A stretch of DNA of 56,434 bases from a virus. The notes beneath the pieces are model-generated. The model searched no databases. It was not told where the DNA came from and saw only the letters and a program-made list of their open reading frames with translations. A program made the position numbers and the translations under genes. Where the stretch lies: positions 1 to 56,434 of the IMG/VR virus record IMGVR_UViG_3300044638_006829, one strand, 5' to 3'. Shown here piece by piece: positions 1 to 56,434 of the stretch (positions within the stretch are counted from its first letter, which is position 1; each line of letters opens with the position of its first letter).

Positions 1-86
1 TTACGTAACAGTCGGATATCTTCTTTCAGGAAAAACAAATTTTCAAACGGTCAGTCGAGCTGACGCATATAGACTGCGCAAGTTCA

Positions 87-359
87 TTGAATCGCACAAT
101 GGAACGATTTTTTGGTTCGATCCTAACTGAAGACGAAGCTGTACATCACCCTGCTCACTATACGCAAGGCGATATTGAGTGTATTGATGCTCTGCGAGCT
201 GCTTTAGGTGTTGAAGGTTTTAGAGCGTACTGCAGAGGAGCCTGCTTTAAATACCTGTGGCGCACAGAACACAAAAACGGAGTTCAAGACCTGCAGAAAT
301 GTGCGTGGTATTTGGATCGTTTGATAGAAGAAACAATTAAATCCTCTAAGCTGTCTTAA
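87..359 (+). CDS. DUF3310-type small phage protein
   Basis: A 90-residue protein matching what I recall of the DUF3310 family, small phage proteins of uncertain function sometimes annotated as nucleotide-kinase related. Visible signature elements in order are HPAHYTQG (about residues 21-28), IECIDAL, a YCRGACFKYLWR segment, and a closing DLQKCAWYLDRLI. The frame opens with TTG at 87; an ATG at 99 (starting MERFF) is an equally good start and keeps the domain. It precedes the virion gene block by only 14 nt. Family assignment is fairly sure; biochemical role is not known to me. Confidence 0.75.
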   Translation: MNRTMERFFGSILTEDEAVHHPAHYTQGDIECIDALRAALGVEGFRAYCRGACFKYLWRTEHKNGVQDLQKCAWYLDRLIEETIKSSKLS

Positions 360-373
360 GCACTTGAGTTCGT

Positions 374-658
374 ATGGATGTTCGCGCGTTTGGTTCGGTT
401 TATGGACAGACAGCTGCCCTGCCTTACGGCAGTGGTTTTGGCTGGACTCCTGTGCAAGGACGTATAAATTTTCCAGCATGTCGAGCTATTTTTATCGAAG
501 CTAAAGCGTCCTCCGCTAAAGATACACTTAGTGTTCAGTTATCGGATGCTCCTGGGCAAACATCTACTGCCATAAATTTAGAAGGAAACACGTTAATTCC
601 TCTCTCTTGTACGGCACTTATTAGCGGAACTGTTCAGGGGGTATTTGTTCTATTTTAG
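374..658 (+). CDS. Small beta-rich protein, paralogue of the next gene
   Basis: Unrecognised 94-residue protein, rich in small, beta-prone residues and without signal peptide or membrane segment. It is clearly paralogous to the product of 738-1022: both begin MDVRA-GS-Y-QTA-LPY-SG, share an ACRA motif near residue 38, and end with a LIPLS/LLPLS then ISG block and an aromatic-hydrophobic C-terminus. Size, composition and position at the head of the virion block suggest a small beta-sandwich capsid decoration or fibre accessory, but that is inference. The ATG start at 374 aligns exactly with the paralogue. Confidence 0.6.
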   Translation: MDVRAFGSVYGQTAALPYGSGFGWTPVQGRINFPACRAIFIEAKASSAKDTLSVQLSDAPGQTSTAINLEGNTLIPLSCTALISGTVQGVFVLF

Positions 659-737
659 TGAGCATTTATACGCATTTATGTCTGATTGTGAATGTTTAAA
701 TGTTAGTTGCTAAACTACTCTGAGCCATTTGTGTTGT

Positions 738-1022
738 ATGGATGTTCGAGCTTTAGGCAGTTACTACCCGCAAACTGCGTCTTTACCTTATGCTAGTGGC
801 CACCCACTTACAATCAGTGGTCGTTCCCATAATTTTGCCGCTTGTCGTGCTGTTTACATAAACGACGGCACGGCTAATCACGATTTGCAAGTTGTGTTTG
901 CAGATGGTCTAGGTGTTCCTGTTACCTTAAAACGCGTTACACCTAACGATTTGCTTCCTTTGTCTATTGTCACAATCAGCGGTGCTCAGACCACCGTAGC
1001 TGAAGTTGTACTTCTGTACTAA
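738..1022 (+). CDS. Small beta-rich protein, second paralogue
   Basis: Second copy of the small beta-rich family, also 94 residues when started at the ATG at 738. The frame stays open upstream to a TTG at 729, but 738 matches the paralogue residue for residue. Conserved with its neighbour: MDVRA-GS-Y-QTA-LPY-SG at the N-terminus, FAACRA near residue 37, and the LLPLS/ISG block near the end. The gap from the first copy (659-737) is AT-rich and may hold a promoter. Its stop overlaps the next start as TAATG, indicating translational coupling. Function unknown; virion surface role inferred from size and context. Confidence 0.6.
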   Translation: MDVRALGSYYPQTASLPYASGHPLTISGRSHNFAACRAVYINDGTANHDLQVVFADGLGVPVTLKRVTPNDLLPLSIVTISGAQTTVAEVVLLY

Positions 1023-1249
1023 TGGCCGACATAGCTAAGAAAAAAGATCCCGCCAAGTGGGCTCAAGCTAAGGCAAAAGCTCGCGCAAAACTTGGCGGAC
1101 ATAGTGCTCGCGCAATGCAGCTTGCGACTAAGTACTATAAAGATGCGGGCGGTCGGTATGCCGGCAAAAAATCGTCCGAAAATCGGCTGAGTCGCTGGTC
1201 TAAAGAAGACTGGCAAACTCGCGAAGAATACGAAAAAGGCTCGGACTGA
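1022..1249 (+). CDS. Basic small protein, N-terminal half of a DUF5872-like pattern
   Basis: A 75-residue lysine-rich protein with the run SARAMQLATKYYKDAGG, then GRYAGKKS and a closing LSRWSKEDWQTREEY. From memory this resembles the N-terminal half of a widespread small virus protein (DUF5872-like) in which the W-K-E-D-W segment is followed directly by a RYLPRRAW-type segment. Here that second segment is found in a separate gene (1494-1715) after an unrelated 81-residue ORF. Start ATG overlaps the upstream stop (TAATG) and its own stop overlaps the next start (TGATG). Likely a nucleic-acid-associated or virion protein; function unknown. Confidence 0.6.
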   Translation: MADIAKKKDPAKWAQAKAKARAKLGGHSARAMQLATKYYKDAGGRYAGKKSSENRLSRWSKEDWQTREEYEKGSD

Positions 1250-1494
1250 TGGCTTCCTCTTACTCGACTAAAGATCTCGTCACAGCCCTGACAGGAGAAC
1301 GCCGAGGTTTTCGTGACGATTCTTTATCCGATGTAACTTCAGCTGAGCTTTTTTCGGATATCACAGGCAGCGACAGTCGACGACTCGCCTTGTTAGGTCG
1401 GATTATTGAACCCCTCAAGGATGAGCTGTTGAAAGCGGCTCAGCTGTCTCAAGGCACGGTTGCTCCTGTTAACAAGTTGTCGCAATACATCTGA
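1249..1494 (+). CDS. Hypothetical protein between two DUF5872-like halves
   Basis: Unrecognised 81-residue protein, coupled at both ends by TGATG overlaps. It has a polar N-terminus (ASSYSTKDLVTALTGERRGF) and a helical, leucine-rich second half ending in KLSQYI. No membrane segment, signal peptide or cysteine motif. It separates the two genes that look like the N- and C-terminal halves of one DUF5872-like protein, so it may be an insertion that became fixed, or the halves may always have been independent. Confidence 0.55.
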   Translation: MASSYSTKDLVTALTGERRGFRDDSLSDVTSAELFSDITGSDSRRLALLGRIIEPLKDELLKAAQLSQGTVAPVNKLSQYI

Positions 1495-1715
1495 TGGCAG
1501 ACCTCGCTCGCGAAAAAGGTCGAACTGAGCGGTATTTGCCGCGTCGAGCGTGGGCTGAGTTGTCTCCCTCTGAGAGACGGGCTACGGATGAGGCTAAAAA
1601 ACGGGCCACTCATGGCGATAAACCTGTGAACACCCGTGTGCCAAACACGGAAAAAGCTAAAGAAGCGAGGCGCCGTGCTTCCGAGTATATTAAAAAGCGG
1701 GCGACTAAGGCTTAG
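1494..1715 (+). CDS. Basic small protein, C-terminal half of a DUF5872-like pattern
   Basis: A 73-residue very basic protein. Key segments are ERYLPRRAWAELSPSERRAT near the N-terminus and TRVPNTEKAKEARRR near the C-terminus. This pattern (RYLP-x-x-AW, LS-x-x-E-x-x-AT, then VPNT-K-AK-AR) is what I recall as the C-terminal half of the DUF5872-like proteins whose N-terminal half corresponds to the gene at 1022-1249. The strong positive charge suggests nucleic-acid contact. It starts in a TGATG overlap and is followed after 2 nt by the next gene. Function not known. Confidence 0.6.
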   Translation: MADLAREKGRTERYLPRRAWAELSPSERRATDEAKKRATHGDKPVNTRVPNTEKAKEARRRASEYIKKRATKA

Positions 1716-1717
1716 CT

Positions 1718-2032
1718 ATGAATCCGTACTCTCGTGCAGCTGATTTTTTTGGTCGGTCTTACTCTGATCAGAATGCTGCTGCCGTGAGACAGGAGAGGGA
1801 TACGGAGCGAACTTCGGATGATGCCGACATCAATCCTTATTCCACAAACCTAACTATTGGTGCTGTTCCTCCGTCCGTTAACGCACCTGGCGGCGAGCAA
1901 GCAGACATCAACGACTACGTGACAGACGTTAAAGAAGATTTGATATCTAAGGCTCAGGCCAAGCGGCGCCCGACTAACGGCGAACCCGCGTATCGCGCTG
2001 GTGGAGGCATCAATTACGCCGTTAAGCGCTAA
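1718..2032 (+). CDS. Hypothetical polar protein
   Basis: Unrecognised 104-residue protein, polar and probably largely disordered, rich in Asn, Asp, Ala and Pro. It carries a short internal similarity, INPYS near residue 38 echoing NPYSRAA at the N-terminus. It ends with a glycine-rich, basic tail (AGGGINYAVKR). Two nt separate it from the upstream gene, so it is probably co-transcribed with the string of small coupled genes before it. A virion or assembly role is plausible from position only. Confidence 0.5.
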   Translation: MNPYSRAADFFGRSYSDQNAAAVRQERDTERTSDDADINPYSTNLTIGAVPPSVNAPGGEQADINDYVTDVKEDLISKAQAKRRPTNGEPAYRAGGGINYAVKR

Positions 2033-2056
2033 TATGCTGGCAGCTTAAGACCTGCC

Positions 2057-2893
2057 GTGCTTTTCGATTGTTTTCTGTATTTTGACGAAAAAGAGCTTCT
2101 CGAACTGCGTATCGAGATGCTTAAAGATGTTGTAGATGGTTTTATTATCACTGACGGCAACCGTACGTTTAAAGGCGACCCAAAACCTTTTACGTGCGTA
2201 GATACTATTCGGGAACTCGGGCTTCCTGAAGAAAAAATTCAAGTTTTACACGTCGAGCTGCCCACGCCTGAGGACATTGCCAACCCGTGGGCACGGGAAT
2301 ACGCCCAACGGGATGCTTTGGGCGTCGGAATGCGGATGACTCCGCCCGATTCGGTTTTCTTCTTCAGCGATGTAGATGAGATCCCTAAACCCGAAGCTTT
2401 GCTAGAGGCGGTTGAGCTGGCTAAAGCGGATACCAGTCGGTGTGTGCGCCTGTCGATGCCGATGTTTTACGGGCGAGCTGATCTTCGCGTGCTGAATCCG
2501 GAGGGGAACCCTGCCGAAGCTCCTACGAATTGGACTTGCGGCACAGTTGTGCTCCACGAACACCTGACTCAAACTCCGTCGCAAATCCGATCCAACCCGA
2601 ACGACATTGTTGTAGGTAATTGCGATGCGGGTTGGCACTTCAGCTGGATGGGAGACGCTGAAAGAATGAAACGTAAGGTCACTTCGTTCTCTCACTGTTA
2701 CGACGTTATCCCTAATGCGGTAGCGCCTGCGGATAGCCCTGAAATGTTGGCTTATTTGGACTCGTATAAAGCTTCGGCTGGCGGTACGGATCCTCTTGGC
2801 CGTGGGGATCACGTTTTAGTTCCTTATCCGCATGATCTTTTGCCGGAAAAATTGTTTAAACTTGAGAGAGTGAAGCAGTATCTGTTGCCGTGA
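2057..2893 (+). CDS. Glycosyltransferase family 17-like protein
   Basis: A 278-residue protein resembling GT17 enzymes (beta-1,4-mannosyl-glycoprotein N-acetylglucosaminyltransferase family). Evidence: the N-terminal pattern MLFDCFLYFDEKELLELRI, then DVVDGFIITDGNRTFKG-PKP, and the likely sugar-nucleotide/metal motif SDVDEIPKP near residue 105, followed by a late WHFSWMG segment. GT17-like proteins are known in phages and giant viruses, but their acceptors are usually unknown. It may glycosylate virion or host-surface components; this is inference. The start is GTG at 2057 without an obvious Shine-Dalgarno. Its stop overlaps the next start as GTGA, so the two are coupled. Confidence 0.8.
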   Translation: MLFDCFLYFDEKELLELRIEMLKDVVDGFIITDGNRTFKGDPKPFTCVDTIRELGLPEEKIQVLHVELPTPEDIANPWAREYAQRDALGVGMRMTPPDSVFFFSDVDEIPKPEALLEAVELAKADTSRCVRLSMPMFYGRADLRVLNPEGNPAEAPTNWTCGTVVLHEHLTQTPSQIRSNPNDIVVGNCDAGWHFSWMGDAERMKRKVTSFSHCYDVIPNAVAPADSPEMLAYLDSYKASAGGTDPLGRGDHVLVPYPHDLLPEKLFKLERVKQYLLP

Positions 2894-3585
2894 CATCCCA
2901 AGCTAAAGCTTTGCTCGGTCAAGCTATTCAAAGTGCGGGAGAAAGTCTCACGAGGAAAGAAGCTTCTAAAATTTCGCGGTCTACTGGCAAATCCGTCGCT
3001 CAGGTAATGGCTAAGGCCCAAGATAAAGGGGTGGCTTTAGGTTCTGGTTTAGTTAATAAGTTTAATCGCGGTCTGATGGGGCCGAATTTGGGCGATACTC
3101 GCTCTTTCTTCGGCGTTACTTTAGGGCAGCCTGGTGTCGATAAAGGCACAACGCGCGCTTTAGAAAAGTTAGCTCCTCTGCAAAATTTACAGATGAGCAA
3201 AGGTACTGTTTATGCGGGGTATAGCACCACCACTACCCCAGGGGCTACGCGTAACACGCCTATGGAGGGTTTTTCTTCCACTCCGGCTCGTACTACCTAC
3301 AACCCTATTGTCTTACCTAAGAGTTTATTCACTGCGAATCAAACAGCGCCCGCTCAAGCTTCGACAACTACTGAAACAACTGCTTCAACACCTGCAACCA
3401 CTACTCCCGCAACCTCAACTACCGCTACAACGACGCAAACTCCAAGCGCACCTACTGCTGCGGAGAAAAAGCCTAAGACTATTAAGGATAAACTCAAAGC
3501 TGTTCAAGCTAAAGAGAAGGCTTTAAAATTTCAGCTGAAAACCAAGCGTCAAGAGCGAAAGGCTGCCGCTCAAACTGGAGCCTGA
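2890..3585 (+). CDS. Hypothetical virion-type protein with Thr/Pro linker
   Basis: A 231-residue protein of unknown function. Residues 1-110 are a mixed, weakly helical region; about residues 110-195 form a Thr/Ala/Pro-rich linker with TTTTP and TTTTQT runs; the C-terminal 35 residues are a Lys/Gln-rich, probably coiled-coil basic helix. It starts with GTG overlapping the upstream TGA (GTGA). The linker plus basic helix, just before the portal gene, fits a minor virion or head-assembly protein, but no family is recognised. A leucine-rich ORF in the +1 frame (3212-3526) is a by-product of the Thr/Pro codons. Confidence 0.55.
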   Translation: MTSQAKALLGQAIQSAGESLTRKEASKISRSTGKSVAQVMAKAQDKGVALGSGLVNKFNRGLMGPNLGDTRSFFGVTLGQPGVDKGTTRALEKLAPLQNLQMSKGTVYAGYSTTTTPGATRNTPMEGFSSTPARTTYNPIVLPKSLFTANQTAPAQASTTTETTASTPATTTPATSTTATTTQTPSAPTAAEKKPKTIKDKLKAVQAKEKALKFQLKTKRQERKAAAQTGA

Positions 3586-3633
3586 GTCGCTGCTAGTGTT
3601 CTGCTGTAATCTTCCCACGAGTAATTCTTAGAC

Positions 3634-5865
3634 ATGGCGGATACGCTCGGCGTTCGACAGAGGTTTAACGAGATTCTCGAAGCTTCTCGGACGCAAGATC
3701 GTTCGCATCAATCAGCCACCATGGTGGTTTTAAGTCATTTGCAGCAAATGGTGCTGCTTATGATTAAAAAAGGTCTATTTTTTTACTGTGAGCAGGACAC
3801 CTACAGAGCAAGAACTAAATTTATACAAGATTTACTTGATCTAAATAAGTTAGATATTCGATTTCCGGCGATTATTCGTAATTTTCTGTTAGACGGCTGC
3901 GGGTTGTTTTATTTCCGACCGGATCCCAAGCTGAAATATCAAATTTATTTCTTCTCTAAAGATCAATATAGGGTATACCATGATATTAACGGCAATATAG
4001 ATGAAGTTGTAATCATCTATAGCTATAAAGTACGGAATTCCAACCTTGGGCTTCCGTCCGACAGCTACGGAATGAACGAAAGGTTTGTTCGTATCTCAAT
4101 TACGAACGACCACATCAATGAATTTGAAGCCAATACTGAACTCAGCTTCGAACTCGAACCTGGCGCTATCCTCACTCCTCGAAACAGCCGCCCCAACAAT
4201 CTTGGGTTTATCCCAGCGGTAGAAGTACTAAACAAACCCAATAGCAGCGGTACAGAAGGCGAGGGCGAGTTTGAACCGTTCATGGAGCAGATCGTGCTTC
4301 ATGATCAGATGATGCGAAATATCGCCAAGAACATTGAGTTCTTCGGCAACCCCACGCTGATCAGCTCCCGTCCACGTAGTGATCTGGTCGAAGCTTCGGA
4401 TTCTGATCGTACTTTCCGTCCGACCATCAGCAGCCAAAGCGGATTTGCTGGTCGCGATACTCCGTCGACGCGTGTATCCGAGCCGTTCGGAGCTAGCTCT
4501 GGTATTGGCGGTTTGAAGGTTCCGCGTATCATCGCGAACGTCGAGCCCAACGACCGCGTGGGCTACATGACGCCTGACCCCGTAAACGGGGACATGAATC
4601 GTTACGCTTTGTTGCTGCGAGAAGAAATTCGCACAGCTCTGGGTGGTGTTGACGAAATCTCTATCTCAGCTGGTGCGACGGCTACGGAGATTAAAGGTCT
4701 GATGGGCAGGGCTCAGGCCACGGCTCTGCGGAAAAACAAAAGTTTCTTAACTTACGGGTTCTGCAAACTGATCGAGATGATTTTGTATCATCAAGAGCAA
4801 GTTTTCCGCGAGAGCTTTATTGCGGTTTCGGGTCTAAAGGAACCCAATCCTCCTAAGGAAGACACCCCCGAAAATCAAGAAAAGTATCAAGTTGCTCTCG
4901 CTAAATTCGAGGTCAAAGTTGATACGGCAATCAAGGCTGCTCTTGATAACAACGATGTTCCTGCAGGCGTTTACGGGCTTCCTCCTGACGGAGACAGGCA
5001 GGTAACGTATCGATTCCAAGGGGATGTTTACGAGGACACTGCGTACGACATCAACCAGAAATCTATTGTTGTTCGCAACCTGCAGGAATTAGGTGTCGAT
5101 TCTGTAGAGGCGTTGAAGTACTTGTTCCCGGACAAGACTGATTCTGAGCGTGGGGAGATGCTGAAAGGCTTCCCTTTCCGAATGATTCAGCAAACACAAG
5201 GCGCAATGCAGCAATTTTTAGTATTATTAAGTCAGATGTTGCAGACGCCACATCCACTTGCGCCGAATCAACCGCTTGCGGCTGATCCCCGGCTAAACCT
5301 AACGGGCCTGTTATACAGGACGTTCGATCACCTTGCGCAAGAACTGACTTACTCGGGCAGCTATGAGCCAGCAGATCCCAGCTTCGATCCCGAGCCCGGT
5401 CTCCCCGGCGGTAGCGGCCCCTCAGGCAGCGCCCTCGGCGGACATGGGCTCCACAGCCTATCCGCAGTGGGTAGCCAATACCCAGGCGGCACCTTCGGCA
5501 GTTATGCCCCAAGTGCCGTCGCCGGCAACACAGGCTTCGGTCCCTTCTACCAACAGCCAGTACAGCCAGTCTCCGTCAGCCTCCTCCCCGTCCAATCCCT
5601 GGGAAGCGGCGATGGGCAGTCTGGAACGGGTGATGTCTCGAATCTCCCCGTCCCCCAGCCAGGCACAACAGTATCCGCAGTACCAGATGGTGCCGCAGGA
5701 TACTCAACAGTACAGTCAGGTTTCACAGGCCCAGCCCTGGCAGTACCAAGCCCCTACGGATCCGCAGACCTCGTTCAGCAACGGATCTACAACCCAGACT
5801 TCTTATCCGACTTCTACGGAAGCGCAGTCCGCTCAACTAAGCGAGGCAACCGCCGCCGTAGTTAA
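3634..5865 (+). CDS. Portal protein with long overprinted C-terminal tail
   Basis: Likely portal (head-tail connector) protein, the dodecameric ring through which DNA is packaged. The first 580 residues have portal-like features: an aromatic FYCEQDTY segment early, alternating beta/alpha core with YFRPDPKLKYQIYFFSKDQYRVYHD-type sequence (cited here in part), a helical stem-like stretch around EEIRTALGGVDEISISAGATATEIKGLM (residues near 335-365), and position directly upstream of scaffold-like and capsid genes. The last about 165 residues (from 5363) are Gly/Pro/Ser-rich, end in KRGNRRRS, and overlap the next gene in another frame. Portals of this class are usually shorter, so the tail may be a late extension or open by chance. 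Confidence 0.75.
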   Translation: MADTLGVRQRFNEILEASRTQDRSHQSATMVVLSHLQQMVLLMIKKGLFFYCEQDTYRARTKFIQDLLDLNKLDIRFPAIIRNFLLDGCGLFYFRPDPKLKYQIYFFSKDQYRVYHDINGNIDEVVIIYSYKVRNSNLGLPSDSYGMNERFVRISITNDHINEFEANTELSFELEPGAILTPRNSRPNNLGFIPAVEVLNKPNSSGTEGEGEFEPFMEQIVLHDQMMRNIAKNIEFFGNPTLISSRPRSDLVEASDSDRTFRPTISSQSGFAGRDTPSTRVSEPFGASSGIGGLKVPRIIANVEPNDRVGYMTPDPVNGDMNRYALLLREEIRTALGGVDEISISAGATATEIKGLMGRAQATALRKNKSFLTYGFCKLIEMILYHQEQVFRESFIAVSGLKEPNPPKEDTPENQEKYQVALAKFEVKVDTAIKAALDNNDVPAGVYGLPPDGDRQVTYRFQGDVYEDTAYDINQKSIVVRNLQELGVDSVEALKYLFPDKTDSERGEMLKGFPFRMIQQTQGAMQQFLVLLSQMLQTPHPLAPNQPLAADPRLNLTGLLYRTFDHLAQELTYSGSYEPADPSFDPEPGLPGGSGPSGSALGGHGLHSLSAVGSQYPGGTFGSYAPSAVAGNTGFGPFYQQPVQPVSVSLLPVQSLGSGDGQSGTGDVSNLPVPQPGTTVSAVPDGAAGYSTVQSGFTGPALAVPSPYGSADLVQQRIYNPDFLSDFYGSAVRSTKRGNRRRS

Positions 5866-6286
5866 CCACTTCGGTATCGAAGCTCCTGCGATTCTGAACG
5901 AGTACTCCGTTACTCTCGAAGACACCCTGATCTCTCAGAATGAGACTCTGGAAGCTCTCGCCATGCGTGCGGGTGCCATGGAGCACATCCTGACTGATCC
6001 TGATCAGCTGGCCGATTACACCAACCGCTTCTTCACCGAGGTCTACCCCGTGGACGAAGATGGTCAGTATGACGCCAACAACGGTGTCAGCTACGAGCCC
6101 CGCTACGATCAGTTCCCCGCTGTCCCTGCTTCGGCCACGGCCGGTGCTCGCGGTGCGGATCCTGAGTCCCAGTGGAATGGTTTCACCCAAACCATGGATC
6201 AAAGCCCCGAAAACGCTTGGCGATATCTGGCTCAAATGAGCCCCGATGCTCTGCGCAGCAAACTGCTGTTCCTCGATAACGCCTGA
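5363..6286 (+). CDS. Scaffold-like capsid assembly protein, overlaps portal
   Basis: A 307-residue protein in the +1 frame relative to the portal. Its first 165 residues, inside the portal gene, are Pro/Ser/Ala/Gln-rich; residues 165-307 are helical and acidic (QSAQLSEATAAVVNHFG, then a series of ED/DPDQ segments), ending LRSKLLFLDNA. Position between portal and major capsid genes, acidity, Gln-rich disorder and helical C-terminus fit a scaffolding protein, but there is no family-specific motif. The ATG at 5363 has only a weak ribosome site (CGGGCAG). A start further down in the frame is possible and would shorten or remove the overlap. Confidence 0.65.
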   Translation: MSQQIPASIPSPVSPAVAAPQAAPSADMGSTAYPQWVANTQAAPSAVMPQVPSPATQASVPSTNSQYSQSPSASSPSNPWEAAMGSLERVMSRISPSPSQAQQYPQYQMVPQDTQQYSQVSQAQPWQYQAPTDPQTSFSNGSTTQTSYPTSTEAQSAQLSEATAAVVNHFGIEAPAILNEYSVTLEDTLISQNETLEALAMRAGAMEHILTDPDQLADYTNRFFTEVYPVDEDGQYDANNGVSYEPRYDQFPAVPASATAGARGADPESQWNGFTQTMDQSPENAWRYLAQMSPDALRSKLLFLDNA

Positions 6287-6316
6287 GCTAGGCTATATTC
6301 GGACAGAGACCTCAAA

Positions 6317-6342
6317 CCCTGCCGTGACTGGCGGGGTTTTTT
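6317..6342 (+). terminator. Rho-independent terminator after scaffold-like gene
   Basis: Stem 6317-6323 (CCCTGCC) with 6330-6336 (GGCGGGG), one G-U pair, six-base loop, followed by a run of six T. It lies 30 nt after the stop of the scaffold-like gene and points to a transcript end before the small genes leading to the capsid gene. Confidence 0.8.
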
Positions 6343-6375
6343 ATTGCTAAATTACATATAAGAGTTATTAAAACC

Positions 6376-6582
6376 TTGGCCCCCTTCAAATCGGAAAGCC
6401 AGCGCCGCAAATTTTACGCGATGGCCGAACGCGGTGAAATTTCTAAAGGCAAAGTCGCTGAGTACGAGCGTGAGACCAAAAAAGATTTGCCTGAAAAGGT
6501 TAAGTCTGATGAGAAACGTGCTGCCGCTAAAGCCAAAGCCGTAAAATTCAAGAAAAAGAAGGAGATGACCGAGCGTGGCTAA
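6376..6582 (+). CDS. Small basic phage protein (QRRKFYAM type)
   Basis: A 68-residue, very lysine-rich protein. Its N-terminus, FKSESQRRKFYAMAERGEIS, matches a small protein type I recall from many phages (consensus F-x-S-x-x-Q-R-R-x-x-x-A), found near head genes and of unknown function. The second half is a charged helix ending KKKKEMTERG. The frame starts with TTG at 6376; no better ATG lies upstream. Its end overlaps the next small gene by 8 nt. Confidence 0.6.
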   Translation: MAPFKSESQRRKFYAMAERGEISKGKVAEYERETKKDLPEKVKSDEKRAAAKAKAVKFKKKKEMTERG

Positions 6583-6751
6583 TCTAAATAGGCGTTCTAA
6601 GGGCTCTTCGGACGCATCTGCGACTATTGAAGCCCTTAAACAGGAGATTGATGCGCTAAAACAGCTGTATGTACAAGACATGCAGAACATTAGTGCGGAT
6701 ATGCAGACTCTGAATCAAAAAATTACGCCTGTAGTAACTGCCGAAGGTTAA
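6575..6751 (+). CDS. Short coiled-coil protein
   Basis: A 58-residue ORF starting GTG at 6575, overlapping the upstream gene by 8 nt. The product begins MANLNRRSKGSSD and continues as a heptad-patterned helix (IEALKQEIDALKQLYVQDM, then ISADMQTLNQKI) ending VVTAEG. An upstream GGAGATGACC stretch (6561-6570) provides GGAG as a Shine-Dalgarno 10 nt before the start. A short trimeric or dimeric coiled coil in this place could be a capsid- or connector-associated accessory; no family is recognised. Confidence 0.6.
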   Translation: MANLNRRSKGSSDASATIEALKQEIDALKQLYVQDMQNISADMQTLNQKITPVVTAEG

Positions 6752-6768
6752 ATTTCGACGCTTTATAC

Positions 6769-6776
6769 TATAAATA
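6769..6776 (+). promoter_or_regulatory. TATAAATA box, T4-late-promoter-like
   Basis: The octamer TATAAATA lies 17 nt before the ATG at 6793. It is identical to the classical T4 late promoter core. No T4-type late sigma (gp55) or clamp gene is recognised in this window, so it may simply be an AT-rich -10 element. Confidence 0.35.
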
Positions 6777-6792
6777 TCTGCCGGTCGCTTAA

Positions 6793-7539
6793 ATGTACGC
6801 ACCTTTAAGCAACTGGCGGTACGATCAAGGCCCTCATCGAATTGAAAGTGGCCCAAACTACGAAAGTTACGTAGTTGTTAGCTCGGGAATCCGAGATTTA
6901 GGCGCTGATACGGGAATTATTACTCCTGGAGCCCCTAATAGCGGACTTTGGTACAACACAACAGCGTGGCGAGCAGTTCCGCCCGCTGTTTCGGGTTACT
7001 GGACTGATTACCAGAACGTTGATTACGCTCCTAGTGGCGCTCTCAGTAGTTATGAGGGTTATAGACCTTTAGGAATATCAACTATTGCTGGCGTAAAGGT
7101 TTCCACGTCGTATGGGCCTCAATTTGGCCTGCGGACAGTTGGACAATCTACGTATTTCAACGGTTTAGCCCCGTCTAGTCAGGCATACACGCCATACAAC
7201 ACTCCTGACGACAATACGGCGGCTGAAGGCTACACCGGGGGTGGCGTCACGCATGGGAGGTATGAAGGCGGGATTCTGACTAATCCCACAAACGACACAT
7301 CTGGTTCTCGTGCCTCGTGGCAGTACAACCCACCTGTTTATTGTCGAACTTTTACGGAAACTGTCCGCAGCACAGCTCCGGGCCTAATGTCTTCGGCTCT
7401 TCGGTTTGTCTACAGGGGTAAGGCTGGCACTTACGTTTCTAATTACGCGTCTATCTACCATCAGGCTCCTGAGGGAGTTCGCGTTATGCTCCGAACTTAC
7501 AGCCCTACAGTTAATTCCAGTAATCAGAAAACTGGTTGA
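6793..7539 (+). CDS. Putative virion protein, Tyr/Gly/Ser-rich
   Basis: A 248-residue protein with no recognised family. It is beta-type in composition, rich in Tyr, Gly, Ser, Thr and Pro, with repeated YxP and PxxY patterns (for example QAYTPYNTPDD and WQYNPPVYC) and no membrane segment. It sits between a terminator and the major capsid gene and has its own possible promoter box at 6769. A minor capsid, head-fibre or head-closure role is plausible from place and composition only. Confidence 0.55.
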   Translation: MYAPLSNWRYDQGPHRIESGPNYESYVVVSSGIRDLGADTGIITPGAPNSGLWYNTTAWRAVPPAVSGYWTDYQNVDYAPSGALSSYEGYRPLGISTIAGVKVSTSYGPQFGLRTVGQSTYFNGLAPSSQAYTPYNTPDDNTAAEGYTGGGVTHGRYEGGILTNPTNDTSGSRASWQYNPPVYCRTFTETVRSTAPGLMSSALRFVYRGKAGTYVSNYASIYHQAPEGVRVMLRTYSPTVNSSNQKTG

Positions 7540-7587
7540 GCCGTTTTAAATAAACGCTAAGAATGCGACAACTACAGTTTGTGTGCG

Positions 7588-7593
7588 TATAAT
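7588..7593 (+). promoter_or_regulatory. Candidate -10 box upstream of major capsid gene
   Basis: TATAAT at 7588, 42 nt before the TTG start of the capsid gene, in the 95-nt gap 7540-7634. No convincing -35 element. Similar TATAATT-type boxes precede genes at 28673, 29870 and 30908, which gives the series some weight. Confidence 0.45.
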
Positions 7594-7634
7594 TTTGGTT
7601 AAAATACATATGTAGTTCTTCGGAGGTTGGCGCT

Positions 7635-8750
7635 TTGTTCGTCGACAATGATTTTCCGAAGCTGCTCGGTGCGGAGTTATACCGTCCCCATCCTGCCTAC
7701 GTGGTAGAAATGGCGGCTGAGCCCGTGGTTGTTCACGATTTTAGTAAGCAACCCGGCCAGACTGTACAGCTTGACCGTTATCGTTTCTGGGGCAATCCTG
7801 GCTCTAAAGAGTCTCGGGAGCGCACTGCTGAGCAGACCATTGGTACTGCCAACAGCCGGAACATTGTGAAGGACAAAGTGCTCGTGACCCTTCGCGAGTA
7901 CACTGGTCCTGCGGATCCGAGTGATCCCACTCAGCCCAGCACTTTCAAGATTGCTCGCGAGACTCTGATCACCGCGCAGCGTCTTCTGCTGGACACCGGC
8001 AATCTGACTGCGTTCCACCAGTCAATCGGTTCGCTGACTCTGCTCGACGACTATCGTCGTTGGCGCGACCGGGTGTTCATCAACGAACTCCTTAAAGCAG
8101 TTTCTAAGGGTCAGTCTTCCGACTCCCAAGGTGGTTACTACTACCCCGGCGATCTCGCTGTCGGTAGCCTCACCTACGCAAACGCCGAGCAAGCTAAGTT
8201 CGACGTTAAGGACGACCTGCTCCGCGTGGTTAAATCCATGCGTAAGCGTAACGTCCCGACGTATCAAGACGGTTTCTATCGCTGCGTCTGCGATCCTACC
8301 TTCCTGATGCACCTGCGCCAGAACAGCGACTTCCGTGAAGTGGCTCGTTACCCTGGCAACGGTCAGATTAACCCCCTGATGTCCTCGATGCAGCCTAACG
8401 CTGCCATCTACATGGGTCAGGGCTTTGGGCAAGCCACCTTCGTGGCTGGTGAACCCATTATGCCGACCGGGTTTGTGTTCGAAGGCGTCCGTTTCTTCGA
8501 GTCAACCAACATGCCTTCCCAGTCTCAGACTGCGAGCATCGGTGGCACCTCTGCTTCTTATGAAGCTGCGATTGGTATGTTCTTCGGCCCCCAGAGCGTC
8601 GGCGTCGGTATCGGCGGCAATAACGCTCAGGTGTTGTTGAACAACAACGATGATTTCAGCCGTTTTATCATGATGATTTGGAGCCTGTACGCAGGTTTCG
8701 AACTCCTGAACGCTGATTTCTCGACCATCGCTTACTCCTTTAACGCTTGA
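7635..8750 (+). CDS. Major capsid protein (probable)
   Basis: A 371-residue protein, the best candidate for the major capsid protein. Reasons: place after portal and scaffold-like genes, length, strong expression signals, and a sequence of HK97-fold style with an N-arm-like start, central helix (TKFKIARETLITAQRLLLDTG-like, residues near 95-120), and a late glycine-rich beta region. The segment HLRQNSDFREVARYPGNG and the phrase FEGVRFFESTNMP resemble phage capsid proteins of the P22/N4 coat type as I recall them. The start is TTG at 7635 with a clear GGAGG at 7622-7626. GC-rich third positions fit high expression. A TATAAT box lies at 7588. Confidence 0.75.
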   Translation: MFVDNDFPKLLGAELYRPHPAYVVEMAAEPVVVHDFSKQPGQTVQLDRYRFWGNPGSKESRERTAEQTIGTANSRNIVKDKVLVTLREYTGPADPSDPTQPSTFKIARETLITAQRLLLDTGNLTAFHQSIGSLTLLDDYRRWRDRVFINELLKAVSKGQSSDSQGGYYYPGDLAVGSLTYANAEQAKFDVKDDLLRVVKSMRKRNVPTYQDGFYRCVCDPTFLMHLRQNSDFREVARYPGNGQINPLMSSMQPNAAIYMGQGFGQATFVAGEPIMPTGFVFEGVRFFESTNMPSQSQTASIGGTSASYEAAIGMFFGPQSVGVGIGGNNAQVLLNNNDDFSRFIMMIWSLYAGFELLNADFSTIAYSFNA

Positions 8751-8767
8751 TAAGGAGGTAACTAACG

Positions 8768-9637
8768 ATGGCAATCAATCCTAAGCAGATCTCGGTTTCG
8801 AAGATCTACCCCGGTAACTACACTAACGTTCTCCGGTACTGGCACGATTCGAAGTCTGTAGACTTCCTCAACGCAAACGGCACCTCCCAGACGCTGGCTA
8901 ACCAGCCCGTGGGCGGCCCTGTTGGTGTGATCTTCCGTCCCGGTTGGATCGCCCAGCAAGCTGTTGGTTACGTTGACCTGTCTTATCAGGCTCTCGGTAG
9001 CGTCAACCAGCTTGAGTATTACGCCACGCCTTACGGCTCTGGTGGCGCTGACTACGCTCCGTTTGCTAACGGCAACGTAATCATTCCGTCCCCTGATTAC
9101 CACAAGGACGTTCGCACCGACATCACGAACGGTATTACCGTTCCTTCTGGTGCTTATGTGTACCGTGTGGGTCTGCGGGTGACCGGCGGCGACGTGATCT
9201 CCAGTGGCATCACTGGCGGTTCCGCAACCCCCACCCTCGGCGTGGGTCCTGCTGTGGGCGTTGGTCTCAACACCACCCCCACCGCCAGCGGCTTCTTCGC
9301 CACTATTGTCGGCGCCAGCAGCCGGATCGAAAACGGTTCGTTCAATTCCAGCAACGCTTGGAATGATGCGAACATGCACGCAGTTACCACTGACACCACC
9401 TACAAGCTGTTCTCTGTGCAGAACCTTGGCGGTGCCGCTGCGTCCGGTCTCGGTCAAGCTTCCGGTGTGTACGACGATCGTGCAGCTGCCGGTAAGCTGT
9501 CTGGCAAAGACAAAGCCCTCGCTATTTGCGAAGTGTGCTGGCTCGTTCCCGACGAACCCCCCAAGCGCGACGACGTTGTTCTGCAACCTGCCGGCCTGGT
9601 GGAATCCTCTGTGTACACCTCGACCAACCCCGCCTGA
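8768..9637 (+). CDS. Second capsid-associated virion protein
   Basis: A 289-residue Gly/Ser/Thr-rich beta-type protein, 17 nt after the capsid gene and with a near-perfect ribosome site (AAGGAGG at 8752-8758). It shares the capsid gene's codon bias. Segments such as VGGPVGVIFRPGWIAQQAVG and ALAICEVCWLVPDEPPK are not tied to any family I know. The strong ribosome site, bias and the terminator just after it indicate that capsid and this protein form one high-output unit; a decoration, head-fibre or second shell protein is likely. Confidence 0.6.
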   Translation: MAINPKQISVSKIYPGNYTNVLRYWHDSKSVDFLNANGTSQTLANQPVGGPVGVIFRPGWIAQQAVGYVDLSYQALGSVNQLEYYATPYGSGGADYAPFANGNVIIPSPDYHKDVRTDITNGITVPSGAYVYRVGLRVTGGDVISSGITGGSATPTLGVGPAVGVGLNTTPTASGFFATIVGASSRIENGSFNSSNAWNDANMHAVTTDTTYKLFSVQNLGGAAASGLGQASGVYDDRAAAGKLSGKDKALAICEVCWLVPDEPPKRDDVVLQPAGLVESSVYTSTNPA

Positions 9638-9660
9638 TAAACTTCAGACGGAATGTTCGA

Positions 9661-9684
9661 CCCCCTCTTCGGAGGGGGTTTTTT
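9661..9684 (+). terminator. Strong rho-independent terminator after capsid unit
   Basis: Perfect 7-bp stem CCCCCTC (9661-9667) / GAGGGGG (9672-9678) closed by a TTCG tetraloop and followed by six T. It ends the rightward capsid unit 24 nt after its last stop. On the other strand the stem lacks a T-run, so it is one-directional. Confidence 0.9.
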
Positions 9685-10183
9685 ATTGAATATTTCGGGC
9701 TTTCTCGATCAGCTCTTGCTTCAGCTGTTTCAGCCGTTCGTCAGGATTCAAGCTGTAAGTCTTTCCCAGTTCCATGAGATCTACAACACTGCGGCTTAAG
9801 GCTTCGGGATTCACATAATCCAGAATATTTGCCGTGGCCTCCAAAGCTTCAGGAGATACACCGCCTCCCGCAATTCCCAATCCTCTGTGAATATCTCGGC
9901 GCATCTGCGCTTGAGGTGTTTTGGATTGCTGAGCCGAGTAACGCATTACATCCGGAGCAACCGTCAAGATATCGGCAGGGGGAACTGCACTTGCCGCAAT
10001 GCCAGCCCCGCCAACTGCAGCAGCTCGACGTGTTGCTGCCGGAGCAGCTAAACCTGCTTCTCTGTTTCTTTTATATTCTCCTACTACGTTTAAAGCATCT
10101 CCTACAAACGGAATAGCGTACAATATTCTTTTAGTCGCTGGATTTACCTGTAAAAAGCGAGGTACAGAAAAGTTAAACGGCAC
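9683..10183 (-). CDS. Hypothetical protein, lone minus-strand insert
   Basis: A 166-residue protein on the opposite strand from the surrounding virion genes. The N-terminal 40 residues are mildly hydrophobic (RFLQVNPATKRILYAIPFVGDALNVVGEY-like); about residues 50-80 are an Ala/Gly-rich hydrophobic stretch that could insert in a membrane; the C-terminal third is a charged helix with LKQLKQELIEKARN. No family is recognised. Convergent with the capsid unit, ending on its terminator. Rival ORFs on the plus strand here are Pro/Leu-rich shadows. It may be an internal virion protein or an independently acquired gene. Confidence 0.55.
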   Translation of the reverse strand: MPFNFSVPRFLQVNPATKRILYAIPFVGDALNVVGEYKRNREAGLAAPAATRRAAAVGGAGIAASAVPPADILTVAPDVMRYSAQQSKTPQAQMRRDIHRGLGIAGGGVSPEALEATANILDYVNPEALSRSVVDLMELGKTYSLNPDERLKQLKQELIEKARNIQ

Positions 10184-10223
10184 GATCCTGTAGACGTATC
10201 ACCTATTGTCAGTTTAGGGTAAG

Positions 10224-10682
10224 ATGACTTCAGATACTGTTCACATAATGACTGTGACTCAAATCAAAGAATTTACTTACACCCCCAATGGCGTCAAAAT
10301 CGAGATCTTAAGTACTCATGATGATGGCGAATACTTCATGGTTCGTTCCATCACCACGGGGAAGGTGTTTTTCGCTTATAAGAATCAGGTTTTAGAAGAA
10401 GTTAAAGAACCTGAGCCTGAGGAAAAAGGCGTTAAGCAGCGCCGTGGTCGACAGATTGTTAAGCCTGAAGTGCCTGCGTTCAATCGGGTCAACCTCAATA
10501 GCGCTCCTCCTCAGCTTCTGACTCAAGTTCTTAAAGGAGTGGGAATCAAAACCGCTACTGAGATTAAAGAGCTTCAACAGTCTCTTCCCGGTGAACGTTT
10601 CAGCAAGCTGGATCAGTTGAAAGCCATCAAAAGTGTTAACTGGGATGAAGTTCTGGAAAGCGGCAATGTTTACGTAGAATGA
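10224..10682 (+). CDS. Helix-hairpin-helix protein
   Basis: A 152-residue protein in two parts. Residues 1-60 look like a small beta barrel (VKIEILSTHDDGEYFMVRSI, then VFFAYKNQVLEEV). After an acidic-basic linker (EEKGVKQRRGRQ), residues 90-150 resemble the ComEA/PsbU-type double helix-hairpin-helix: FNRVNLNSAPPQLL, then KGVGIKTATEIKEL, then a final SVNWDEV. HhH units bind DNA backbone without sequence preference. In a virion block it could bind packaged or entering DNA, or be a head-completion factor. ATG at 10224 is used; an internal ATG at 10248 is possible. Confidence 0.65.
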   Translation: MTSDTVHIMTVTQIKEFTYTPNGVKIEILSTHDDGEYFMVRSITTGKVFFAYKNQVLEEVKEPEPEEKGVKQRRGRQIVKPEVPAFNRVNLNSAPPQLLTQVLKGVGIKTATEIKELQQSLPGERFSKLDQLKAIKSVNWDEVLESGNVYVE

Positions 10683-10704
10683 TGTAAAGAACGCCTGCTG
10701 AGCT

Positions 10705-11325
10705 GTGGCCCAGTTAAGTCCGCAAGAACTGGAGCAAATCCAGAGTTATCTAGCTCAGCAGGGCGTTGTTTTTCAGCCTGATACAACTGACGCTACTAAG
10801 CGTGAAGTTGTATATGCAGCGATTAACCAGATAACCCGTAACCCAGCTCAAACGTTTGGGTACAGGTTAGATGATTTTAACTTTAGTCGTGTTGCGTATC
10901 ACTTAGGGTATAACATAGCGACTGTTCCTGCGGGTGATTACGCTCGCTTAATAGAAGCTTGCAATAGCGTTCCCAGTGAGTTTTATTTCGACAAAATTGT
11001 TCAACAAGTTGAGCGCTGCGAGGAAGCAGAGCGTTTAACAGAACTTGCAACCGGTCGCGCAACCAGTCGGCAAGAAACTATTTTGGGCGACGTTAGTCGT
11101 TCAATCAACATTCAAGACAAGCGGGAAACAGCAAAAATTTGGAGAGAAAATTACCTGTATGAGTGTGATCGTTTAGCGCACATGCTGTATATCCCGAACT
11201 ATCGGGACCCCGTGGCAGCCCGCTATCGGTTCGAGCGCAGTGGAGGAGAATTTATTCAAGCGATCCCTGGACCTCCTGATGTTTCAAGAGCAGACCGCCT
11301 ATACTTTTACGCAAATTGGCGATAG
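10705..11325 (+). CDS. Putative head-tail connection protein
   Basis: A 206-residue, mostly helical, charged protein with no certain family. The N-terminus reads LSPQELEQIQSYLAQQG, the middle holds CEEAERLTELATGR, and the C-terminus is aromatic (DRLYFYANWR). It begins with GTG 22 nt after the helix-hairpin-helix gene. Helical adaptor-like character and the place between capsid genes and low-complexity virion proteins suggest an adaptor or head-completion protein. This rests on context, not on a motif. Confidence 0.5.
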   Translation: MAQLSPQELEQIQSYLAQQGVVFQPDTTDATKREVVYAAINQITRNPAQTFGYRLDDFNFSRVAYHLGYNIATVPAGDYARLIEACNSVPSEFYFDKIVQQVERCEEAERLTELATGRATSRQETILGDVSRSINIQDKRETAKIWRENYLYECDRLAHMLYIPNYRDPVAARYRFERSGGEFIQAIPGPPDVSRADRLYFYANWR

Positions 11326-11360
11326 ACGCTATATTTATGTGAGAGCAGTATGTCGGCCTA

Positions 11361-12956
11361 ATGGGACTTCGCAATTTAGATGAGGGGTTACGAGCCCTTC
11401 AAGGTATGGGAGCCGACGTACAAGATGTTCTTAAAGTTTTTGGACGTGGGTTGATAGAGAGCGGTATCTTAAAACCTGCAGCTAAGCCAGCTCCCGCAAC
11501 ACGCGCCATGCAGCCTTCTTTGGGTTTGCGGGAACGCCGTGGAGCTACCAGTGCGGCAGGAGAAAATATTGGCGGACGGTACTACGGCGGAGCACAGAAT
11601 ACTCCTCGGAATGCCGAAACTATTCGTTCAGGCGGCAGTGCTCCCCGTCTAAATCTTTCACGCGAAACTGCAGCTCCCCTCGCTAGGCGTCCTGTTGCTG
11701 GCCAGTTAGATCTGTTCGAGTCTGCACCTGCGCCAAATTTCCGCACAACCCCCGTGCAGGGTCCGGAATCTAAGCAAGCTTTAGATTTGTATGCTCGCGA
11801 TCCTGGTACTTTTAAAACCTTAGAAGAACTTGCGCAACGAGCAACTTCTCACTACGGCAAACCCGTCTCCGTCGACGATTTGATGCGTCCTGATGCCACG
11901 CGTTATCTTCGCGAACTGGAGTCTGGCGGCGGCGCCATGCCTCCTCGGGGAGCCGTTACAGCCGCTGGTCAGCAACCAGGCGGTGCTCTGGTTCAGTCCC
12001 CTGCAGGAGCGGTAAGCCCTCAAATGATCCGCACTCCCAGCAACGTTATTAATGCTGACTACAGCGTTATTCGTGATCTGCCTGCAGGTAAGACCGGTAG
12101 TGCGGTCGGTACTGCCACAACTGACTTAGGTCGTATGGTTCGCGGGTTGGGCTTGAGCCCCGCTCAAATTGCAGCGTTAGTTGCTGGCGGTACAGCTGTG
12201 GGCGGCGCCGCACTTACCGGATTAGTGTCTGGTGACCGCGATCAAACTGGCGTTCGTCCTTTGACTGATGCTGAAGCTTACCCGCGTCAAGACGGCGGCG
12301 TGGTTCCTGGAGAGCGAGCTGCGACTCCTCGGATGGCTGGTTCTTCTACTGGTGCTGGTCCCACTGGCCGTCCTGCTGGCGTCCCCACTCCTCGTTCTAC
12401 TACGGGGCAAACAGGCAGTGGCCAGGTTGTTCTCACCCAAAACGATCGCGAAAGCGGATATCGCCAGGAGTTGGCCAATGCGTTAGCGGGGGCTCAACGG
12501 GGTGCTGGAGCTACCCCCATGCCTGACCCCAACCGCCCGATTGCTGAGTATTACCGCGCTCGTGAGCAGTATGCTCGTCAACCCGGTATGGCAGCTGAAT
12601 TAGCTCTTCAGGCTTCTCGGTTACCCGGTGTTGCCCCTGGCACTCCTGCCTGGGCTTCAGCAAATCCGACGCTGGCTTACGAAATGCTGCAGCGTTCTAA
12701 AGCTCGTCCCGATCTTTCGCAGCAGACTCCTCAAGCGCAGTCTGTCACCGTGGGCTCTCAACTAGGCGACAACAATACCAACAACATGGCAGGTAACGCT
12801 GCGTATGGTGCTGCTGCTGCTGTTGACCGGTCAGCTGGGGCTTCGGATTTGGAAGACAGCACTCGGCCTTTGATCCGTCCTCAAATCAATCGAGTCCCCC
12901 TGGGCGGTCGTATGGTCCCCGTCGGCGGTGGGTATCCTGTAGCTCCTCTGGGCTGA
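11361..12956 (+). CDS. Low-complexity virion protein, 531 residues
   Basis: A 531-residue protein rich in Gly, Ala, Pro, Arg and Thr, probably largely disordered. It begins with a short helix (LRNLDEGLRALQGMGADVQDV), has a small folded-looking region near residues 145-190 (ALDLYARDPGTFKTLEELA), then a hydrophobic Ala/Gly/Leu stretch near residues 260-290 (LSPAQIAALVAGGTAVGGAA) that could be a membrane-active segment, and a long Pro/Gly tail. The mix of disorder and one hydrophobic stretch is typical of internal or ejected virion proteins. No family recognised. Confidence 0.55.
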   Translation: MGLRNLDEGLRALQGMGADVQDVLKVFGRGLIESGILKPAAKPAPATRAMQPSLGLRERRGATSAAGENIGGRYYGGAQNTPRNAETIRSGGSAPRLNLSRETAAPLARRPVAGQLDLFESAPAPNFRTTPVQGPESKQALDLYARDPGTFKTLEELAQRATSHYGKPVSVDDLMRPDATRYLRELESGGGAMPPRGAVTAAGQQPGGALVQSPAGAVSPQMIRTPSNVINADYSVIRDLPAGKTGSAVGTATTDLGRMVRGLGLSPAQIAALVAGGTAVGGAALTGLVSGDRDQTGVRPLTDAEAYPRQDGGVVPGERAATPRMAGSSTGAGPTGRPAGVPTPRSTTGQTGSGQVVLTQNDRESGYRQELANALAGAQRGAGATPMPDPNRPIAEYYRAREQYARQPGMAAELALQASRLPGVAPGTPAWASANPTLAYEMLQRSKARPDLSQQTPQAQSVTVGSQLGDNNTNNMAGNAAYGAAAAVDRSAGASDLEDSTRPLIRPQINRVPLGGRMVPVGGGYPVAPLG

Positions 12957-12985
12957 TCTCTGTTAATTCACCCTGAATCACAGTC

Positions 12986-13444
12986 ATGGCTGACTACTTC
13001 ACCGGCGCAAATTCCTTAGCTGGTTATCAGCTTCCTTCTTCTTACAGTTTTCCCAAATATATTACGGGAGATCTGTCTACGTTTAAGCCGGATTTTGGGG
13101 ATGTGTTTTCGCAGCCAGAAGGGATGCTGGGTTCTTCTGCGGCTCCTAGCCCCACGCAACCTGGAGCTTCTCCTGGTTGGGGGAAACAATGGGGAGATCT
13201 GCTGACCGGTGTGGGGCGCCTCGCTGGTGGTGTCGGTGCGGGTATCGCAGCTGCTAAAGGCGATCCGATGGCCGGGCAATTGCTCTCAGCTTATTTTCAA
13301 GATAAGACTGGAGATACCGACGAAAGCGGCGAAAGTTCCTTGGTTAAGGCGCTGAAAGCTCTACAGGAATCTGGAATTATTTCGCCCGCTAAGTTGGAGC
13401 CTTTCAAGTTAGATACGGGTGACAGCTCTAAGCTGTTGGCTTAA
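12986..13444 (+). CDS. Putative virion protein with Gly/Ala hydrophobic stretch
   Basis: A 152-residue protein beginning MADYFTGANSLAGYQLP, with a Pro/Ser linker (AAPSPTQPGASPGWG), a Gly/Ala-rich hydrophobic stretch near residues 72-92 (LLTGVGRLAGGVGAGIAAAK), and a helical C-terminus. The layout (polar arm, linker, amphipathic or membrane-active helix) resembles the neighbouring 531-residue protein on a smaller scale. An internal or ejected virion protein is a reasonable guess. The gap that follows (13445-13515) holds a possible weak stem (CCCTC...GAGGG) just before the next start. Confidence 0.5.
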   Translation: MADYFTGANSLAGYQLPSSYSFPKYITGDLSTFKPDFGDVFSQPEGMLGSSAAPSPTQPGASPGWGKQWGDLLTGVGRLAGGVGAGIAAAKGDPMAGQLLSAYFQDKTGDTDESGESSLVKALKALQESGIISPAKLEPFKLDTGDSSKLLA

Positions 13445-13515
13445 TTTTTACCGCTCAACTCGACTTGTACTAGACTATTTGCAGAGTTGGAGCGCCCTCA
13501 TCCTAACAAGAGAGG

Positions 13516-14082
13516 GTGTTTAGTGTCACGAGTTCTACCTCAACAAACAAACAGCCCTGTCTAATCGACCGTCCGTTTTTACGGGGCGCTCGAATTACAA
13601 GTGCTACGACTACTTGTAACCCGACTAACCCCAATCTGACGGACTTAATTCAGTTAGTCCGCGTGGGGGATCTTCCGTCAGAAGATGCTGCTCTGGTTGA
13701 AGATATCACCATTGTTAGCAACGAAGGTTATCCCGATAACAGTGGCCGTCGGTCCGTAGATCTCGGCTTGTATGTCTACGCCCCTAACCAAGCAGCTCCC
13801 TCGACCTCAGCCGCGCTGATGGTGGGTCGGGTGGAAGTCGGCCTTAGCGGTTCGACACGCGGTATCCCGCAGAGTGTTCAACTGTTTGCTGTAAACGCCC
13901 CTGTTCCCCAGGTTGGCGACACAAACCTGTTGGCTCCGATTCAAATCGGTAAAGGTGAGGGCCTGTACCTTGAAAAAGGTTACATCCTGGCTGCAGGTTA
14001 TATCGGCACCGGCAGCACCGCTGTGTCTGGTGGTTTAAGTCCTTCTGGTATCACTATTTTTGCTCAAGGCGGTTTCTATTAA
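13516..14082 (+). CDS. Beta-rich virion protein
   Basis: A 188-residue protein of beta type, likely virion surface or decoration. Notable parts: a polar Thr/Ser N-terminus, CLIDRPFLRGARI near residue 20, a strand-rich core with LGLYVYAP and MVGRVEVGLSG, and a C-terminal YLEKGYILAAGYIG segment typical of phage beta-sandwich subunits. No named family. The start is GTG at 13516; a GAGAGGG just upstream lies too close to be an ideal ribosome site. It precedes the next virion gene by 6 nt. Confidence 0.55.
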   Translation: MFSVTSSTSTNKQPCLIDRPFLRGARITSATTTCNPTNPNLTDLIQLVRVGDLPSEDAALVEDITIVSNEGYPDNSGRRSVDLGLYVYAPNQAAPSTSAALMVGRVEVGLSGSTRGIPQSVQLFAVNAPVPQVGDTNLLAPIQIGKGEGLYLEKGYILAAGYIGTGSTAVSGGLSPSGITIFAQGGFY

Positions 14083-14088
14083 ACAGCC

Positions 14089-15621
14089 GTGGCACGTAAA
14101 CGGGGGTCAGATGACTTCGGCTTTAAATCATTAAAGCCGACTCCAAGCGTCGAACTACCTAAGAATATCAAAGGTGCCGACAATACTAAAGAATTAGGGG
14201 CACCTTTAACTTTTGAGCGTAGGTTTAGACCCGCGCTCAACACAAAGGACTTCAGTTTAGTTAGCGAGTACGATTACGCTTCCCTTTGGGTTCGTTGGCG
14301 TCGTGGCTACGAACTCAGCATGTACTCGCAAGAGGCGTACGGAGGTTTAACGTATTCATTTAAATACTTTGTTTCGGGCGCACCTGGGCTAGGTGTGTTT
14401 TTACCTGGGATGTGTTTCATGTATCCGACCACGCGGGCGGATATGCGGATGCACATGGTTGGTATTCGTCCGCGAGATTCTTTTAACTTCCTTAACTTCG
14501 GGTACTCGATTGTTGCAGTATCGGATTACGACCCAAACACATATGCCGTACGACTGAGTTCTAACTTTGGTGCTCCTATTTCGTTTTTCACAGGAGAAGT
14601 TTTATCTAATCGATTTACAGCAGCCGGTGTTGATAAAAAATTTGGATTCAATAACTACACCGTCACTGGAGTCGGCATTAACGGAGTCCCCGCTAATCCC
14701 TCATATGCTCCCATCTTCAACACACTATTTTTATCGCACACAGAAACTAACAGCTGGTCCGTGGTGGACGCCAACACACTTGCAATTCCTGCAACCGGTC
14801 CTCCGGCTGTTGGCGAGTATCTGACAACAGAGATGCGTTCGCAATGTACATGTCAGGATTTTCTCGGTAGAGAAAATTTCAACTTGTATGAAGCATCTAT
14901 TCGTAAAAAATATCCTTTAACTAAGCCTCAAAACTTAGACCCTGGTTTTTACGATGCTGGTGTTGATGGTTCTCCGCGTTTAGTTGATGCACAAGATAAT
15001 CCGGGTTTTGCTAGAACTTTTGGATTTATCTACATAAACAACATCTACAACACACCTAGTTTTGCGGAAGATTCGTACTCAGATCCTAATTTCTATTACT
15101 ACCAACCCAAGTGGTGCAAGCATATTTATGCGGCTATGTGGGACCTTCAACTTCGCTACGGCCAGGGGGATGCTACCAGTTCCTGGTTGCCGCAACCCGT
15201 GGACGAACCGCTAAACGAATACTATCGAGAATACTTCGCTAAAACGTTAGAAAAACAAACTACGTTTTTAAAAAGGGAGAAAGATCTGGTTTGGTGGGAG
15301 CGTTACAGCCCAGCTAAAGATGATATGCCTACGCACATGATGTACCCCGACATGTACAACATGATGGCTAAGACTCTTAATGCGGGTCAGCTGAACAGCG
15401 CTAGCGCTCTCCAGGCTCCAAGCTTTGAGATGTTCACCGTAGATGAATTCAACCCCTTCGACCCTGCATCTTTTGTTGTTAATACGTATGATGGCGGCAC
15501 TTACCTAAACGGAGTTTTAGTCAGTCAACCCATTAACATATTTGACGGCGGAACTTATTTGAACGGTAATTTAATTCCTCCTGCAGGTTTTCCTTCTCTC
15601 ATTAACGGCGGAACTTACTAA
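14089..15621 (+). CDS. Virion-block protein with split SWIM-like zinc motif
   Basis: A 510-residue aromatic-rich protein. It contains CTCQDFLGREN (C253, C255) and, 88 residues later, KWCKHIYAAMW (C343, H345). Together these reproduce the C-x-C...C-x-H ligands of a SWIM zinc finger, including the usual D-F after the first pair and the hydrophobic helix after CKH, but with a much longer insertion than normal. The C-terminus has three copies of a short motif, two of them DGGTYLNG and the last INGGTY as the very end. Start is GTG 6 nt after the previous gene; its stop overlaps the next start (TAATG). Structural role inferred from context. Confidence 0.6.
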   Translation: MARKRGSDDFGFKSLKPTPSVELPKNIKGADNTKELGAPLTFERRFRPALNTKDFSLVSEYDYASLWVRWRRGYELSMYSQEAYGGLTYSFKYFVSGAPGLGVFLPGMCFMYPTTRADMRMHMVGIRPRDSFNFLNFGYSIVAVSDYDPNTYAVRLSSNFGAPISFFTGEVLSNRFTAAGVDKKFGFNNYTVTGVGINGVPANPSYAPIFNTLFLSHTETNSWSVVDANTLAIPATGPPAVGEYLTTEMRSQCTCQDFLGRENFNLYEASIRKKYPLTKPQNLDPGFYDAGVDGSPRLVDAQDNPGFARTFGFIYINNIYNTPSFAEDSYSDPNFYYYQPKWCKHIYAAMWDLQLRYGQGDATSSWLPQPVDEPLNEYYREYFAKTLEKQTTFLKREKDLVWWERYSPAKDDMPTHMMYPDMYNMMAKTLNAGQLNSASALQAPSFEMFTVDEFNPFDPASFVVNTYDGGTYLNGVLVSQPINIFDGGTYLNGNLIPPAGFPSLINGGTY

Positions 15622-16178
15622 TGACCTCAACTCCTGTTGTTCTTCTTCTAAAGCGATCCGGACAATCGTCGGATAGGCCGAACACTTCAGTTGTTCAGAA
15701 CGGCGAACTAGCGATCTCCGTGGGCGCGGCTGATCCGGGCTTGTATTTTGAAGATTCTGCTGGAGCTATTCGTAAAATAGGACCGTCGAGTTATGGGATT
15801 ACTGCACCAAACTCCAGCCCTGTCGGATCGGTCGGAAATTCCGTAGGAGAACTTTGGACTGATAGTTCTAGCGCATCGTATTACTTAAAAGTTTGGAACG
15901 GAGCCGCTTGGCAGAAGATTGGTGCAGGGTTTGCTGATACCTCTACAACTTCTACAACAGCCACAACAGCTTTATTTGCAACTCAAGCTAATACAGCAAC
16001 TTTAGCGTCTGGTGCAATCCTGGCATCTGGAGCTGTACGCGGATCTACAGTTTACTCTGTAGGTCTTCCTGGACCTTCTACTCAACCCTCAGGTTCGTTG
16101 GTTTACTTAACCGAGACATCGGGGACGTATCCGAGCGGTTTATACGTCCGAGCTGCCGATGCGTGGGCATTTATTTAA
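15621..16178 (+). CDS. Fibre-like virion protein
   Basis: A 185-residue protein with the pattern NGELAISVGAADPGLYFED near residues 27-45, which I recall from N-terminal parts of cyanophage and other phage tail fibres, followed by ELWTDSSSASYYLKVWNGAAWQKIG, a fibre-type module also seen in the 24010-24876 gene. The second half is Thr/Ala-rich and shaft-like (TSTTATTALFATQANTATLA). It is short for a complete fibre and may be a fibre adaptor or stub. TAATG-coupled to the split-SWIM gene and convergent, with 4 nt overlap, with the Dps-like gene. Confidence 0.65.
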   Translation: MTSTPVVLLLKRSGQSSDRPNTSVVQNGELAISVGAADPGLYFEDSAGAIRKIGPSSYGITAPNSSPVGSVGNSVGELWTDSSSASYYLKVWNGAAWQKIGAGFADTSTTSTTATTALFATQANTATLASGAILASGAVRGSTVYSVGLPGPSTQPSGSLVYLTETSGTYPSGLYVRAADAWAFI

Positions 16179-16708
16179 GGACGCAGTGTGCTTTTGAGGA
16201 ACCACGAGGCTTTGAACATATCACCGACTAGCTCGGCTAAATAGTTTTCTACGTCGGGCGCATCTACTTCTTTAGCAATTTTTTGCAGATCTTTAGATGC
16301 AAACCCGCAAGTTTCTAAATTACGCAGATAGACAGTCAGACCGTCGCGTGTTTCGTAGGATTTCACATGTTTAAAATTTTTATAACTTGTTAGTAAACCT
16401 TTTTCGCACATAGGCATCAGAAAATCCATCGACCTGACAAATTCTCCGAGCTTGTCAAATTGTGTGATGTGTGCGTCGTATTGATCTTTAAGAAATTCGT
16501 GAATCGGTAAAAACAGAGGACCTTCGACGTTTAGGTGAAGTAAGTGACTTTGTACGTACAGTTGATGTACAAGCGAAGACAAAGACACCAGTCCGGAGAT
16601 AAGCTCTTCGACTGATGCCTTTGTTTCTGGCTGCTCCGGTGCTTCGGACATATCAGCTTGTTCCGTCGAGGAAACAGGGGCAGAACTGAAAGAACCGGAG
16701 AGCGTCAT
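16175..16708 (-). CDS. Dps-like ferritin
   Basis: A 177-residue protein whose residues 30-177 resemble the Dps/miniferritin four-helix bundle. Key segment: HLLHLNVEGPLFLPIHEFL then FDKLGEFVR. By comparison with Dps proteins, the ferroxidase ligands would be H58, H70, D85 and E89; the further Asp usually after the second His is shifted by one (K74-D75), and the usual HW is HL. Dps proteins oxidise and store iron and protect DNA from peroxide damage. The first 30 residues are a disordered Ser/Glu/Pro arm, as in some DNA-binding Dps tails. It is on the opposite strand, in a two-gene insert with a small HTH protein. Confidence 0.75.
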   Translation of the reverse strand: MTLSGSFSSAPVSSTEQADMSEAPEQPETKASVEELISGLVSLSSLVHQLYVQSHLLHLNVEGPLFLPIHEFLKDQYDAHITQFDKLGEFVRSMDFLMPMCEKGLLTSYKNFKHVKSYETRDGLTVYLRNLETCGFASKDLQKIAKEVDAPDVENYLAELVGDMFKASWFLKSTLRP

Positions 16709-16717
16709 TTGTAGATA

Positions 16718-16984
16718 TCAGAAAGCGCAGCTAGCCGCCGTGGCGGGCTCTGCAGTTTCCACTTTAGCGCTAGAGGATGCTTTCAGATAATCTTCGAGTG
16801 CGCTTTTGTTTACGCGGTACAAAGATTTTGCCCCATTGGGTTGCAGATTGATAAAGATCTGCTTGGGCCAGCCGCCAGTTTGGTTGGACTCGGTGAGCGC
16901 AATACGCTTACGCACAAAACCAGAGCTGCAGTTAAGAAACTTAGCAGTCTCAGCGATAGTAAGAAGATTCCTGTCTTCTTGCAT
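16718..16984 (-). CDS. Excisionase/MerR-like small HTH protein
   Basis: A small DNA-binding protein of the HTH_17/excisionase style. Visible features: LLTIAETAKFLNCSSGFVRKRI, the typical first helices of this fold, then a wing-like GGWPKQIFINL and YRVNKSALEDYLK, matching the end of the domain where the key residue pattern contacts DNA. The ATG at 16984 gives 88 residues; the frame is open to a TTG at 17008. It ends 9 nt before the Dps-like start and is transcribed with it, so it may control that gene or be a general phage regulator. A TATAGT box lies upstream on this strand at about 17015-17020. Confidence 0.65.
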   Translation of the reverse strand: MQEDRNLLTIAETAKFLNCSSGFVRKRIALTESNQTGGWPKQIFINLQPNGAKSLYRVNKSALEDYLKASSSAKVETAEPATAASCAF

Positions 16985-17116
16985 GACGCAATAAAAAGAA
17001 AAGTACAAGAGGCACTATAGAGCTGTTTCTGCCCCTCGTGACGGTTCGTGCCGCCTTTTTGATATTTTTTATGTTTCTCTTGAAACTTGCCGTGCAGCTG
17101 ATTGAAGTAGTATTAA

Positions 17117-17386
17117 ATGAGACTTAGAGCGCTCATGGCCATCCGGATCGCTGGTGAGATTTTTAAAGGATACAACCAGCCCAAGAGGGACGTGCAGAGC
17201 GGTAAAGAGCAGTCCGTGGCAGCTAAGGAAGGAGACAAGGTGCGCTTAGTGCGTTTCGGAGATCCCAATATGGAAAATAAAAATGACAATCCAGAGAGAT
17301 TAAAGAACTTTAGAGCACGTCATAACTGTGATGAACCCAAGAGTAAGCTGACGCCGGGTTACTGGTCTTGCAGAGCTTGGCGCTAG
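17117..17386 (+). CDS. Conserved small phage protein (VRFGDPNM / YWSC type)
   Basis: An 89-residue basic protein with a motif I recall in many phage proteins: KVRLVRFGDPNM, then a basic FRARHNCDEP segment and a C-terminal YWSCRAWR. Two cysteines and a histidine (RHNC, YWSC) may bind metal. Function is unknown to me; related sequences are often near capsid genes. The frame starts ATG at 17117; an ATG at 17135 (MAIRIAG) is an alternative. It lies just after a divergent gap (16985-17116) carrying AT-rich promoter-like DNA. Confidence 0.65.
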   Translation: MRLRALMAIRIAGEIFKGYNQPKRDVQSGKEQSVAAKEGDKVRLVRFGDPNMENKNDNPERLKNFRARHNCDEPKSKLTPGYWSCRAWR

Positions 17387-17429
17387 CGAGTAGACACAGG
17401 GTTAGACTTTAATTACCAGCGTCGGGGCA

Positions 17430-17681
17430 ATGGCAACGCGTCAAACCAATGACGGTCACGGGCACCTCTCATGCGGTCTAACACTCGAAGATGAATTTGT
17501 CTTAACCAGAATTCGAACTAAAGCGCATTCTCTTAAAAGCAAAGATCGAGATAGTTACTTGTGGGATAAAGTTTTTAAATTAATTTGTCGGGAGCGAGCT
17601 TATAAAACTGTTATGACAAAAGTAGGAGTTGCGGTAGACACAAACATGAATTTGTTTGATGACGAAGAGCTTGAGGCGTAA
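17430..17681 (+). CDS. Hypothetical small protein
   Basis: Unrecognised 83-residue protein. It is hydrophilic, with a basic middle (TRIRTKAHSLKSKDRDSYL), a CRERAYK segment, and an acidic end (NLFDDEELEA). No membrane segment or signal. It lies between the VRFGDPNM-type protein and the virion lysin, and is probably co-transcribed with both. Confidence 0.5.
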   Translation: MATRQTNDGHGHLSCGLTLEDEFVLTRIRTKAHSLKSKDRDSYLWDKVFKLICRERAYKTVMTKVGVAVDTNMNLFDDEELEA

Positions 17682-17722
17682 GCTCTAGACCGTTTAAACT
17701 GGGAGTAACGAACGTAAAGATT

Positions 17723-19093
17723 GTGCCGCCTCTATCCCCTCAAGAAAAGCAATGGTTACGTGCCATTAGTTTTGCAGAGGGAACGTATCTTCCTGGTAAA
17801 GGCCCTCAATACAACATTAAGTTTGGGGGCGGAAGATTCGCGGATCTATCGAAGCACCCTGATACCGTTGTTCGAGGTAACGGCTACGCAAGTGCGGCAG
17901 CTGGTGCGTATCAGTTTATGCCAGGTACTTGGACTACCATAGCTCCTAAAGTTGGTGCGCGGGATTTCGGTCCTGAAGCACAAGATCGCGCAGCACTTCA
18001 GCTAATTCGTCAGCGTGGGGTTGACCCCCAGCGAGATCCGATAACTCCGCAAACCGTTGCCAAGTTAGCGTCGGAATGGGCCTCTCTTCCCACGCAGGCT
18101 GGTAAGAGTTTTTATGGGCAGCCGGTTAAAAGTTTTGCTGAAATTCAAAAGTTTTTAGCAACGGAAAGAACTGCTGCTCCTAGTACAGCTGCTGTTGGGA
18201 CCCAACAGACTGCTCCTAATCCGGCAGCTCAGCGCATAGAGTTACCTAGATTTGACATAAACAGTGCTTTTAAAAGTCTGTTGTTGAAAACCTCATTAGA
18301 AAACATAAATGAACCCGATACAGGTATGCGAGCTTTACGTTTGCGTCAGCAAGCAGATGAATTAGCTGAAGCAGGTTTTGAAGAAGAGGCGGACGTTCTG
18401 GAATCTCAGGCTACGTCCGCGTTAGTTTCTGACACTCAAAATGCGGGCATCGACCCTACCGCTTTAGTTAAGGGAATTTTAGATCTCAGGAAACAACAGC
18501 AGTCTTACAACACGGAAGTTTCTCAGATTGAGAAAAGTTTGAACGACGTGGCCGCGAGTCAAGTTGCCCAAGCTGTAGGCCGCAACACTGAAACTGGAGC
18601 TAAGCCAGGGCAAGCTTTTGCCCGGACATCGAGCGGTGGTATCGCTTATCCCAACGCTACCGTTACTTCTGCGGTAGACGCTACAGGGGAACCTGGTTTG
18701 GATTTTGCCTTAGCAGGCGGGCGTAACGCGATGTTTGTTTCTCCGTTTAACGCAGAGATTTTAAAAGTAGTGCGAGAGTCCAATCCACAGAATCGCGGTG
18801 CTGGCGGTAAAGGCTACGGAAATTATGTCGAGCTTCGCGGAACTTCACCCGAAGGAAAGAAATTTGATGCGCTGGTTGCGCATTTTGAACAAGTTAATCC
18901 CAACCTTAAGCCTGGGATGCGCATAGCAGCAGGAACCCCCGTGGGATTACAGGGTGAAACAGGTCGTGCTACAGGACCACACATTTCGATGGATTTTTAT
19001 GATCCTGGCTCAAATACGGCCAGTTCGGACATACTGCGGATAAGAGATATTGTTGCTGATAGAATTAAGCGAGGCAAAGCACCATTCGGATAA
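17723..19093 (+). CDS. Virion lysin: GH104 muramidase plus M23-like domain
   Basis: A 456-residue two-domain cell-wall enzyme. Residues 1-150 match the lambda R / GH104 lytic transglycosylase fold: SFAEGT with E19 at the same position as the catalytic Glu of lambda R, then a GGGRFADLSKHP segment and SAAAGAYQFMPGTW, LQLIRQRG and SEWASLP. Residues 150-300 are helical linker. Residues 300-456 resemble peptidase M23, with a GNYVELRG core, AHFEQ and GPHISMDFYDPG. In the latter, the usual first zinc His is Glu (GEPGLDF) and HxH is HxS, so the peptidase may be inactive or a distinct subfamily. Probably a virion-borne enzyme for entry. GTG start. Confidence 0.8.
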   Translation: MPPLSPQEKQWLRAISFAEGTYLPGKGPQYNIKFGGGRFADLSKHPDTVVRGNGYASAAAGAYQFMPGTWTTIAPKVGARDFGPEAQDRAALQLIRQRGVDPQRDPITPQTVAKLASEWASLPTQAGKSFYGQPVKSFAEIQKFLATERTAAPSTAAVGTQQTAPNPAAQRIELPRFDINSAFKSLLLKTSLENINEPDTGMRALRLRQQADELAEAGFEEEADVLESQATSALVSDTQNAGIDPTALVKGILDLRKQQQSYNTEVSQIEKSLNDVAASQVAQAVGRNTETGAKPGQAFARTSSGGIAYPNATVTSAVDATGEPGLDFALAGGRNAMFVSPFNAEILKVVRESNPQNRGAGGKGYGNYVELRGTSPEGKKFDALVAHFEQVNPNLKPGMRIAAGTPVGLQGETGRATGPHISMDFYDPGSNTASSDILRIRDIVADRIKRGKAPFG

Positions 19094-19587
19094 TGGGATT
19101 TGAGCAGGCCCGTACAGCGCAAAGGAAAACTACAAAGTATTTGCGCAAGCAAAATAAAAAACTTAGAAATCAGCTAAACGAGCAGCAAGAAAAGCTCGGC
19201 TCGATGGCAGGACAGACCCCTGCTGAGGCTACGCAAAATTTTTCGCAAGATTTTTATAACACAATCAGTAATATCGGGAAGCAATACAGCGAGCAACTCA
19301 GCAACTACAACCCTAATCTGCTTGCTTCGGAATCTGCTAAACGATTTGCCGGTGCTCTTTCGAGCAGCATGAACGATTACACAACTCGTTTGAATCAAGC
19401 GAGTCAGGCTGGTAGTGCTCGTCTATATGCCGCACTGTCTGCTCCAATTTCAAAGTTTCAGCAAATCGCTAACGATCCTGCATTTAACAATTTGTTGGAT
19501 TCTACTTACATGGCGTATGCTACCAATCCTCCTACCGTACGCAGCGATGTAGAGTCTATGAAGTCCCTGTATACGTATAATGTCTGA
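19093..19587 (+). CDS. Helical internal virion protein (putative)
   Basis: A 164-residue, mostly helical protein. Residues 15-40 form a charged coiled coil (KYLRKQNKKLRNQLNEQQEKL); the rest is Ser/Asn/Ala-rich helix (QFSQ-, NRLNQASQAG-type) ending in YTYNV. It overlaps the virion lysin by one base (ATAATG) and the following gene by 8 nt, so the three form a coupled set. An internal core or ejection-apparatus protein accompanying the lysin is a fair guess; no family recognised. Confidence 0.5.
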   Translation: MGFEQARTAQRKTTKYLRKQNKKLRNQLNEQQEKLGSMAGQTPAEATQNFSQDFYNTISNIGKQYSEQLSNYNPNLLASESAKRFAGALSSSMNDYTTRLNQASQAGSARLYAALSAPISKFQQIANDPAFNNLLDSTYMAYATNPPTVRSDVESMKSLYTYNV

Positions 19588-19885
19588 CGGGATTAGAGAA
19601 TCTCGACACGAGCGTAAGGTTCGCTTCCACGGGGAGGCGCCTTTCGCTAAACACGACTATCGCTACCGCAGCCGAGATGTTATTCGGATGGCTGGTAAGG
19701 TTTGGGCTGAGAGTCCAGAGGAACGCACTCACCGTTTAGCTCGCGAAAGACTGTCCGGTAAATCCAAATCGACCCCCGTGGGCTTAGGTTTCGCGGATGA
19801 CGATAAATTCGGACCAGATGATTCTTTCGCTACTAGAAGTTTCCTTAGCAATATACGCGCCCCAGAGGACTATAGGATTCAATAA
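19580..19885 (+). CDS. Hypothetical basic protein
   Basis: Unrecognised 101-residue protein, rich in Arg and His in its first 60 residues (RESRHERKVRFHGE, HDYRYRSRDVIRM) and acidic later (GFADDDKFGPDDSF). It overlaps the upstream gene by 8 nt and, at its 3' end, the convergent methylase-like gene by 41 nt. No motif seen. It closes the first rightward block. Confidence 0.5.
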   Translation: MSDGIRESRHERKVRFHGEAPFAKHDYRYRSRDVIRMAGKVWAESPEERTHRLARERLSGKSKSTPVGLGFADDDKFGPDDSFATRSFLSNIRAPEDYRIQ

Positions 19886-20423
19886 ACTCCCTTATTCGGC
19901 GATTAGTATCCTCGAAATCGGGCAAGTAAAATACAAATCCGTAACATCTTGAGTTTGTAAGCTTAGGTAACTCAGGCATGTCCAAATACAGCGAGGGGTG
20001 CTCTTTCAAAATGCACATAGGCAGATCAATATTTAACTTCTGAGTTGTTATCAAAGCAACTTCAGATGACGTTAAGAAAACTATGCCTTCTCTGAACGTG
20101 TTTTTTAAATATTGACGGTAGCACTCCTCAAGCCAGACTCTTTGTGCAGATTTTTGAAACCTGCGATTACGTCTGAACAGATGGGGATCTTTAGGTTGTT
20201 CAGACGACGATAAAAGATCCCGTGGCGGATAAAGGTATATGTTTTTTGCTTTCCACGTCTGCCGCAGACCGTTGTGCTCCGGAGTGAAATACCGGTTGGC
20301 ATTAACCAACGTGTTGGCGGCTTCACTCGATGCCGGATCTAGATCAATTTCTCCTCCTAGGAACGATGTCGTTACCCCAATAAGATCCGGAGGAGAAACA
20401 AAGTCAATCGTTGTTTGCGGCAT
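19845..20423 (-). CDS. Dam-like adenine methylase relative, catalytic motif altered
   Basis: A 192-residue protein resembling the phage Dam-type N6-adenine methyltransferase family: a GGEIDLDPASSEAANTLV segment (residues 25-42, counting from the ATG at 20423), then LRQTWKAKNIYLYPP. In active members the latter ends in NPPY; here it reads YPPRDL, so the catalytic Asn and aromatic residues are replaced. Activity is therefore doubtful; it may bind DNA or SAM, or be decaying. The last gene of the leftward regulator-like operon, overlapping the upstream gene by 20 nt. Confidence 0.6.
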   Translation of the reverse strand: MPQTTIDFVSPPDLIGVTTSFLGGEIDLDPASSEAANTLVNANRYFTPEHNGLRQTWKAKNIYLYPPRDLLSSSEQPKDPHLFRRNRRFQKSAQRVWLEECYRQYLKNTFREGIVFLTSSEVALITTQKLNIDLPMCILKEHPSLYLDMPELPKLTNSRCYGFVFYLPDFEDTNRRIREFIESYSPLGRVYC

Positions 20424-20826
20424 CAACAATACTGTTTAAGCGTTCATCTGCTTCGCATAAATCTAAAACGTGTAGGCTCATCCCTTTGGTGGAGACCAAC
20501 ACGACAACTCCGGTATCCTTTTTGTCGCCGTACTTTTGCGTAATCTTGATTGCTTCTGTCAGGAAAGAAGATGTGCCGTTGTCGCACATTTCCTCAGCAA
20601 GCGCCAAGTCGACTTTGAGATCATCTAAAGTCATGTAGACACTCTTATCCGGTTTAGACGGATTGAAACAAAGAACGCCAACACCTTTAGCTTGTTTAAA
20701 CTCCCCGTAAAGAGTCACCATGTCCCCGGTGATCATCTTCGCAGCATTCAGGCCAATCCGATTTTTTACTTCGGATTTACCAAAAAGATTCTTAGCTAAT
20801 TTGTCTACGTTGCTTAAATCAAACAT
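20404..20826 (-). CDS. Hypothetical protein in regulator-like operon
   Basis: A 140-residue protein of unknown function, starting at the ATG 20826 (MFDLSNVDKLAKNLFG). The frame stays open to 21072, but that extension lies inside the upstream gene and has shadow-like composition. The product has an ITGDMVTLYGEF segment and a central GVGVLCFNPSKPDKSVYM, and ends with a possible helix (LDLCEADERLNSIVD). The start overlaps the upstream stop by 8 nt (ATGTTTGA), and its stop overlaps the methylase-like start. Confidence 0.55.
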   Translation of the reverse strand: MFDLSNVDKLAKNLFGKSEVKNRIGLNAAKMITGDMVTLYGEFKQAKGVGVLCFNPSKPDKSVYMTLDDLKVDLALAEEMCDNGTSSFLTEAIKITQKYGDKKDTGVVVLVSTKGMSLHVLDLCEADERLNSIVDAANND

Positions 20827-21154
20827 TTTTGTAGTTGGCGAAATTCTGCCATGCGGCTTCAAGGACTTTAGCCGCATCAAAGAGAAATGCGGAGGTATTG
20901 GTTTCCGTCGGGTCAAGTTTGCAGTAATGAACGCCTTCAACCAACCCAGCCGTGCCGCCGCTTGCAATACCAGTATGAACAAGTTTATCCACGACAACAG
21001 GAGCCACATTGAGGCGCGAGGCAATAGCCCTCTTGTTAACAAACGCTGTGGTGATGCCGCCCGCTTTCGCATTGGATAAAATCTGCAAACTGGTGTCGAT
21101 GTTGGTGAGAACTTCAGTCAACTTTTTAAGTTCTCTGGAGTAATCTGCTGTCAT
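20819..21154 (-). CDS. HTH-type DNA-binding protein (putative)
   Basis: A 111-residue protein with a heptad-like N-terminal helix (YSRELKKLTEVLTNIDTSLQI) then a helix-turn-helix region: NKRAIASRLNVAPVVVDKLV, followed by GLVEGVHYCKLDP, a wing phrase typical of phage excisionase/MerR-like domains (EGVHY). Likely a dimeric DNA-binding regulator. It is the first gene after a 140-nt leader containing several strong hairpins (21168-21282), so its expression may be controlled at the RNA level. Confidence 0.6.
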   Translation of the reverse strand: MTADYSRELKKLTEVLTNIDTSLQILSNAKAGGITTAFVNKRAIASRLNVAPVVVDKLVHTGIASGGTAGLVEGVHYCKLDPTETNTSAFLFDAAKVLEAAWQNFANYKNV

Positions 21155-21167
21155 CTGAACAATGGTA

Positions 21168-21282
21168 GGGAGGCCGCCGAGTCACCGAGTACTCGGCAAC
21201 CCAGATCGTTTACAAGCCGTAGGAAACGACAAAAACTACGACTACCTCCCAAGATACTGCGTTTGGGCCGTTCTTACCAAAC
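21168..21282 (-). ncRNA. Hairpin-rich leader upstream of HTH gene
   Basis: The 142-nt gap 21155-21296 has no convincing ORF but dense pairing. On the plus strand: GGGAGG 21168-21173 pairs with CCTCCC 21245-21250; inside it GCCGAGT 21176-21182 pairs with ACTCGGC 21191-21197, and CGTAG 21218-21222 with CTACG 21236-21240, giving a possible three-way junction. The perfect palindrome CCGAGTACTCGG (21185-21196) is an alternative fold or a protein-binding operator. Outside, GTTTGG 21261-21266 pairs with CCAAAC 21277-21282. The strand given is that of the downstream gene. Whether this acts as RNA or as DNA operator is open. Confidence 0.4.
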
Positions 21283-21296
21283 ACAGCTCCCCTAGT

Positions 21297-21722
21297 TTAG
21301 GGAAGTCGTAGCCATTCGGCGTCAGATACGTCTTTTACATCTTTGAATTGTCTGTTGAATCCCGCACGAATTTTTTTGGTTATGTGCGAAGTCTCGAAGC
21401 GAGACACGTGGTGATACGGATTGACGCAGCCAATTGTCCCGCAAGTTCTTTTTAGAACGCTATTTCCTATATCTCCTCGGAAAAATGCGTAATAAACGTT
21501 CTCTATGCGCAATTTTTTACCTAAAACAGTCAGATTGCCGAAATTTGATTTCCAGCACGTAAAAAGATCTTGATTTTGGAGTGTGAGTTGCGTTAGTAAA
21601 GCTCTTAATTCGGGTTCAACTTTATTCAAATCTGGGAAAACCGGAGGATCGTCCAGTTCTTTTAGGCAATCCGGGCACATGGTGTCTTTTTTGCTGTGTT
21701 CCCGGTTTTTTATGCAAATCAC
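21297..21722 (-). CDS. Zinc-loop protein 1 (C-x4-C-V-N-P-x-H), degenerate HNH type
   Basis: A 141-residue protein. It has an N-terminal CPDCLKEL pair and, near residue 105, RTCGTIGCVNPYHH, which is the zinc-binding loop of His-Me/HNH homing-type endonucleases (C-x4-C-x-N-P-x-H). The His that precedes the first Cys in active phage HNH enzymes (H-x-C) is Arg here, and the later Asn position is His, so nuclease activity is unlikely. The C-terminal part is basic (KKIRAGFNRQFKD). Related proteins lie at 22368-23033 and 45660-46271. Starts GTG in a GTGA overlap with the upstream stop. Confidence 0.65.
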   Translation of the reverse strand: MICIKNREHSKKDTMCPDCLKELDDPPVFPDLNKVEPELRALLTQLTLQNQDLFTCWKSNFGNLTVLGKKLRIENVYYAFFRGDIGNSVLKRTCGTIGCVNPYHHVSRFETSHITKKIRAGFNRQFKDVKDVSDAEWLRLP

Positions 21723-22153
21723 ATCAATTTCTCCAGTTGTTGTACAAAATCATCGGGCTCCTCGATTAGAAGATCAATCAGGGTCTTGAGTGTTTTAGAG
21801 ACTTCACACGATTTTGGATCGTTTCCTACGCTTTCTTTTTCGGTCAGTGTCAACCAATACGTATAAGCGTTTAAAAGATACAAATGGGTCTGTTTTGCCC
21901 GCAAAGCTTGGGCTTTCCACTTTTCATATTCAAAGCTGCTGTTGTGACGGCTGCTGCCAGTTTTAAGTTCTAGTTCTCGAATTTCAATCTGCAGCTCAAT
22001 ATCGCGGATTGTGTACTGCGTGGCCGAGATCTTAGCTTTGCACTCCTGTACAGACTCCGGCTGTTTGTTATCGGAATAAATCCAAACCGGTAAATTCTCA
22101 ATGATGTACTCTTTATCCCAGAGTGAAGGCTTGAGTTCTGTTGAAATTGTCAT
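21719..22153 (-). CDS. Hypothetical coiled-coil protein
   Basis: A 144-residue protein (ATG at 22153, in an ATGA overlap with the upstream stop; the frame continues to 22171). The middle is a long charged helix (DIELQIEIRELELKTG, then KWKAQALRAKQTHLYLL) and the end is acidic (LLIEEPDDFVQQLEKLM). No motif of known function. Its place between a winged-helix gene and a zinc-loop gene in an operon joined by four-base overlaps suggests a regulatory or takeover role. Confidence 0.5.
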   Translation of the reverse strand: MTISTELKPSLWDKEYIIENLPVWIYSDNKQPESVQECKAKISATQYTIRDIELQIEIRELELKTGSSRHNSSFEYEKWKAQALRAKQTHLYLLNAYTYWLTLTEKESVGNDPKSCEVSKTLKTLIDLLIEEPDDFVQQLEKLM

Positions 22154-22371
22154 AGATCTAGAGTCTCGCAAATTAAAGTGTTGAACTCGCCGTTAATACA
22201 GTACAAAACGTGTTGTTCAAAAGATGTTCGACAAACAATTTCGTACTTAATCAGCCTGTTTAAATCTCGTAAGATTTTCAATTTGGATGTTCCGAGATTT
22301 GCTACTAGGTCTGCTGTAGATAACGGCTGCTCGGATGTTAGCAGATAAAGCAAATCTGCGTAATGCTTCAC
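22150..22371 (-). CDS. Winged-helix DNA-binding protein
   Basis: A small protein with a winged-helix pattern: YADLLYLLTSEQPLSTADLVANLGTSK (helices 1-2), KLKILRDLNRLIKYEIV (recognition helix), then a hairpin wing (HVLYCINGEFN). It closely follows ArsR/MarR-like spacing, so it is probably a DNA-binding regulator. The start used is GTG at 22371, overlapping the upstream stop as GTGA, which matches the other junctions in this operon and gives 73 residues. An ATG at 22482 is possible and would add 37 residues inside the upstream gene. Confidence 0.6.
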   Translation of the reverse strand: MKHYADLLYLLTSEQPLSTADLVANLGTSKLKILRDLNRLIKYEIVCRTSFEQHVLYCINGEFNTLICETLDL

Positions 22372-23033
22372 GCAAGCACGGATTTTTTTATATTCGTGAT
22401 CGTTCGTATGGAAAGATCTTTGTTGTACTTGGCGTGTAGCAGCTGTTTGATCACTCGGGTTTTTAGATTCTTCGAAATCCATGTTTTCACGTCTTCCCGC
22501 ATTTCAGGAGTGACTTTAGTTGCGGGGCTGGCGGCGACCATCATGTGATGCGGATTGACGCATTCAGCGTCGCCGCAAGTCGTCATGATCTTATCTTTTT
22601 CGGAAAGGACGACGTTGTGGAACTTCGTGTACACAAATCTTCTTGGTCTCATAATTGTCTTATCTGTCGCATCGACGAGACGCGCAAAACTGCAGGGCAG
22701 ATAGACGTGCTGATCTGGAGTAAGGGCTAAGCGGTTCTGCTTGAACCAGACTGCGACCTTATCGGAAGCGCTCCTGGCAGCTCGCAGCTCCTCTAGGCAG
22801 ATGGGGCAGGCGTAAAGACCTGCGACTGGGTGCGACCGCTCTAGATCCTGCGTGGCGACGAGGATTGCCTCATGACGACCGCACTTACAGGTCAGGGTCG
22901 AGGTATTGCCACGCTCTTCGACTCGGAATGAGTCCAAGGTATAGACCCGTGAGACTAGGCCTGTTGCAGGCTCGACAGCGGTTTGGACTAGCAAGCCCAG
23001 GACTGAGACCAGGACAGGGTTGAACATAGGCAT
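22368..23033 (-). CDS. Zinc-loop protein 2 with C-terminal HTH
   Basis: First gene of the leftward regulator-like operon, 221 residues from the ATG at 23033 (the frame is open to a GTG at 23069). It contains TCKCGRHE and ACPICLEE (a probable zinc ribbon), then TTCGDAECVNPHHM, the same C-x4-C-V-N-P-x-H loop as the protein at 21297-21722, again without the catalytic His and Asn of HNH enzymes. The C-terminus (WISKNLKTRVIKQLLHAKY, then LSIRTITNIKK) reads as a helix-turn-helix. A metal-stabilised DNA-binding regulator is the best guess. Confidence 0.65.
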   Translation of the reverse strand: MPMFNPVLVSVLGLLVQTAVEPATGLVSRVYTLDSFRVEERGNTSTLTCKCGRHEAILVATQDLERSHPVAGLYACPICLEELRAARSASDKVAVWFKQNRLALTPDQHVYLPCSFARLVDATDKTIMRPRRFVYTKFHNVVLSEKDKIMTTCGDAECVNPHHMMVAASPATKVTPEMREDVKTWISKNLKTRVIKQLLHAKYNKDLSIRTITNIKKSVLA

Positions 23034-23388
23034 ACACCTAGTTGCATGGTGCTCACACAAGGATAGCACGGCGAACCTTGCCTTTGAATATTAATTTTGT
23101 TTCTAGAGGGTTACTTAACGTAAATTACCCGTCTCACTTGAGTCTCATGTTGATTCGAGTTTTTATCTTGCCTAATCGCAGCGCAATTCGAGTGTTAACT
23201 GTATTACTACATTAATTTTTATATTATTTACAGTTCGCGATTTACACGCAATTAACGTTAAGTCGAGCCGATTGGAAACTTTTTTTGCCGCGAGAGTCTG
23301 ACAGGCAACGGCGTGGCATTAGGCACCCTTTGGTAAGTTTTAACAATTACTGGTAGTATTGGTTCATAAAACACCGTAGGTGTTCCAA
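23034..23388 (+). promoter_or_regulatory. AT-rich divergent control region
   Basis: A 355-nt gap between the leftward regulator-like operon and the rightward block, the longest non-coding stretch in the window. It is AT-rich at 23080-23265 and holds a TTAACGTTAA palindrome (23252-23261), a related CTTAACGTAA (23114-23123), and a dyad AACACC-GTA-GGTGTT (23370-23384) just before the ATG at 23389. Promoters for both directions are expected; replication origin function is possible but unsupported beyond AT content and repeats. Confidence 0.55.
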
Positions 23389-23553
23389 ATGGCCGCTGTA
23401 CCCGCTGTACCTGTTAGCATCGACGAGAGCCCTGACGCCAAGTTCTGGGCAGAGTGCCGTAAACGCGCTCTAGAGCTGAACATTCCTGCCTGGCAACTTG
23501 CTGAGGAGGGGTTCCGGCATCCAGCTATTGACAAGCACACCCGCAGAGGGTAG
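23389..23553 (+). CDS. Short hypothetical protein
   Basis: A 54-residue ORF from ATG 23389 to TAG 23551-23553. The product begins with a repeated VPAVPV stretch, then a helical segment (AKFWAECRKRALELNIPAW) that looks like a small helical domain. A dyad ends 5 nt before the start, so translation or transcription may be controlled there. No family recognised. It is the first rightward gene after the control region. Confidence 0.5.
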   Translation: MAAVPAVPVSIDESPDAKFWAECRKRALELNIPAWQLAEEGFRHPAIDKHTRRG

Positions 23554-23582
23554 GTTCGTTCGGCAATCAACTTGAATTTTAG

Positions 23583-23957
23583 ATGTCTGAACCCAGGACT
23601 GAGGCGGAACGTCGCGAGCGTTTTCAGCGATTGTATGAAGGGTATATGGAGGGAAAAAGTTATCGGGAATTGGGTTCGTTGTTTGGACTTAGCGCTGAAC
23701 GGGTGCGTCAAGTTTTAAAAGCCTGTGCCAATGAGACTGAAATGCGTAATTTGCGCGAACGCATCGATAACCGGTGTATGAACACTTGGCGAGCTAAAGA
23801 AGTCTGCCATTTGCTAGATGCCGGCAACAGCTGCAGCGCAGTAGCCAAACTTTTAAATATTTCGGTTGACGCTGTTAAACGCGTATCTTCGAAACGTCGT
23901 AAGCGTTCCGTTGTTACGTTGTTACCTGGCGCAAAATCTACCGAGTGCCCCGTCTAA
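23583..23957 (+). CDS. Sigma region 4-like HTH protein
   Basis: A 124-residue basic protein with two HTH-like units. The first, YMEGKSYRELGSLFGLSAERVRQVLK (residues near 21-46), is very close to the sigma-70 region 4.2 pattern, where the SAERVRQV phrase contacts the -35 element. The second, LLDAGNSCSAVAKLLNISVDAVKRV (near 79-103), is a LuxR/Hin-like HTH. It lacks sigma region 2, so it is not a full sigma factor; it could be a promoter-specificity or transcription-modifying factor for the rightward genes that follow. ATG start, 29 nt after the 54-residue ORF. Confidence 0.65.
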   Translation: MSEPRTEAERRERFQRLYEGYMEGKSYRELGSLFGLSAERVRQVLKACANETEMRNLRERIDNRCMNTWRAKEVCHLLDAGNSCSAVAKLLNISVDAVKRVSSKRRKRSVVTLLPGAKSTECPV

Positions 23958-24009
23958 AACCTTCTTAGGATGTAGAATTGGGCGAGGAGGCTAGCTTTAA
24001 ACTTAGTAG

Positions 24010-24876
24010 ATGACCCTAGCTCCTTGCCCTACACACGGAAGTACATATCGTGCTCTGCATGAGCACAACTTTCGCGGTATTGTCGAGGTCATCGACGAAC
24101 TGTTCTACACAATTTCTGGGGTCGTGGGAACTACTAGCTACTCCAGATGCGCTGTAGGCTACCCTTGGAACTTTGAAGGGGTTGTACGCGCCTTAGAAGA
24201 TCTAAATACGACTATAAGCGGCATTCAAAGTGGTGGCGGAGGGGGGACAAATGTTGTTGCCGGTTCTGGTATTTACACCACTACTAGTGGAAGTTATACC
24301 CTTATTAATACAGCTATTATTCAAGGATCTGGTACGTATATAACGTATAGTGGATTTTATGCCCAGGTAAACGCTACTGTAACTAGTGCATCTGGTATTA
24401 TTTATACCGCTGGTTCTGGTTTATATCTTTCTGATGGTGGAACCCGTTTTAACACCTTAAAAACTGGCGGTAACGTAACTGTTTCTGGCGCACCGTCTAT
24501 TCCTGTGTCGGCGGGAGATCTTTGGTTTGATACACTTGAAGGTCGTCTTTTTGTCTACGCCAGCGGCAATGGCGTTTCGTTGCCCGCGTGGTATCAGACA
24601 AATGCGGAACCTGTTGTTCTTAAAGGGGATACTCCACCTTCTGGCGCCGGGTTGAACTCGCCGCCTCGTGATGGGTTGCTTTGGTATAACACCCTAATGG
24701 GCAACTTATTTGTTTATGATGCCACTACTAGTGGTTGGTATGAAACTGGCTCTTCGCGCAGTTTTGCCTATGGTTCTTCTGCTCCGGCACCCAGTGTTCA
24801 GGGTGCTGGTTGGTACGATGACACTTCTAGCGCCTTAAAAGTGTGGAATGGTACTGCCTGGATTGTTGCCAACTAA
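24010..24876 (+). CDS. Tail fibre-like protein with three WY/FVY modules
   Basis: A 288-residue fibre-type protein. An N-terminal 75-residue globular part (LHEHNFRGIVEVIDELFYTISG) is followed by a polyglycine hinge (SGGGGGTN) and a shaft of short G-S-G-x-Y repeats (AGSGIYTTTSGSYT and others). The last 130 residues hold three modules with the shape G-D-L-W-F-D-T...L-F-V-Y, then L-L-W-Y-N-T...L-F-V-Y-D, then G-W-Y-D-D...L-K-V-W-N, a common fibre module that also occurs in the 15621-16178 protein. Likely a trimeric virion fibre. Confidence 0.7.
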   Translation: MTLAPCPTHGSTYRALHEHNFRGIVEVIDELFYTISGVVGTTSYSRCAVGYPWNFEGVVRALEDLNTTISGIQSGGGGGTNVVAGSGIYTTTSGSYTLINTAIIQGSGTYITYSGFYAQVNATVTSASGIIYTAGSGLYLSDGGTRFNTLKTGGNVTVSGAPSIPVSAGDLWFDTLEGRLFVYASGNGVSLPAWYQTNAEPVVLKGDTPPSGAGLNSPPRDGLLWYNTLMGNLFVYDATTSGWYETGSSRSFAYGSSAPAPSVQGAGWYDDTSSALKVWNGTAWIVAN

Positions 24877-24939
24877 GGTTCTACACCTTGCTTACCCTTG
24901 ACGTAAGCTTTAAACTCTGAACGCCACATCCTCATCAAC

Positions 24940-25068
24940 ATGGCCAAACCTAAATCTACCATTGATAAAATCGAATCCAAGCCTAAGACAACCTCGATCG
25001 GACAAGGGCTTCACTCCCGTCCTGAACGTCGCGGCAAAAAGAAAATGCGCGGCCAAGGAAAAGGCTAA
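24940..25068 (+). CDS. Very short basic phage protein (RGQGKG end)
   Basis: A 42-residue ORF, ATG 24940 to TAA 25066-25068. The product is basic, with TSIGQGLHSRPERRG and the end KKKMRGQGKG. Such short proteins ending in a (Y/M)RGQGK-type tail are, as I recall, common between fibre genes of cyanophages and other marine podoviruses. Role unknown. A weak stem (GCTTAC / GTAAGC, 24890-24908) lies just before it, between it and the upstream fibre gene. Confidence 0.6.
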   Translation: MAKPKSTIDKIESKPKTTSIGQGLHSRPERRGKKKMRGQGKG

Positions 25069-25092
25069 ACTGTAAGTAGATACAAAGCCGAA

Positions 25093-25572
25093 ATGGCAAT
25101 TGCAAGTTTTTTAGCTGGCGAAGCTATTTCGGCTGGTGATGTTGTTTTTATTTCCAATAGCGGTCAGATATATAAAAGCAGTTCTGTTTATTTCACTCAG
25201 GCGGCTGTTGCCGGCGTGGCTCTTGATTCAGCTATTGCCGGATCTCAAGTTCGCATAAATTGTGATCATATTTACGTTGGGTATTCTGGTTTAGTTCCCG
25301 GTGAATTTCAGTATGTCGATGTTCTTAATTCGGGTCGGTTAGCTACCTACAGCACTTGGGTTAACGGACTACTCGACACTTCTTTACCTCAAGCTTTTCT
25401 CGCCAAAATTGGAGTTTCTGTCAGTTCTTCTGGATTATCAATAGAGCGAGAAATACCGTTACTAATTAGTAACCCTTCAGAAGTTGTTTTGCTGGACTCT
25501 AGTTCAGGAATCTTTATTAGCAGCCTTACCTTAGAAAATAGCTCTAAAATAAATCTAGAATCAGCGCCTTAG
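25093..25572 (+). CDS. Beta-type fibre or decoration protein
   Basis: A 159-residue protein of beta type. Its first part, FLAGEAISAGDVVFISNSGQIYKSS, then AAVAGVALDSAIAGSQVRI and YVGYSGLVPGEFQYV, resembles the DUF2190-like/decoration fold (a G-D-V-V-F-x-x-x-x-G then G-V-A pattern) seen in phage head fibres and decoration proteins. The last 40 residues are Ser-rich strands. The product of 28141-28644 has the same order of motifs. It lies 8 nt before the S74 fibre gene. Confidence 0.55.
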   Translation: MAIASFLAGEAISAGDVVFISNSGQIYKSSSVYFTQAAVAGVALDSAIAGSQVRINCDHIYVGYSGLVPGEFQYVDVLNSGRLATYSTWVNGLLDTSLPQAFLAKIGVSVSSSGLSIEREIPLLISNPSEVVLLDSSSGIFISSLTLENSSKINLESAP

Positions 25573-25580
25573 AGTCGGAC

Positions 25581-27074
25581 GTGGCAAACCAAAAAATTTC
25601 GCAATTACCGGCAATAGTTTCCGCAGCCTCCGCTGATTATTTTCCGGTTGTTGTGGATGCCACTACGTCTAATGCTCGGATTTCTGTTGCAGCGCTCTTA
25701 GCTAGCGTCCCTATCGGATCCGCAGCTAGTCCTTCGTTTGCTTTTAATGGAGATACAAATACGGGTATTTATAGTCCAGGCGCAGACCAAGTAGCCATCT
25801 CAACTAATGGCACTGGGCGGTTGTTTGTTGATGCGAATGGTCGGGTTGGCGTTGGCCTTGCGAGCCCAACGGACGCGCTATCGATCAACGGCAGCATTAA
25901 CATCGCACCTGGCAGCGGAGGTATACTTCGACTATTTGAAACAAACACTACAAGACTTAACTATCTAGTCGCCGGTGCCGATGACTCTGGTGCTTATTTT
26001 GACAGCACTTATAACAGCGGAGGCAGCGGAGCATTAGTTTTTCGCACACTTGGATCCGAGCGTATGCGCCTGGACTCCAGTGGCCGCTTGGGGTTGGGGA
26101 ATAGTGCAGTTACTGGTACAAACACAAGGCTAGAAGTCTCCAACGATTCTGCTGAAATAAAAGTTTCATCTACGGCTGCTTTTAACGCCAACTTTAGGGG
26201 TATTCGGTTTGGTATAGCTGGTGATTCATATGACTACTCTGGCGTCAGGTTCCAGCCAAATTCAGGCGAACTTCGCACAGAAGCCGGTTTTGCGGGCTGG
26301 GGTGGTCTGCAGACTTTCTATACCAACGGGTTGGAGCGAGTTCGCATAAGCTCAACAGGAGCGGTAGGGATTGGCACTGCGACGGTTAACGCAAAGCTAG
26401 AAGTTGCAGGTGGCAATATCCGTCTCGACAACAACCAAGGCGTCGAATGGGGCGGGGGAAACAACTACATCTACGGCAACGAATCAACAGACTTCATCGC
26501 TATTGCAACCAACGGTAACGAGAGGAGCCGTTGGGATAGTTCAGGGCGCCTGTTGGTTGGCACGTCTACTAGCTCTGTTATGGGCGAAAATATACAGGTT
26601 AATAGCAGCCTTGGCTTAACAGGTACCAGCACCAATCAACTAAACTATTACGGAACAGGATTTGAGGTTGTCAATAGAAACGCGAGTGCCGTAGGTATTA
26701 ATTTTTACGTCGGAGCGGGTGGCACTGCACCCGTGGCTTCGCTTTCTACGTCTGGTGTGTGGACAAACGCATCAGATATTAGAAACAAAGAAAATGTAGA
26801 GGACATTCATTATGGCATTGAAACAGTCAAGTCCCTTTCCCCTAGGGAGTTTGATGTCAAAGCAAATGGTCGCCATGCTATTGGGTTCATTGCACAAGAA
26901 GTTCAAGAGCTAATCCCAGAAGTTATACACGAGACATTTATTGGCGTGACCCAGGAAACGCACCTTGGCCTTGACTATGGCTCTCTGACTGCTGTGTTAA
27001 CAAAAGCCCTGCAGGAAGCCATTGGTCGCATCGAATCCCTAGAAGCTGAAGTAGCAGCTCTCAAGGGCGTCTAG
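25581..27074 (+). CDS. Tail fibre with S74 self-cleaving chaperone domain
   Basis: A 497-residue fibre. The body is a series of tail-spike-like strands with repeated phrases (GIYSPGADQVAIS, GTERMRLDSSGRLGLG, GLERVRISSTGAVGIG, GNERSRWDSSGRLLVG). The C-terminal 100 residues form an intramolecular chaperone of peptidase family S74: ASDIRNKENV, whose Ser is the expected self-cleavage residue, then HAIGFIAQEVQELIPEV, LDYGSLTAVLTKAL and a closing coiled coil (IGRIESLEAEVAALKG). Such chaperones trimerise the fibre and are then cut off. It probably binds the host surface. Confidence 0.9.
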   Translation: MANQKISQLPAIVSAASADYFPVVVDATTSNARISVAALLASVPIGSAASPSFAFNGDTNTGIYSPGADQVAISTNGTGRLFVDANGRVGVGLASPTDALSINGSINIAPGSGGILRLFETNTTRLNYLVAGADDSGAYFDSTYNSGGSGALVFRTLGSERMRLDSSGRLGLGNSAVTGTNTRLEVSNDSAEIKVSSTAAFNANFRGIRFGIAGDSYDYSGVRFQPNSGELRTEAGFAGWGGLQTFYTNGLERVRISSTGAVGIGTATVNAKLEVAGGNIRLDNNQGVEWGGGNNYIYGNESTDFIAIATNGNERSRWDSSGRLLVGTSTSSVMGENIQVNSSLGLTGTSTNQLNYYGTGFEVVNRNASAVGINFYVGAGGTAPVASLSTSGVWTNASDIRNKENVEDIHYGIETVKSLSPREFDVKANGRHAIGFIAQEVQELIPEVIHETFIGVTQETHLGLDYGSLTAVLTKALQEAIGRIESLEAEVAALKGV

Positions 27075-27145
27075 TCCTACTCACTAGACCATTTTGTTGA
27101 TGTCACCAATATGGTCTGATCGCCTGCGTCAAGCGTATAGTGGTA

Positions 27146-27172
27146 GGGCAGCGGTGCGTCAACACCCTGCCC
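27146..27172 (+). other. Strong hairpin before small acidic ORF
   Basis: GGGCAG (27146-27151) and GGTG (27153-27156) pair with CACC (27163-27166) and CTGCCC (27167-27172), a 10-bp stem with a single bulged C and six-base loop. No T-run follows, so it is not a standard terminator. It lies 24 nt before the ATG of the next gene, and could be an RNA processing or translation-control site. Confidence 0.5.
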
Positions 27173-27195
27173 CTGGCCACAGTTCCCTAGAAACC

Positions 27196-27357
27196 ATGAC
27201 CAATCAAGAGTATTACGAGATCAGCGCCGAAGACAACGACGAAGACGTGACCGAGCTGGTCAAGCACGTCGCCGAGAAGGTTGAAGGCGTCACTGTCGAA
27301 ACCAAAGAAGGCGGCTCAATCAAAATGACTGGTGGAGCTTCAATTAAGTTCGGCTGA
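27196..27357 (+). CDS. Small acidic hypothetical protein
   Basis: A 53-residue acidic protein starting at the ATG 27196 (MTNQEYYEISAEDNDEDVTE). The frame opens upstream to 27094, but that part encloses the strong hairpin and has no conserved look. The second half alternates charge in beta-strand fashion (VEGVTVETKEGGSIKM, then SIKFG). No motif; role unknown. It follows the S74 fibre gene. Confidence 0.5.
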   Translation: MTNQEYYEISAEDNDEDVTELVKHVAEKVEGVTVETKEGGSIKMTGGASIKFG

Positions 27358-27380
27358 TAACTCGTAGTCATTCCACTTCT

Positions 27381-27569
27381 ATGTCAAAACTACCGACAAA
27401 ACAAATCTGCCTCCTTGGAGGCCCCGGAAACACAAAGCGGCTAACAGTGCCTGCTTACTTCACGACCTTTGCTTACCCAGTTGGCTCGGGCTGTAACTAC
27501 CGGGAGTACGTCTACAACCAGTCAAGCGCGGATCCTGATTGCTTTCAGTATGAAGGCCGAGCCTCGTAG
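27381..27569 (+). CDS. Hypothetical small protein
   Basis: Unrecognised 62-residue protein with three cysteines (QICLLGG, GCNYRE, DCFQYE) and several tyrosines. No membrane segment. Placed between the acidic ORF and the DUF7936-like gene, 23 nt after the former. Could be a small structural or regulatory protein; nothing specific can be read. Confidence 0.45.
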   Translation: MSKLPTKQICLLGGPGNTKRLTVPAYFTTFAYPVGSGCNYREYVYNQSSADPDCFQYEGRAS

Positions 27570-27647
27570 TCACCTTCGCTAATCTCGGCAAAAGCTGTGT
27601 GATGCGATAGACTTCCGCTATTCTGTAAAAAGAATCATTTTTAATCG

Positions 27648-27956
27648 ATGGCCGACACTGTTTTTAGCTGGAAAATTGCGCAACTTGAACGTGAAGTTTC
27701 TGACGGTTATGTATTTACAGCACATTACACCGTGGACGCCAGAGATGGCGCGTACTCCGCTGGGGCTTATGGAAGTATTGGTTTTGAACGGCCTAAAAGT
27801 GAACTGATTCCTTTTAGTGACCTTAATGAAGATCTCGTAGTTTCTTGGGTTAAAGAGAAACTTGGCGAAGAGCAAGTCGTTTCTGTGGAAACCGCCCTGC
27901 AGGCTCAGCTAGAGGAACAACGCAAACCCAGCAAAGCTGCGGGTGTTCCTTGGTAA
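27648..27956 (+). CDS. DUF7936-like small phage protein
   Basis: A 102-residue protein with the run VFSWKIAQLERE, then DGYVFTAHYTVDARDG, AYGSIGFERP and DLVVSWVKEKLG, ending in a helix and AAGVPW. I recall this as a widespread small protein of marine phages (DUF7936-like), of unknown function, with a beta-sheet first part and helical end. Such proteins often lie among tail and fibre genes, so a tail-assembly chaperone-like role is possible. A terminator follows at 27978. Confidence 0.6.
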   Translation: MADTVFSWKIAQLEREVSDGYVFTAHYTVDARDGAYSAGAYGSIGFERPKSELIPFSDLNEDLVVSWVKEKLGEEQVVSVETALQAQLEEQRKPSKAAGVPW

Positions 27957-27977
27957 TTAAACAAACATTTAGATATA

Positions 27978-28005
27978 TAGGGTGCTTTTTATGCACCCTA
28001 TTTTT
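27978..28005 (+). terminator. Rho-independent terminator
   Basis: Perfect 8-bp stem TAGGGTGC (27978-27985) / GCACCCTA (27993-28000), seven-base T-rich loop, then five T. It lies 22 nt after the DUF7936-like gene in the 27957-28140 gap; the remainder of this gap is AT-rich and likely carries the promoter for 28141. Confidence 0.85.
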
Positions 28006-28140
28006 GAAATTTTTATAAGTTTCAAACTTTAATCTTTTTATGCGCTCACATCTTCGTTTATACTAAAAACATTAAAGCGATTGTTTGACAGTGCTTAATT
28101 TAGGTATTTCTCTATTAGACACATTTTTTGGAGTTTGATA

Positions 28141-28644
28141 ATGACAAATCGCGCAATTTTTAATCGACAATACACCTCCTACACTCCTGGCGGAACTGAA
28201 GTCTGGTTAGTTAACGGAACTGCCGTAACTACAACTCCAGTAATATCACAAAGTTTTACAGCTGGTGAAAATTTGGTTCAAGGTCAAGCTGTTTATGTCA
28301 GCGGGACGTATGCTTTTTCGGCTTCGGCGGCTAGCGGAGTAGCTACAACTCAATATAACGTTATAGGGTTTACTACAACTGCAGCAGCTTTGTCCACAGC
28401 TGTGGCAGTTGTGGTTGACGATATTGCGTTTATTAGTTCTGCAAACCTCGCCGGGGCCACTCAACTTACTCCTGGAACGTATTATTATCTCTCAAAGTAC
28501 ACTGGACAAATTACCCCGTATTCAACAACTTCGGGTACTGTCACAGCGTCCGGCGGATACGCTGCACTAGTCAATATCGGACAGGCTCTCAGTACAACAG
28601 AATTACAAGTTGAAATCGAACCCCCCGTAGTTCTTTACGATTGA
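28141..28644 (+). CDS. Beta-type decoration or fibre-accessory protein
   Basis: A 167-residue protein starting at ATG 28141, with GGAG at 28130-28133. The region SFTAGENLVQGQAVYVSGTYAF, then NVIGFTTTAAALSTAVAVVV and LTPGTYYYLS followed by TGQITPY, shows the order seen in DUF2190-like decoration/fibre proteins and in the 25093-25572 product. It is Thr/Ser/Ala-rich, without charge clusters. Likely a virion surface protein in the fibre region; family assignment is tentative. Confidence 0.55.
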   Translation: MTNRAIFNRQYTSYTPGGTEVWLVNGTAVTTTPVISQSFTAGENLVQGQAVYVSGTYAFSASAASGVATTQYNVIGFTTTAAALSTAVAVVVDDIAFISSANLAGATQLTPGTYYYLSKYTGQITPYSTTSGTVTASGGYAALVNIGQALSTTELQVEIEPPVVLYD

Positions 28645-28646
28645 CG

Positions 28647-28652
28647 TATAAT
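28647..28652 (+). promoter_or_regulatory. Candidate -10 box TATAAT
   Basis: TATAAT 20 nt before the ATG at 28673, just after the upstream stop, with a strong GAGGGAGG ribosome site (28659-28666) between. No clear -35. Part of a set of four TATAAT boxes before rightward genes. Confidence 0.4.
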
Positions 28653-28672
28653 TAACCTGAGGGAGGATTTTT

Positions 28673-29107
28673 ATGGCTACACGTAAACCGCTTGTTATTA
28701 TCAGCGGAGTTTCATCTGAGCTACCTCCTGGTGATCTTGTACCGGGCATTGATGCAGTTGCTCAAGCATCAGGCAACGCAGCATTAGTTTTAGCGGCAAC
28801 TGCTTTATCTTCCGGCAATGCGGCTCTTGTTGTTGGCAATAACGCATTAGCTAGTGGAAATTTAGGCATAGCTAGTGCTGCTACTGCACTTGCTTCTGGA
28901 AATTCTGCTTTATTTGTTAGTGCAACTGCTCTGGCGTCCGGTAACGCCGCCCTTGTTGTCGGCACTAACGCGTTAGCTAGCGGCAATTTAGGCGTGGCGG
29001 ATGCAGCGACCGCGTTGGCTTCCGGCAATGCCGCGTTAAGTTTGATTGCTTCTAGTTCATCGCTAACTGAAGGTCAGGTTATTGGCCTTATTTTTGCTTT
29101 GAGTTGA
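28673..29107 (+). CDS. SGN-repeat protein (ALASGN repeats)
   Basis: A 144-residue protein whose residues 30-120 consist of seven near-identical units of about 14 residues built on A-L-A-S-G-N-x-A-L or A-S-G-N-L-G. It lacks aromatic or charged residues in the repeats, which suggests a regular beta-solenoid or collagen-like shaft, as in slender fibres. The C-terminus is a short Ser-rich helix (SSSSLTEGQVIGLIFALS). A strong ribosome site (GAGGGAGG) precedes the ATG. Probably a virion fibre component; repeat number may vary between related phages. Confidence 0.6.
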   Translation: MATRKPLVIISGVSSELPPGDLVPGIDAVAQASGNAALVLAATALSSGNAALVVGNNALASGNLGIASAATALASGNSALFVSATALASGNAALVVGTNALASGNLGVADAATALASGNAALSLIASSSSLTEGQVIGLIFALS

Positions 29108-29155
29108 TTCTTACGTGCGCTGCGCACTTGTTTTATTAAAAGATGAAAATTTAAA

Positions 29156-29815
29156 ATGGCAATTTCTGAACTTGCACATTTTTTTATAAATCCTGACGCT
29201 AGTTTAAAAGATTTTATACAAATATATGACGATTGTGTAGACTATAGTTTATGCGATTTAATTATTGCAGAGTATGCTCCTGACGACCCGTCGTGGATAA
29301 CTTCTACAATAATGACGGATACAGGCGGGTCTGCCGCTAACCCGCGCTATCGAAATTCGCGTGAAACTTGCTTATCACTTCAATCGGTTATTGACGAAAA
29401 TCCTCTTGTGCGTCGGGATATCGATCAAAGAGTATTCGAAATTTGTTCTAAAGTTTGGAACGACTACGTATCTCGTGTCACACCATATATAAAAACAAAA
29501 CATGATTCAGGTTATCAACTTTTGGCCTACGGCGTGGGAGCCTACTTCCAAGAACATACAGACGCTTTATATTATCCTGAAATAAGAGAAGGCGATTACG
29601 TACATATAGATCACTGTGCAGCTAGACAAATTTCAATTTCTATACAATTAAACGACAATTACGAAGGAGGTGAGTTAACTTTTTTTAACGGTAAATACAG
29701 CGTGCCTAAGAAAAAAGGTTTAGTTACTGTATTTCCTTCGTATAGCCTTTTCCCTCATCAGGTTACTGCAGTAACTTCTGGGTGTAGATTTTCTATCGTT
29801 ACTTGGTTCTCGTAA
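29156..29815 (+). CDS. 2OG-Fe(II) oxygenase (prolyl-hydroxylase type)
   Basis: A 219-residue protein with a double-stranded beta-helix oxygenase core. Likely metal ligands are H134 and D136 (FQEHTDALYY) and H201 (FPHQV), and the 2-oxoglutarate-binding Arg is R211 (GCRFSIVTW). Also typical is LNDNYEGGELTFF with the KKKGLVTVFP turn. Enzymes of this type hydroxylate proteins or small molecules and are common in cyanophages, where substrates are unknown. Its place among fibre genes suggests virion protein modification. A second oxygenase, of another subtype, is at 32499-33065. Confidence 0.85.
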   Translation: MAISELAHFFINPDASLKDFIQIYDDCVDYSLCDLIIAEYAPDDPSWITSTIMTDTGGSAANPRYRNSRETCLSLQSVIDENPLVRRDIDQRVFEICSKVWNDYVSRVTPYIKTKHDSGYQLLAYGVGAYFQEHTDALYYPEIREGDYVHIDHCAARQISISIQLNDNYEGGELTFFNGKYSVPKKKGLVTVFPSYSLFPHQVTAVTSGCRFSIVTWFS

Positions 29816-29828
29816 ATTTTCTATCGGC

Positions 29829-29834
29829 TATAAT
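29829..29834 (+). promoter_or_regulatory. Candidate -10 box TATAAT
   Basis: TATAAT 36 nt before the ATG at 29870, in the 54-nt gap after the oxygenase gene. No firm -35. Same sequence class as the boxes at 7588, 28647 and 30868. Confidence 0.4.
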
Positions 29835-29869
29835 TTAGGTAATATTCAAACTCTGTGTTGGTAACTTAA

Positions 29870-30190
29870 ATGGCATCGTTCTTCAATGCCTCTTATCCGC
29901 AAGTTCCCTCTTCTGAAGTTTCGGTATTAACATCCACCTCTAACTCCCTAATTGTTCTGAGTATCCTTGTTGCAAACCGTGACGGAAGCTCTCCCGTAGA
30001 TGTCACGTGTTCTCATAAAAGTGCCGCTGATGCCGTTAAAAATTATTTAGGGTACACAATCACGGTTCCTGCAGACTCTAACGTAGACTTAATCGGAAAC
30101 AAATATATTTTGCCTAGTGGTGAGAAGTTAGCTTTTACAGCCAGCACAAGCGGCGCTTTAGATGTGGCTGTTTCTTACGTTACGGTGTGA
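29870..30190 (+). CDS. Small beta-sandwich virion protein
   Basis: A 106-residue protein of beta type, with no Cys pairs or membrane segments. The order N-terminal SFFNASYPQVPSSEV, a LIVLSILVANRDGSSPVDV strand pair, then KYILPSGEKLAFTAS and DVAVSYVTV matches the general style of small phage beta-sandwich subunits (a P-x-G-E-K-L-x-F turn is typical). Probably a decoration, collar or fibre-joint protein. Its stop overlaps the next start as GTGA. Confidence 0.55.
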   Translation: MASFFNASYPQVPSSEVSVLTSTSNSLIVLSILVANRDGSSPVDVTCSHKSAADAVKNYLGYTITVPADSNVDLIGNKYILPSGEKLAFTASTSGALDVAVSYVTV

Positions 30191-30864
30191 AAATGACTGA
30201 TTTCAGAAATACTTTATTTAGCTTTGAAGGCGAAACTCCCGCTTTTTTACCTGCTAGGCTTCGTTTACCTTGCGGTCTTACCCGCTACTCTAACTCTATT
30301 ACGTTAGAAGAACTTCTTTCTTGCGGTTACATAGGTCCTATTGAAGTACCTATTTGTAAACCCGACGAATTTCCTCAATGGGACGCGGAGAAGCGTATTT
30401 TTGTTGTTTGTAAAAAATCTCCAGAAGAATTACTTATCAAAACTGATCAACTTTTTCGTTTACAGTTACAAGAACTTTTAAATAATTGCGATCCTTTAGA
30501 AAGAGAAACGTTAACAGAAGAAGGACAGAGTAAGTACGATAATTACTACGGTAAAATTGTAAATTTACTAGCATCTGATACATATATATCTGAACAAGAT
30601 ATACCTTCTTTGTCTTTGAATTTTTTAGACAAAAAAGGAGAAAAAGAAGCTTATTTAAACACAATAATTGATAAAAATTACATGCTTAAAATGCAGTTTC
30701 ATTATGAATATTATGGTGTAAACAGCTGGGAAATGGAGCGACCCGACGCTGTTATGAAAGATTTCAAAGATAACTTCACGCCCCCACCCACGTGGACACC
30801 TTCCGGTTCATTATCTGACGCTCAAATTCAAGCTTGGAAAAATTGCCCCACTGTTTGGGAGTAG
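30187..30864 (+). CDS. Putative fibre-assembly protein
   Basis: A 225-residue protein, GTG start at 30187 in a GTGA overlap (ATG at 30193 is an alternative). The N-terminal third (PARLRLPCGLTRYSNSITLEELLSCGYIGP) has the pattern L-P-x-R-x-R-L...T-R-Y...E-E-L-x-x-x-G-Y-x-G-P that I associate with fibre-linked or fibre-assembly proteins of cyanophages. The middle is a charged helix; the C-terminus has a WEMERPDAVMKDFKDNF segment and a PPPTWTPSG linker. No enzyme motif. Place between fibre and tail-collar genes supports a fibre role. Confidence 0.5.
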   Translation: MKMTDFRNTLFSFEGETPAFLPARLRLPCGLTRYSNSITLEELLSCGYIGPIEVPICKPDEFPQWDAEKRIFVVCKKSPEELLIKTDQLFRLQLQELLNNCDPLERETLTEEGQSKYDNYYGKIVNLLASDTYISEQDIPSLSLNFLDKKGEKEAYLNTIIDKNYMLKMQFHYEYYGVNSWEMERPDAVMKDFKDNFTPPPTWTPSGSLSDAQIQAWKNCPTVWE

Positions 30865-30867
30865 GGG

Positions 30868-30873
30868 TATAAT
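30868..30873 (+). promoter_or_regulatory. Candidate -10 box TATAAT
   Basis: TATAAT in the 43-nt gap before the tail-collar gene; CAGGAG (30895-30900) then gives a ribosome site for the TTG at 30908. No obvious -35. Confidence 0.4.
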
Positions 30874-30907
30874 ATAAAAAGGGCTTAATTCTGTCAGGAG
30901 TTCGAGT

Positions 30908-31969
30908 TTGGCTCGTAAATACGGCAATCAAACTGGTGCTTTTACTGATCCGTCTTCGGCAGGCGCCCCTGGCTCTTGGATTTCTCCTACCGAAGTAGCC
31001 CGTCAAAAAACAGCAAGCCGGTGGCCTGTTGTCTTGCCAGGGGCACCGCCTATTTTGACTGGCAGCTATGTTTTTGCAATAGCTAGTGGAATTTCTGACA
31101 CATTAGTTGCTGGAGGCAATTATCACGTTGCCGACGGTAGTGCGAAAAATAGGACAACAGATTCGGAGTTATTTGCCGTACTGAGCACTACGTACGGTAG
31201 TGGTAACGGAACTACTACATATAATCTTCCTGATTTATCTAATTCTTATACTTATTTGAAAACTACCACTGTTTCGGGATCTACCTTAGCGGCTCTTTCA
31301 GGAACAGCTTCTTTGCCTAGTCACACTCATAGTGTTTATGGAATTGCAAATAGTACAAGTTTTTCAACGAACAATAACGGACCACCGCGAACTCTTCGTA
31401 ATACTGCAGTCAGCGCTACGTTAGAAGTTGGAGCTGCAGGCGCTGCCGACGGCAATAATCCGCGTCGACGCCAAGCAAAAATTCTTATTGCCAGAACTTC
31501 AGCACTAGCTCAAACCGGCGTGGTGTTTCCTGTTCTTTTGCCGCTTAACGAAGCTTCTTTTGCGGCTGCACTACCTTCTGCTCTTATTATCCCATCCGGT
31601 CAGAATATTTCTAGGATTACTAACCCAACTTTGTTTGGGTATGTAGGCACTAAATTTGGTTCTGGTGATGGCTCTACAACATTCGGGTTGCCGGATCTCA
31701 GAGGTTTATTTCTTCAGGGGTATTCCACTGGCATCTTAGACGCATCGGGCACGCTTCCTAGCGGATACTTGCTCGATGGGTTTGCTAGGCACACTCACAT
31801 CTCTAACTTGCGGGCAGACAATGGTGGAGGACAAGCTCAAGGGCTTGGCGGTTTAACTAATCTAGGGAATACGATGTCTGCCCCTGTAACAGGTTCTTCA
31901 TCCCTTACCGGTACGGGAGATTCTAGACCTGCTAATGTATCTGTTGTCTGGTGTTTAGTAGGAGGTTAA
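30908..31969 (+). CDS. Tail-collar domain fibre protein (two modules)
   Basis: A 353-residue protein with two phage tail-collar-like modules. Module one has YGSGNGTTTYNLPDLSN and SLPSHTHSVYG (residues near 97-145); module two has FGSGDGSTTFGLPDLRGLFLQG and FARHTHISNL (near 250-300). In this family the collar forms a compact trimeric tip, and HxH residues bind metal ions in T4 fibre-like tips. The end, PANVSVVWCLVGG, is typical (R-P-x-N-x-x-x-x-x-x-I). The start is TTG with CAGGAG. Role: host-contact fibre or its tip. Confidence 0.85.
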   Translation: MARKYGNQTGAFTDPSSAGAPGSWISPTEVARQKTASRWPVVLPGAPPILTGSYVFAIASGISDTLVAGGNYHVADGSAKNRTTDSELFAVLSTTYGSGNGTTTYNLPDLSNSYTYLKTTTVSGSTLAALSGTASLPSHTHSVYGIANSTSFSTNNNGPPRTLRNTAVSATLEVGAAGAADGNNPRRRQAKILIARTSALAQTGVVFPVLLPLNEASFAAALPSALIIPSGQNISRITNPTLFGYVGTKFGSGDGSTTFGLPDLRGLFLQGYSTGILDASGTLPSGYLLDGFARHTHISNLRADNGGGQAQGLGGLTNLGNTMSAPVTGSSSLTGTGDSRPANVSVVWCLVGG

Positions 31970-31974
31970 ATAAA

Positions 31975-32496
31975 GTGATTGGTCAGATTCTTCTCTCTAG
32001 TCGACATTTGGGCACTGTCTTCAGTCCGCCAGGAGCCTCTTACGCTTTGTTAAACGGGCAAAGTCTAAACAGGAGTACTTACGGTTCCTTAAGTGCTTAT
32101 TGGCCTACCGGTGCCTATGGCAGTACTGTAACTACTATAGTTCTTCCGGATTTAACTGATGGTTATTATTTAAGAGGGCATTCTTTTGGTAATGGTTTTG
32201 ATCCCGGTGCTAGTTCGAGAACCGTTCCTTCGGGCACGCTTCCTGTAGCCCCCAGTGGCATCGGAACTTTTCAATTAGCCCAGATGGTGACCCACACTCA
32301 TCCTTCTGGAACTCAATCTGCAACTTTACCGTTCGGCGACGGCGGAGGAGACGCTAACGCAACCTATCCTGTCTTAGGGACCGCAACTAGCGCAGCCCCC
32401 TCCACTTTGGCCGGACTTACCGTTGTGGGAACCGCCAGTCAAACGTCGTTTGATCTTGCTCATATGAAATTTTATCCGTACATTAGAATTCTTTAG
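31975..32496 (+). CDS. Second tail-collar-like protein
   Basis: A 173-residue protein starting GTG 31975, with AGGAGG at 31960-31965 placed inside the end of the previous gene; the frame extends upstream to 31951 but that part has no ribosome site. It contains LLNGQSLNRSTYGSLSAYW, then VLPDLTDGYYLRGHSFG and a MVTHTHPSG metal-type HxH, the marks of a single tail-collar module. Probably works with the two-module protein before it. Convergent with the next gene, with only a 2-nt gap. Confidence 0.8.
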   Translation: MIGQILLSSRHLGTVFSPPGASYALLNGQSLNRSTYGSLSAYWPTGAYGSTVTTIVLPDLTDGYYLRGHSFGNGFDPGASSRTVPSGTLPVAPSGIGTFQLAQMVTHTHPSGTQSATLPFGDGGGDANATYPVLGTATSAAPSTLAGLTVVGTASQTSFDLAHMKFYPYIRIL

Positions 32497-32498
32497 TG

Positions 32499-33065
32499 TT
32501 ATATAAAGTTATACCATCCTGTTATAATGTATTTTGATTGGGTTGGAGATACAACACCTTTGTGTGTGTGCGTGAAATCAGGAGGCCATATGAGAATTTT
32601 TCCTTTTACGGCATCTTCAGTGTGATTTAAATACTTAAAGTGCGTCCCTCCAGCATCCGTTAAATCATTTAAATATATCATCCAAACCAACATTCTTGTT
32701 GTTGTATTAACGCAACTGCGTTCGCAGTGATATTCCTTGAATCCTCCGTTTGGCGGTATGTATTTTTGTATGTTTACTTTTTCCGTCATTGAAAAATTAA
32801 AACCATCTAGTTTGAACTCTTTTATGTATGCTAAAATAGACTTCCATAAAGAATTTAGTAAGTTTTCAAAGCACGGAATAGTGTACAAGTCTTCTACACA
32901 TAAAGATATATCTAATGACTCCTTAGCTTCCTTAATAACTACTTGTCCGTGCTCATCCCGTACTCTCCCAGGAGAAGCCATATGGATATTTTTTTCAAAC
33001 CAATGTATTGCATGTTCGCAATCTATTGTATTTTCAGTCGTGTAACGTCGAATAAATGAGTCCAT
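32499..33065 (-). CDS. 2OG-Fe(II) oxygenase (HxE subtype)
   Basis: A 188-residue protein resembling a cyanophage oxygenase family. Ligands read as H113-x-E115 (EYHCERS), with H166/H168 (THTHKG) and K178 (SKYIITGW) for 2-oxoglutarate. MIYLNDLTDAGGTHFKYL and KGKILIWPPDFTHTH are the usual strands. In this subtype HxE is normal in my recollection, so it should be active. It is a different branch from the 29156-29815 enzyme. It is on the minus strand with the exostosin-like glycosyltransferase upstream, 51 nt away, making a small accessory unit among fibre genes. Confidence 0.8.
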   Translation of the reverse strand: MDSFIRRYTTENTIDCEHAIHWFEKNIHMASPGRVRDEHGQVVIKEAKESLDISLCVEDLYTIPCFENLLNSLWKSILAYIKEFKLDGFNFSMTEKVNIQKYIPPNGGFKEYHCERSCVNTTTRMLVWMIYLNDLTDAGGTHFKYLNHTEDAVKGKILIWPPDFTHTHKGVVSPTQSKYIITGWYNFI

Positions 33066-33116
33066 TGTGCTATCCGTTAATTTGCGCTGCAGTTATGTAG
33101 CGGCGGGCATATCTAG

Positions 33117-33995
33117 TCATCTTTCTAATTTTTTATAAAAATTTGTAGCTGCAGTTTTCCATAGAGTTTTCCATTTAACCCATAATGCCCCGCAATCTGC
33201 TTTATATTTCTCGTATTCCACAGAAGACACTTCGTGGACGGCATCGCAGGTTAGCTCCCACCAATCCTCTGATACAAAAGGCATTTTTTGCTCGCCGTAA
33301 AATACCGCGTGCCAATAAGAGGGCCTCAATATAAACTGAAGTGAATTATTTAAAGTTACAGGAACGCAACCAGCTTCCAAAGCTTCATATATACGGAAAG
33401 AGTCCATGCTGTCCTGACCCGGAGGACATAATGCGTATTTACTACTTTCCAACAATTTAACGTATTCTGCCGTATTTAATCCGTCGTTCGCGTTAAAACC
33501 GCTGCATAGGTGAGCCCTATTAGGTTTTAAGTCTGAAAACATATCGAGCATCTGTTTGCGCTCACCATGGGCAGTACCTGCGAACGACCACTGAAGATTT
33601 TTAGTTCGATCTCCGCTTAGGTAATTGCAGAAACCTCTTTTGTACCCCAATCCAAAAATTTTAACTTTGGGATTTGTTAGTTGCCTTGGGTGAACGTAGT
33701 TTCGCATTAAACCAAGGCATTGCGGATCGTGCAACCACTCGCACGGGTCCATCAGATTTTCATCGCTAAGCAAAACAATCACATATCGTTTTCCTTTAGA
33801 TCTGAGTTCATCTAAAACATACCTATAAGGTACGGCGTGATTACAAATTAATACTGTGTTCTCGTTGATTTTTATTTTTGTTGGATCTGATTCTATTTCG
33901 ATGTGTTGTTGCACATCGCTAAATAAATACCGCAACCAATCGAGTTCCCAGAGTGATTCATCTTGGGTAAACCATTGGATATTTACAGAAGTCAT
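33117..33995 (-). CDS. Exostosin-like glycosyltransferase
   Basis: A 292-residue protein resembling exostosin/GT47 domains. The segment WSFAGTAHGERKQML (residues near 137-151), then GLNTAEYVKLLESSKYALCPPGQ and SFRIYEALEAGCVPV, follows the standard order: an F-x-G strand, a Y-x-x-x-L-x-x-S-x-F-x-L-x-P-x-G motif and an E-A-x-x-A-G-C-V-P-V motif for nucleotide-sugar binding. The N-terminal 130 residues give a Rossmann-like partner domain. It may decorate virion or host-surface sugars. Divergent from speD across a 44-nt gap. Confidence 0.75.
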   Translation of the reverse strand: MTSVNIQWFTQDESLWELDWLRYLFSDVQQHIEIESDPTKIKINENTVLICNHAVPYRYVLDELRSKGKRYVIVLLSDENLMDPCEWLHDPQCLGLMRNYVHPRQLTNPKVKIFGLGYKRGFCNYLSGDRTKNLQWSFAGTAHGERKQMLDMFSDLKPNRAHLCSGFNANDGLNTAEYVKLLESSKYALCPPGQDSMDSFRIYEALEAGCVPVTLNNSLQFILRPSYWHAVFYGEQKMPFVSEDWWELTCDAVHEVSSVEYEKYKADCGALWVKWKTLWKTAATNFYKKLER

Positions 33996-34039
33996 TTCAG
34001 GAAAAACGATTTACAATTAGCAGTGTTTGGGCGCGTTCG

Positions 34040-34399
34040 ATGGCGAGCGGTAAGCATTGCATCTTAGAGCTTTACCGCGCGAACAGCAGCAAACTAAACG
34101 ATGAAGCTTTTGTTCGGGAGGCTCTTGCCGAAGCAGCCCGAGTCTCGAATGCGACTCTGTTGGACATCAGCACGCATAAGTTTGAACCCCAGGGCGTTAC
34201 AGGGTTTGCGCTGCTAGCTGAATCCCATATATCTATACATACCTGGCCGGAGCATGAGTATGCCGCCGTGGACGTATTTACTTGCGGGGACACCACCGAT
34301 CCTGAATTAGCCTGTACTTATTTAATGAGTCACTTCGAAGCTCGATCCAAACACATTCTTACGTTAGATCGGTATCTTCCTGAGATGGTTGCGGTATAA
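34040..34399 (+). CDS. speD: S-adenosylmethionine decarboxylase proenzyme
   Basis: A 119-residue, prokaryotic-type AdoMet decarboxylase, which makes the aminopropyl donor for spermidine synthesis. The motif LLAESHISIHTWPE includes the self-cleavage site between E61 and S62 (S62 becomes the pyruvoyl group) and H67; DVFTCG holds C82. These match the S63/H68/C83 triad of the Thermotoga enzyme. SpeD is a known cyanophage auxiliary gene; the role in infection (polyamine supply for DNA packing or host metabolism) is not proven. It lies divergent from the exostosin-like gene; GTG/ATG ambiguity is absent, ATG at 34040. Confidence 0.93.
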   Translation: MASGKHCILELYRANSSKLNDEAFVREALAEAARVSNATLLDISTHKFEPQGVTGFALLAESHISIHTWPEHEYAAVDVFTCGDTTDPELACTYLMSHFEARSKHILTLDRYLPEMVAV

Positions 34400-34444
34400 C
34401 TTCCCCACACATTCGCTAAAATACAGGTAAGCAGCGCACTTTAT

Positions 34445-34828
34445 GTGAGCGAACAAGATTATTTGTTCGAGTTAAAGTGTTTGCAACGCAGTACTGCCCG
34501 GAAACGCTTCCGAAAGGACATCTTCGAAGCGTGGAACGGCTGCGCGTATTGTGGGCGCACTAACCCCAGCACTTTGGATCATGTTGTCCCTAAATCCAAA
34601 GGCGGCGCGACCTGCAGAACAAACCTAGTAGCATCGTGTGCTTGTTGCAACTTAGCTAAGTCTGATCTGCCCTGGTTCTCGTGGTTCCGAGAACAAGACT
34701 TCTGGGATATAGATCGCGAGCTTAGAATTTTAGAGTGGGTTAATCACTCCCACGATAATGTGGAGTCCGCTAGGCATTACATTACGCTTTGCGAAACTCC
34801 ACTTATCGAGCCGGCCTTTACTGCTTAG
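34445..34828 (+). CDS. HNH endonuclease, apparently intact
   Basis: A 127-residue protein with a full HNH core: CAYCGRTNPSTLDHVVPKSKGG (cited in two parts: CAYCG near residue 33; LDHVVPKSKGG near 43-53), then CRTNLVASCACCNLAKSD. The first Cys pair and CACC bind zinc; the DHVVP His and NLAK Asn are the catalytic residues. HNH enzymes in phages act as homing or packaging nucleases. It is not obviously next to a terminase here, so a homing or DNA-processing role is open. GTG at 34445; no clear ribosome site. Convergent with the minus-strand 34818-34994 gene. Confidence 0.85.
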   Translation: MSEQDYLFELKCLQRSTARKRFRKDIFEAWNGCAYCGRTNPSTLDHVVPKSKGGATCRTNLVASCACCNLAKSDLPWFSWFREQDFWDIDRELRILEWVNHSHDNVESARHYITLCETPLIEPAFTA

Positions 34829-34994
34829 CTAAGCGGGTCACAATACCAGCCAGAATTTCCACAATTCGGTAGTACTTAGCTACAGCTTGATCATCTTTTT
34901 GTGTAGGCGTCAGGTTTACGATCACCAGGGCAAGAGCGTGGACAGCCAGAAGAATCTCTACTAAATGCTGAGCGTTAGTTACGAGGTTAGACAT
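34818..34994 (-). CDS. Small single-membrane-helix protein, holin-like
   Basis: A 58-residue ORF, ATG 34994 to TAA at 34818-34820, overlapping the convergent HNH gene by 11 nt. It has one hydrophobic segment near residues 11-29 (LVEILLAVHALALVIVNLT) and a polar end (KYYRIVEILAGIVTRLAKQ). I recall similar short proteins from cyanophages near lysis genes. Grouped with two other small minus-strand genes and upstream of the endolysin on the other strand, it may be a holin or antiholin, but one helix does not prove it. Confidence 0.55.
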   Translation of the reverse strand: MSNLVTNAQHLVEILLAVHALALVIVNLTPTQKDDQAVAKYYRIVEILAGIVTRLAKQ

Positions 34995-35022
34995 CGGAAG
35001 TTTGTATCTGACTTAATGCTAT

Positions 35023-35337
35023 CTAATCTCTCTGAAAATTACTTCGAATTTCCATCGCTCCTCCCAACAAGTTTTGAGCGTTTGATCCGTCTGGCAGATG
35101 CTCTATGTACGTAAATTTAGGTTTTTCTTGTGCTTCCCATTTTTTATGTATGTCGTTTATTTGCTTATCCACAGAATCTAACGCTGTCTCTATTCTCCAA
35201 ATAATCCAATCACATTTGCAATATTCCAGTAGCAACCTAACAAATCTATTTCTTTTTAATCTCGGGAACTGATTTGCAAGAGCTTTAACAATTTCGTAGC
35301 TTACCGCTAACCAGAAATTGTACTTAGTTTTTTTCAT
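35023..35337 (-). CDS. Hypothetical protein
   Basis: A 104-residue protein with basic, aromatic first half (KKTKYNFWLAVSYEIVKALANQFP, cited in part as FWLAVSYEIVKALAN) and CKCDWIIWRIETAL. The early hydrophobic segment is weak for a membrane span. It overlaps the upstream coiled-coil membrane gene by 14 nt, so the two are probably partners, perhaps in lysis. No family recognised. Confidence 0.5.
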   Translation of the reverse strand: MKKTKYNFWLAVSYEIVKALANQFPRLKRNRFVRLLLEYCKCDWIIWRIETALDSVDKQINDIHKKWEAQEKPKFTYIEHLPDGSNAQNLLGGAMEIRSNFQRD

Positions 35338-35593
35338 TTATCTTGCTGAGAATTAGCTGATCTAGTTTGTCGTTTATGTGATTCAGCCTGTCTTTGATTT
35401 CCGTTAATCCTGTGTTCAGATCTGTTTTTAAAGCATAAACTGCTGGAAACTCATTCACACGTATTTCCACTTCTTCTAACCTTTTTTTAACAGAATTAAA
35501 TCTGTCGTTTATTACAGTTTGTCGCTGTTGATGCGACCACGTAAGGAAACCTAAAATTGTGGCCGCCGCCGCGACAAGAGCTTCGGGACCCAT
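35324..35593 (-). CDS. Membrane-anchored coiled-coil protein, XhlA/spanin-like layout
   Basis: An 89-residue protein with an N-terminal hydrophobic anchor (EALVAAAATILGFLTW, residues 4-19) followed by a long charged coiled coil (RFNSVKKRLEEVEIRV, then LTEIKDRLNHINDKLDQLI). The layout is like XhlA or an inner-membrane spanin, but with the anchor at the N-terminus and no lipoprotein partner visible. A lysis role is suggested by the closeness to the endolysin (35.7-37.4 kb). Confidence 0.55.
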   Translation of the reverse strand: MGPEALVAAAATILGFLTWSHQQRQTVINDRFNSVKKRLEEVEIRVNEFPAVYALKTDLNTGLTEIKDRLNHINDKLDQLILSKINEKN

Positions 35594-35684
35594 TTGTGGC
35601 GCATAACTAAGTTAATTTTAAAACTATCGAGTAGCTATTGACCCGCGATTTTCTATTAAACTTAGAGTACTTGACGACTCGGAC

Positions 35685-36122
35685 GTGTCTCAATTCACGA
35701 AAAATCTTGAGTTAAATACGGTTGTTAATAGCGGACTTACTGATCCGTCTCGCCGTACCGGTTCCACGCATTTTGACCAGCGTCGGACGCTGAACGCTAG
35801 CGGCGTGGTTGTTGTCGACAGCACTTCGCGCACCTACGCGGCTGATGGTATTTACGGTATTTCTGATTACTACCCTCTGACTGTTAACGCTACTGGGATT
35901 CTCCAAGTAGATATTCGGGATCAGAACAGTTGCGGCGACGTAATTATTCTGGATTCTGCTGGAACGGAAGTCATGACCGCTTCTCCTTCCAAGTTCAGCA
36001 GCCGGAACAGCACTGTTACTCAAACTCGAATCGCTAGCAGCGGAGCTTACTACACGTACATTCAGCTCAAGGGTCGCTCTGGCACTGAGTACCGGATAGG
36101 TATTGACGTGCAAGTACGTTGA
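35685..36122 (+). CDS. Small beta-rich virion-like protein
   Basis: A 145-residue beta-type protein, Ser/Thr-rich. A phrase typical of PPC-like or galactose-binding-like sandwiches is present: YPLTVNATGILQVDIRD then CGDVIILDSAGTEV and YTYIQLKGRSGTEYRIGI. Such folds act as carbohydrate-binding or fibre accessory domains. The GTG start at 35685 has no strong ribosome site. It is coupled to the endolysin by a TTGA overlap, so a cell-wall-binding or virion role is possible. Confidence 0.55.
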   Translation: MSQFTKNLELNTVVNSGLTDPSRRTGSTHFDQRRTLNASGVVVVDSTSRTYAADGIYGISDYYPLTVNATGILQVDIRDQNSCGDVIILDSAGTEVMTASPSKFSSRNSTVTQTRIASSGAYYTYIQLKGRSGTEYRIGIDVQVR

Positions 36123-37357
36123 ACGTATCTAACAACGGCATATCCCTCATAAAGAAATTTGAGGGTTGCCGCTTAACATCTTACCAAGACGTTGGCAAAG
36201 TTTGGACAGTCGGCTGGGGTTCGACTGGTCCTCATATAGGGCCTGGGTTGACGATAACTCAAGCCCAAGCTGACGCATGGTTGCGTGACGATGTAGATAA
36301 ATTTGCCGTAGGGGTAGCAGATGCCCTGAAGGTATCCGTCAATCAAAATCAGTTTGATGCTCTAGTTAGCTTCGCGTATAACGTCGGACTCGGAGCTTTC
36401 CGCAGTTCAACACTCTTAAAACTTCTGAACGACAAGTCTGATCCAAACGTTGTTGCTTCTGAATTTCTTAAATGGGTGAACGTTGATGGTGTTCCTTACG
36501 ATGGTTTAAAAAATCGCCGGAACGCGGAAAAGGGGCTATTTTTGACCAAGGTTCTGCATCCTCTCTTGTCTTCCTCCATCGTCGCTCAGAAGGACACGTG
36601 GTTAAAGCGCGAACCTAAGCAAGCCTCTGAGCTGCCGGCCGAGAAAAAAGTATTCGTCCCCAAGGGCTCTGCGCACGTCTGGCAAGCCATCACCATGGTC
36701 CCTGGGGAGAAGCACTACAAGCTGACTCTGGAGGCGCAGCCCGAGCAGACGTGGTGGATGTGGCCCGCTGATTTCAAGATCATCAACGACCCTAAGCCTG
36801 AGCCAGAACCCGATTTCCAGCACCCAGAACCTTTAGTTTTACCGGTCCCTTATTACAGCCAACGCGACAACAAAGTTGACCCCATGCGCACGTGCTTTAG
36901 TAGCAGCTGCGCCATGCTTCTTAAGTATTTAAAACCGAACAGCATTTCCGGAGACGACGAATATATTCAGACTGTGTATCGTTATGGCGATACAACTGAC
37001 GCAGCTATCCAAGTTAAAGCTCTGCAGCATTACGGAGTTACTTCGGAGTTTCGTCAAAACTTCAATTGGACTGACATCGATTCCCAACTTGTACGGCAAA
37101 TTCCCGTACCTATTGGAATTCTTCACCACGGTCCGGTCAGCGCTCCCTCTGGCGGCGGCCATTGGATCGTGATAATCGGTAGAAATGAGGACAACACCAA
37201 GTACGTTGTGAATGATCCTTTCGGCGAGCTTGATCTAGTTAACGGCAGTTATATTTCCAGCAACGGTAAAGGTTTGTTGTACTCCAAGAAAAATCTTGGG
37301 CCTCGCTTTTTAGTAGAAGGACCCGGCACTGGCTGGGCTATCAAGGCATCCAAATGA
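36119..37357 (+). CDS. Endolysin: GH24 lysozyme plus C39-like peptidase
   Basis: A 412-residue two-enzyme cell-wall lysin. Residues 1-145 are a T4-type GH24 lysozyme: KKFEGCRLTSYQD with E15 and D24, then T30 (GKVWTVGWGS), the catalytic E/D/T set, and an NVGLGAFRSSTLL helix. Residues 155-225 look like an SH3-like linker. Residues 240-400 resemble a C39-like peptidase: PYYSQRDN, TCFSSSCAMLL (C259 likely nucleophile), GGGHWIVIIG (H348) and VNDPFG (D366). The two domains would cut glycan and peptide parts of the wall. TTG start overlaps the upstream stop; its own stop overlaps the next ATG. Confidence 0.88.
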   Translation: MNVSNNGISLIKKFEGCRLTSYQDVGKVWTVGWGSTGPHIGPGLTITQAQADAWLRDDVDKFAVGVADALKVSVNQNQFDALVSFAYNVGLGAFRSSTLLKLLNDKSDPNVVASEFLKWVNVDGVPYDGLKNRRNAEKGLFLTKVLHPLLSSSIVAQKDTWLKREPKQASELPAEKKVFVPKGSAHVWQAITMVPGEKHYKLTLEAQPEQTWWMWPADFKIINDPKPEPEPDFQHPEPLVLPVPYYSQRDNKVDPMRTCFSSSCAMLLKYLKPNSISGDDEYIQTVYRYGDTTDAAIQVKALQHYGVTSEFRQNFNWTDIDSQLVRQIPVPIGILHHGPVSAPSGGGHWIVIIGRNEDNTKYVVNDPFGELDLVNGSYISSNGKGLLYSKKNLGPRFLVEGPGTGWAIKASK

Positions 37358-37554
37358 ACTCTGCTGCTTGGGACAACATCGCTAAGTGTGCCGACGCGCG
37401 GGCCAGCGAGAAAACCTTTAATTGGGATGAAGAAAACTCACCTTTAGGGGATCTAGTCACACGCGAAATGGCGCGGATGCTAAGTTATCGATTCGCCTTG
37501 ATCGAAGGCGTGTCACGGGATTTTTTAAAAGCACATGACCTCGGAAGGTTTTGA
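37354..37554 (+). CDS. Hypothetical small protein after endolysin
   Basis: A 66-residue helical protein, starting in an ATGA overlap with the endolysin stop. No cysteine motif, signal or membrane segment: AAWDNIAKCADARASEKTFN, then REMARMLSYRFALIEGVSRD. It overlaps the following gene by 20 nt. Could be a regulator or inhibitor of the lysin, by position only. Confidence 0.5.
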   Translation: MNSAAWDNIAKCADARASEKTFNWDEENSPLGDLVTREMARMLSYRFALIEGVSRDFLKAHDLGRF

Positions 37555-37765
37555 TTGGCAGGCAGTCCTCGACACGTGGGACGTACCCAGCGAGCAGAAG
37601 AAAGCAGATTTTCTGGAGTTCTTGTATGAAATGTACACTCCAGAAGATTTTACCTACACAGGTTTGTGGCAGCGGTTTCAGAGAGATCTTGCGGAGATGT
37701 TCCGCGAGACCTGGAGCGGTGAGTCTGACGTGGATTACGTTATGAGCTTCCGCGCTTCCGAGTAG
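37535..37765 (+). CDS. Hypothetical acidic protein
   Basis: A 76-residue acidic, tryptophan- and phenylalanine-rich protein (FDWQAVLDTWDVPSEQKKAD, then LWQRFQRDLAEMFRETW). Likely a compact helical fold. It overlaps the upstream gene by 20 nt and precedes the small HNH-like gene by 16 nt. No family recognised. Confidence 0.5.
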   Translation: MTSEGFDWQAVLDTWDVPSEQKKADFLEFLYEMYTPEDFTYTGLWQRFQRDLAEMFRETWSGESDVDYVMSFRASE

Positions 37766-37781
37766 ATTAGATAAAACATCT

Positions 37782-38009
37782 GTGCCGATGGACCGCGATT
37801 ACGACAAGGAATATCGTGATTATCACGGGACTGACGCACAGATAAAACGTCGAGCCGCTCGTAACAAAGCTCGCCGGATTATGGAAAAAAACGGCAAGAC
37901 GCACAAAGGTGATCCCCGTGAAGTAGATCACAAAAATAAGAATCCGTTAGATAATTCGGCTTCGAATATTAGAATGAGAGACAAGCACGCCAATCGGCGA
38001 GATCAGTAA
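37782..38009 (+). CDS. Small HNH-like protein (DHKN-NPLDN type)
   Basis: A 75-residue protein with HNH-type elements: REVDHKNKNPLDNSASNIRM, where the VDH His and the SN Asn match the conserved phage HNH phrase, and a final RDKHANRRDQ. It is much shorter than the usual HNH enzyme and lacks the zinc cysteines, as do other short phage relatives which act near packaging. Start GTG at 37782; its stop and the next ATG overlap (TAATG). Nuclease activity is possible, function unknown. Confidence 0.65.
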   Translation: MPMDRDYDKEYRDYHGTDAQIKRRAARNKARRIMEKNGKTHKGDPREVDHKNKNPLDNSASNIRMRDKHANRRDQ

Positions 38010-38509
38010 TGGCAATTGTCCCTGGTGTAGGCGCAGGTAAAACTCCGGAGGCTGGGGCTCAGTTGAAGTTTCCCCCTGGTTTCATGGGGTATAACCGCGA
38101 GCCCGACTTGAGTCTACGCAGGGTCAGCACGCTGGACGCAGCTACCCGCGTGGCATCTCAGCTTGAGCATGATCGGGGCGTGTATGTCCGCCCACCTGTG
38201 CAGCCTGTAGAGTACGGTGAAGGCAATATCAAAAAAAGCCACTATGTGACTGGTGCTGGGGGTTATAACCAACGCGCCATTCCCGCTCCTGACAGCGCGG
38301 ACGACATGAGCCAAGAGCAGTACATGATGTCTGCTGCTCAGAATGCTCCGGACCAGCGCCTGAGGATGCAGCAGGAGTTGCTTATGACGGCTAAGCAAAA
38401 CTTCCTCAATACCCGCGTGATGCCTACTGATTACGCGGCTAGCAGCCACAACATGATGGATAACCTAATGTCGTTAGCCAAAACCAAAAAAGCCGGGGGC
38501 CTCGCGTGA
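38009..38509 (+). CDS. Hypothetical virion-type protein
   Basis: A 166-residue polar protein, Gly/Pro/Met/Gln-rich: FPPGFMGYNREPDLSLRRV, then a basic-to-neutral middle and a helical region DMSQEQYMMSAAQNAPDQRL. It ends MDNLMSLAKTKKAGGLA. No family known. TAATG-coupled to the small HNH gene and TGATG-coupled to the short ORF that follows. Could be a minor structural or assembly protein, by style. Confidence 0.5.
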   Translation: MAIVPGVGAGKTPEAGAQLKFPPGFMGYNREPDLSLRRVSTLDAATRVASQLEHDRGVYVRPPVQPVEYGEGNIKKSHYVTGAGGYNQRAIPAPDSADDMSQEQYMMSAAQNAPDQRLRMQQELLMTAKQNFLNTRVMPTDYAASSHNMMDNLMSLAKTKKAGGLA

Positions 38510-38640
38510 TGCAAGGGAACGATTTTCCTATTCGTTTAGCTGGGCAGCGCCTCAATCTTGAGGCTACCCGTTTGACTGGGCTGACGCCTTCCGACATTAC
38601 GCGGCGTCTCCGTTATCAGGAAGCTTTCCCCAGCACCTGA
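38509..38640 (+). CDS. Short hypothetical protein at end of rightward block
   Basis: A 43-residue ORF, ATG 38509 to TGA 38638-38640 (GTG at 38506 is also in frame). The product begins MQGNDFPIRLAGQRLNLE and contains LTPSDITRRLRYQEAF, a short basic helix. It is the last rightward gene before a convergent terminator. No family recognised. Confidence 0.5.
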   Translation: MQGNDFPIRLAGQRLNLEATRLTGLTPSDITRRLRYQEAFPST

Positions 38641-38655
38641 ACCTAGATAAGCGAA

Positions 38656-38678
38656 AGCCGGGGTTTATGGCCCCGGCT
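38656..38678. terminator. Convergent stem-loop between rightward and leftward blocks
   Basis: Perfect 8-bp stem AGCCGGGG (38656-38663) / CCCCGGCT (38671-38678), seven-base loop, with GCGAA (38651-38655) and TTCGC (38683-38687) able to extend it. T-runs on either side are weak (CTTATTC), so it is a two-way but not ideal terminator between convergent blocks. Confidence 0.65.
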
Positions 38679-38705
38679 CTTATTCGCCTTACGCGCGTTC
38701 TTTTA

Positions 38706-39299
38706 TCATAACAGTTTTTCCCAGGGATCCGTGCCATCCTCCGGATTTTCTTTTTGTGCGATTCGGGGAGCTGGCGCAGAGGGCATCGATTGCATTTTTG
38801 TAAGCATCGTTTGCAGCATGAGCAGTTGCTGCTTCAGCTGAGCATTCTCTACGGCAAAACCTTCGGCTTGCTGCTGTGCCCACGCTGTAGCGTTAGCTGT
38901 CAGCTGATCTAGAACACTCTCCGGGTGCGGAAAGCGGTAGAACACCCCAGTCTCCGTGGGAATTTGCTGGCCGCCTTGACTCTGAGCAAGCTTGGATAAG
39001 AAAGCGTTTATTCGTTCAATATCGACCTCGGTTTCAAAAGCCAGTTCCTCTGGCACAACGATTCCTCGGTTGTTCTTGTAGATGTTTGTAAAACACTTAG
39101 CTACTCTCATTCCCTCTAGCGCTTTCTTTTCGCGCTTCCGTGCTGCTTCGGATGCAGCTGCGGCTCCTGCCAGCAGACCACCAGAAGCCGCAACAGCAGT
39201 AGGAAGTTCCTTAGGGCCCAGGGCCGCTACGGTCAGAGTCAGCACACTACCAAAAACTACAATTCCGCTATACAGAAGTTTCATTGGGGAGTTTGTCAT
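38706..39299 (-). CDS. Membrane-anchored hypothetical protein
   Basis: A 197-residue protein (ATG 39299 used; TTG at 39308 and ATG at 39284 are alternatives). Two hydrophobic segments near the N-terminus, KLLYSGIVVFGSVLTLTVAAL and LPTAVAASGGLLAGAAAAS, would cross or line the membrane; then a soluble part with a NNRGIVVPEELAFETEVDIE stretch of winged-helix look, a Q-rich helix (LKQQLLMLQTMLTKMQSM) and a Pro/Asp tail. It overlaps the primase-helicase 3' end by 32 nt. It may tether replication or be a host-takeover membrane protein; function unknown. Confidence 0.55.
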   Translation of the reverse strand: MTNSPMKLLYSGIVVFGSVLTLTVAALGPKELPTAVAASGGLLAGAAAASEAARKREKKALEGMRVAKCFTNIYKNNRGIVVPEELAFETEVDIERINAFLSKLAQSQGGQQIPTETGVFYRFPHPESVLDQLTANATAWAQQQAEGFAVENAQLKQQLLMLQTMLTKMQSMPSAPAPRIAQKENPEDGTDPWEKLL

Positions 39300-42063
39300 G
39301 AGTTTCAAAAGCTGGTTTCCAGACAGATGTATCAGGGTTTGAGGCCCACTCCACTGGCGAGGGAAGCCGGTTATCGCCGGCCGCCGCTCGATCTGTGGAG
39401 GGGTCGTACGGCTTCAATCGTAGTCCGGTGAATACGGCTTTGCCATTGAGGAATTTAGGCCCCACACCCTCCACTCTCAGTACGTTGCGGACGGTTTCTT
39501 TGAGACGGTCGATGAACCGAGGCTTAGCCGAGTGCTTGTATCCGTTGGACTTGCAGAAGTTAACGTAACTGGCATACAGCTCACCATATGCGTTTTTAAC
39601 AAACATCCCTCGCTCCGCTTCATCTGTGTTCGGACGGAACGCGCCACTTCCGATCAACGCGTGGCTATTAGGTGCATACATCGTGCATTCAGCCAACCAC
39701 GCAACATACGGGTTGTTGAAGATTAGAGCTTCGAGGTTCGTCGCGTTCAGGGACGGAACGTGCTTGACGGGGTTTGCCAGAACATCACGCATCTCGTCAA
39801 ATGGCATCTCCAACGCCCAGGACACCACACCGCTAAGTTCTGGCACAAGGTCGCCTTCCAGACGATCTTGGTAGATGTTCAGTAGGTCCCGCCGCTGAGA
39901 TGGTGGCACAACCTTATCCATGATGATTGTCAGACGCCGCCTCTCCAGACCGCTGCTGATGTCGGAGGAGCTGATGTGCTCGTTAGATGCGATGCAGACC
40001 AGAGCTTCGGGTTTGAAGTTAATGACTTCCTTGCCGTACTTACGCTCTGCTCGCAGCGTGTCTGAAGCTGATGTAATTTTCTTCAGAACGTCCAGTCGTT
40101 TGTTGAAGTTAGCTTCGTCTGTCAGCAACAGCAATCGCTTGCCGATCAAGTTGTAGCATTCAAACTTGTTTGTCTCGATTGTCTCTAGGTTGCTGGTGTG
40201 CGTGCCTGAGAATCCAGCGAGCGCAATCAACAACTGCTGCATCGTCGATTTGCCTGTACCACCAGGGCCCACAAGGTGTAGGAACCTTTCTCCTGTTGTG
40301 TAGCCCGTGAGGAGAGCGCGGCAGAATGCCCGGATTACGATCTTTTTATCTGCGCCTACACAGGAATCCAACCACGCGTGGAAGTTAGGGCAAGCAGCTG
40401 ACTTGTCGTAAGGGAAAGCAAGCTTGCTACGCAGAAACAAATCTTTCTGGTTGCCATCTGTGAATTCCAGAGTTTCTCCGTCAAGAACCCCGTTCTTGAA
40501 GGGAATGCTTCCACGACCGCAGCTCCAGATTGAGGTGCGTCCGCCGTGTACAGATTTAAGGAGCTTACCTTTCAGCAGCTGGAACACGGATCCGACTGTT
40601 GCTGCGCTGTAACGCGGCATCACACCAGCGGATACAAACGTATCCAGAGTTTTTATGATCCTGCGTTTGATGTGTTGCTCATCTTGAACGTACCAAATTC
40701 CTTCATCCTCGTCGTAGGTGAAGAACTCATCTAACGACGAATCAAACAGAAATTCACTTCCGTAGTTATTTACAATGATGTCTGCGACATCGTTTTCGGA
40801 AAACTGCCTGTTGCCTTGCTGCAGTTGGACTAGCTGTGCCGGTGTGGCAGGCGTGGGAGTCATCGGGGGCGAAGGTGTTGATGTTGATGTTGATGTTTGG
40901 ATGATGGGCGGATTCTCTGGTTCCAGAGACAGCTCATCGAAACTCAGAACCGAATTAACGGGTTTGGGCTTTTTTGCGGCGATTTCGGCTTTCACCTGAT
41001 CGGGGCAGTGCTCGGCAAACGTTTCGCGGTGCGTACCCCGGACTCGTTTCCAAGCAGCCAGCTCTCCGTCCTCAGACGCCATAACCACAGCGGGTTGCAG
41101 CGTTTCGGGGTCGGTGATGCTGTTCAGGATGCGGAAGAATTTCCCATCGAGGCTCGGGCTGTATTCGTAGACATTCTCGAACACACGGTGTGCGGTTGTC
41201 AAGGGGGGTTCCTGAGTCGCCAGCCCCACGCCGTTTAGCCAGTTGCTCCACCCGATGATTTCCTTGAGCGCAATCGCCAGGGCAAAGGAGCGGTCTTCTA
41301 CCTCCTCCCCGTCCAGCATCGACCGCACCGTGGCACTGACCAGGCGCTCTAGATCAACCCCTTCAGGCGCCACACGGGTTTCGAGACAGCGATCAGCGTC
41401 CCGAGTCGCCTCTTCTGGTTTTGGTAAAGCTAAATAAACAGCATACGCTTCGTCGATTTTCTCGGCAGGTATATAGTTATCGCTGACGAATATCAGACTC
41501 TCAATCCCTTTACCGCCGTAGAACAGGTTTACGGCCTGCGTAGCTCTTCGGTCAGAACCGGGGATCTGGTTTGCAATTGACCGGGTAAACCACTGGTAGA
41601 AACCGGGATCGACAATCGGTTTTTCCAAACCGAAGACCAGCCGAAAGCGCGGCCAGGATACGGTGTGAGAAGGTGATAGGTAAGCAAGGCTGAGATACTT
41701 AGAACAGATATCTAAGCCAATAGCCTGAGGAATGTTTAGTTCCTGCTTTTGAATTTTGTTTCCGTCTTTATCTTTACCGTCCGCCTGGTTATCTATGTCG
41801 ATGATGATGAGACCGGCTTTGATTGCGCCAGTACACCCATCTCTACGTCGTCCCTCGACCAGATGCCACGCGCACAAACCAGCCTGCTGCGTGGTTACTG
41901 AATCAGCCAGGAAATCAATGTCTTTGTGTTGAGGAAGCCAGTTGTTGTTAAATGCTGAGAAGTTGCCGCCTGCTGGAATCTTGCCTGTCGCAGGGTTGAC
42001 GTGCTCGGAGACTACCTGATTAAGCGAAAAGAAAAAGTCCATAGCCTCCAAGCGTTCGGTCAT
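39268..42063 (-). CDS. Primase-helicase (AEP-like primase plus SF3/D5 helicase)
   Basis: A 931-residue replication protein. The N-terminal 230 residues resemble an archaeo-eukaryotic-type primase/polymerase, with GLIIIDIDNQ (D89, D91) as the metal site and later R-F-R-L-V-F strands. A Pro/Thr-rich linker (near residues 400-420) follows. Residues near 440-870 are a D5/SF3 helicase: WSCGRGSIPFKNG, Walker A GPGGTGKST near 600, Walker B LLLLTDEAN, and an ASNEHISSSD-R-RR-L-T-I segment with arginine finger. This primes and unwinds phage DNA, working with the DNA polymerase at 48002-49900. Confidence 0.88.
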   Translation of the reverse strand: MTERLEAMDFFFSLNQVVSEHVNPATGKIPAGGNFSAFNNNWLPQHKDIDFLADSVTTQQAGLCAWHLVEGRRRDGCTGAIKAGLIIIDIDNQADGKDKDGNKIQKQELNIPQAIGLDICSKYLSLAYLSPSHTVSWPRFRLVFGLEKPIVDPGFYQWFTRSIANQIPGSDRRATQAVNLFYGGKGIESLIFVSDNYIPAEKIDEAYAVYLALPKPEEATRDADRCLETRVAPEGVDLERLVSATVRSMLDGEEVEDRSFALAIALKEIIGWSNWLNGVGLATQEPPLTTAHRVFENVYEYSPSLDGKFFRILNSITDPETLQPAVVMASEDGELAAWKRVRGTHRETFAEHCPDQVKAEIAAKKPKPVNSVLSFDELSLEPENPPIIQTSTSTSTPSPPMTPTPATPAQLVQLQQGNRQFSENDVADIIVNNYGSEFLFDSSLDEFFTYDEDEGIWYVQDEQHIKRRIIKTLDTFVSAGVMPRYSAATVGSVFQLLKGKLLKSVHGGRTSIWSCGRGSIPFKNGVLDGETLEFTDGNQKDLFLRSKLAFPYDKSAACPNFHAWLDSCVGADKKIVIRAFCRALLTGYTTGERFLHLVGPGGTGKSTMQQLLIALAGFSGTHTSNLETIETNKFECYNLIGKRLLLLTDEANFNKRLDVLKKITSASDTLRAERKYGKEVINFKPEALVCIASNEHISSSDISSGLERRRLTIIMDKVVPPSQRRDLLNIYQDRLEGDLVPELSGVVSWALEMPFDEMRDVLANPVKHVPSLNATNLEALIFNNPYVAWLAECTMYAPNSHALIGSGAFRPNTDEAERGMFVKNAYGELYASYVNFCKSNGYKHSAKPRFIDRLKETVRNVLRVEGVGPKFLNGKAVFTGLRLKPYDPSTDRAAAGDNRLPSPVEWASNPDTSVWKPAFETHDKLPNETSV

Positions 42064-42124
42064 TCTGCCACGAAAACCGTTGCGCGGCAGGGAAAGAGCC
42101 CCTTAAGAACAGCAACTACAACCT

Positions 42125-42895
42125 CTACAGTTTTTCGTAAAACTGTCGTAGTACTTGCGTCCACTGTTCCATATGTTTCTCCAACTGTGCTCGACTAAAT
42201 GTAAAAATTTGAACGGGGTATTCGGGCAAAGGTGTCGACACAATGATCTGTGTTTTGTCGATGTTTATGTTTAAACACCGCTCAGCCGCTAATGAATACG
42301 CAGCAAGTTGGAGCTGAGTTTTCTTTAGCTTGAATACACCGCTTGTTAATGCCTTTCGGATGTTTTCCGGCAGGTTATCTTTGGCTTTCGGGAAGTTTGC
42401 TGAGTATGGACCCACACTGGTTTTAAAGTCCCCTAGGATTGTTTCTCCGTTCTTATCTCTATAGATAACGTCACAGCATCCTGCGTATCCGTGACCGGTG
42501 TTTTCGTCGTAATAATGAATTCTGCCTACGCCGTCTTCCCCGACGTACTTAGACCACTGAGGTTGGTTGTATGGTTTCTCGCTCCACAGGATCTTACCTC
42601 CCTCAAATAATTCATCTAACTTTGTCGGCATCCCAGTCCAGTACGGCATAAGTTCATCGGGGGGATGAACATCGATGCCGCGTATGTAATTCTCTACAGC
42701 GTTGTGAATCCAACTACCCCTCTCTGCAGCTTTATCCGCTACACCGGGGTTCATTAGATTCCAATGTGCAAGTTTTTTCCTAGTCTCTTCCGTCTGCGTG
42801 GCAGATAAGACACTCGTTACTGACGGAAGAGGTTTAGGAACACCAGCGCAGTTGTAGTGCCTGAGGCCGTTTAGAGTAAGGCGTGTTTGGGACAC
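42125..42895 (-). CDS. RecB/Cas4-like PD-(D/E)XK exonuclease
   Basis: A 256-residue nuclease. Evidence: PLPSVTSVLSATQ near the N-terminus, ERGSWIHNAVENYI (the family's GxxxH helix), GYAGCCDVIYRDK then ETILGDFKTS, which hold the conserved D...(D/E)-x-K catalytic residues, and the QLQLAAYSLAAE motif of the last helix. This is typical of phage RecB-like or mitochondrial-MGME1-like exonucleases. Likely roles: recombination, DNA end processing, or host DNA breakdown. It lies 61 nt upstream, in transcription, of the primase-helicase. Confidence 0.85.
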   Translation of the reverse strand: MSQTRLTLNGLRHYNCAGVPKPLPSVTSVLSATQTEETRKKLAHWNLMNPGVADKAAERGSWIHNAVENYIRGIDVHPPDELMPYWTGMPTKLDELFEGGKILWSEKPYNQPQWSKYVGEDGVGRIHYYDENTGHGYAGCCDVIYRDKNGETILGDFKTSVGPYSANFPKAKDNLPENIRKALTSGVFKLKKTQLQLAAYSLAAERCLNINIDKTQIIVSTPLPEYPVQIFTFSRAQLEKHMEQWTQVLRQFYEKL

Positions 42896-42933
42896 ATTTT
42901 TGTGTCAATTAGCCTTCAGTTTACTCGTCTTTA

Positions 42934-43299
42934 CTAGAAAGCCATTTGAAAAGTAGGAGGCAATCCTCCGTTATCCTCGTCATCGTCTTCATCATCTTCT
43001 TCCATGTCCTCCTCACCATCTTCTGAGTCGATAAAGAATTCGGATTTTTGATACGAAAATTCCCGGCTTCGCTCACTCAGTTCTTCGGCGAGGCATAGAC
43101 CTGCGCAATAAGATTCGGTAACAATCTCCGCGCACTCTGAGGCAGCTCGTGCAACGCCTTCGGGTGAGACGCATTCCTGGAGGAGTTGGTTAGAGACCAG
43201 GAGAGCAGCGACTTTTTCGAGAAGAACGTTTGTGGCGGCAAGTTGATCCAGTACATCGCGCTGAAACTTGTCGAACTTTTGCTGGCGTGTGAAAGTCAT
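42934..43299 (-). CDS. Hypothetical protein with acidic tail
   Basis: A 121-residue protein. Residues 1-75 form a helical part (TRQQKFDKFQRDVLDQLAAT, then ECAEIVTESYCAGLCLAEEL). Residues 92-113 are almost wholly Glu/Asp (EEDMEEDDEDDDEDN), with a hydrophobic end PPTFQMAF. An acidic stretch followed by a hydrophobic C-terminal tip is the layout of SSB-type and DNA-mimic proteins, so it may contact DNA-binding partners. GTGA/ATGA-type overlap with the upstream gene (43296-43299). Confidence 0.5.
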   Translation of the reverse strand: MTFTRQQKFDKFQRDVLDQLAATNVLLEKVAALLVSNQLLQECVSPEGVARAASECAEIVTESYCAGLCLAEELSERSREFSYQKSEFFIDSEDGEEDMEEDDEDDDEDNGGLPPTFQMAF

Positions 43300-43838
43300 T
43301 CGAGTGGAGGCAGCGGATCAACTCGGTCCCAATCGAGACCGTAGGTAATTTGGGTCCCATCGTGCCACAGCTCGGGTTTCTGGAAGACAAACCAGCAGCT
43401 GGTTACGGAATCTCGGGTCGAGCCGATGGTCCGAAACTTAGGCCGGGGATTAAGCACAATCATATTGCTGATCTTGTTGGCTAGCAGGAAGCTTTTACGC
43501 TTGGCTACCGGCTCGATAAACGAGAGTCGATCAAGTACAGCTATGCCTTGTGTCGCAACCTGAATGCCGTATTCAAGTATATACTCTGTATAGTCTCCTA
43601 AACCTGTTGTAGCCGCCACAACCCAATCAAACTTTTTATCTTTCTGTCCGACCCACCACACTGGGTCCACAACGTTTGCTTCGTCCTTGTTTTCCGTAAC
43701 GTTGAATCGATGCTTTCGAAGCTGATCACTCAGGACCGATAGCGGATCGTAAGGGACCAGAATAGATCCAGTAATGAATGAGTGCTTAACAAGGGCGTGT
43801 GTGACGCCGTTTGGAATTTTATAAAATGTGTCGGTCAT
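43296..43838 (-). CDS. Methyltransferase-fold protein lacking the NPPF motif
   Basis: A 180-residue protein resembling the shorter phage proteins of the N6-adenine methylase type: FDWVVAATTGLGDYTEYIL, then GIAVLDRLSFIEPVAKRKSFL, NMIVLNPRPKF and SCWFVFQKPE. In the active family the first segment carries (N/D)-P-P-(F/Y); here that position is AATTG, while the following R-L-x-F-x-E and R-P-x-F parts remain. Catalysis is therefore doubtful. It may bind SAM or DNA without methylation, or resist host restriction by occupancy. It begins the leftward gene set that ends at the primase-helicase. Confidence 0.6.
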   Translation of the reverse strand: MTDTFYKIPNGVTHALVKHSFITGSILVPYDPLSVLSDQLRKHRFNVTENKDEANVVDPVWWVGQKDKKFDWVVAATTGLGDYTEYILEYGIQVATQGIAVLDRLSFIEPVAKRKSFLLANKISNMIVLNPRPKFRTIGSTRDSVTSCWFVFQKPELWHDGTQITYGLDWDRVDPLPPLE

Positions 43839-43932
43839 GAGATCGCCAGGCCAAGGCTGTCAAAGTTTAACCAAAAATTTCGATGAGCCAACCAATCTCT
43901 GCTTAATATGACATGGGTGCATTCTGTAGATT

Positions 43933-44184
43933 ATGTTAAATCTGGAATGGGTCAGTACGGAGCAGGAGTTCACGCACAAGCAGGCCGTGGAAGCCTTCTC
44001 CAAGATGAACCGCGACCAGATGTGTAAGATTTTTTCGGATGTCTTTCAGCAGTACCAAATCAAAAGCAATTTGTTTGACAAGCTTTCGATTTGGTGCGCT
44101 CGTAACAACGTCATCCTTCCTGGTTTTGAAGAGTTGTTGTCCGTAGGCAAAACCGTAATTCATCCGACAGAACTTGAGAAGTGA
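43933..44184 (+). CDS. nblA: NblA-like phycobilisome degradation protein
   Basis: An 83-residue protein close to the NblA pattern: LEWVSTEQEF (S-x-E-Q-E-F), KQAVEAFSKMNRDQMCKIF (second helix start) and FQQYQIKSNLFDKL (the Y-x-x-x-x-x-x-N-L-F part). NblA forms small helix pairs that link phycobiliproteins to the Clp protease, so light-harvesting antennae are broken down; phage NblA is known in some cyanophages. The last 25 residues (IWCARNNVILPGFEELLS) are longer than in most NblA. It is alone on the plus strand in a leftward region, suggesting its own promoter and separate timing. Confidence 0.72.
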   Translation: MLNLEWVSTEQEFTHKQAVEAFSKMNRDQMCKIFSDVFQQYQIKSNLFDKLSIWCARNNVILPGFEELLSVGKTVIHPTELEK

Positions 44185-44185
44185 C

Positions 44186-44211
44186 AAAAAAAGAGCGGTT
44201 TGACCCGCTCT
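44186..44211 (-). terminator. Rho-independent terminator for leftward genes
   Basis: Stem AGAGCGG (44192-44198) / CCGCTCT (44205-44211), six-base loop; on the minus strand it is followed by seven T (plus-strand A 44186-44192). It stops leftward transcripts from 44238 onwards before they run antisense through nblA. Confidence 0.85.
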
Positions 44212-44237
44212 CACCTTGGCTACCCCTAAACCTTAGC

Positions 44238-45053
44238 TTAGAAGTCGATGCCCAGGGTTTTTGCTTGCTCGGCAGTCAGCTCCACAGCTTTTTTACTCTT
44301 GGGGTCGGGGGGTTCGGTAGCTGCCGCAGGTTCTGCTTCTGCTGACTTGAGAACTTTTGGAGTTGAGGTAGAACCAAAAGTCCGCTCAGGAGGGTTACCG
44401 CGTTGCTCTGCAAAGAGCGCTTTGATTTCCGCGTGGTCTGAACCGAGTGGAAGCTCCACCAAATCAGACCCAGGAATGTGAGACTTGAGTGCTGAGGCGC
44501 ACAAGTTACCTCCCTTAGCGGTCAGCCAGCTGTTGATGTCTTCGATGAGCTTGTGTTCCTCATCATTTGCCGTCGGGCGATCCGCAAACTCCAGTGCGTT
44601 GAAGTTGATCTTGGCACCGTCGGCACCGGTCAGAGGATCGCGTTCGTTGAAACTGCGAGTCACAAACTTGGTTGTTGTGATTACGGATGCACAGTTAATC
44701 CGGTTGTTGTACAGCGTCTGGAAGTAACTAATGAAGTTCTTCTGCGACGACTTACCTGAAATCATCGAGGTAGTGACACACCGTGGGGGGAGTAGTCGAT
44801 GATTAGGACTCACACCAATGTACGCAATGCGCAGGAATTCTTCCTGGTTTCGCATACCTAAATTGCCGAAGAAGGGTGTGAAGCCCACTAAGACAAATTC
44901 AATCGGAATCCCGTTGTCGTTTCGATCGACGATCGCGGAGTCGGGATCTACGTCTGATTTCCAGCGGCGAGCCTGTAGATCAATGCGCAGTGTGTGAGGC
45001 GGGACGTTACAGAGGATTTCGTCTTGTGAAAACTGGCCAGCAATAAACACCAT
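44238..45053 (-). CDS. Hypothetical replication-cluster protein
   Basis: A 271-residue protein between the SSB-like gene and nblA. The first 200 residues are a mixed alpha/beta domain, with GFTPFFGNLGMRNQEEFL, then PPRCVTTSMISGKSSQKNF and NNRINCASVITTTKF; the last 60 are a Pro/Ala/Glu linker ending AKTLGIDF. No family is recognised with confidence. The acidic/hydrophobic tip and the place, 14 nt after an SSB-like gene, point to a role in replication or recombination, perhaps as a partner of the SSB. Confidence 0.55.
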   Translation of the reverse strand: MVFIAGQFSQDEILCNVPPHTLRIDLQARRWKSDVDPDSAIVDRNDNGIPIEFVLVGFTPFFGNLGMRNQEEFLRIAYIGVSPNHRLLPPRCVTTSMISGKSSQKNFISYFQTLYNNRINCASVITTTKFVTRSFNERDPLTGADGAKINFNALEFADRPTANDEEHKLIEDINSWLTAKGGNLCASALKSHIPGSDLVELPLGSDHAEIKALFAEQRGNPPERTFGSTSTPKVLKSAEAEPAAATEPPDPKSKKAVELTAEQAKTLGIDF

Positions 45054-45067
45054 GGATCTGTACCTAA

Positions 45068-45712
45068 TCAGAGGGAGAAATCAATCGAACCGATAGCGGC
45101 AGCGGCTACCTTTCCTTTTTCAGGATCGACAGCCTTCTTAGGAGTTGTTTTGGTGGACTTAGGAAGATAGAGAATTTTGTCGACTGTGTAGTTGAGATAG
45201 TTCTTTTCGTCTTTCTCGCTAGTGGAAACTTTGCCTACTGCGATAGTCGGAGTTCCTGGTGCGAGTTCCGAAAGCTGTTTAGACAGCTCGCCCCAGGCAG
45301 TGAGTTTGAACCACGCGGTTTCGCTATCTTCCGCCTGCCAAGCAAGTGAACGATTTGTAACCGTAGTGTCGCTTAGCTCAACTTCATCTGCCTTCGGACC
45401 CAGGCCCCCCGTGGCCATAAAGACGTTGATGGCCAACAGATCGCTGAAGTTGTCTTCAGTGACAACCAACATGGGTTGCATTTTCAGCACTCCGTCGATT
45501 GTCGGTTTTGTGGGCCCGATAGCAAGAATGGTTTGTCCTTCCTTCAGTTCCTTAAGCAGCTTGCCTACGTAGTGTGAAGCTTGCTGAAGCAACTGAAATT
45601 TAGTTTCAACTCGTTTGTCGTTAGAAGGCAAGCTTTCCGCCAGCACATTCACAAGTCCTTCATCTTCCTGCGCGGTTGCAGTTACTCGCAGACCCATCAG
45701 AAATAGATTCAT
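45068..45712 (-). CDS. SSB-like protein with tandem OB folds
   Basis: A 214-residue single-stranded-DNA-binding protein. Residues 105-185 match the SSB OB fold: NVFMATGGLGPKADEVEL, TVTNRSLAWQA, then TAWFKLTAWGELSKQL and GTPTIAVGKVSTSEK. The first 95 residues look like a second, more diverged OB fold (QASHYVGKLLKELKEGQTI). The tail is Lys/Pro then AAIGSIDFSL, a variant of the acidic-hydrophobic SSB tip without the acidic run. It protects ssDNA during replication. Start at ATG 45712 (an ATG at 45697 is possible), overlapping the upstream gene. Confidence 0.72.
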   Translation of the reverse strand: MNLFLMGLRVTATAQEDEGLVNVLAESLPSNDKRVETKFQLLQQASHYVGKLLKELKEGQTILAIGPTKPTIDGVLKMQPMLVVTEDNFSDLLAINVFMATGGLGPKADEVELSDTTVTNRSLAWQAEDSETAWFKLTAWGELSKQLSELAPGTPTIAVGKVSTSEKDEKNYLNYTVDKILYLPKSTKTTPKKAVDPEKGKVAAAAIGSIDFSL

Positions 45713-46271
45713 TGCTCAGTTTTCGGTAAATGGTTGAACGGTGAACGTTAAGTGCTTTGGCAATCTGAGTGACCTCGACGCCTTGGCGTCGGTAGGCTAG
45801 CAGGAGTTTCAGGTCGCCGCCAGAGATTTTTTCTCTTTTTTCTTTAGCGTACGCAAAATGATACGGATTTATACAGCTCTTACAATTACAGCTGGGCTTG
45901 GCGATCTGGCCGTCTTTCGGGATGTCTAGATATTTAAGTATTAGATTTCGAATGTAGTGCCGAGAACCGAGGGCGTAACTACACGGAACCCCATTTGTAA
46001 ACTGTGCAGACCAGGGAGCACAGATAGCATGTGTGTAGTTATTCGTAGCTAAGTTTTCGAACAGCTCAGATAATGCAGTTATCTTACATGCGCCATAACC
46101 TAAATTATATGACTCTGCGTTCAAGGCCCTGGCGATATCCGTAGCCTGAGCCTGAGCGTGGCCGCTGTCGTTTGCTCTTAATGCTATCTTTAGTCGTTTT
46201 TTATCTTTATGTAATTCGAGTATGTACTGATCAATAGATGTCGTTTGGTCGGAATTTGAAATCATCTTCAA
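45660..46271 (-). CDS. Zinc-loop protein 3 with C-terminal HTH
   Basis: A 203-residue protein in the replication region with the same zinc loop as the two early-operon proteins: SCNCKSCINPYHF (C-x4-C-I-N-P-x-H, near residues 129-141). After the loop comes EKISGGDLKLLLAYRRQGVE, then VTQIAKALNVHRSTIYRKL, a canonical Hin/resolvase-type helix-turn-helix. As in the others, the HNH catalytic His before the loop (here Pro) and later Asn (Glu) are missing. The first 110 residues are of mixed type. A DNA-binding regulator is likely. It overlaps both neighbours. Confidence 0.65.
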   Translation of the reverse strand: MKMISNSDQTTSIDQYILELHKDKKRLKIALRANDSGHAQAQATDIARALNAESYNLGYGACKITALSELFENLATNNYTHAICAPWSAQFTNGVPCSYALGSRHYIRNLILKYLDIPKDGQIAKPSCNCKSCINPYHFAYAKEKREKISGGDLKLLLAYRRQGVEVTQIAKALNVHRSTIYRKLSNESISDGSASNCNRAGR

Positions 46272-46374
46272 ATGATACGGGCAGCTTTGGTGCTGGTTTC
46301 TTGTTCGAGGATAAGTGTAGAGCCGCTTTGATCAGCTCTATTGTTTGTTTTGCTTTATTTGTTTTATGTGTCAC
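46231..46374 (-). CDS. Short basic hypothetical protein
   Basis: A 47-residue ORF, GTG at 46374 to TGA at 46231-46233. The product begins MTHKTNKAKQTIELIKAALH and ends with a neutral-acidic VSFEDDFKFRPNDIY. It fills most of the gap between the poly-glycine gene and the zinc-loop gene and overlaps the latter by about 41 nt. No family recognised; it may not be expressed. Confidence 0.4.
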   Translation of the reverse strand: MTHKTNKAKQTIELIKAALHLSSNKKPAPKLPVSFEDDFKFRPNDIY

Positions 46375-46404
46375 GGTGTTTGTTTAACCGGCAATTAGAT
46401 ACTA

Positions 46405-47442
46405 CTACTTTTTACTGCCGCCACCTTTACCGCCGCCTCCGCCGCCTCCGCCGCCTTTAGAGCCTCCACCGCCACCACCGCCGCTGCTACTACCTCCACC
46501 GCCACCACCTTTGGAGCCGCCACCGCCACCGCCGCCGCCACTGCTACTACCTCCACCGCCTCCGCCGCCTTTAGAGCCTCCACCGCCACCACCGCCGCCG
46601 CCACTGCTGCTTGGAGCAGATGCTTTAGGCGATGCTGCCGGAGATGGGAAAAATGTGGAAGATACTTTAGGCGCAGCTTGCGCGACCGCCACTCTTGCAC
46701 TGCTGGTTAAAGTTTTAGCTGTAGTCTGGGCTTTAGCTGACGGAGTGTTGGATTTATCTGCAGCTTTTGTTGTAGTTCCCAAAAGTTTTTGGGCACCAGC
46801 CGACACGCGTGGCGCCTGGGCCGCCGCTTTTTTAATTTCGGATTGACTCCAGCCTTTTTGTTGAAGCTGTTTAATGTCTTGCGAACCTAAACCACTACCT
46901 CCAGTTTTGGCAAGATTGTACGATTTGCCGCCCACACTAACCTTAGTGGTTTTAGGTTTTGCCCCAGTTGTTACGCTTGTTTGAGCAGCCACTCCTGTGT
47001 CGCCACTTTGTTGCGGCGCGTATCGAGAAAATGCGTCGGCAAACATACTCTCAAAGTCTGGCATTTCAAATTTTGGTATATCAAACGCAGGCATCTCAAA
47101 CTCAGGCATCTCAAACTGAGGTTGTTCAGCTGTCGGCGCTCCCCCCATCCCGCGCAAACTTGTTAATAAATCCTCGATCCCGAGTGCTTTCCTCAGGCTA
47201 GAAACGTCAGTTCCCCCCGTGGGAACAGCAGCAGCGGGAGTTGCCGTAACTTTTTCGCTGCCTGCAGCTTTTGATATTGTCGCTTCTTCTCTTTCTACTT
47301 GAGATCCTTGACCTAACCTTCCACCTCTAGAACCTTTAAAAGATGTTTGAGCCGCTTTCAAGGCATTAGTTGCAGCAGCCAGAGTGTCTGCCGGCACTGC
47401 TGCTGCGGAACTAATTCCTTCTCCAGCAAATCGGCGGCGCAT
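46405..47442 (-). CDS. Poly-glycine/serine-tailed protein
   Basis: A 345-residue protein of unknown function. It has an Ala/Gly/Thr-rich N-terminal part, then a short repeat of F-E-M-P-x units (FEMPEFEMPAFDIPKFEMPDF, five copies, cited in part) near residues 109-129, a helical middle (SYNLAKTGGSGLGSQDIKQLQQKG), and a last 70 residues made of poly-Gly blocks joined by SK, SSS and K. The DNA there is a run of GCC/CCT triplets with direct repeats, so it is likely to vary in length. The protein may be a virion or condensate-type protein; its place in the replication cluster is odd. Confidence 0.5.
   Translation of the reverse strand: MRRRFAGEGISSAAAVPADTLAAATNALKAAQTSFKGSRGGRLGQGSQVEREEATISKAAGSEKVTATPAAAVPTGGTDVSSLRKALGIEDLLTSLRGMGGAPTAEQPQFEMPEFEMPAFDIPKFEMPDFESMFADAFSRYAPQQSGDTGVAAQTSVTTGAKPKTTKVSVGGKSYNLAKTGGSGLGSQDIKQLQQKGWSQSEIKKAAAQAPRVSAGAQKLLGTTTKAADKSNTPSAKAQTTAKTLTSSARVAVAQAAPKVSSTFFPSPAASPKASAPSSSGGGGGGGGGSKGGGGGGGSSSGGGGGGGGSKGGGGGGSSSGGGGGGGSKGGGGGGGGGKGGGSKK
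46442..46598. repeat. GCC/CCT-rich triplet region with 43-bp direct repeat
   Basis: A low-complexity stretch inside the poly-glycine gene. Two perfect 43-bp copies lie at 46442-46484 and 46556-46598, each containing the marker CCTTTAGAGCC. A 20-bp piece at 46484-46503 recurs at 46541-46560. The region invites slippage and recombination. Confidence 0.8.
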
Positions 47443-47473
47443 CTTTTTTACGGCTAACCTGGCTTGTTAAATA

Positions 47474-47977
47474 TTAACCGAGATCGTCCTTGTTTGTTTG
47501 CACAAAGTACCTTCTTAATGTGTGCCCTTTTTTTACTACCATATCAAGTGTTTTTACATAGTCTGAAGCGTCTTCATATGATTTAAATACTCTAGCTTTA
47601 CTTACATCTTTTGTATAGTCTACAACTTTTTTATTTTGCATTACGTTTTCTACATATCCTCCTTGGGGTGCCAAAATAAGCCAAGCTTCCCTGAATCTTA
47701 GATGGGTTAGCTTGGCCACTTCGGTCTCGGTATATAAGACACATTTTGGTCGCACTTTACTCTTAACTGCAAGCTTTGTGTTCTTTTTTACGTTTGCTTC
47801 GATTTTGTGAATACGCTTTAACGAGCGAGCTTTATTACTGGCCACGAGAGGTGACTTGAACATCTCGGGGATCAAGTAGAGATCCTCGTCCCCCACGATG
47901 AATCCCAAGTAGTGCTCACCAGCCTTAACGGTGAACACTTCCTTTTCGGGATTCTTAGAAATTCGAGTGAGTTCCAT
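47474..47977 (-). CDS. Hypothetical basic protein before polymerase
   Basis: A 167-residue basic protein. The N-terminal part (FTVKAGEHYLGFIVGDEDLYLI) is beta-type; the middle is Lys-rich (IEANVKKNTKLAVKSKVRPK); the last third has EDASDYVKTLDMVVKKGHTL. It lies 24 nt after the DNA polymerase in transcription order. A polymerase or replication accessory is possible, with no motif to name it. Confidence 0.5.
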   Translation of the reverse strand: MELTRISKNPEKEVFTVKAGEHYLGFIVGDEDLYLIPEMFKSPLVASNKARSLKRIHKIEANVKKNTKLAVKSKVRPKCVLYTETEVAKLTHLRFREAWLILAPQGGYVENVMQNKKVVDYTKDVSKARVFKSYEDASDYVKTLDMVVKKGHTLRRYFVQTNKDDLG

Positions 47978-48001
47978 AGCCTGGTTATGTGTTCCGGAAC
48001 T

Positions 48002-49900
48002 TTACTTCGCTGACCAATCGTTGCCTACGCCAGACTCTGCTGTTAAGCGAGTCTTATTGAAGACGGAAGCTCCCGCGTTAACCATAATCTCAGTCAGCTT
48101 AGTCTTCCAGTGCTCTTCTAATCCCTCTCTCACTTCCAGCACGCATTCATCATGCACCACAGCAATTAACCGTACGTCATCGTTTAGGTGTTCGCTCAGT
48201 TCACCTATTGCAATCTTGAGAATATCCGCACCTGTTCCTTGGATCAGTGTATTTGCTGCGATTGTCATGCGGGCATCATCGTACGCAAGCAGACGGCGGC
48301 GACCTAAGGCAGTTCTGGTAAAGCACCACCCATCTTCCACTAAAGATCCCCTTTGCCTGTGCCATTGACGCAACCGTGGGTACGCATTGTGGAACTTGCT
48401 ATGTAAGATCTTGCTCTCAGACAAACTTAAATGCACACCGAACGATGCAGCAGCATATGTTTTGAACTTTCGAAAGCCGATTCCGTAGATGAAGCCAAAA
48501 TTTGCGCCTTTAGCCATCTGTCTCTGCTGCTTTGTGACGGCATCGATATCGCAATCGTTCACTAAACTCGCAGTGAGCGTATGTAGATCCAGATCTATGT
48601 TATACGCTTCCTGCATCTGCGGGATATCCGCTAGTTCTGCTAACAGTCTCAGTTCCATTTGCGAGTAATCCGCGATCACAAGCTTGTAACCTTCGCTAGC
48701 TATGAAGCATTCCCGGAACGCTTTCGAGCGTGGAACTTGCTGCAAGTTCACACCAAAGGTCGTTTTTTTCTTCGTTTTAGCTGTTTTAGTTGCCCCCGAG
48801 CACGTGAAACGTCCGCTGTTCGCCCCTACTTGGTTGTAAAAACTATGAATCCTGTGCGTCATAGGGTTGATGTTATCAATAAGTTTATTAATGTGCTCTA
48901 GACTTGTCTCAATCTTTGCACGTTCTCTGTAGAGATTCAGTGTGCTGTCGTCGCTATCGAATTCTGCTAATGAAATTTGATTTAGTGTAGCTTTCTTAGT
49001 GTCTTCGTTTATCGGGAGAGCGATGCCGCATAGCGAAAACGCGGCGGCTACTTGGGCTGTCGAGCCTGGGTTGAACTCCTTTGTAGCTTTTTTTCCGACA
49101 AGAACGCGGCCATCAGCCCCGCGTGGGAGTTTCCGATCTTCAGGTAGTTGAGCATCTAGCTCCTCCACAAATACTGTTGTTTTCTCCAGAAGTTCAGCTT
49201 CAATTTTTAATTTTAGTGTTTTTAACTTCTCTATATCCACATTGAATCCTGTGTACGCCATCTTGGCCACAGCCCGTACACACTTAGATTCGATGCTGTA
49301 GATGCCGATTAACTCTTCTTCTTTCAGTTCTTTCAGTTGATCTGCTGCTATAGCGGGCAGAATATCTACGTCTTTTGCAGCGTATTCGACTTGCTCCAGA
49401 GTCAGTTCATCTACGCTCCAATCTGTCAGTCTTTGTTCCTTGTCGACTTCCAGATCTAATCGCCTTTCCGCTACAGCTTTAAGTGAGCAAGAAACATCCG
49501 CAAAGTATGGCTTGTTCAGCTTGGGAGACATCCGCTTCTCCTGGAAACCAGCCCTCAGAACTCGTTCAGCTAAATAGGTATCAAATATCTTGTTTCTGAA
49601 ATCGATGCCCATGGAGAAGAAAAACTGCAAGTCGAACCCCAGGTTGTGGCCCACCAGCATTTCCCTAGTTTCAATAAGGGTTTTTAACTCCGGAACCACC
49701 GTGGTTTTGAACAGATCGAATACGTAAACCGTTCTGTTTGTTTCAGAAGGCGACGCATCGCACAACTGCAGTAAACGTATCTTCGCAACAGTGGCCTGCA
49801 GTCCTGTTGTTTCTGTGTCAGCGCATAACTTAGGGTATTCCTGAAGGTTTTTAATTGCTTTTGAAGCGTTCTGATTATCTGTGATGAACTCAATTTTCAT
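48002..49900 (-). CDS. DNA polymerase I (family A) with 3'-5' exonuclease
   Basis: A 632-residue replicative polymerase of T7/Pol I type. Exonuclease: CADTETTGL (D28, E30), VGHNLGFDLQFF, and VEYAAKDVDIL (third motif, Y-x-x-x-D). Polymerase: LVIADYSQMELRLLAEL (motif A, near residue 410), RQMAKGANFGFIYG (O-helix, motif B, near 463; F is at the position linked to high fidelity in E. coli Pol I) and VVHDECVLEV (motif C, near 581). No 5' nuclease domain is present. It replicates the phage genome with the primase-helicase and SSB encoded nearby. Confidence 0.93.
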   Translation of the reverse strand: MKIEFITDNQNASKAIKNLQEYPKLCADTETTGLQATVAKIRLLQLCDASPSETNRTVYVFDLFKTTVVPELKTLIETREMLVGHNLGFDLQFFFSMGIDFRNKIFDTYLAERVLRAGFQEKRMSPKLNKPYFADVSCSLKAVAERRLDLEVDKEQRLTDWSVDELTLEQVEYAAKDVDILPAIAADQLKELKEEELIGIYSIESKCVRAVAKMAYTGFNVDIEKLKTLKLKIEAELLEKTTVFVEELDAQLPEDRKLPRGADGRVLVGKKATKEFNPGSTAQVAAAFSLCGIALPINEDTKKATLNQISLAEFDSDDSTLNLYRERAKIETSLEHINKLIDNINPMTHRIHSFYNQVGANSGRFTCSGATKTAKTKKKTTFGVNLQQVPRSKAFRECFIASEGYKLVIADYSQMELRLLAELADIPQMQEAYNIDLDLHTLTASLVNDCDIDAVTKQQRQMAKGANFGFIYGIGFRKFKTYAAASFGVHLSLSESKILHSKFHNAYPRLRQWHRQRGSLVEDGWCFTRTALGRRRLLAYDDARMTIAANTLIQGTGADILKIAIGELSEHLNDDVRLIAVVHDECVLEVREGLEEHWKTKLTEIMVNAGASVFNKTRLTAESGVGNDWSAK

Positions 49901-49913
49901 GGGGTTTGGGGCG

Positions 49914-49942
49914 AAAAAAAAAGCCCCAGCTTCCTGGGGCTT
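49914..49942 (-). terminator. Rho-independent terminator between leftward genes
   Basis: Perfect 9-bp stem AAGCCCCAG (49921-49929) / CTGGGGCTT (49934-49942) with a four-base loop; on the minus strand it is followed by about nine T (A-run 49914-49922). It ends transcripts from the 49963-50778 gene and upstream operon, so the polymerase set probably has its own promoter or is read by read-through. Confidence 0.88.
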
Positions 49943-49962
49943 GATGATAGGACGTTTACAGC

Positions 49963-50778
49963 TCAGACGCTGCGGTTGGTGAAGATGTTATCCACATAGT
50001 CATAGATATCTCCCCAGGCGCGGACCATTTCCTTTCCTTTCTCCGAAGCTCGCAGCCGATAGTAGACCCGCTGCATATGAGCAGCCTTCTGGGATGTTGC
50101 TGCTCGATGGCTGCCCACAGACAGACCGTGCTTCTGCTCCATCAGCCCGTGGTTACGGCACCACAGCAGTCCTTCCCGCAACCCGATATACAGCGGGCTC
50201 ACGTGGTAGGAATGACGCCGCTCTACAGTCGGGCCCTGGTCTTGAGGCTCCCAAGCGGTGGCGTCACTGTTTCGCATGAATCCCCGGAAAGCCACGCACT
50301 GATCGCGTGCATCTGTTTCCCGCCAGACATGGTTGACGTACGTTGTCGCAATTTCGCGTATGGTCACCCACTCGCCTTTGCTGCTCTCTGCCAGTAAGAG
50401 AGCCGCACCTCCGGACCAGTAGCTGTTGTGCGCGTGCAGCTTGTCGATAAGCTCATCGATTGAGGAGCTGCTGGACACCATCTTGGTGTGTGCTCCAGTG
50501 CGCTCAACGGGCTTAGATGCAGCTCGCTTTCGGGGCGCTGGGTTTGCTGCGGAGTTTTGAACAGAGATCTTCCAAGCCAGCGAAGCCAGCTCTTGGTTTT
50601 GATTCTTGATGGACAGCTCGAACAGCCGCTGACTATCCAGCCTGCCGAGATCGATTAGCTTGCTTAGCTCGATTTTCACAGAGCCATCAGCCGATCCGTC
50701 TGTGGCCGCCAACAATGCTTCCGCCTCTGCCTGCTTGATTGGCGTGTTGTCGAGAAGGAATTGAAAAGTCATGTCCAT
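49963..50778 (-). CDS. Hypothetical DNA-binding-like protein
   Basis: A 271-residue protein (ATG 50778; ATG 50772 and a TTG at 50796 are alternatives). Residues 1-85 are helical (LSKLIDLGRLDSQRLFELSI). After a basic Ala/Arg/Lys linker (PAPRKRAASKPVERTG), the C-terminal two-thirds includes SKGEWVTIREIATTYV and a GLREGLLWCRNHGLME segment, both like winged-helix units, ending KEMVRAWGDIYDYV. It is followed by a strong terminator and preceded by a TATAGT-like box (near 50812). Probably a regulator; not assigned to a family. Confidence 0.55.
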   Translation of the reverse strand: MDMTFQFLLDNTPIKQAEAEALLAATDGSADGSVKIELSKLIDLGRLDSQRLFELSIKNQNQELASLAWKISVQNSAANPAPRKRAASKPVERTGAHTKMVSSSSSIDELIDKLHAHNSYWSGGAALLLAESSKGEWVTIREIATTYVNHVWRETDARDQCVAFRGFMRNSDATAWEPQDQGPTVERRHSYHVSPLYIGLREGLLWCRNHGLMEQKHGLSVGSHRAATSQKAAHMQRVYYRLRASEKGKEMVRAWGDIYDYVDNIFTNRSV

Positions 50779-50840
50779 GTGACCTGAACAGCGCAAGACT
50801 AGGAAGACGGAGGCTACTATACAAGGGCGTTTAATTTTTC

Positions 50841-51272
50841 TTAAGATTTCGGATCATAGGAACCAACTTTGGCAATCCAGTCACAAATCTCGGTAGTTAT
50901 ATTTTCTGCCAGCTCTATGGTGTCTAAGTAACTAATCAGAACAGATTTTAAGAATGTGTTGTTAATAGGCACTCCGTATTCCTTAGAGATGAATGTGGTT
51001 AGCGGGAAACAAACATCCTCGTAACAACCCATTCCGGATTCGACGTGGACGCAAAACATGCACGGGTCGTTTATGAAAAAGATCGACGCTTCGCCAAGCA
51101 TCATGCTATCCGTGTAATCATCCGATCTTCCTCCCGTCAGTCTTTCGTGTACGTGCTCCCGTATCCACGTACAGAGCTGCGATTCCGTGGCGACAGCTAA
51201 CGCGTAATACTCCAGCAAAGGAGCAAACGTGTCTGCAGCTTCCTTTAGGACTTGTTCCCGAGTTTTTGCCAT
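50841..51272 (-). CDS. Hypothetical protein after the VWA gene set
   Basis: A 143-residue, acidic, helical protein with Cys-rich middle: FFINDPCMFCVHVESGMGCY, then FPLTTFISKEYG. C-x-x-C and further Cys could bind metal. It overlaps the upstream 68-residue gene by 28 nt and belongs to the leftward MoxR/VWA operon as its last gene. No family recognised. Confidence 0.5.
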   Translation of the reverse strand: MAKTREQVLKEAADTFAPLLEYYALAVATESQLCTWIREHVHERLTGGRSDDYTDSMMLGEASIFFINDPCMFCVHVESGMGCYEDVCFPLTTFISKEYGVPINNTFLKSVLISYLDTIELAENITTEICDWIAKVGSYDPKS

Positions 51273-51451
51273 ACAGCTGCCCCCTCAATAACTCCATTAC
51301 AAATCCATATCGTGCCGTTCACAGAATCGACCCACACGCTTCCGATCATGGACTTCCGTGGTTGTGTTTCGTCGATGCTCTTCGGCTTCTGTTGCGGAAC
51401 ACAATACTGCTCTTTGAGACGCAGAATTTCCTCGATAGGGGAATCTTCCAT
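51245..51451 (-). CDS. Small hypothetical protein in MoxR/VWA operon
   Basis: A 68-residue protein: acidic helical start (EDSPIEEILRLKEQYCV), Pro/Lys linker, then a small beta unit (GSVWVDSVNGTIWICNG, AAVWQKLG) which resembles the W-V-x-x-x-x-x-T-x-x-W-N-G-x-x-W fibre module also found in virion proteins here. It begins 9 nt after the VWA gene. Function unknown. Confidence 0.5.
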   Translation of the reverse strand: MEDSPIEEILRLKEQYCVPQQKPKSIDETQPRKSMIGSVWVDSVNGTIWICNGVIEGAAVWQKLGNKS

Positions 51452-51460
51452 GGCGTAACG

Positions 51461-53011
51461 TTAACGCAAACATTTCTGAATGGCATCTATAGTGCTCTCC
51501 GTGTTGTAAACGTTTACCGAGTACATCTCATCGCTAAACGTTTTACAGACATCTGGTACGTCGCTATTGATGCACACGGTAGACCACTGCATACCTGTTT
51601 GTTTCTTGAACACATCGAGTCTGCGCTTAAGGATTTCCGTAACGTCTGAGTGACCGTCAGTAATCATCAGGACATCAGCTCGCGGATCTTTGCACCCGTG
51701 ATCCAGAGCGTGGGCAATAACGGCGTTGAAGCTAGTGCCTCCGCCAAGAGTCCACGTCCCTACGAAATCCAGCAGAGTTTTGGTGTTAGGTGTTTTGGGT
51801 TTCAGCTCTACTGTTTGATCGATTCGGGTGTCGAAAAGGTTGATGTAAACCTTGCGGTTTTCTTTCAAAGCTTCTTCCGCAATCACAAAAGCAATAGCCT
51901 TGCTCCACAGTTCAGGTTCTCCACCCATAGAGCCTGATACGTCGATGTACATAACAACTGGCCCTTTGCCTAGTTGTTTTGTGTTTGCTGTGTAGTCTTT
52001 AGTTAAGATAGTTTTTTGTGCAAACTTCATAGCAAATAATGCTCGGCCCTGCGGCGAAGCCGCTAAAGCAATCTCAACCGGAAAAGCTTTAGTTACATCG
52101 TTGCTGAAGGTTGCGCCGGTAACAGCTTCGTAGGTCGCTGCTGTTTTCTTCTCCCGTTTGCGCTGAGCCCATACCCTGCGCAATGCCCCCAACTTAGTTG
52201 TAAGCTCCCGGAGCTTCTTATTGCCCTTCAGACGCTGCGCCAGGTCCCGCTTAGCCTGTAGGTCTGTGCCGTGCCTCCCCTCGCCTGGCTCAACCCCGTG
52301 GAGGTTAGACATAGCTTCATTGAGGCTGTCGCTATCCTTCAGGACTTCATCCACAATCTGGTTTGATTGCGATTGAATTTTCTCAGCAGCTTGCTGGACT
52401 GCATCGCTGAGCGCTTGATTAAGAGCCTTACCTTCCTTTCGCGCCATGTCTGCTGCAGCTTTATCGCCTTTGGCCACAGCATCTTTGTACTGTTGCCGCA
52501 GCTCCTCAAGCTTCTCTCCAGCTCCTGTCAGCAGCTGTACGTCGAACGAGTTTTGTTCGATGGCCTCTTGGATAACGTCTGCCAGGCGATTCAGTATGTT
52601 GATCGCGTTGTTACCAGCGTTGAATTGATCTCCCACGCAACGTTGCAGGAGATCAGACCATCCGGCAGCTTGGCCAAGATCAGCCATGATCGCGTACCAG
52701 ACTCCGTTCTCTGGCTTGTATCCTTCCGGTAGAGCAGCTTTGTCGCCATCGCACATCTTACGGAAGTAAGTTTCGTAAGCATCTTCGCTCACCAGCCACT
52801 TAACGTTATCAGCGTTGTACAAGCGGTCATACAGTTCCTTACCAAACCTAGACAGTTGTTTGATGTTGTAGTGATCAATCAGATACTTGACGATCGGCCT
52901 AGTCTCGCGGATGAAGTCATCCCAGAGAAAGTCGGCCAGAGGTGAGCAAGCAAGTGTCAAAGGCTCGTTGTTTACGAGCCGAACAAATTCAGACTGGGTT
53001 TCGAAGTTCAT
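51461..53011 (-). CDS. VWA-domain protein (CobT/ViaA/CoxE-like)
   Basis: A 516-residue protein. The C-terminal 200 residues are a von Willebrand factor A domain with an intact MIDAS: VMYIDVSGSMGG (D-x-S-x-S near residue 355), GGGTSFNAVI (Thr) and VLMITDGHSD (Asp). The N-terminal part is helical, with a very charged stretch (KLEELRQQYKDAVAKGDKAA) as in CobT-, ViaA- or CbbO-type partners of MoxR ATPases. Such proteins act with the ATPase to remodel or insert metal in target proteins. It is 13 nt downstream of the AAA+ gene. The target in infection is not known. Confidence 0.82.
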   Translation of the reverse strand: MNFETQSEFVRLVNNEPLTLACSPLADFLWDDFIRETRPIVKYLIDHYNIKQLSRFGKELYDRLYNADNVKWLVSEDAYETYFRKMCDGDKAALPEGYKPENGVWYAIMADLGQAAGWSDLLQRCVGDQFNAGNNAINILNRLADVIQEAIEQNSFDVQLLTGAGEKLEELRQQYKDAVAKGDKAAADMARKEGKALNQALSDAVQQAAEKIQSQSNQIVDEVLKDSDSLNEAMSNLHGVEPGEGRHGTDLQAKRDLAQRLKGNKKLRELTTKLGALRRVWAQRKREKKTAATYEAVTGATFSNDVTKAFPVEIALAASPQGRALFAMKFAQKTILTKDYTANTKQLGKGPVVMYIDVSGSMGGEPELWSKAIAFVIAEEALKENRKVYINLFDTRIDQTVELKPKTPNTKTLLDFVGTWTLGGGTSFNAVIAHALDHGCKDPRADVLMITDGHSDVTEILKRRLDVFKKQTGMQWSTVCINSDVPDVCKTFSDEMYSVNVYNTESTIDAIQKCLR

Positions 53012-53024
53012 GATCTTTGTTGGT

Positions 53025-54212
53025 TTACTTACTAATGTCGCTGATGGCTCTAGCTAAGGTGTCGCAATGATTCTGTAGGTTTTGTTGAAGCTTAACTCCG
53101 GCAGCACGAGTGTTTGCTGACATGCGAAGTTTAGAACCATCGAGCAGCTCGGATACCTTATCGCGTACCGTTGTCATATCCTTTGCGTATTTACGCAGCA
53201 GTACAACAAACTCATTAAGTTCGCTGAGCCCTTTGGATTTGTAACGGTGACTGTGCGAGCTGTACTCAGCCATGATTCCAGCAGCAGCTCGTTTAGCGTC
53301 CGAGAACACTTTGTCCGCCGTGGGAATCTCCTGCTCCAGAACCTCGCGAATAACATTCTGATCCTCAGCCGTTTGGTAGACGATGTGAATCAGACTGCCG
53401 TGCATATGCTCTGCGTACAGTTCGTCATCACCCTGTACGATTGCCCAAGCTTTAAGGAACTTGAGAATCTGTATGCGGCGACGGTCGCTGATTGTGATGG
53501 CTCGTGTTTGGAGCATCTCCCACACAGAATTGAACTTATCTAGAAAGTCTTCTGAGACTTTTACAGTGCTTGCTTCAGCCTGCAATTCGGACAAGTCTTC
53601 TAGTGTCAGGTGCTGACCTACGTCGGGTCGTTTCGTTAGACCTAAACCCCACTGATCCAACCTCCGCTTCGACACCGGCTTGCGCAACAGATCTACAGTT
53701 GGCCGGAAGAGGAATCGATCAGCAAATGCCTGAAGTGATTCTTCCTCTGGCCAACTGTTTGTGGCGGCAATGATTGATTGAATCGGAGTCTGAATGTTCT
53801 CCTTACCGTTGTTGAAGGTGCGTTCGTTGAGGAGAGTTAGGAGAGAGTTCAAGATCGCGGAAGATCCCCGGAAGAGTTCGTCCAAGAATCCAATGTGTGC
53901 TGTAGGCAAGTAGCCGTCTACATCGCGGCTGTACTCATCGTTGAGCAGTTTGGTTACGGCTACCGGTCCGAAGACTTCCGAAGGATCTGTCGTGGGAGTC
54001 AATAGATACCCGAAGTAATTAGATCCTGTGATTCCTGCACATACACTGCGCACCAGATCAGATTTGCCGGTGCCGGGAACTCCCAGCAGAAACGCATTCT
54101 GCTTGCTGAGAAGCGATGAAAGCAGACCATCAATAACATGCTCGCGTTCGAGACTGCTCGCGTTCAGTGCTCCGCGAAAGTTCTGAAGCTTTTGGAAGAG
54201 TTGATCTTTCAT
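53025..54212 (-). CDS. MoxR/RavA/CobS-type AAA+ ATPase
   Basis: A 395-residue ATPase from the ATG at 54212 (the frame continues upstream to 54293 inside the preceding gene). Walker A is GVPGTGKSDL (near residues 44-53), Walker B IGFLDELFRG (near 107-116), then SLLTLLNERTFNNG and the sensor IIAATNSWP; a DRFLFR arginine segment follows. The F-x-D-E-x-x-R-x-x and L-L-x-x-L-x-E-R phrases are typical of the MoxR clade. These ATPases form hexamers that work with VWA proteins. It is flanked by the VWA gene and a coiled-coil gene in one leftward operon. Confidence 0.85.
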   Translation of the reverse strand: MKDQLFQKLQNFRGALNASSLEREHVIDGLLSSLLSKQNAFLLGVPGTGKSDLVRSVCAGITGSNYFGYLLTPTTDPSEVFGPVAVTKLLNDEYSRDVDGYLPTAHIGFLDELFRGSSAILNSLLTLLNERTFNNGKENIQTPIQSIIAATNSWPEEESLQAFADRFLFRPTVDLLRKPVSKRRLDQWGLGLTKRPDVGQHLTLEDLSELQAEASTVKVSEDFLDKFNSVWEMLQTRAITISDRRRIQILKFLKAWAIVQGDDELYAEHMHGSLIHIVYQTAEDQNVIREVLEQEIPTADKVFSDAKRAAAGIMAEYSSHSHRYKSKGLSELNEFVVLLRKYAKDMTTVRDKVSELLDGSKLRMSANTRAAGVKLQQNLQNHCDTLARAISDISK

Positions 54213-54241
54213 TAGTTTGGGTCGAATGTGTTTTACGTGAG

Positions 54242-54448
54242 TCAGGAGATCCCTGTAGGGTGCGGAAACTTTAAGTAAGTAGCCTTTACCCAACAGGCTC
54301 GGGAGAGTTTGTCGCGAATCATCTTCAGCTTTTTAGTAGCGCTATCGTGATTTTCGAAAAGTACTGCAGCGCATATGTCTGAAGTGTATTTTTCGATGTC
54401 ACATAGATAGCCCTCTTTAGATTCGATGACGTGAACTACGCGGTGCAT
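54242..54448 (-). CDS. Small protein between coiled-coil and AAA+ genes
   Basis: A 68-residue protein, TAATG-coupled to the 408-residue gene before it. Sequence is mixed, with VHVIESKEGYLCDIEKYTSD and a basic later half (SATKKLKMIRDKLSRACW). No motif. Its position, between two parts of the AAA+ module, suggests it belongs to the module. Confidence 0.55.
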   Translation of the reverse strand: MHRVVHVIESKEGYLCDIEKYTSDICAAVLFENHDSATKKLKMIRDKLSRACWVKATYLKFPHPTGIS

Positions 54449-55674
54449 TAGAAATCAACCTCCGTATCGTTATCCGAATCCTCAAACTCTTCAGCCGAAG
54501 GTTCCACAGCTACAAACTCTGACAAGAGTTCGTCTAAGTTTTCACCGGCAGCTCCGATAAGTTCCTTGCGCTGGTTGATAAGTTTTTTGAGTTGCTTGGA
54601 TCGCTGTACATATACGTCAAGTTCAAGGTTTGCATCCTTAACGAGAAGGTTTAGCGCTGACGGGTTCTCAGCAGACTTAATGCGGTCACACAGAGATTTG
54701 TATTGGGAAGAGAGAGCCAAAGATTGCTTGAGTTTTTCGAGACCTTTAGATTCATCTCGCTTGTTGCAGATCGCTTCAAGTTCTGTGCGAATCTCTTCTT
54801 GAACTGCTACGAACTCATCTGTACCTTTCTGACGGACACTCCGATCATTTGCTTGGATGTCATTACCCGCGTCAAGCAGCCGCGCGGCAAGAGCGGAAAG
54901 ATGGTCGAAGCCGGGAACAGAATCACTGATGAGTTTCAGTTTCTCTGCAGTTAGCTGCCACGATCCGCGTTTCTTGTTGCCGCCAGTTTGCTGCCGTCCG
55001 ACTTTGCTAGCGATGCGTACATCCAGATCATCTAGCAGCTCAGCGCTAATAGTTAGTGCTTTATCTGCAGCATTGTTTCTTGCTGCTTCTAAAACCTGTT
55101 GTGTGTTGATTTGATTCTCGTAAGCCATCAACGCCGCCAGGTCGCCATCAATCGGCTTCTCCACACGCTCCATTGAGACAGGGAGAGGGCCCAACACCGA
55201 CACTCGAATTGGAGCACGGTATTCCTGCCGCGTGGGGAAGATTCTCAGATACGCTTCATGCGCGAGCTTGAATTCGTCGCTGTCTTCGAAAAGTGGGCGA
55301 AGGATGGCGTCTGCTGTTTGAGCCCATGCATCGTATTCACCTTTCCAAAGATCTTTCAGGCGCTCGTTAGCTTGTTCAGCCGCAGTGCGAATGGTTTTGA
55401 TCAGATCGTTAGCGCACTCAAAATAGTTAGAAGTGACAAAATGAGAATCGCCGTAGTGAATGCAATAGCTGTCATACAGTTCACGCTGCATGACACGAAG
55501 TGCATCAAGCTCTGCTTTGAGAGAGTTTGAAAGATTCGGTCGAAGGCTGACTGTGTTGTTCTCTTCAAGAGTTTCGATAACAGACTTAGGTAGTTTGAGA
55601 TCGTCGAACTTGATCTGAACTGACTGTCGGACATCTGCAGAGATTGAACAAGCAAGCAGATAGTGAGTGGTCAT
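54448..55674 (-). CDS. Coiled-coil third component of the MoxR/VWA module
   Basis: A 408-residue, mostly helical, charged protein. Segments include LKAELDALRVMQRELYDSY, ERLKDLWKGEYDAWAQTAD and a late ELDVYVQRSKQLKKLINQRK; the end is acidic with a hydrophobic tip (SDNDTEVDF). The order (helical protein, AAA+, VWA) is like CobS/CobT-type sets in mobile elements that include a DUF3150 protein, and this could be a remote relative, but I cannot confirm the family. Likely an adaptor or substrate-recognition subunit. First gene of the operon; a terminator lies 37 nt upstream. Confidence 0.6.
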   Translation of the reverse strand: MTTHYLLACSISADVRQSVQIKFDDLKLPKSVIETLEENNTVSLRPNLSNSLKAELDALRVMQRELYDSYCIHYGDSHFVTSNYFECANDLIKTIRTAAEQANERLKDLWKGEYDAWAQTADAILRPLFEDSDEFKLAHEAYLRIFPTRQEYRAPIRVSVLGPLPVSMERVEKPIDGDLAALMAYENQINTQQVLEAARNNAADKALTISAELLDDLDVRIASKVGRQQTGGNKKRGSWQLTAEKLKLISDSVPGFDHLSALAARLLDAGNDIQANDRSVRQKGTDEFVAVQEEIRTELEAICNKRDESKGLEKLKQSLALSSQYKSLCDRIKSAENPSALNLLVKDANLELDVYVQRSKQLKKLINQRKELIGAAGENLDELLSEFVAVEPSAEEFEDSDNDTEVDF

Positions 55675-55710
55675 TTGGGTTAGTTACAAACAGAGTGGAT
55701 GTGAGTGAAG

Positions 55711-55735
55711 AAAAATACCCCTCTGAGCAGAGGGG
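55711..55735 (-). terminator. Rho-independent terminator for right-end gene cluster
   Basis: Stem CCCCTCT (55718-55724) / AGAGGGG (55729-55735), four-base loop; on the minus strand followed by TATTTTT. It separates the small right-end genes from the MoxR/VWA operon, whose promoter should then lie in the 36 nt between this stem and the ATG at 55674, unless read-through occurs. The rest of the gap 55736-55843 has no clear gene. Confidence 0.85.
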
Positions 55736-55843
55736 CATCTTTGCTAGGAGTCACCCGCAGACAGGGTAGCGTGTCGCGCACATATGCGCAAGGTTTTCAC
55801 AGAATTTACAGGTTCAACTCGCAACCTTCTCGCTGACAGGTGC

Positions 55844-56017
55844 TCAGCCCTCCAGCTCGTCGGCGATGGCGAGGAGCTTATGGGCGAAAGGCACGGGTGC
55901 AGACGCGCTGGGGATGGCCGCTGCAGCGCGGAGGGCGGCGGCGAGGTTGTTGATGCTCAGGTGTGATGAGCGGTAGGCATCCAGCACGGCCTGCGCCTCT
56001 TTCGATAGCTCAGCCAT
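55844..56017 (-). CDS. Short Ala-rich hypothetical protein
   Basis: A 57-residue ORF, ATG 56017 to TGA 55844-55846. The product reads as a helical Ala-rich unit: MAELSKEAQAVLDAYRSSHL, then LAAALRAAAAIPSASAPVPF and the end LLAIADELEG. I recall this style from picocyanobacterial phage and prophage gene clusters. It starts in a TGATG overlap with the next upstream gene. GC content here is visibly higher than in the rest of the window. Confidence 0.6.
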   Translation of the reverse strand: MAELSKEAQAVLDAYRSSHLSINNLAAALRAAAAIPSASAPVPFAHKLLAIADELEG

Positions 56018-56331
56018 CACTCAGCCTCCTGCTGCTGCGGCACCGGCTCGATGGCGGGGCGGCCCCATTTGGCAAGGACGGCACGCAGCCCAAATACCTG
56101 TGCGGCAGGACCCTGACGGTTTTTACAGGCGTAATACGCAACGCGATATGTCTCGCCAAGCTCCTTATCCGTCGGCCCTTGCGGCTCGGGCTGGGCCAGG
56201 GCGGCGCGGGCTTCAGACGCCAGCGCATGAGTCTCGCGGCGATCATCCATTAGGAGCTGGCGGTAATGATCCAGCTCATCAGCCATGCGGGCGCACAGCG
56301 CTCGCCAGTCGGTGGGGGTCGGGTCAGTCAT
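56017..56331 (-). CDS. Picocyanobacterial phage-type hypothetical protein
   Basis: A 104-residue protein: an N-terminal TDWRALCARMADELDHY helix, then ALASEARAALAQPEPQGPTD, a VAYYACKNRQG segment, and AVLAKWGRPAIEPVPQQQ. The phrases A-R-A-A-L-A-Q-P-E-P-Q-G-P-T-D and W-G-R-P-A-I-E-P-V-P are ones I associate with many small ORFs in Synechococcus/Cyanobium phages and prophages, where they recur in unrelated-looking genes. Function unknown. It overlaps both neighbours. Confidence 0.65.
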   Translation of the reverse strand: MTDPTPTDWRALCARMADELDHYRQLLMDDRRETHALASEARAALAQPEPQGPTDKELGETYRVAYYACKNRQGPAAQVFGLRAVLAKWGRPAIEPVPQQQEAE

Positions 56332-56434
56332 TGGGCAGGGCCTCCAGGGCGAGGCGGATGGTATCTACCTCTAATTCACTCCATAGATCTTTTGGATACT
56401 TGAGTGTCTCCAGCGCCTGCTCTTTCAAGCTCGG
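56324..56434 (-). CDS. Partial small protein, cut by window end
   Basis: The last 36 residues of a leftward gene whose start is outside the window: it reads SLKEQALETLKYPKDLWSEL and ends LALEALPND, with TGA at 56324-56326 overlapping the next start by 8 nt. It belongs to the same small-ORF style as the two genes after it (L-K-E-Q-A-L and I-x-x-A-L-E-x-L-P), seen as short units in picocyanobacterial phages. Confidence 0.55.
   Translation of the reverse strand, partial: PSLKEQALETLKYPKDLWSELEVDTIRLALEALPND

Follow-up and report, generated by a model that had tools for sequence, protein, structure and literature searches.

Three proteins encoded by a single virus genome, here named P1, P2 and P3, are on balance best read as catalytically dead descendants of phage HNH-HTH nucleases that have been kept as zinc-stabilised DNA-binding proteins. 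Taken separately, the dead-nuclease origin is very probable from the sequence comparisons given below, and a DNA-binding role is what we infer as quite likely. The window analysed throughout is the virus record IMGVR_UViG_3300044638_006829 from position 1 to 56,434, that is 56,434 bases.

Genes and domain organization of P1, P2 and P3

All three genes are intact open reading frames on the minus strand. P1 (21297..21722, 141 aa) contains an N-terminal zinc knuckle (C3, H9, C16, C19), the pair C56-W57 and a zinc loop, and has no HTH. P2 (22368..23069, 233 aa) is composed of an N-terminal zinc ribbon, a degenerate His-Me (HNH) zinc-loop domain and C-terminal HTH-like helices (residues 188-228, 22386..22508, minus strand). 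P3 (45660..46271, 203 aa) lies in the replication-gene region and joins a degenerate His-Me domain to a resolvase-type HTH (45714..45815, minus strand) that matches Pfam HTH_7 with E 1e-6, above the gathering score. An earlier note on this DNA had given P2 as 22368-23033; we moved its start to the GTG at 23069, because the N-terminal 12 residues (MLSLxEH) gained in this way are conserved among close relatives. The same note had described an extra zinc ribbon and a C-terminal HTH in P2, both of which are present, but an extra zinc module is not peculiar to P2, given the N-terminal knuckle of P1.

Translation of the window in six frames gave three copies of the zinc loop C-x4-C-x-N-P-x-H, which had been noticed in P1 and P2: each of the three genes has one, compared to an expectation of 0.005 from shuffled translations. 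The loops, all on the minus strand, are C94-x4-C99-x4-H104 in P1 (21411..21443, KRTCGTIGCVNPYHH), C165-x4-C170-x4-H175 in P2 (22545..22577, MTTCGDAECVNPHHM) and C128-x4-C133-x4-H138 in P3 (45858..45890, KPSCNCKSCINPYHF). In the P1 alignment the residues C3, H9, C16, C19, C56-W57 and the loop residues C94, C99 and H104 are invariant. The ribbon cysteines C61, C63, C88 and C91 of P2 (22797..22889, minus strand) are invariant in 16 diverse relatives, among which Pfam zinc-ribbon matches were obtained, and the loop residues C165, C170 and H175 are invariant together with His121. Cys126 was considered as a fourth zinc ligand of P2 and ruled out, as it varies among relatives; since His121 does not vary, it may be the better candidate.

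Homology to phage HNH endonucleases

Profile comparisons indicate that P1, P2 and P3 share ancestry with one another and with phage HNH endonucleases. Pairwise hhalign E-values were 2.9e-8 (P2-P3), 2.3e-8 (P1-P3) and 6.8e-6 (P1-P2), and the P3 profile recovered P1 and P2 in related records with E of about 1e-3 to 1e-7. The suggestion that 45660-46271 encodes a third member of the family is supported. The PHROG endonuclease profiles, which were built independently of the three families, likewise bear out the proposed HNH/His-Me origin: phrog_1872 matched 14/14 P1, 14/16 P2 and 21/26 P3 proteins, and the best PHROG match overall was phrog_826 in P3 (E 6e-9). When P3 relatives were compared to annotated phage HNH endonucleases by tblastn, the alignment ran through the C-terminal HTH (E 6e-5 to MW202476).

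The order CxxW, hairpin, zinc loop is common to the reference enzymes and the P1, P2 and P3 families, and an HTH beginning with K[LVI][ST] is shared by the reference enzymes, P2 and P3. P2 and P3 thus have the whole order CxxW, hairpin, C-x4-C-x-N-P-x-H loop and HTH of the phage HNH endonucleases with C-terminal HTH (PHROG 1872, 826, 3593 and 6254). Unlike these enzymes, the three families are without the catalytic His, P2 and P3 are without the GTxxDN helix, and P1 and P2 carry their additional N-terminal zinc modules.

Pfam zf-His_Me_endon (PF05551) scored 14.9 bits on P2, below the curated cutoff of 27, and the only informative match in a PDB sequence search with the P1, P2 and P3 profiles was that of the P3 HTH to resolvases. 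P1 also matched a nuclear receptor (E 0.012), but this hit was attributed to Cys and basic residues and discounted. In the phylogenetic tree each family formed one clade (starred), and the reference HNH proteins were separated with 92/76 support, a value that comes from few columns and with a long-branch warning. A single loss before the split of the P1, P2 and P3 families is suggested.

Loss of the catalytic residues

Nine active-type phage HNH proteins served as reference. In 9/9 of them the catalytic His occupies position -2 relative to the first zinc Cys, and in 9/9 an Asn occupies position +9 relative to the zinc His. The catalytic His was absent in 106/106 distinct homologues, comprising 24/24 P1 (Arg in 22), 29/29 P2 and 53/53 P3 sequences, and at its position the window proteins have other residues (P1 R, P2 T, P3 P). 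The AHR motif preceding the hairpin is lost as well.

Loss of the Asn took a different form in P2 and P3. The distance between the zinc His and K[LVI][ST] was 10 in 29/29 P2 and 10 or 12 in 53/53 P3 sequences, compared to 22-35 in those reference proteins where it could be measured, and we conclude that the GTxxDN-bearing helix was excised: the segment GTxxDNMxDxxxxGR is missing from both families, Asn included. The earlier note held that His and Asn were replaced in P1 and P2. This is right for the His, but in P2, as in P3, the Asn was not merely substituted, the whole segment being gone. Alignment of the homologues for catalytic residues at shifted positions revealed no His in any of the 106, while Asn was present at +8 in 44/53 P3 sequences (the P3 of the window has Arg there) and at the regular +9 in 0/29 P2 and 5/24 P1 sequences, among the latter the P1-like protein of Synechococcus phage S-EIV1.

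We find it highly improbable that P1, P2 and P3 are still nucleases, working with an unusual general base and metal site. The mutant H98A of I-PpoI retains residual activity (PMC11325842), so loss of the His alone would not prove inactivity, and P1 has a full zinc site, in some members with Asn at +9, as most P3s have Asn at +8. These observations have to be set against the uniform absence of the His, the removal of the helix with the Asn from every P2 and P3 sequence and the loss of the AHR motif. Because the metal-binding helix is gone as well as the His, P2 and P3 are very unlikely to be cutting enzymes; the inactivity of P1 is less certain.

Decay of the three genes as pseudogenes was ruled out by low dN/dS values, which were calculated only from close pairs where dS could be estimated. 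The pairwise dN and dS were 0.026 and 0.565 for P2 (L002/L008, dN/dS about 0.05), 0.044 and 0.596 for P3 (window/L025, about 0.07), and 0.026 and 0.584 for P1 (L021/L022, about 0.04). The genes are therefore under purifying selection.

Structure models

The AlphaFold2 model of P2 had a pLDDT of 85. With residues 98-182 of this model, the first matches in the PDB (Foldseek) were the SMAD MH1 and NFI DNA-binding domains, with weak scores (E about 0.2, probability up to 0.77). I-PpoI, the proposed point of comparison, was matched behind them and also weakly. VIA aligned the same residues to MH1/NFI with Z 5.0 at best (81 residues, 4.5 A), and Pfam MH1 was found in 2/16 P2s, again weakly (E 0.24). 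In BFVD the best matches of P2 were viral HNH nucleases (E 5e-5 to 1e-3). All that can be read from these weak scores is that the predicted fold would fit a DNA-binding domain of His-Me origin. The C-terminal part of P2 (residues 180-232) gave a VIA Z of 7.0 to the HTH of Tc3 transposase. For P1 the AlphaFold2 model was unreliable (pLDDT 50) and did not permit a fold comparison.

P1 has no HTH, and treble-clef zinc fingers, as classified in PMC4999995, often have partners other than DNA. The three proteins might accordingly be RNA- or protein-binding zinc modules, for instance host takeover factors acting on host RNA polymerase or nucleases. We regard this as rather unlikely, as HTHs are still fused to the domain in P2 and P3, and continue with DNA binding as the preferred reading.

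P1 and P2 occupy a conserved locus

Of the 22 records with P2, the window included, 21 also have P1 at a distance of about 1 kb, and P3 was found in the long records of this set. In the window, P2 is followed on the minus strand by a winged-HTH-like protein (22150..22482), whose DeoR-type match is below the cutoff, a conserved 150-aa protein with no assigned function (21719..22171), P1, a conserved 111-aa protein (20819..21154), a further conserved protein with no assigned function (20404..20826) and, as the last gene of the block, a DNA methyltransferase-like protein (19845..20429; phrog_111, E 1.8e-7). The start at 20826 is the likely ATG of its gene, because the longer open reading frame overlaps the preceding gene. 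This block forms a minus-strand island within plus-strand structural genes. Divergently transcribed from it is a double-HTH protein (23583..23957, plus strand), preceded by a small conserved open reading frame of 54 aa (23389..23553, plus strand, beginning MAAVPAVPVSIDESPDAKFWAECRKRAL) with homologues recognisable in most of the syntenic regions.

The order P2, winged-HTH, 150-aa protein, P1, 111-aa protein, unassigned protein, methyltransferase, with the divergent double-HTH gene, was syntenic in 13/13 records examined, except that P1 is absent in one (L155, record G021, 87 kb). Across the 13 loci examined, P1 and P2 keep to a single conserved position, which would be unusual for a mobile gene. 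In L155 the genes that flank P1 elsewhere have no P1 between them, and P2 and the sites described below are retained, a natural loss of P1.

Candidate operators upstream of P2

A conserved 16-bp site (ACTTAACGTgAATTgC) is present in two inverted copies in nearly every P2 promoter region. In the window, candidate operator A (ACTTAACGTAAATTAC, 23113..23128, plus strand) is located 43 bp upstream of the P2 start codon, and candidate operator B (ACTTAACGTTAATTGC, 23248..23263, minus strand) is inverted and 135 bp from A. Both lie in the divergent region upstream of P2, which ends at the small open reading frame starting at 23389, and the exact sequence CTTAACGTNAATT is present nowhere in the window beyond this pair. 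The A and B blocks are among the few conserved columns of 12 syntenic intergenic regions, and an AT-rich block that is also conserved lies between the inverted sites.

In 25 held-out P2 loci the mean best consensus scores were 12.3 (A) and 13.1 (B) of 16, compared to 9.7 in shuffles, with several of the A scores not significant alone. Site A was usually 42-43 bp and site B 163-188 bp from P2 in these loci. For the most divergent P2s the pair was displaced by about 120 bp; among these distant relatives, L195-L198 yielded no site B in the 330 bp taken. A search of 2.9 million viral contigs with the exact pair pattern matched 14 contigs, all of them known P2 carriers with the pair just upstream of P2. 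Allowing ≤2 mismatches, the 16-bp site occurred 40 times in 15 records, compared to 9 times for the reversed control, counts that are not independent since the records share descent. C7, T14 and C16 were invariant among distinct sites, which had been pre-selected by score. The strength of the site evidence is conservation among P2s that are only 36-77% identical.

One extra copy of the site was detected in seven records (L236-L241 and L244, in G003, G007, G016, G020, G021, G033 and G036), in front of a conserved gene of 140 aa and at a distance of about 500-565 bp from it. This gene starts the minus-strand early operon and precedes the orthologue of the window gene at 54448-55674; the window ends before the position of the extra copy. 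At 55700-56434 of the window the 140-aa gene of the relatives is absent and other short open reading frames are found instead, perhaps representing inserted or variable sequence.

The distance between A and B varied from 115 to 164 bp without a fixed helical phase. Looping by helical phasing of the pair was dropped on these grounds, as variable spacing disfavours strict looping. No conserved site was found upstream of P3, and no consensus sigma-70 promoter was found in the P2 upstream region. The one terminator-like stem-loop in the divergent region (23136-23160) is at chance level (1 found, 0.7 expected). Persistence of the sites in L155 demonstrates that P1 is not needed for it.

Proposed function of the sites

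The earlier note proposed that the nuclease fold had been reused in a family of DNA-binding regulators. The conserved inverted pair in front of P2, together with the extra copy near the early operon, lends plausibility to a regulatory function; the DNA-binding part of that proposal remains at the level of likelihood stated at the outset. We tentatively suggest P2 itself as the protein that binds the sites, to which it is tied by position only. P2 would bind A and B before its own gene by means of its HTH and its MH1-like domain, and would so autoregulate the P2-to-methyltransferase block from the divergent promoter region. The site copy near the early operon would tie the P2 block to early gene expression. 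P1, having no HTH, could be a partner or competitor, and P3 a paralogue acting in the replication region.

The sites could instead be recognised by a host factor or by one of the two neighbouring HTH proteins, the winged and the divergent one. If the pair were the target of the winged-HTH (22150-22482) or the divergent HTH protein (23583-23957), P1, P2 and P3 would still bind DNA, and P1 and P2 would act otherwise, for instance by modulating host RNA polymerase. The synteny of both HTH proteins with P2 in all loci, and the position of the sites between P2 and the divergent HTH gene, are consistent with this. P2 has an HTH of its own with good structural matches, however, and its gene directly adjoins the sites in 14/14 of the database-wide pair matches, and we consider such an arrangement unlikely, if worth keeping in mind. 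It is decidedly improbable that the pair and its AT-rich centre form a replication origin with P2 as an origin-binding or initiation protein. The inverted sites do flank a conserved AT-rich block, and some actinophages have HNH-HTH genes beside replication-initiation genes, but a single copy of the site is also located upstream of the early operon in seven genomes, and no clear turning point of GC skew is seen at 23 kb.

Comparison with known systems

The SMAD zinc loop is of the CVNPxH kind. Like P2, the eukaryotic SMAD MH1 and NFI domains have a His-Me-derived fold without the nuclease residues, and they were the top, though weakly scoring, PDB matches of the P2 model; P2 differs in having a zinc ribbon and an HTH, and a shared dead ancestor is without support. 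That MH1 is a homing endonuclease in degraded form has been described before (Grishin 2001, cited in PMC4256011). CapR of the PLE phage satellites is a repressor that goes back to the DNA-binding domain found in homing endonucleases of the T5orf172 kind (PMC10448857), and resembles the P1/P2/P3 family as a regulator of homing-endonuclease origin from the phage world. CapR corresponds to the DNA-binding part of another nuclease family, whereas P1, P2 and P3 keep the nuclease domain itself, in dead form. Plant AP2 domains are also reported to derive from homing endonucleases (Magnani 2004, cited in PMC10448857) and so exemplify a route from nuclease to transcription factor, but AP2 is an accessory DNA-binding domain and not, as in P1, P2 and P3, the His-Me domain.

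The principle of a nuclease turned regulator is therefore known from SMAD MH1, AP2 and CapR, and it is the P1/P2/P3 family with its candidate operators that appears to be new; our search of the open-licence literature found no paper on dead HNH phage regulators. More speculatively, the family might be a viral counterpart of the SMAD/NFI route, in which a nuclease domain became a phage transcription factor family with a two-site operator and a small regulon linking the regulator block to the early operon. Its origin could be independent of that of eukaryotic MH1 or even related to it. Dead forms are conserved in three paralogous families of this phage lineage, the alignment shows where the metal-binding helix was excised, and candidate operators adjoin the gene. 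A single small protein and a 16-bp site should therefore suffice for a direct test of the conversion from nuclease to regulator, which may also provide a handle on gene control in S-EIV1-like cyanophages.

Nearest phages and probable host

By the structural proteins tested, S-EIV1 (KJ410740) is the nearest named phage. The 743-aa portal-like open reading frame of the window matched S-EIV1 with 47% identity over 78% (tblastn), the sole record matched in the phage collection, and direct comparison gave 44% for the portal-like and 66% for the major-head-like open reading frame. The family A DNA polymerase is closest to those of Pseudanabaena phages (27%). On the basis of these two affinities, we infer that the host of the window virus is likely cyanobacterial.

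Tblastn with P1, P2 and P3 yielded no match among named phages, and a scan of bacterial and archaeal genomes revealed no P3 relatives. Profile searches of S-EIV1 found no P2 and no P3, and identified the P1-like protein (L234 7030-7767, minus strand, E 4.5e-9), in which homology reaches upstream of the annotated start (7467). Like the P1 of the window this protein has Arg at the catalytic His position, here in combination with Asn at +9; unlike it, the gene lies at another locus, with RTCNNPRCCNPLH.

Two further minus-strand genes of the window were noted. The gene at 16175-16708 encodes a DNA-binding protein (phrog_3636, E 1e-23) whose orthologue, with 48% identity, is the annotated ferritin-like DNA-binding protein of S-EIV1. 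The product of the gene at 51461-53011 is large, with matches to phrog_1314 (HNH endonuclease, E 6.5e-7) and phrog_24053, and might represent another, distinct nuclease-related protein of this phage.

Follow-up and report, generated by a model that had tools for sequence, protein, structure and literature searches.

The IMG/VR virus contig IMGVR_UViG_3300044638_006829 (the full 56,434 nucleotides analyzed here are referred to as the window) encodes a MoxR-type AAA+ ATPase and a VWA protein together with a third protein of 408 residues (p408), and both the ternary composition of this gene trio and its spread among mobile elements are well supported. At the sequence level, all features tested identify the locus as a MoxR-VWA couple. 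A sequence-only reading of the same DNA had proposed a phage-borne machine of this kind with its own third protein, a view borne out by the finding that p408 is conserved, inherited together with the other two genes and also present on plasmids. To our knowledge, MoxR-VWA machines are widespread, with few known clients, each found case by case; the phage module is compact and near-universal, combining a motor, an adaptor and a co-inherited third protein. The account that we favor, with slightly less than even confidence, is a mobile-DNA, three-component, ATP-driven remodeler whose most likely targets are replication or nucleoprotein complexes of the phage itself.

The ATPase and VWA protein in a replication operon

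The trio is transcribed from the minus strand in the order p408, p68, MoxR, VWA, two small ORFs, the 277-aa protein and family A DNA polymerase (PolA). This replication operon continues on that strand with genes for an HTH protein, p214, p271, an exonuclease and a primase (Table 1). Genes for the head, portal and tail are located on the opposite strand. The four ORFs from p408 to VWA were recovered where the sequence-only reading had placed them, as were the junction at which the TAA stop of p408 overlaps the ATG start of p68 (TAATG; ...GATTTCTAATGCAC) and the 13-nt gap between the MoxR stop and the VWA start. The start of the MoxR ORF required revision: it had been listed from a TTG at 54293, but in most relatives the gene begins with the ATG that aligns with position 54212 of the window, which yields a protein of 395 aa beginning 29 nt after p68. 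A promoter scan around the operon returned a number of sites not above expectation.

Table 1 Coordinates of the trio and of selected genes of the replication operon in the window
Feature	Position	Strand	Description
p408	54448..55674	-	408-aa third component; no sequence family; DUF3150-like predicted fold
p68	54242..54448	-	Small accessory protein, translationally coupled to p408
MoxR-type AAA+ ATPase	53025..54212	-	395 aa; PF20030, AAA_lid_8
VWA protein	51461..53011	-	516 aa; PF13519; helical N-terminal half, C-terminal VWA domain
277-aa conserved protein	49963..50796	-	Between VWA and PolA; synteny in clade
Family A DNA polymerase (PolA)	48002..49900	-	PF00476, E = 3e-62
p214	45068..45712	-	Weak OB-fold SSB-like match; PF00436, E = 7.5e-4, below cut-off
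p271	44238..45053	-	Conserved, same operon; C-terminus [D/E]F in 17/18 sequences, window included

The ATPase matched the Pfam bpMoxR family (PF20030) well beyond chance (E = 4e-55), and the VWA protein matched VWA_2 (PF13519; E = 5e-7). The active sites, which had been described as intact from the window sequence, are also maintained in relatives. Among 19 aligned MoxR proteins, the Walker A motif (GVPGTGKS) is conserved with variation at one position, and the Walker B residues D111 and E112, sensor-1 N152 and the candidate arginine residues R166/R170/R244-R246 are invariant. Likewise, the MIDAS of the VWA protein (DxSxS...T...D; D357, S359, S361, T426 and D452) is invariant in 51 VWA proteins. 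Compared to the closest relative (L002), dN/dS was 0.011 for MoxR, 0.039 for VWA and 0.040 for p408 (PolA: 0.027), and this sequence measure indicates strong purifying selection on the core genes p408, MoxR and VWA (dN/dS 0.01-0.04). A structural model of the VWA protein aligned over residues 246-504 with the Rea1 MIDAS domain in its structure with the ligand Ytm1 (Rea1-MIDAS/Ytm1-UBL; VIA-align: Z = 14.7, 188 aligned, rmsd 3.5), a likeness to be read together with the model's pTM of 0.45 and the fact that plain VWA domains tie with the Rea1 MIDAS as matches.

The best PDB match of MoxR was RavA (E = 2e-32), and the NCBIfam ViaA model matched the VWA protein over residues 218-480, as might be expected if the phage had acquired RavA-ViaA and used it as E. 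coli does. However, these matches reached only 131.4 bits for the RavA equivalog (cut-off 681) and 59.9 bits for ViaA (cut-off 500), the LARA and RavA_C domains present in Salmonella RavA are both absent from the window MoxR according to Pfam, and the most closely related proteins come from plasmids and phages. Orthology to RavA-ViaA was rejected on domain content together with these scores, and an E. coli-like role for the phage genes is extremely improbable.

The third protein and its acidic tail

We found no family match for p408 in Pfam (above cut-off), PHROGs, NCBIfam or PADLOC; none of the annotated phage records searched contains it, and scans of genome contigs with p408 and MoxR returned no relatives. 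An AlphaFold2 model based on 47 homologs was of middling confidence (pLDDT 76.6) and consists of an N-terminal strand, helices, a beta-hairpin, another strand, long helices and a disordered tail. The protein had been described as a helical, coiled-coil protein from its sequence: it is indeed predicted to be mainly helical, but with three strand regions (residues 4-13, 71-81 and 156-165) it is not a simple coiled coil. We detected no domain for DNA binding in p408, and comparison with PDB folds yielded only generic helical bundles below a meaningful level.

Using Foldseek against BFVD, we obtained seven matches below 1e-3, the first of which was a DUF3150 domain-containing protein (E = 4.6e-7, prob 1.00). 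The TM scores (0.40/0.53) and high rmsd (8.6 over 329 columns) place this likeness at the level of fold only, and the PF11348 profile had no match to p408, to the window or to 13 related records even at E <= 10. Assignment of p408 to DUF3150 by sequence was therefore rejected, and based on the model p408 is DUF3150-like in fold, not a member of DUF3150. A weaker BFVD match (S5YZA3) is probably gp94 of Mycobacterium phage Dylan, judged by length and neighborhood; gp94 adjoins a classical AAA ATPase, not a MoxR. DUF3150 genes adjoin CobS/CobT on plasmids, a piece of background not used as evidence here.

The tail of p408 (residues ~387-408) is disordered, acidic and ends in D-F. All 48 phage homologs (48/48) share the C-terminal -DF, and the tail before it is variable. 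SSB tails are characteristically acidic with Phe as the last residue, and two SSBs encountered in our analysis end in YDDF and DEPF; p271, which is unrelated to p408, has an ending of this kind as well (Table 1). The homologs of p408 on plasmids instead have a -GF ending and carry an Asp slightly further upstream, so the tail cannot be read uniformly across the family. The idea that p408 and p271 lose their -DF endings together was considered and rejected, as in one relative (G012) the ending is lost from p271 and retained in p408. The invariant -DF of the phage proteins represents a single-residue handle that could reveal the client.

Spread of the trio among phages and plasmids

To count conservation, we took 75 distinct MoxR loci on viral contigs, using as denominators the loci with enough sequence. 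p408 was found upstream of MoxR in 70 of 71 loci with enough upstream sequence (the sole exception, L124, is missing the upstream gene). VWA was never missing (72 of 72), and PolA followed downstream at each of the 24 loci that extended far enough. By comparison, p68 was present in 52 of 71 and absent or unrecognizable in about a quarter of relatives. These counts define p408-MoxR-VWA as the core and p68 as an accessory and do not support p68 as a core part. The sequence-only reading had proposed a search for the gene order in other cyanophages, and the order p408-MoxR-VWA proved essentially invariant in the 75 distinct relatives.

Based on its head genes, the virus of the window is an S-EIV1-like cyanophage, in agreement with an initial guess that the DNA came from a cyanophage. 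The major capsid protein had 67% identity to its counterpart in Synechococcus phage S-EIV1, compared to 44% for the portal protein and 48% for a DNA-binding ferritin-like protein, and the host would be a freshwater or brackish picocyanobacterium. An S-EIV1-like capsid gene occurred together with p408 in 10 of 10 trio contigs of 75-87 kb and in most of the shorter trio contigs examined; one 61.7-kb contig with the capsid gene was without p408 and may be a fragment. The genome of S-EIV1 itself contains none of p408, MoxR and VWA, and its PolA was just 22% identical to that of the window. Because S-EIV1 replicates without the trio, the trio is not required for replication in the wider group.

The closest MoxR outside viral contigs was that of Acaryochloris plasmid pREC1 (43%), and the MoxR of Chroococcidiopsis plasmid pA had 38% identity to that of the window. 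In both cases, the p408 profile picked the gene directly upstream of MoxR (E = 7.5e-17 for pREC1 and 1.8e-22 for pA). The same three genes in the same order, with p408 homologs at about E = 1e-17 to 1e-22, were found on pREC1 and pREC4 of Acaryochloris marina and on pA and pCHRO.01 of Chroococcidiopsis. These plasmid trios differ from the phage trio in the ending of p408 and in having no adjacent PolA, and in those of Chroococcidiopsis MoxR and VWA are moreover separated by a toxin-antitoxin or antitoxin gene. In total, a p408 protein was found on seven cyanobacterial plasmids, five of which were typed as conjugative. Plasmid annotation lists the trio as a hypothetical protein, an AAA/MoxR ATPase and a VWA protein, and some copies look decayed (Acaryochloris 'Moss Beach', such as those on pMB06 and pMB04). 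A MoxR tree of 21 proteins united those linked to p408 in one group (89/96), with one change in 100% of bootstrap trees, suggesting that the trio was most likely assembled once; phages and cyanobacterial plasmids apparently share a trio with a single common origin.

Genes for HigBA, AbiEii and NACHT are among the plasmid neighbors of the trio, such machines occur on mobile elements of many phyla, S-EIV1 lacks the trio and related MoxR-VWA ternary systems have been proposed as conflict systems (PMC7159879), all of which would suit an anti-defense or inter-element conflict machine that protects its element or incapacitates systems of the host or of competitors, and that would for this reason be carried by phages and conjugative plasmids. 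Such a role is nonetheless unlikely. In the phage clade, the trio belongs to the core, being nearly universal and always placed beside PolA, and is not variable cargo; no effector domain was found; and PADLOC gave no match above noise for MoxR, p68 or p408, its best match for VWA being a weak ZorA.

Other MoxR-VWA loci in viruses have been linked to particle formation. Pairs were noted earlier in jumbo phages and in Acidianus two-tailed virus (ATV), with a proposed function in virion assembly (PMC7824862), and in ATV and related viruses the MoxR AAA protein is annotated as structural and accompanied by a VWA cochaperone. A virion-assembly chaperone, like the ATV MoxR-VWA in tail development, is quite unlikely for the trio, however: its genes are part of a replication operon, and those for the head, portal and tail are on the other strand; the same trio is present on plasmids, which make no virions, and the head genes are common to S-EIV1, which is without it. 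Phage S-CREM1 has a MoxR of another subfamily (PMC9964418). Campylobacter phage A11a was discarded as a MoxR-VWA phage, its region being E. coli chromosome; phage A18a gave the same match.

A second trio, DUF6744-MoxR-VWA, was found on other plasmids and in Moorella phage MTATph1. On at least nine plasmids, a DUF6744 match lay ~0.1-2.3 kb from a MoxR match, with neighborhoods on plasmids of Brevibacillus, Alicyclobacillus, Nocardia, Streptomyces, Rubrobacter and Pseudanabaena. These loci resemble the p408 trio in having a mobile-element MoxR, a third gene of similar size and, in the records examined, a VWA gene, but their third protein has no detectable sequence relation to p408, leaving a common p408-DUF6744 superfamily unsupported. 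As candidate p408 homologs, CL131 gp148 and Moorella CDS0119 were rejected after negative hhalign comparisons, being LPD29 and DUF6744 proteins. The DUF6744 trio adjoins SSB in Pseudanabaena and lies near a Rad52 gene in MTATph1, and the MoxR-VWA of CL131 adjoins the gene for the DNA polymerase III beta-subunit. No mention of DUF3150 or DUF6744 was found in the literature searched.

All p408 versions found so far are on cyanobacterial elements, and the known MoxR-VWA clients are metabolic (RavA-ViaA, NorQD and CbbQO; PMC3893208, PMC9976466, PMC4660213), in line with a host-metabolism hijack in which a cyanobacterial complex such as Rubisco, a photosystem or a chelatase is remodeled or metallated. 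We consider this very unlikely. No CbbQ, CobT or NorD-type domain was above its Pfam cut-off, no metal-enzyme gene was recognized in the replication operon of the window and the sister DUF6744 trio is found in non-photosynthetic Firmicutes and Actinobacteria. The latter observation, and the position of the genes in the replication operon beside PolA, also count against the photosynthetic or carbon-fixation target suggested in the sequence-only reading.

Proposed mechanism and relation to known MoxR-VWA systems

In the NorQ-NorD system, the AAA+ ring is plugged by the VWA domain, activation of the client requires the MIDAS, and the MIDAS ligand is likely provided by acidic residues of the client (PMC9976466). 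By analogy with NorQ-NorD and CbbQ-CbbO, the phage MoxR would form a hexameric ring with the VWA domain docked in its pore, the MIDAS metal would bind an acidic ligand on the client and ATP hydrolysis would pull or remodel that client. p408 could be a dedicated client-recruiting subunit or the client itself; more broadly, it may be an adaptor, be acted on as a substrate or take part by binding DNA. Its acidic -DF tail might dock in the MIDAS of the VWA protein or in the SSB-tail-binding pocket of replication proteins.

The presence of the trio on both phages and conjugative plasmids suggests that it is probably a mobile-DNA machine that remodels complexes on its own DNA, and homologs on conjugative plasmids point to a mobile-DNA function rather than to virions or photosynthesis. 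Given the operon position, the resemblance of the p408 -DF tail to SSB tails and the tail of p271, a replication or nucleoprotein client is the most economical guess, the alternative being that the tail Asp docks at the MIDAS. The SSB, Rad52 and DNA polymerase III beta-subunit genes near the DUF6744 trios and the CL131 pair also speak for the favored account. The operon position may instead reflect the timing of early expression and not the target. A more specific version, which we put forward tentatively as one possibility, is that the trio represents a new ternary MoxR-VWA class of phages and conjugative plasmids, in which the third protein (DUF3150-like p408 or DUF6744) would bring the motor to complexes of replication or nucleoprotein, p408 doing so through its -DF tip as an SSB-tail mimic or a MIDAS filler. 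Such a class would remodel the replisome or nucleoprotein of mobile DNA and would not be a metabolic chaperone.

Among characterized systems, CobS-CobT cobaltochelatase was rejected, as the CobT_C VWA domain scored 12.7 bits against the window VWA, below the cut-off of 21. The MoxR-vWA-beta-propeller ternary conflict systems combine, as here, a PF20030 MoxR, a VWA protein and a third protein (PMC7159879). That identification was also rejected: no beta-propeller domain was above cut-off in the eight proteins scanned between 48.0 and 55.7 kb, and the third protein is mainly helical, not a propeller. PF20030 also matches RavA and is thus not diagnostic for the beta-propeller systems. The DUF3150 (PF11348) phage proteins share a predicted fold with p408, which is about 100 residues longer. 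Finally, the window trio resembles RavA-ViaA in that a bpMoxR AAA domain precedes a VWA protein with a similar C-terminal half, but differs from it in the dissimilar N-terminal half of the VWA protein and in the additional p408.

The MoxR-VWA pair outside the window

The RavA-ViaA pair of Campylobacter phage A11a (L035, an 'UNVERIFIED' record) was rejected as phage-borne and attributed to contamination, because MG065691.1 5375-16226 is 100% identical to the E. coli chromosome across its entire 10.9 kb. The corresponding region of a second Campylobacter phage, A18a, is probably E. coli contamination as well. On Chroococcidiopsis plasmids, which carry homologues of p408 (the 408-residue protein), MoxR and VWA, a HigA/RelE toxin-antitoxin pair is inserted between the MoxR and VWA genes.

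Features of the window and related records
Feature	Location	Strand	Remarks
Glycosyltransferase family 17 protein	2057-2893	+	PF04724, E 6e-17; among the genes preceding portal
Dps-type gene (DNA-binding ferritin-like)	16175-16708	-	48% identical to S-EIV1 Dps protein
p271	44238-45053	-	Strongly conserved; adjoins SSB-like p214
PolA, window	48002-49900		
PolA, S-EIV1	30693-32564		
HigA/RelE pair	L268 6553-7198; L276 9040-9669	Opposite to MoxR/VWA	Plasmid loci
Capsid-gene intron copies	L297 185-1138; L298; L299		RF00028; viral relatives G001, G017, G008

The p271 C-terminus

Counting the window, 17 of 18 p271 sequences end in [D/E]F, the sole exception being L295 (GLAV). This ending resembles the C-terminus of p408.

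Capsid and replication genes

The major capsid gene is uninterrupted in the window. In several viral relatives a group I intron of about 1 kb (Rfam RF00028, E-values down to 8e-18) splits it past approximately codon 37; one copy of this intron (L297) contains a 276-residue open frame that looks like a homing endonuclease. Between the window and Synechococcus phage S-EIV1, capsid proteins are 67% identical compared to only 22% for PolA, a disparity in sequence identity suggesting that the replication module was probably exchanged between these phages.
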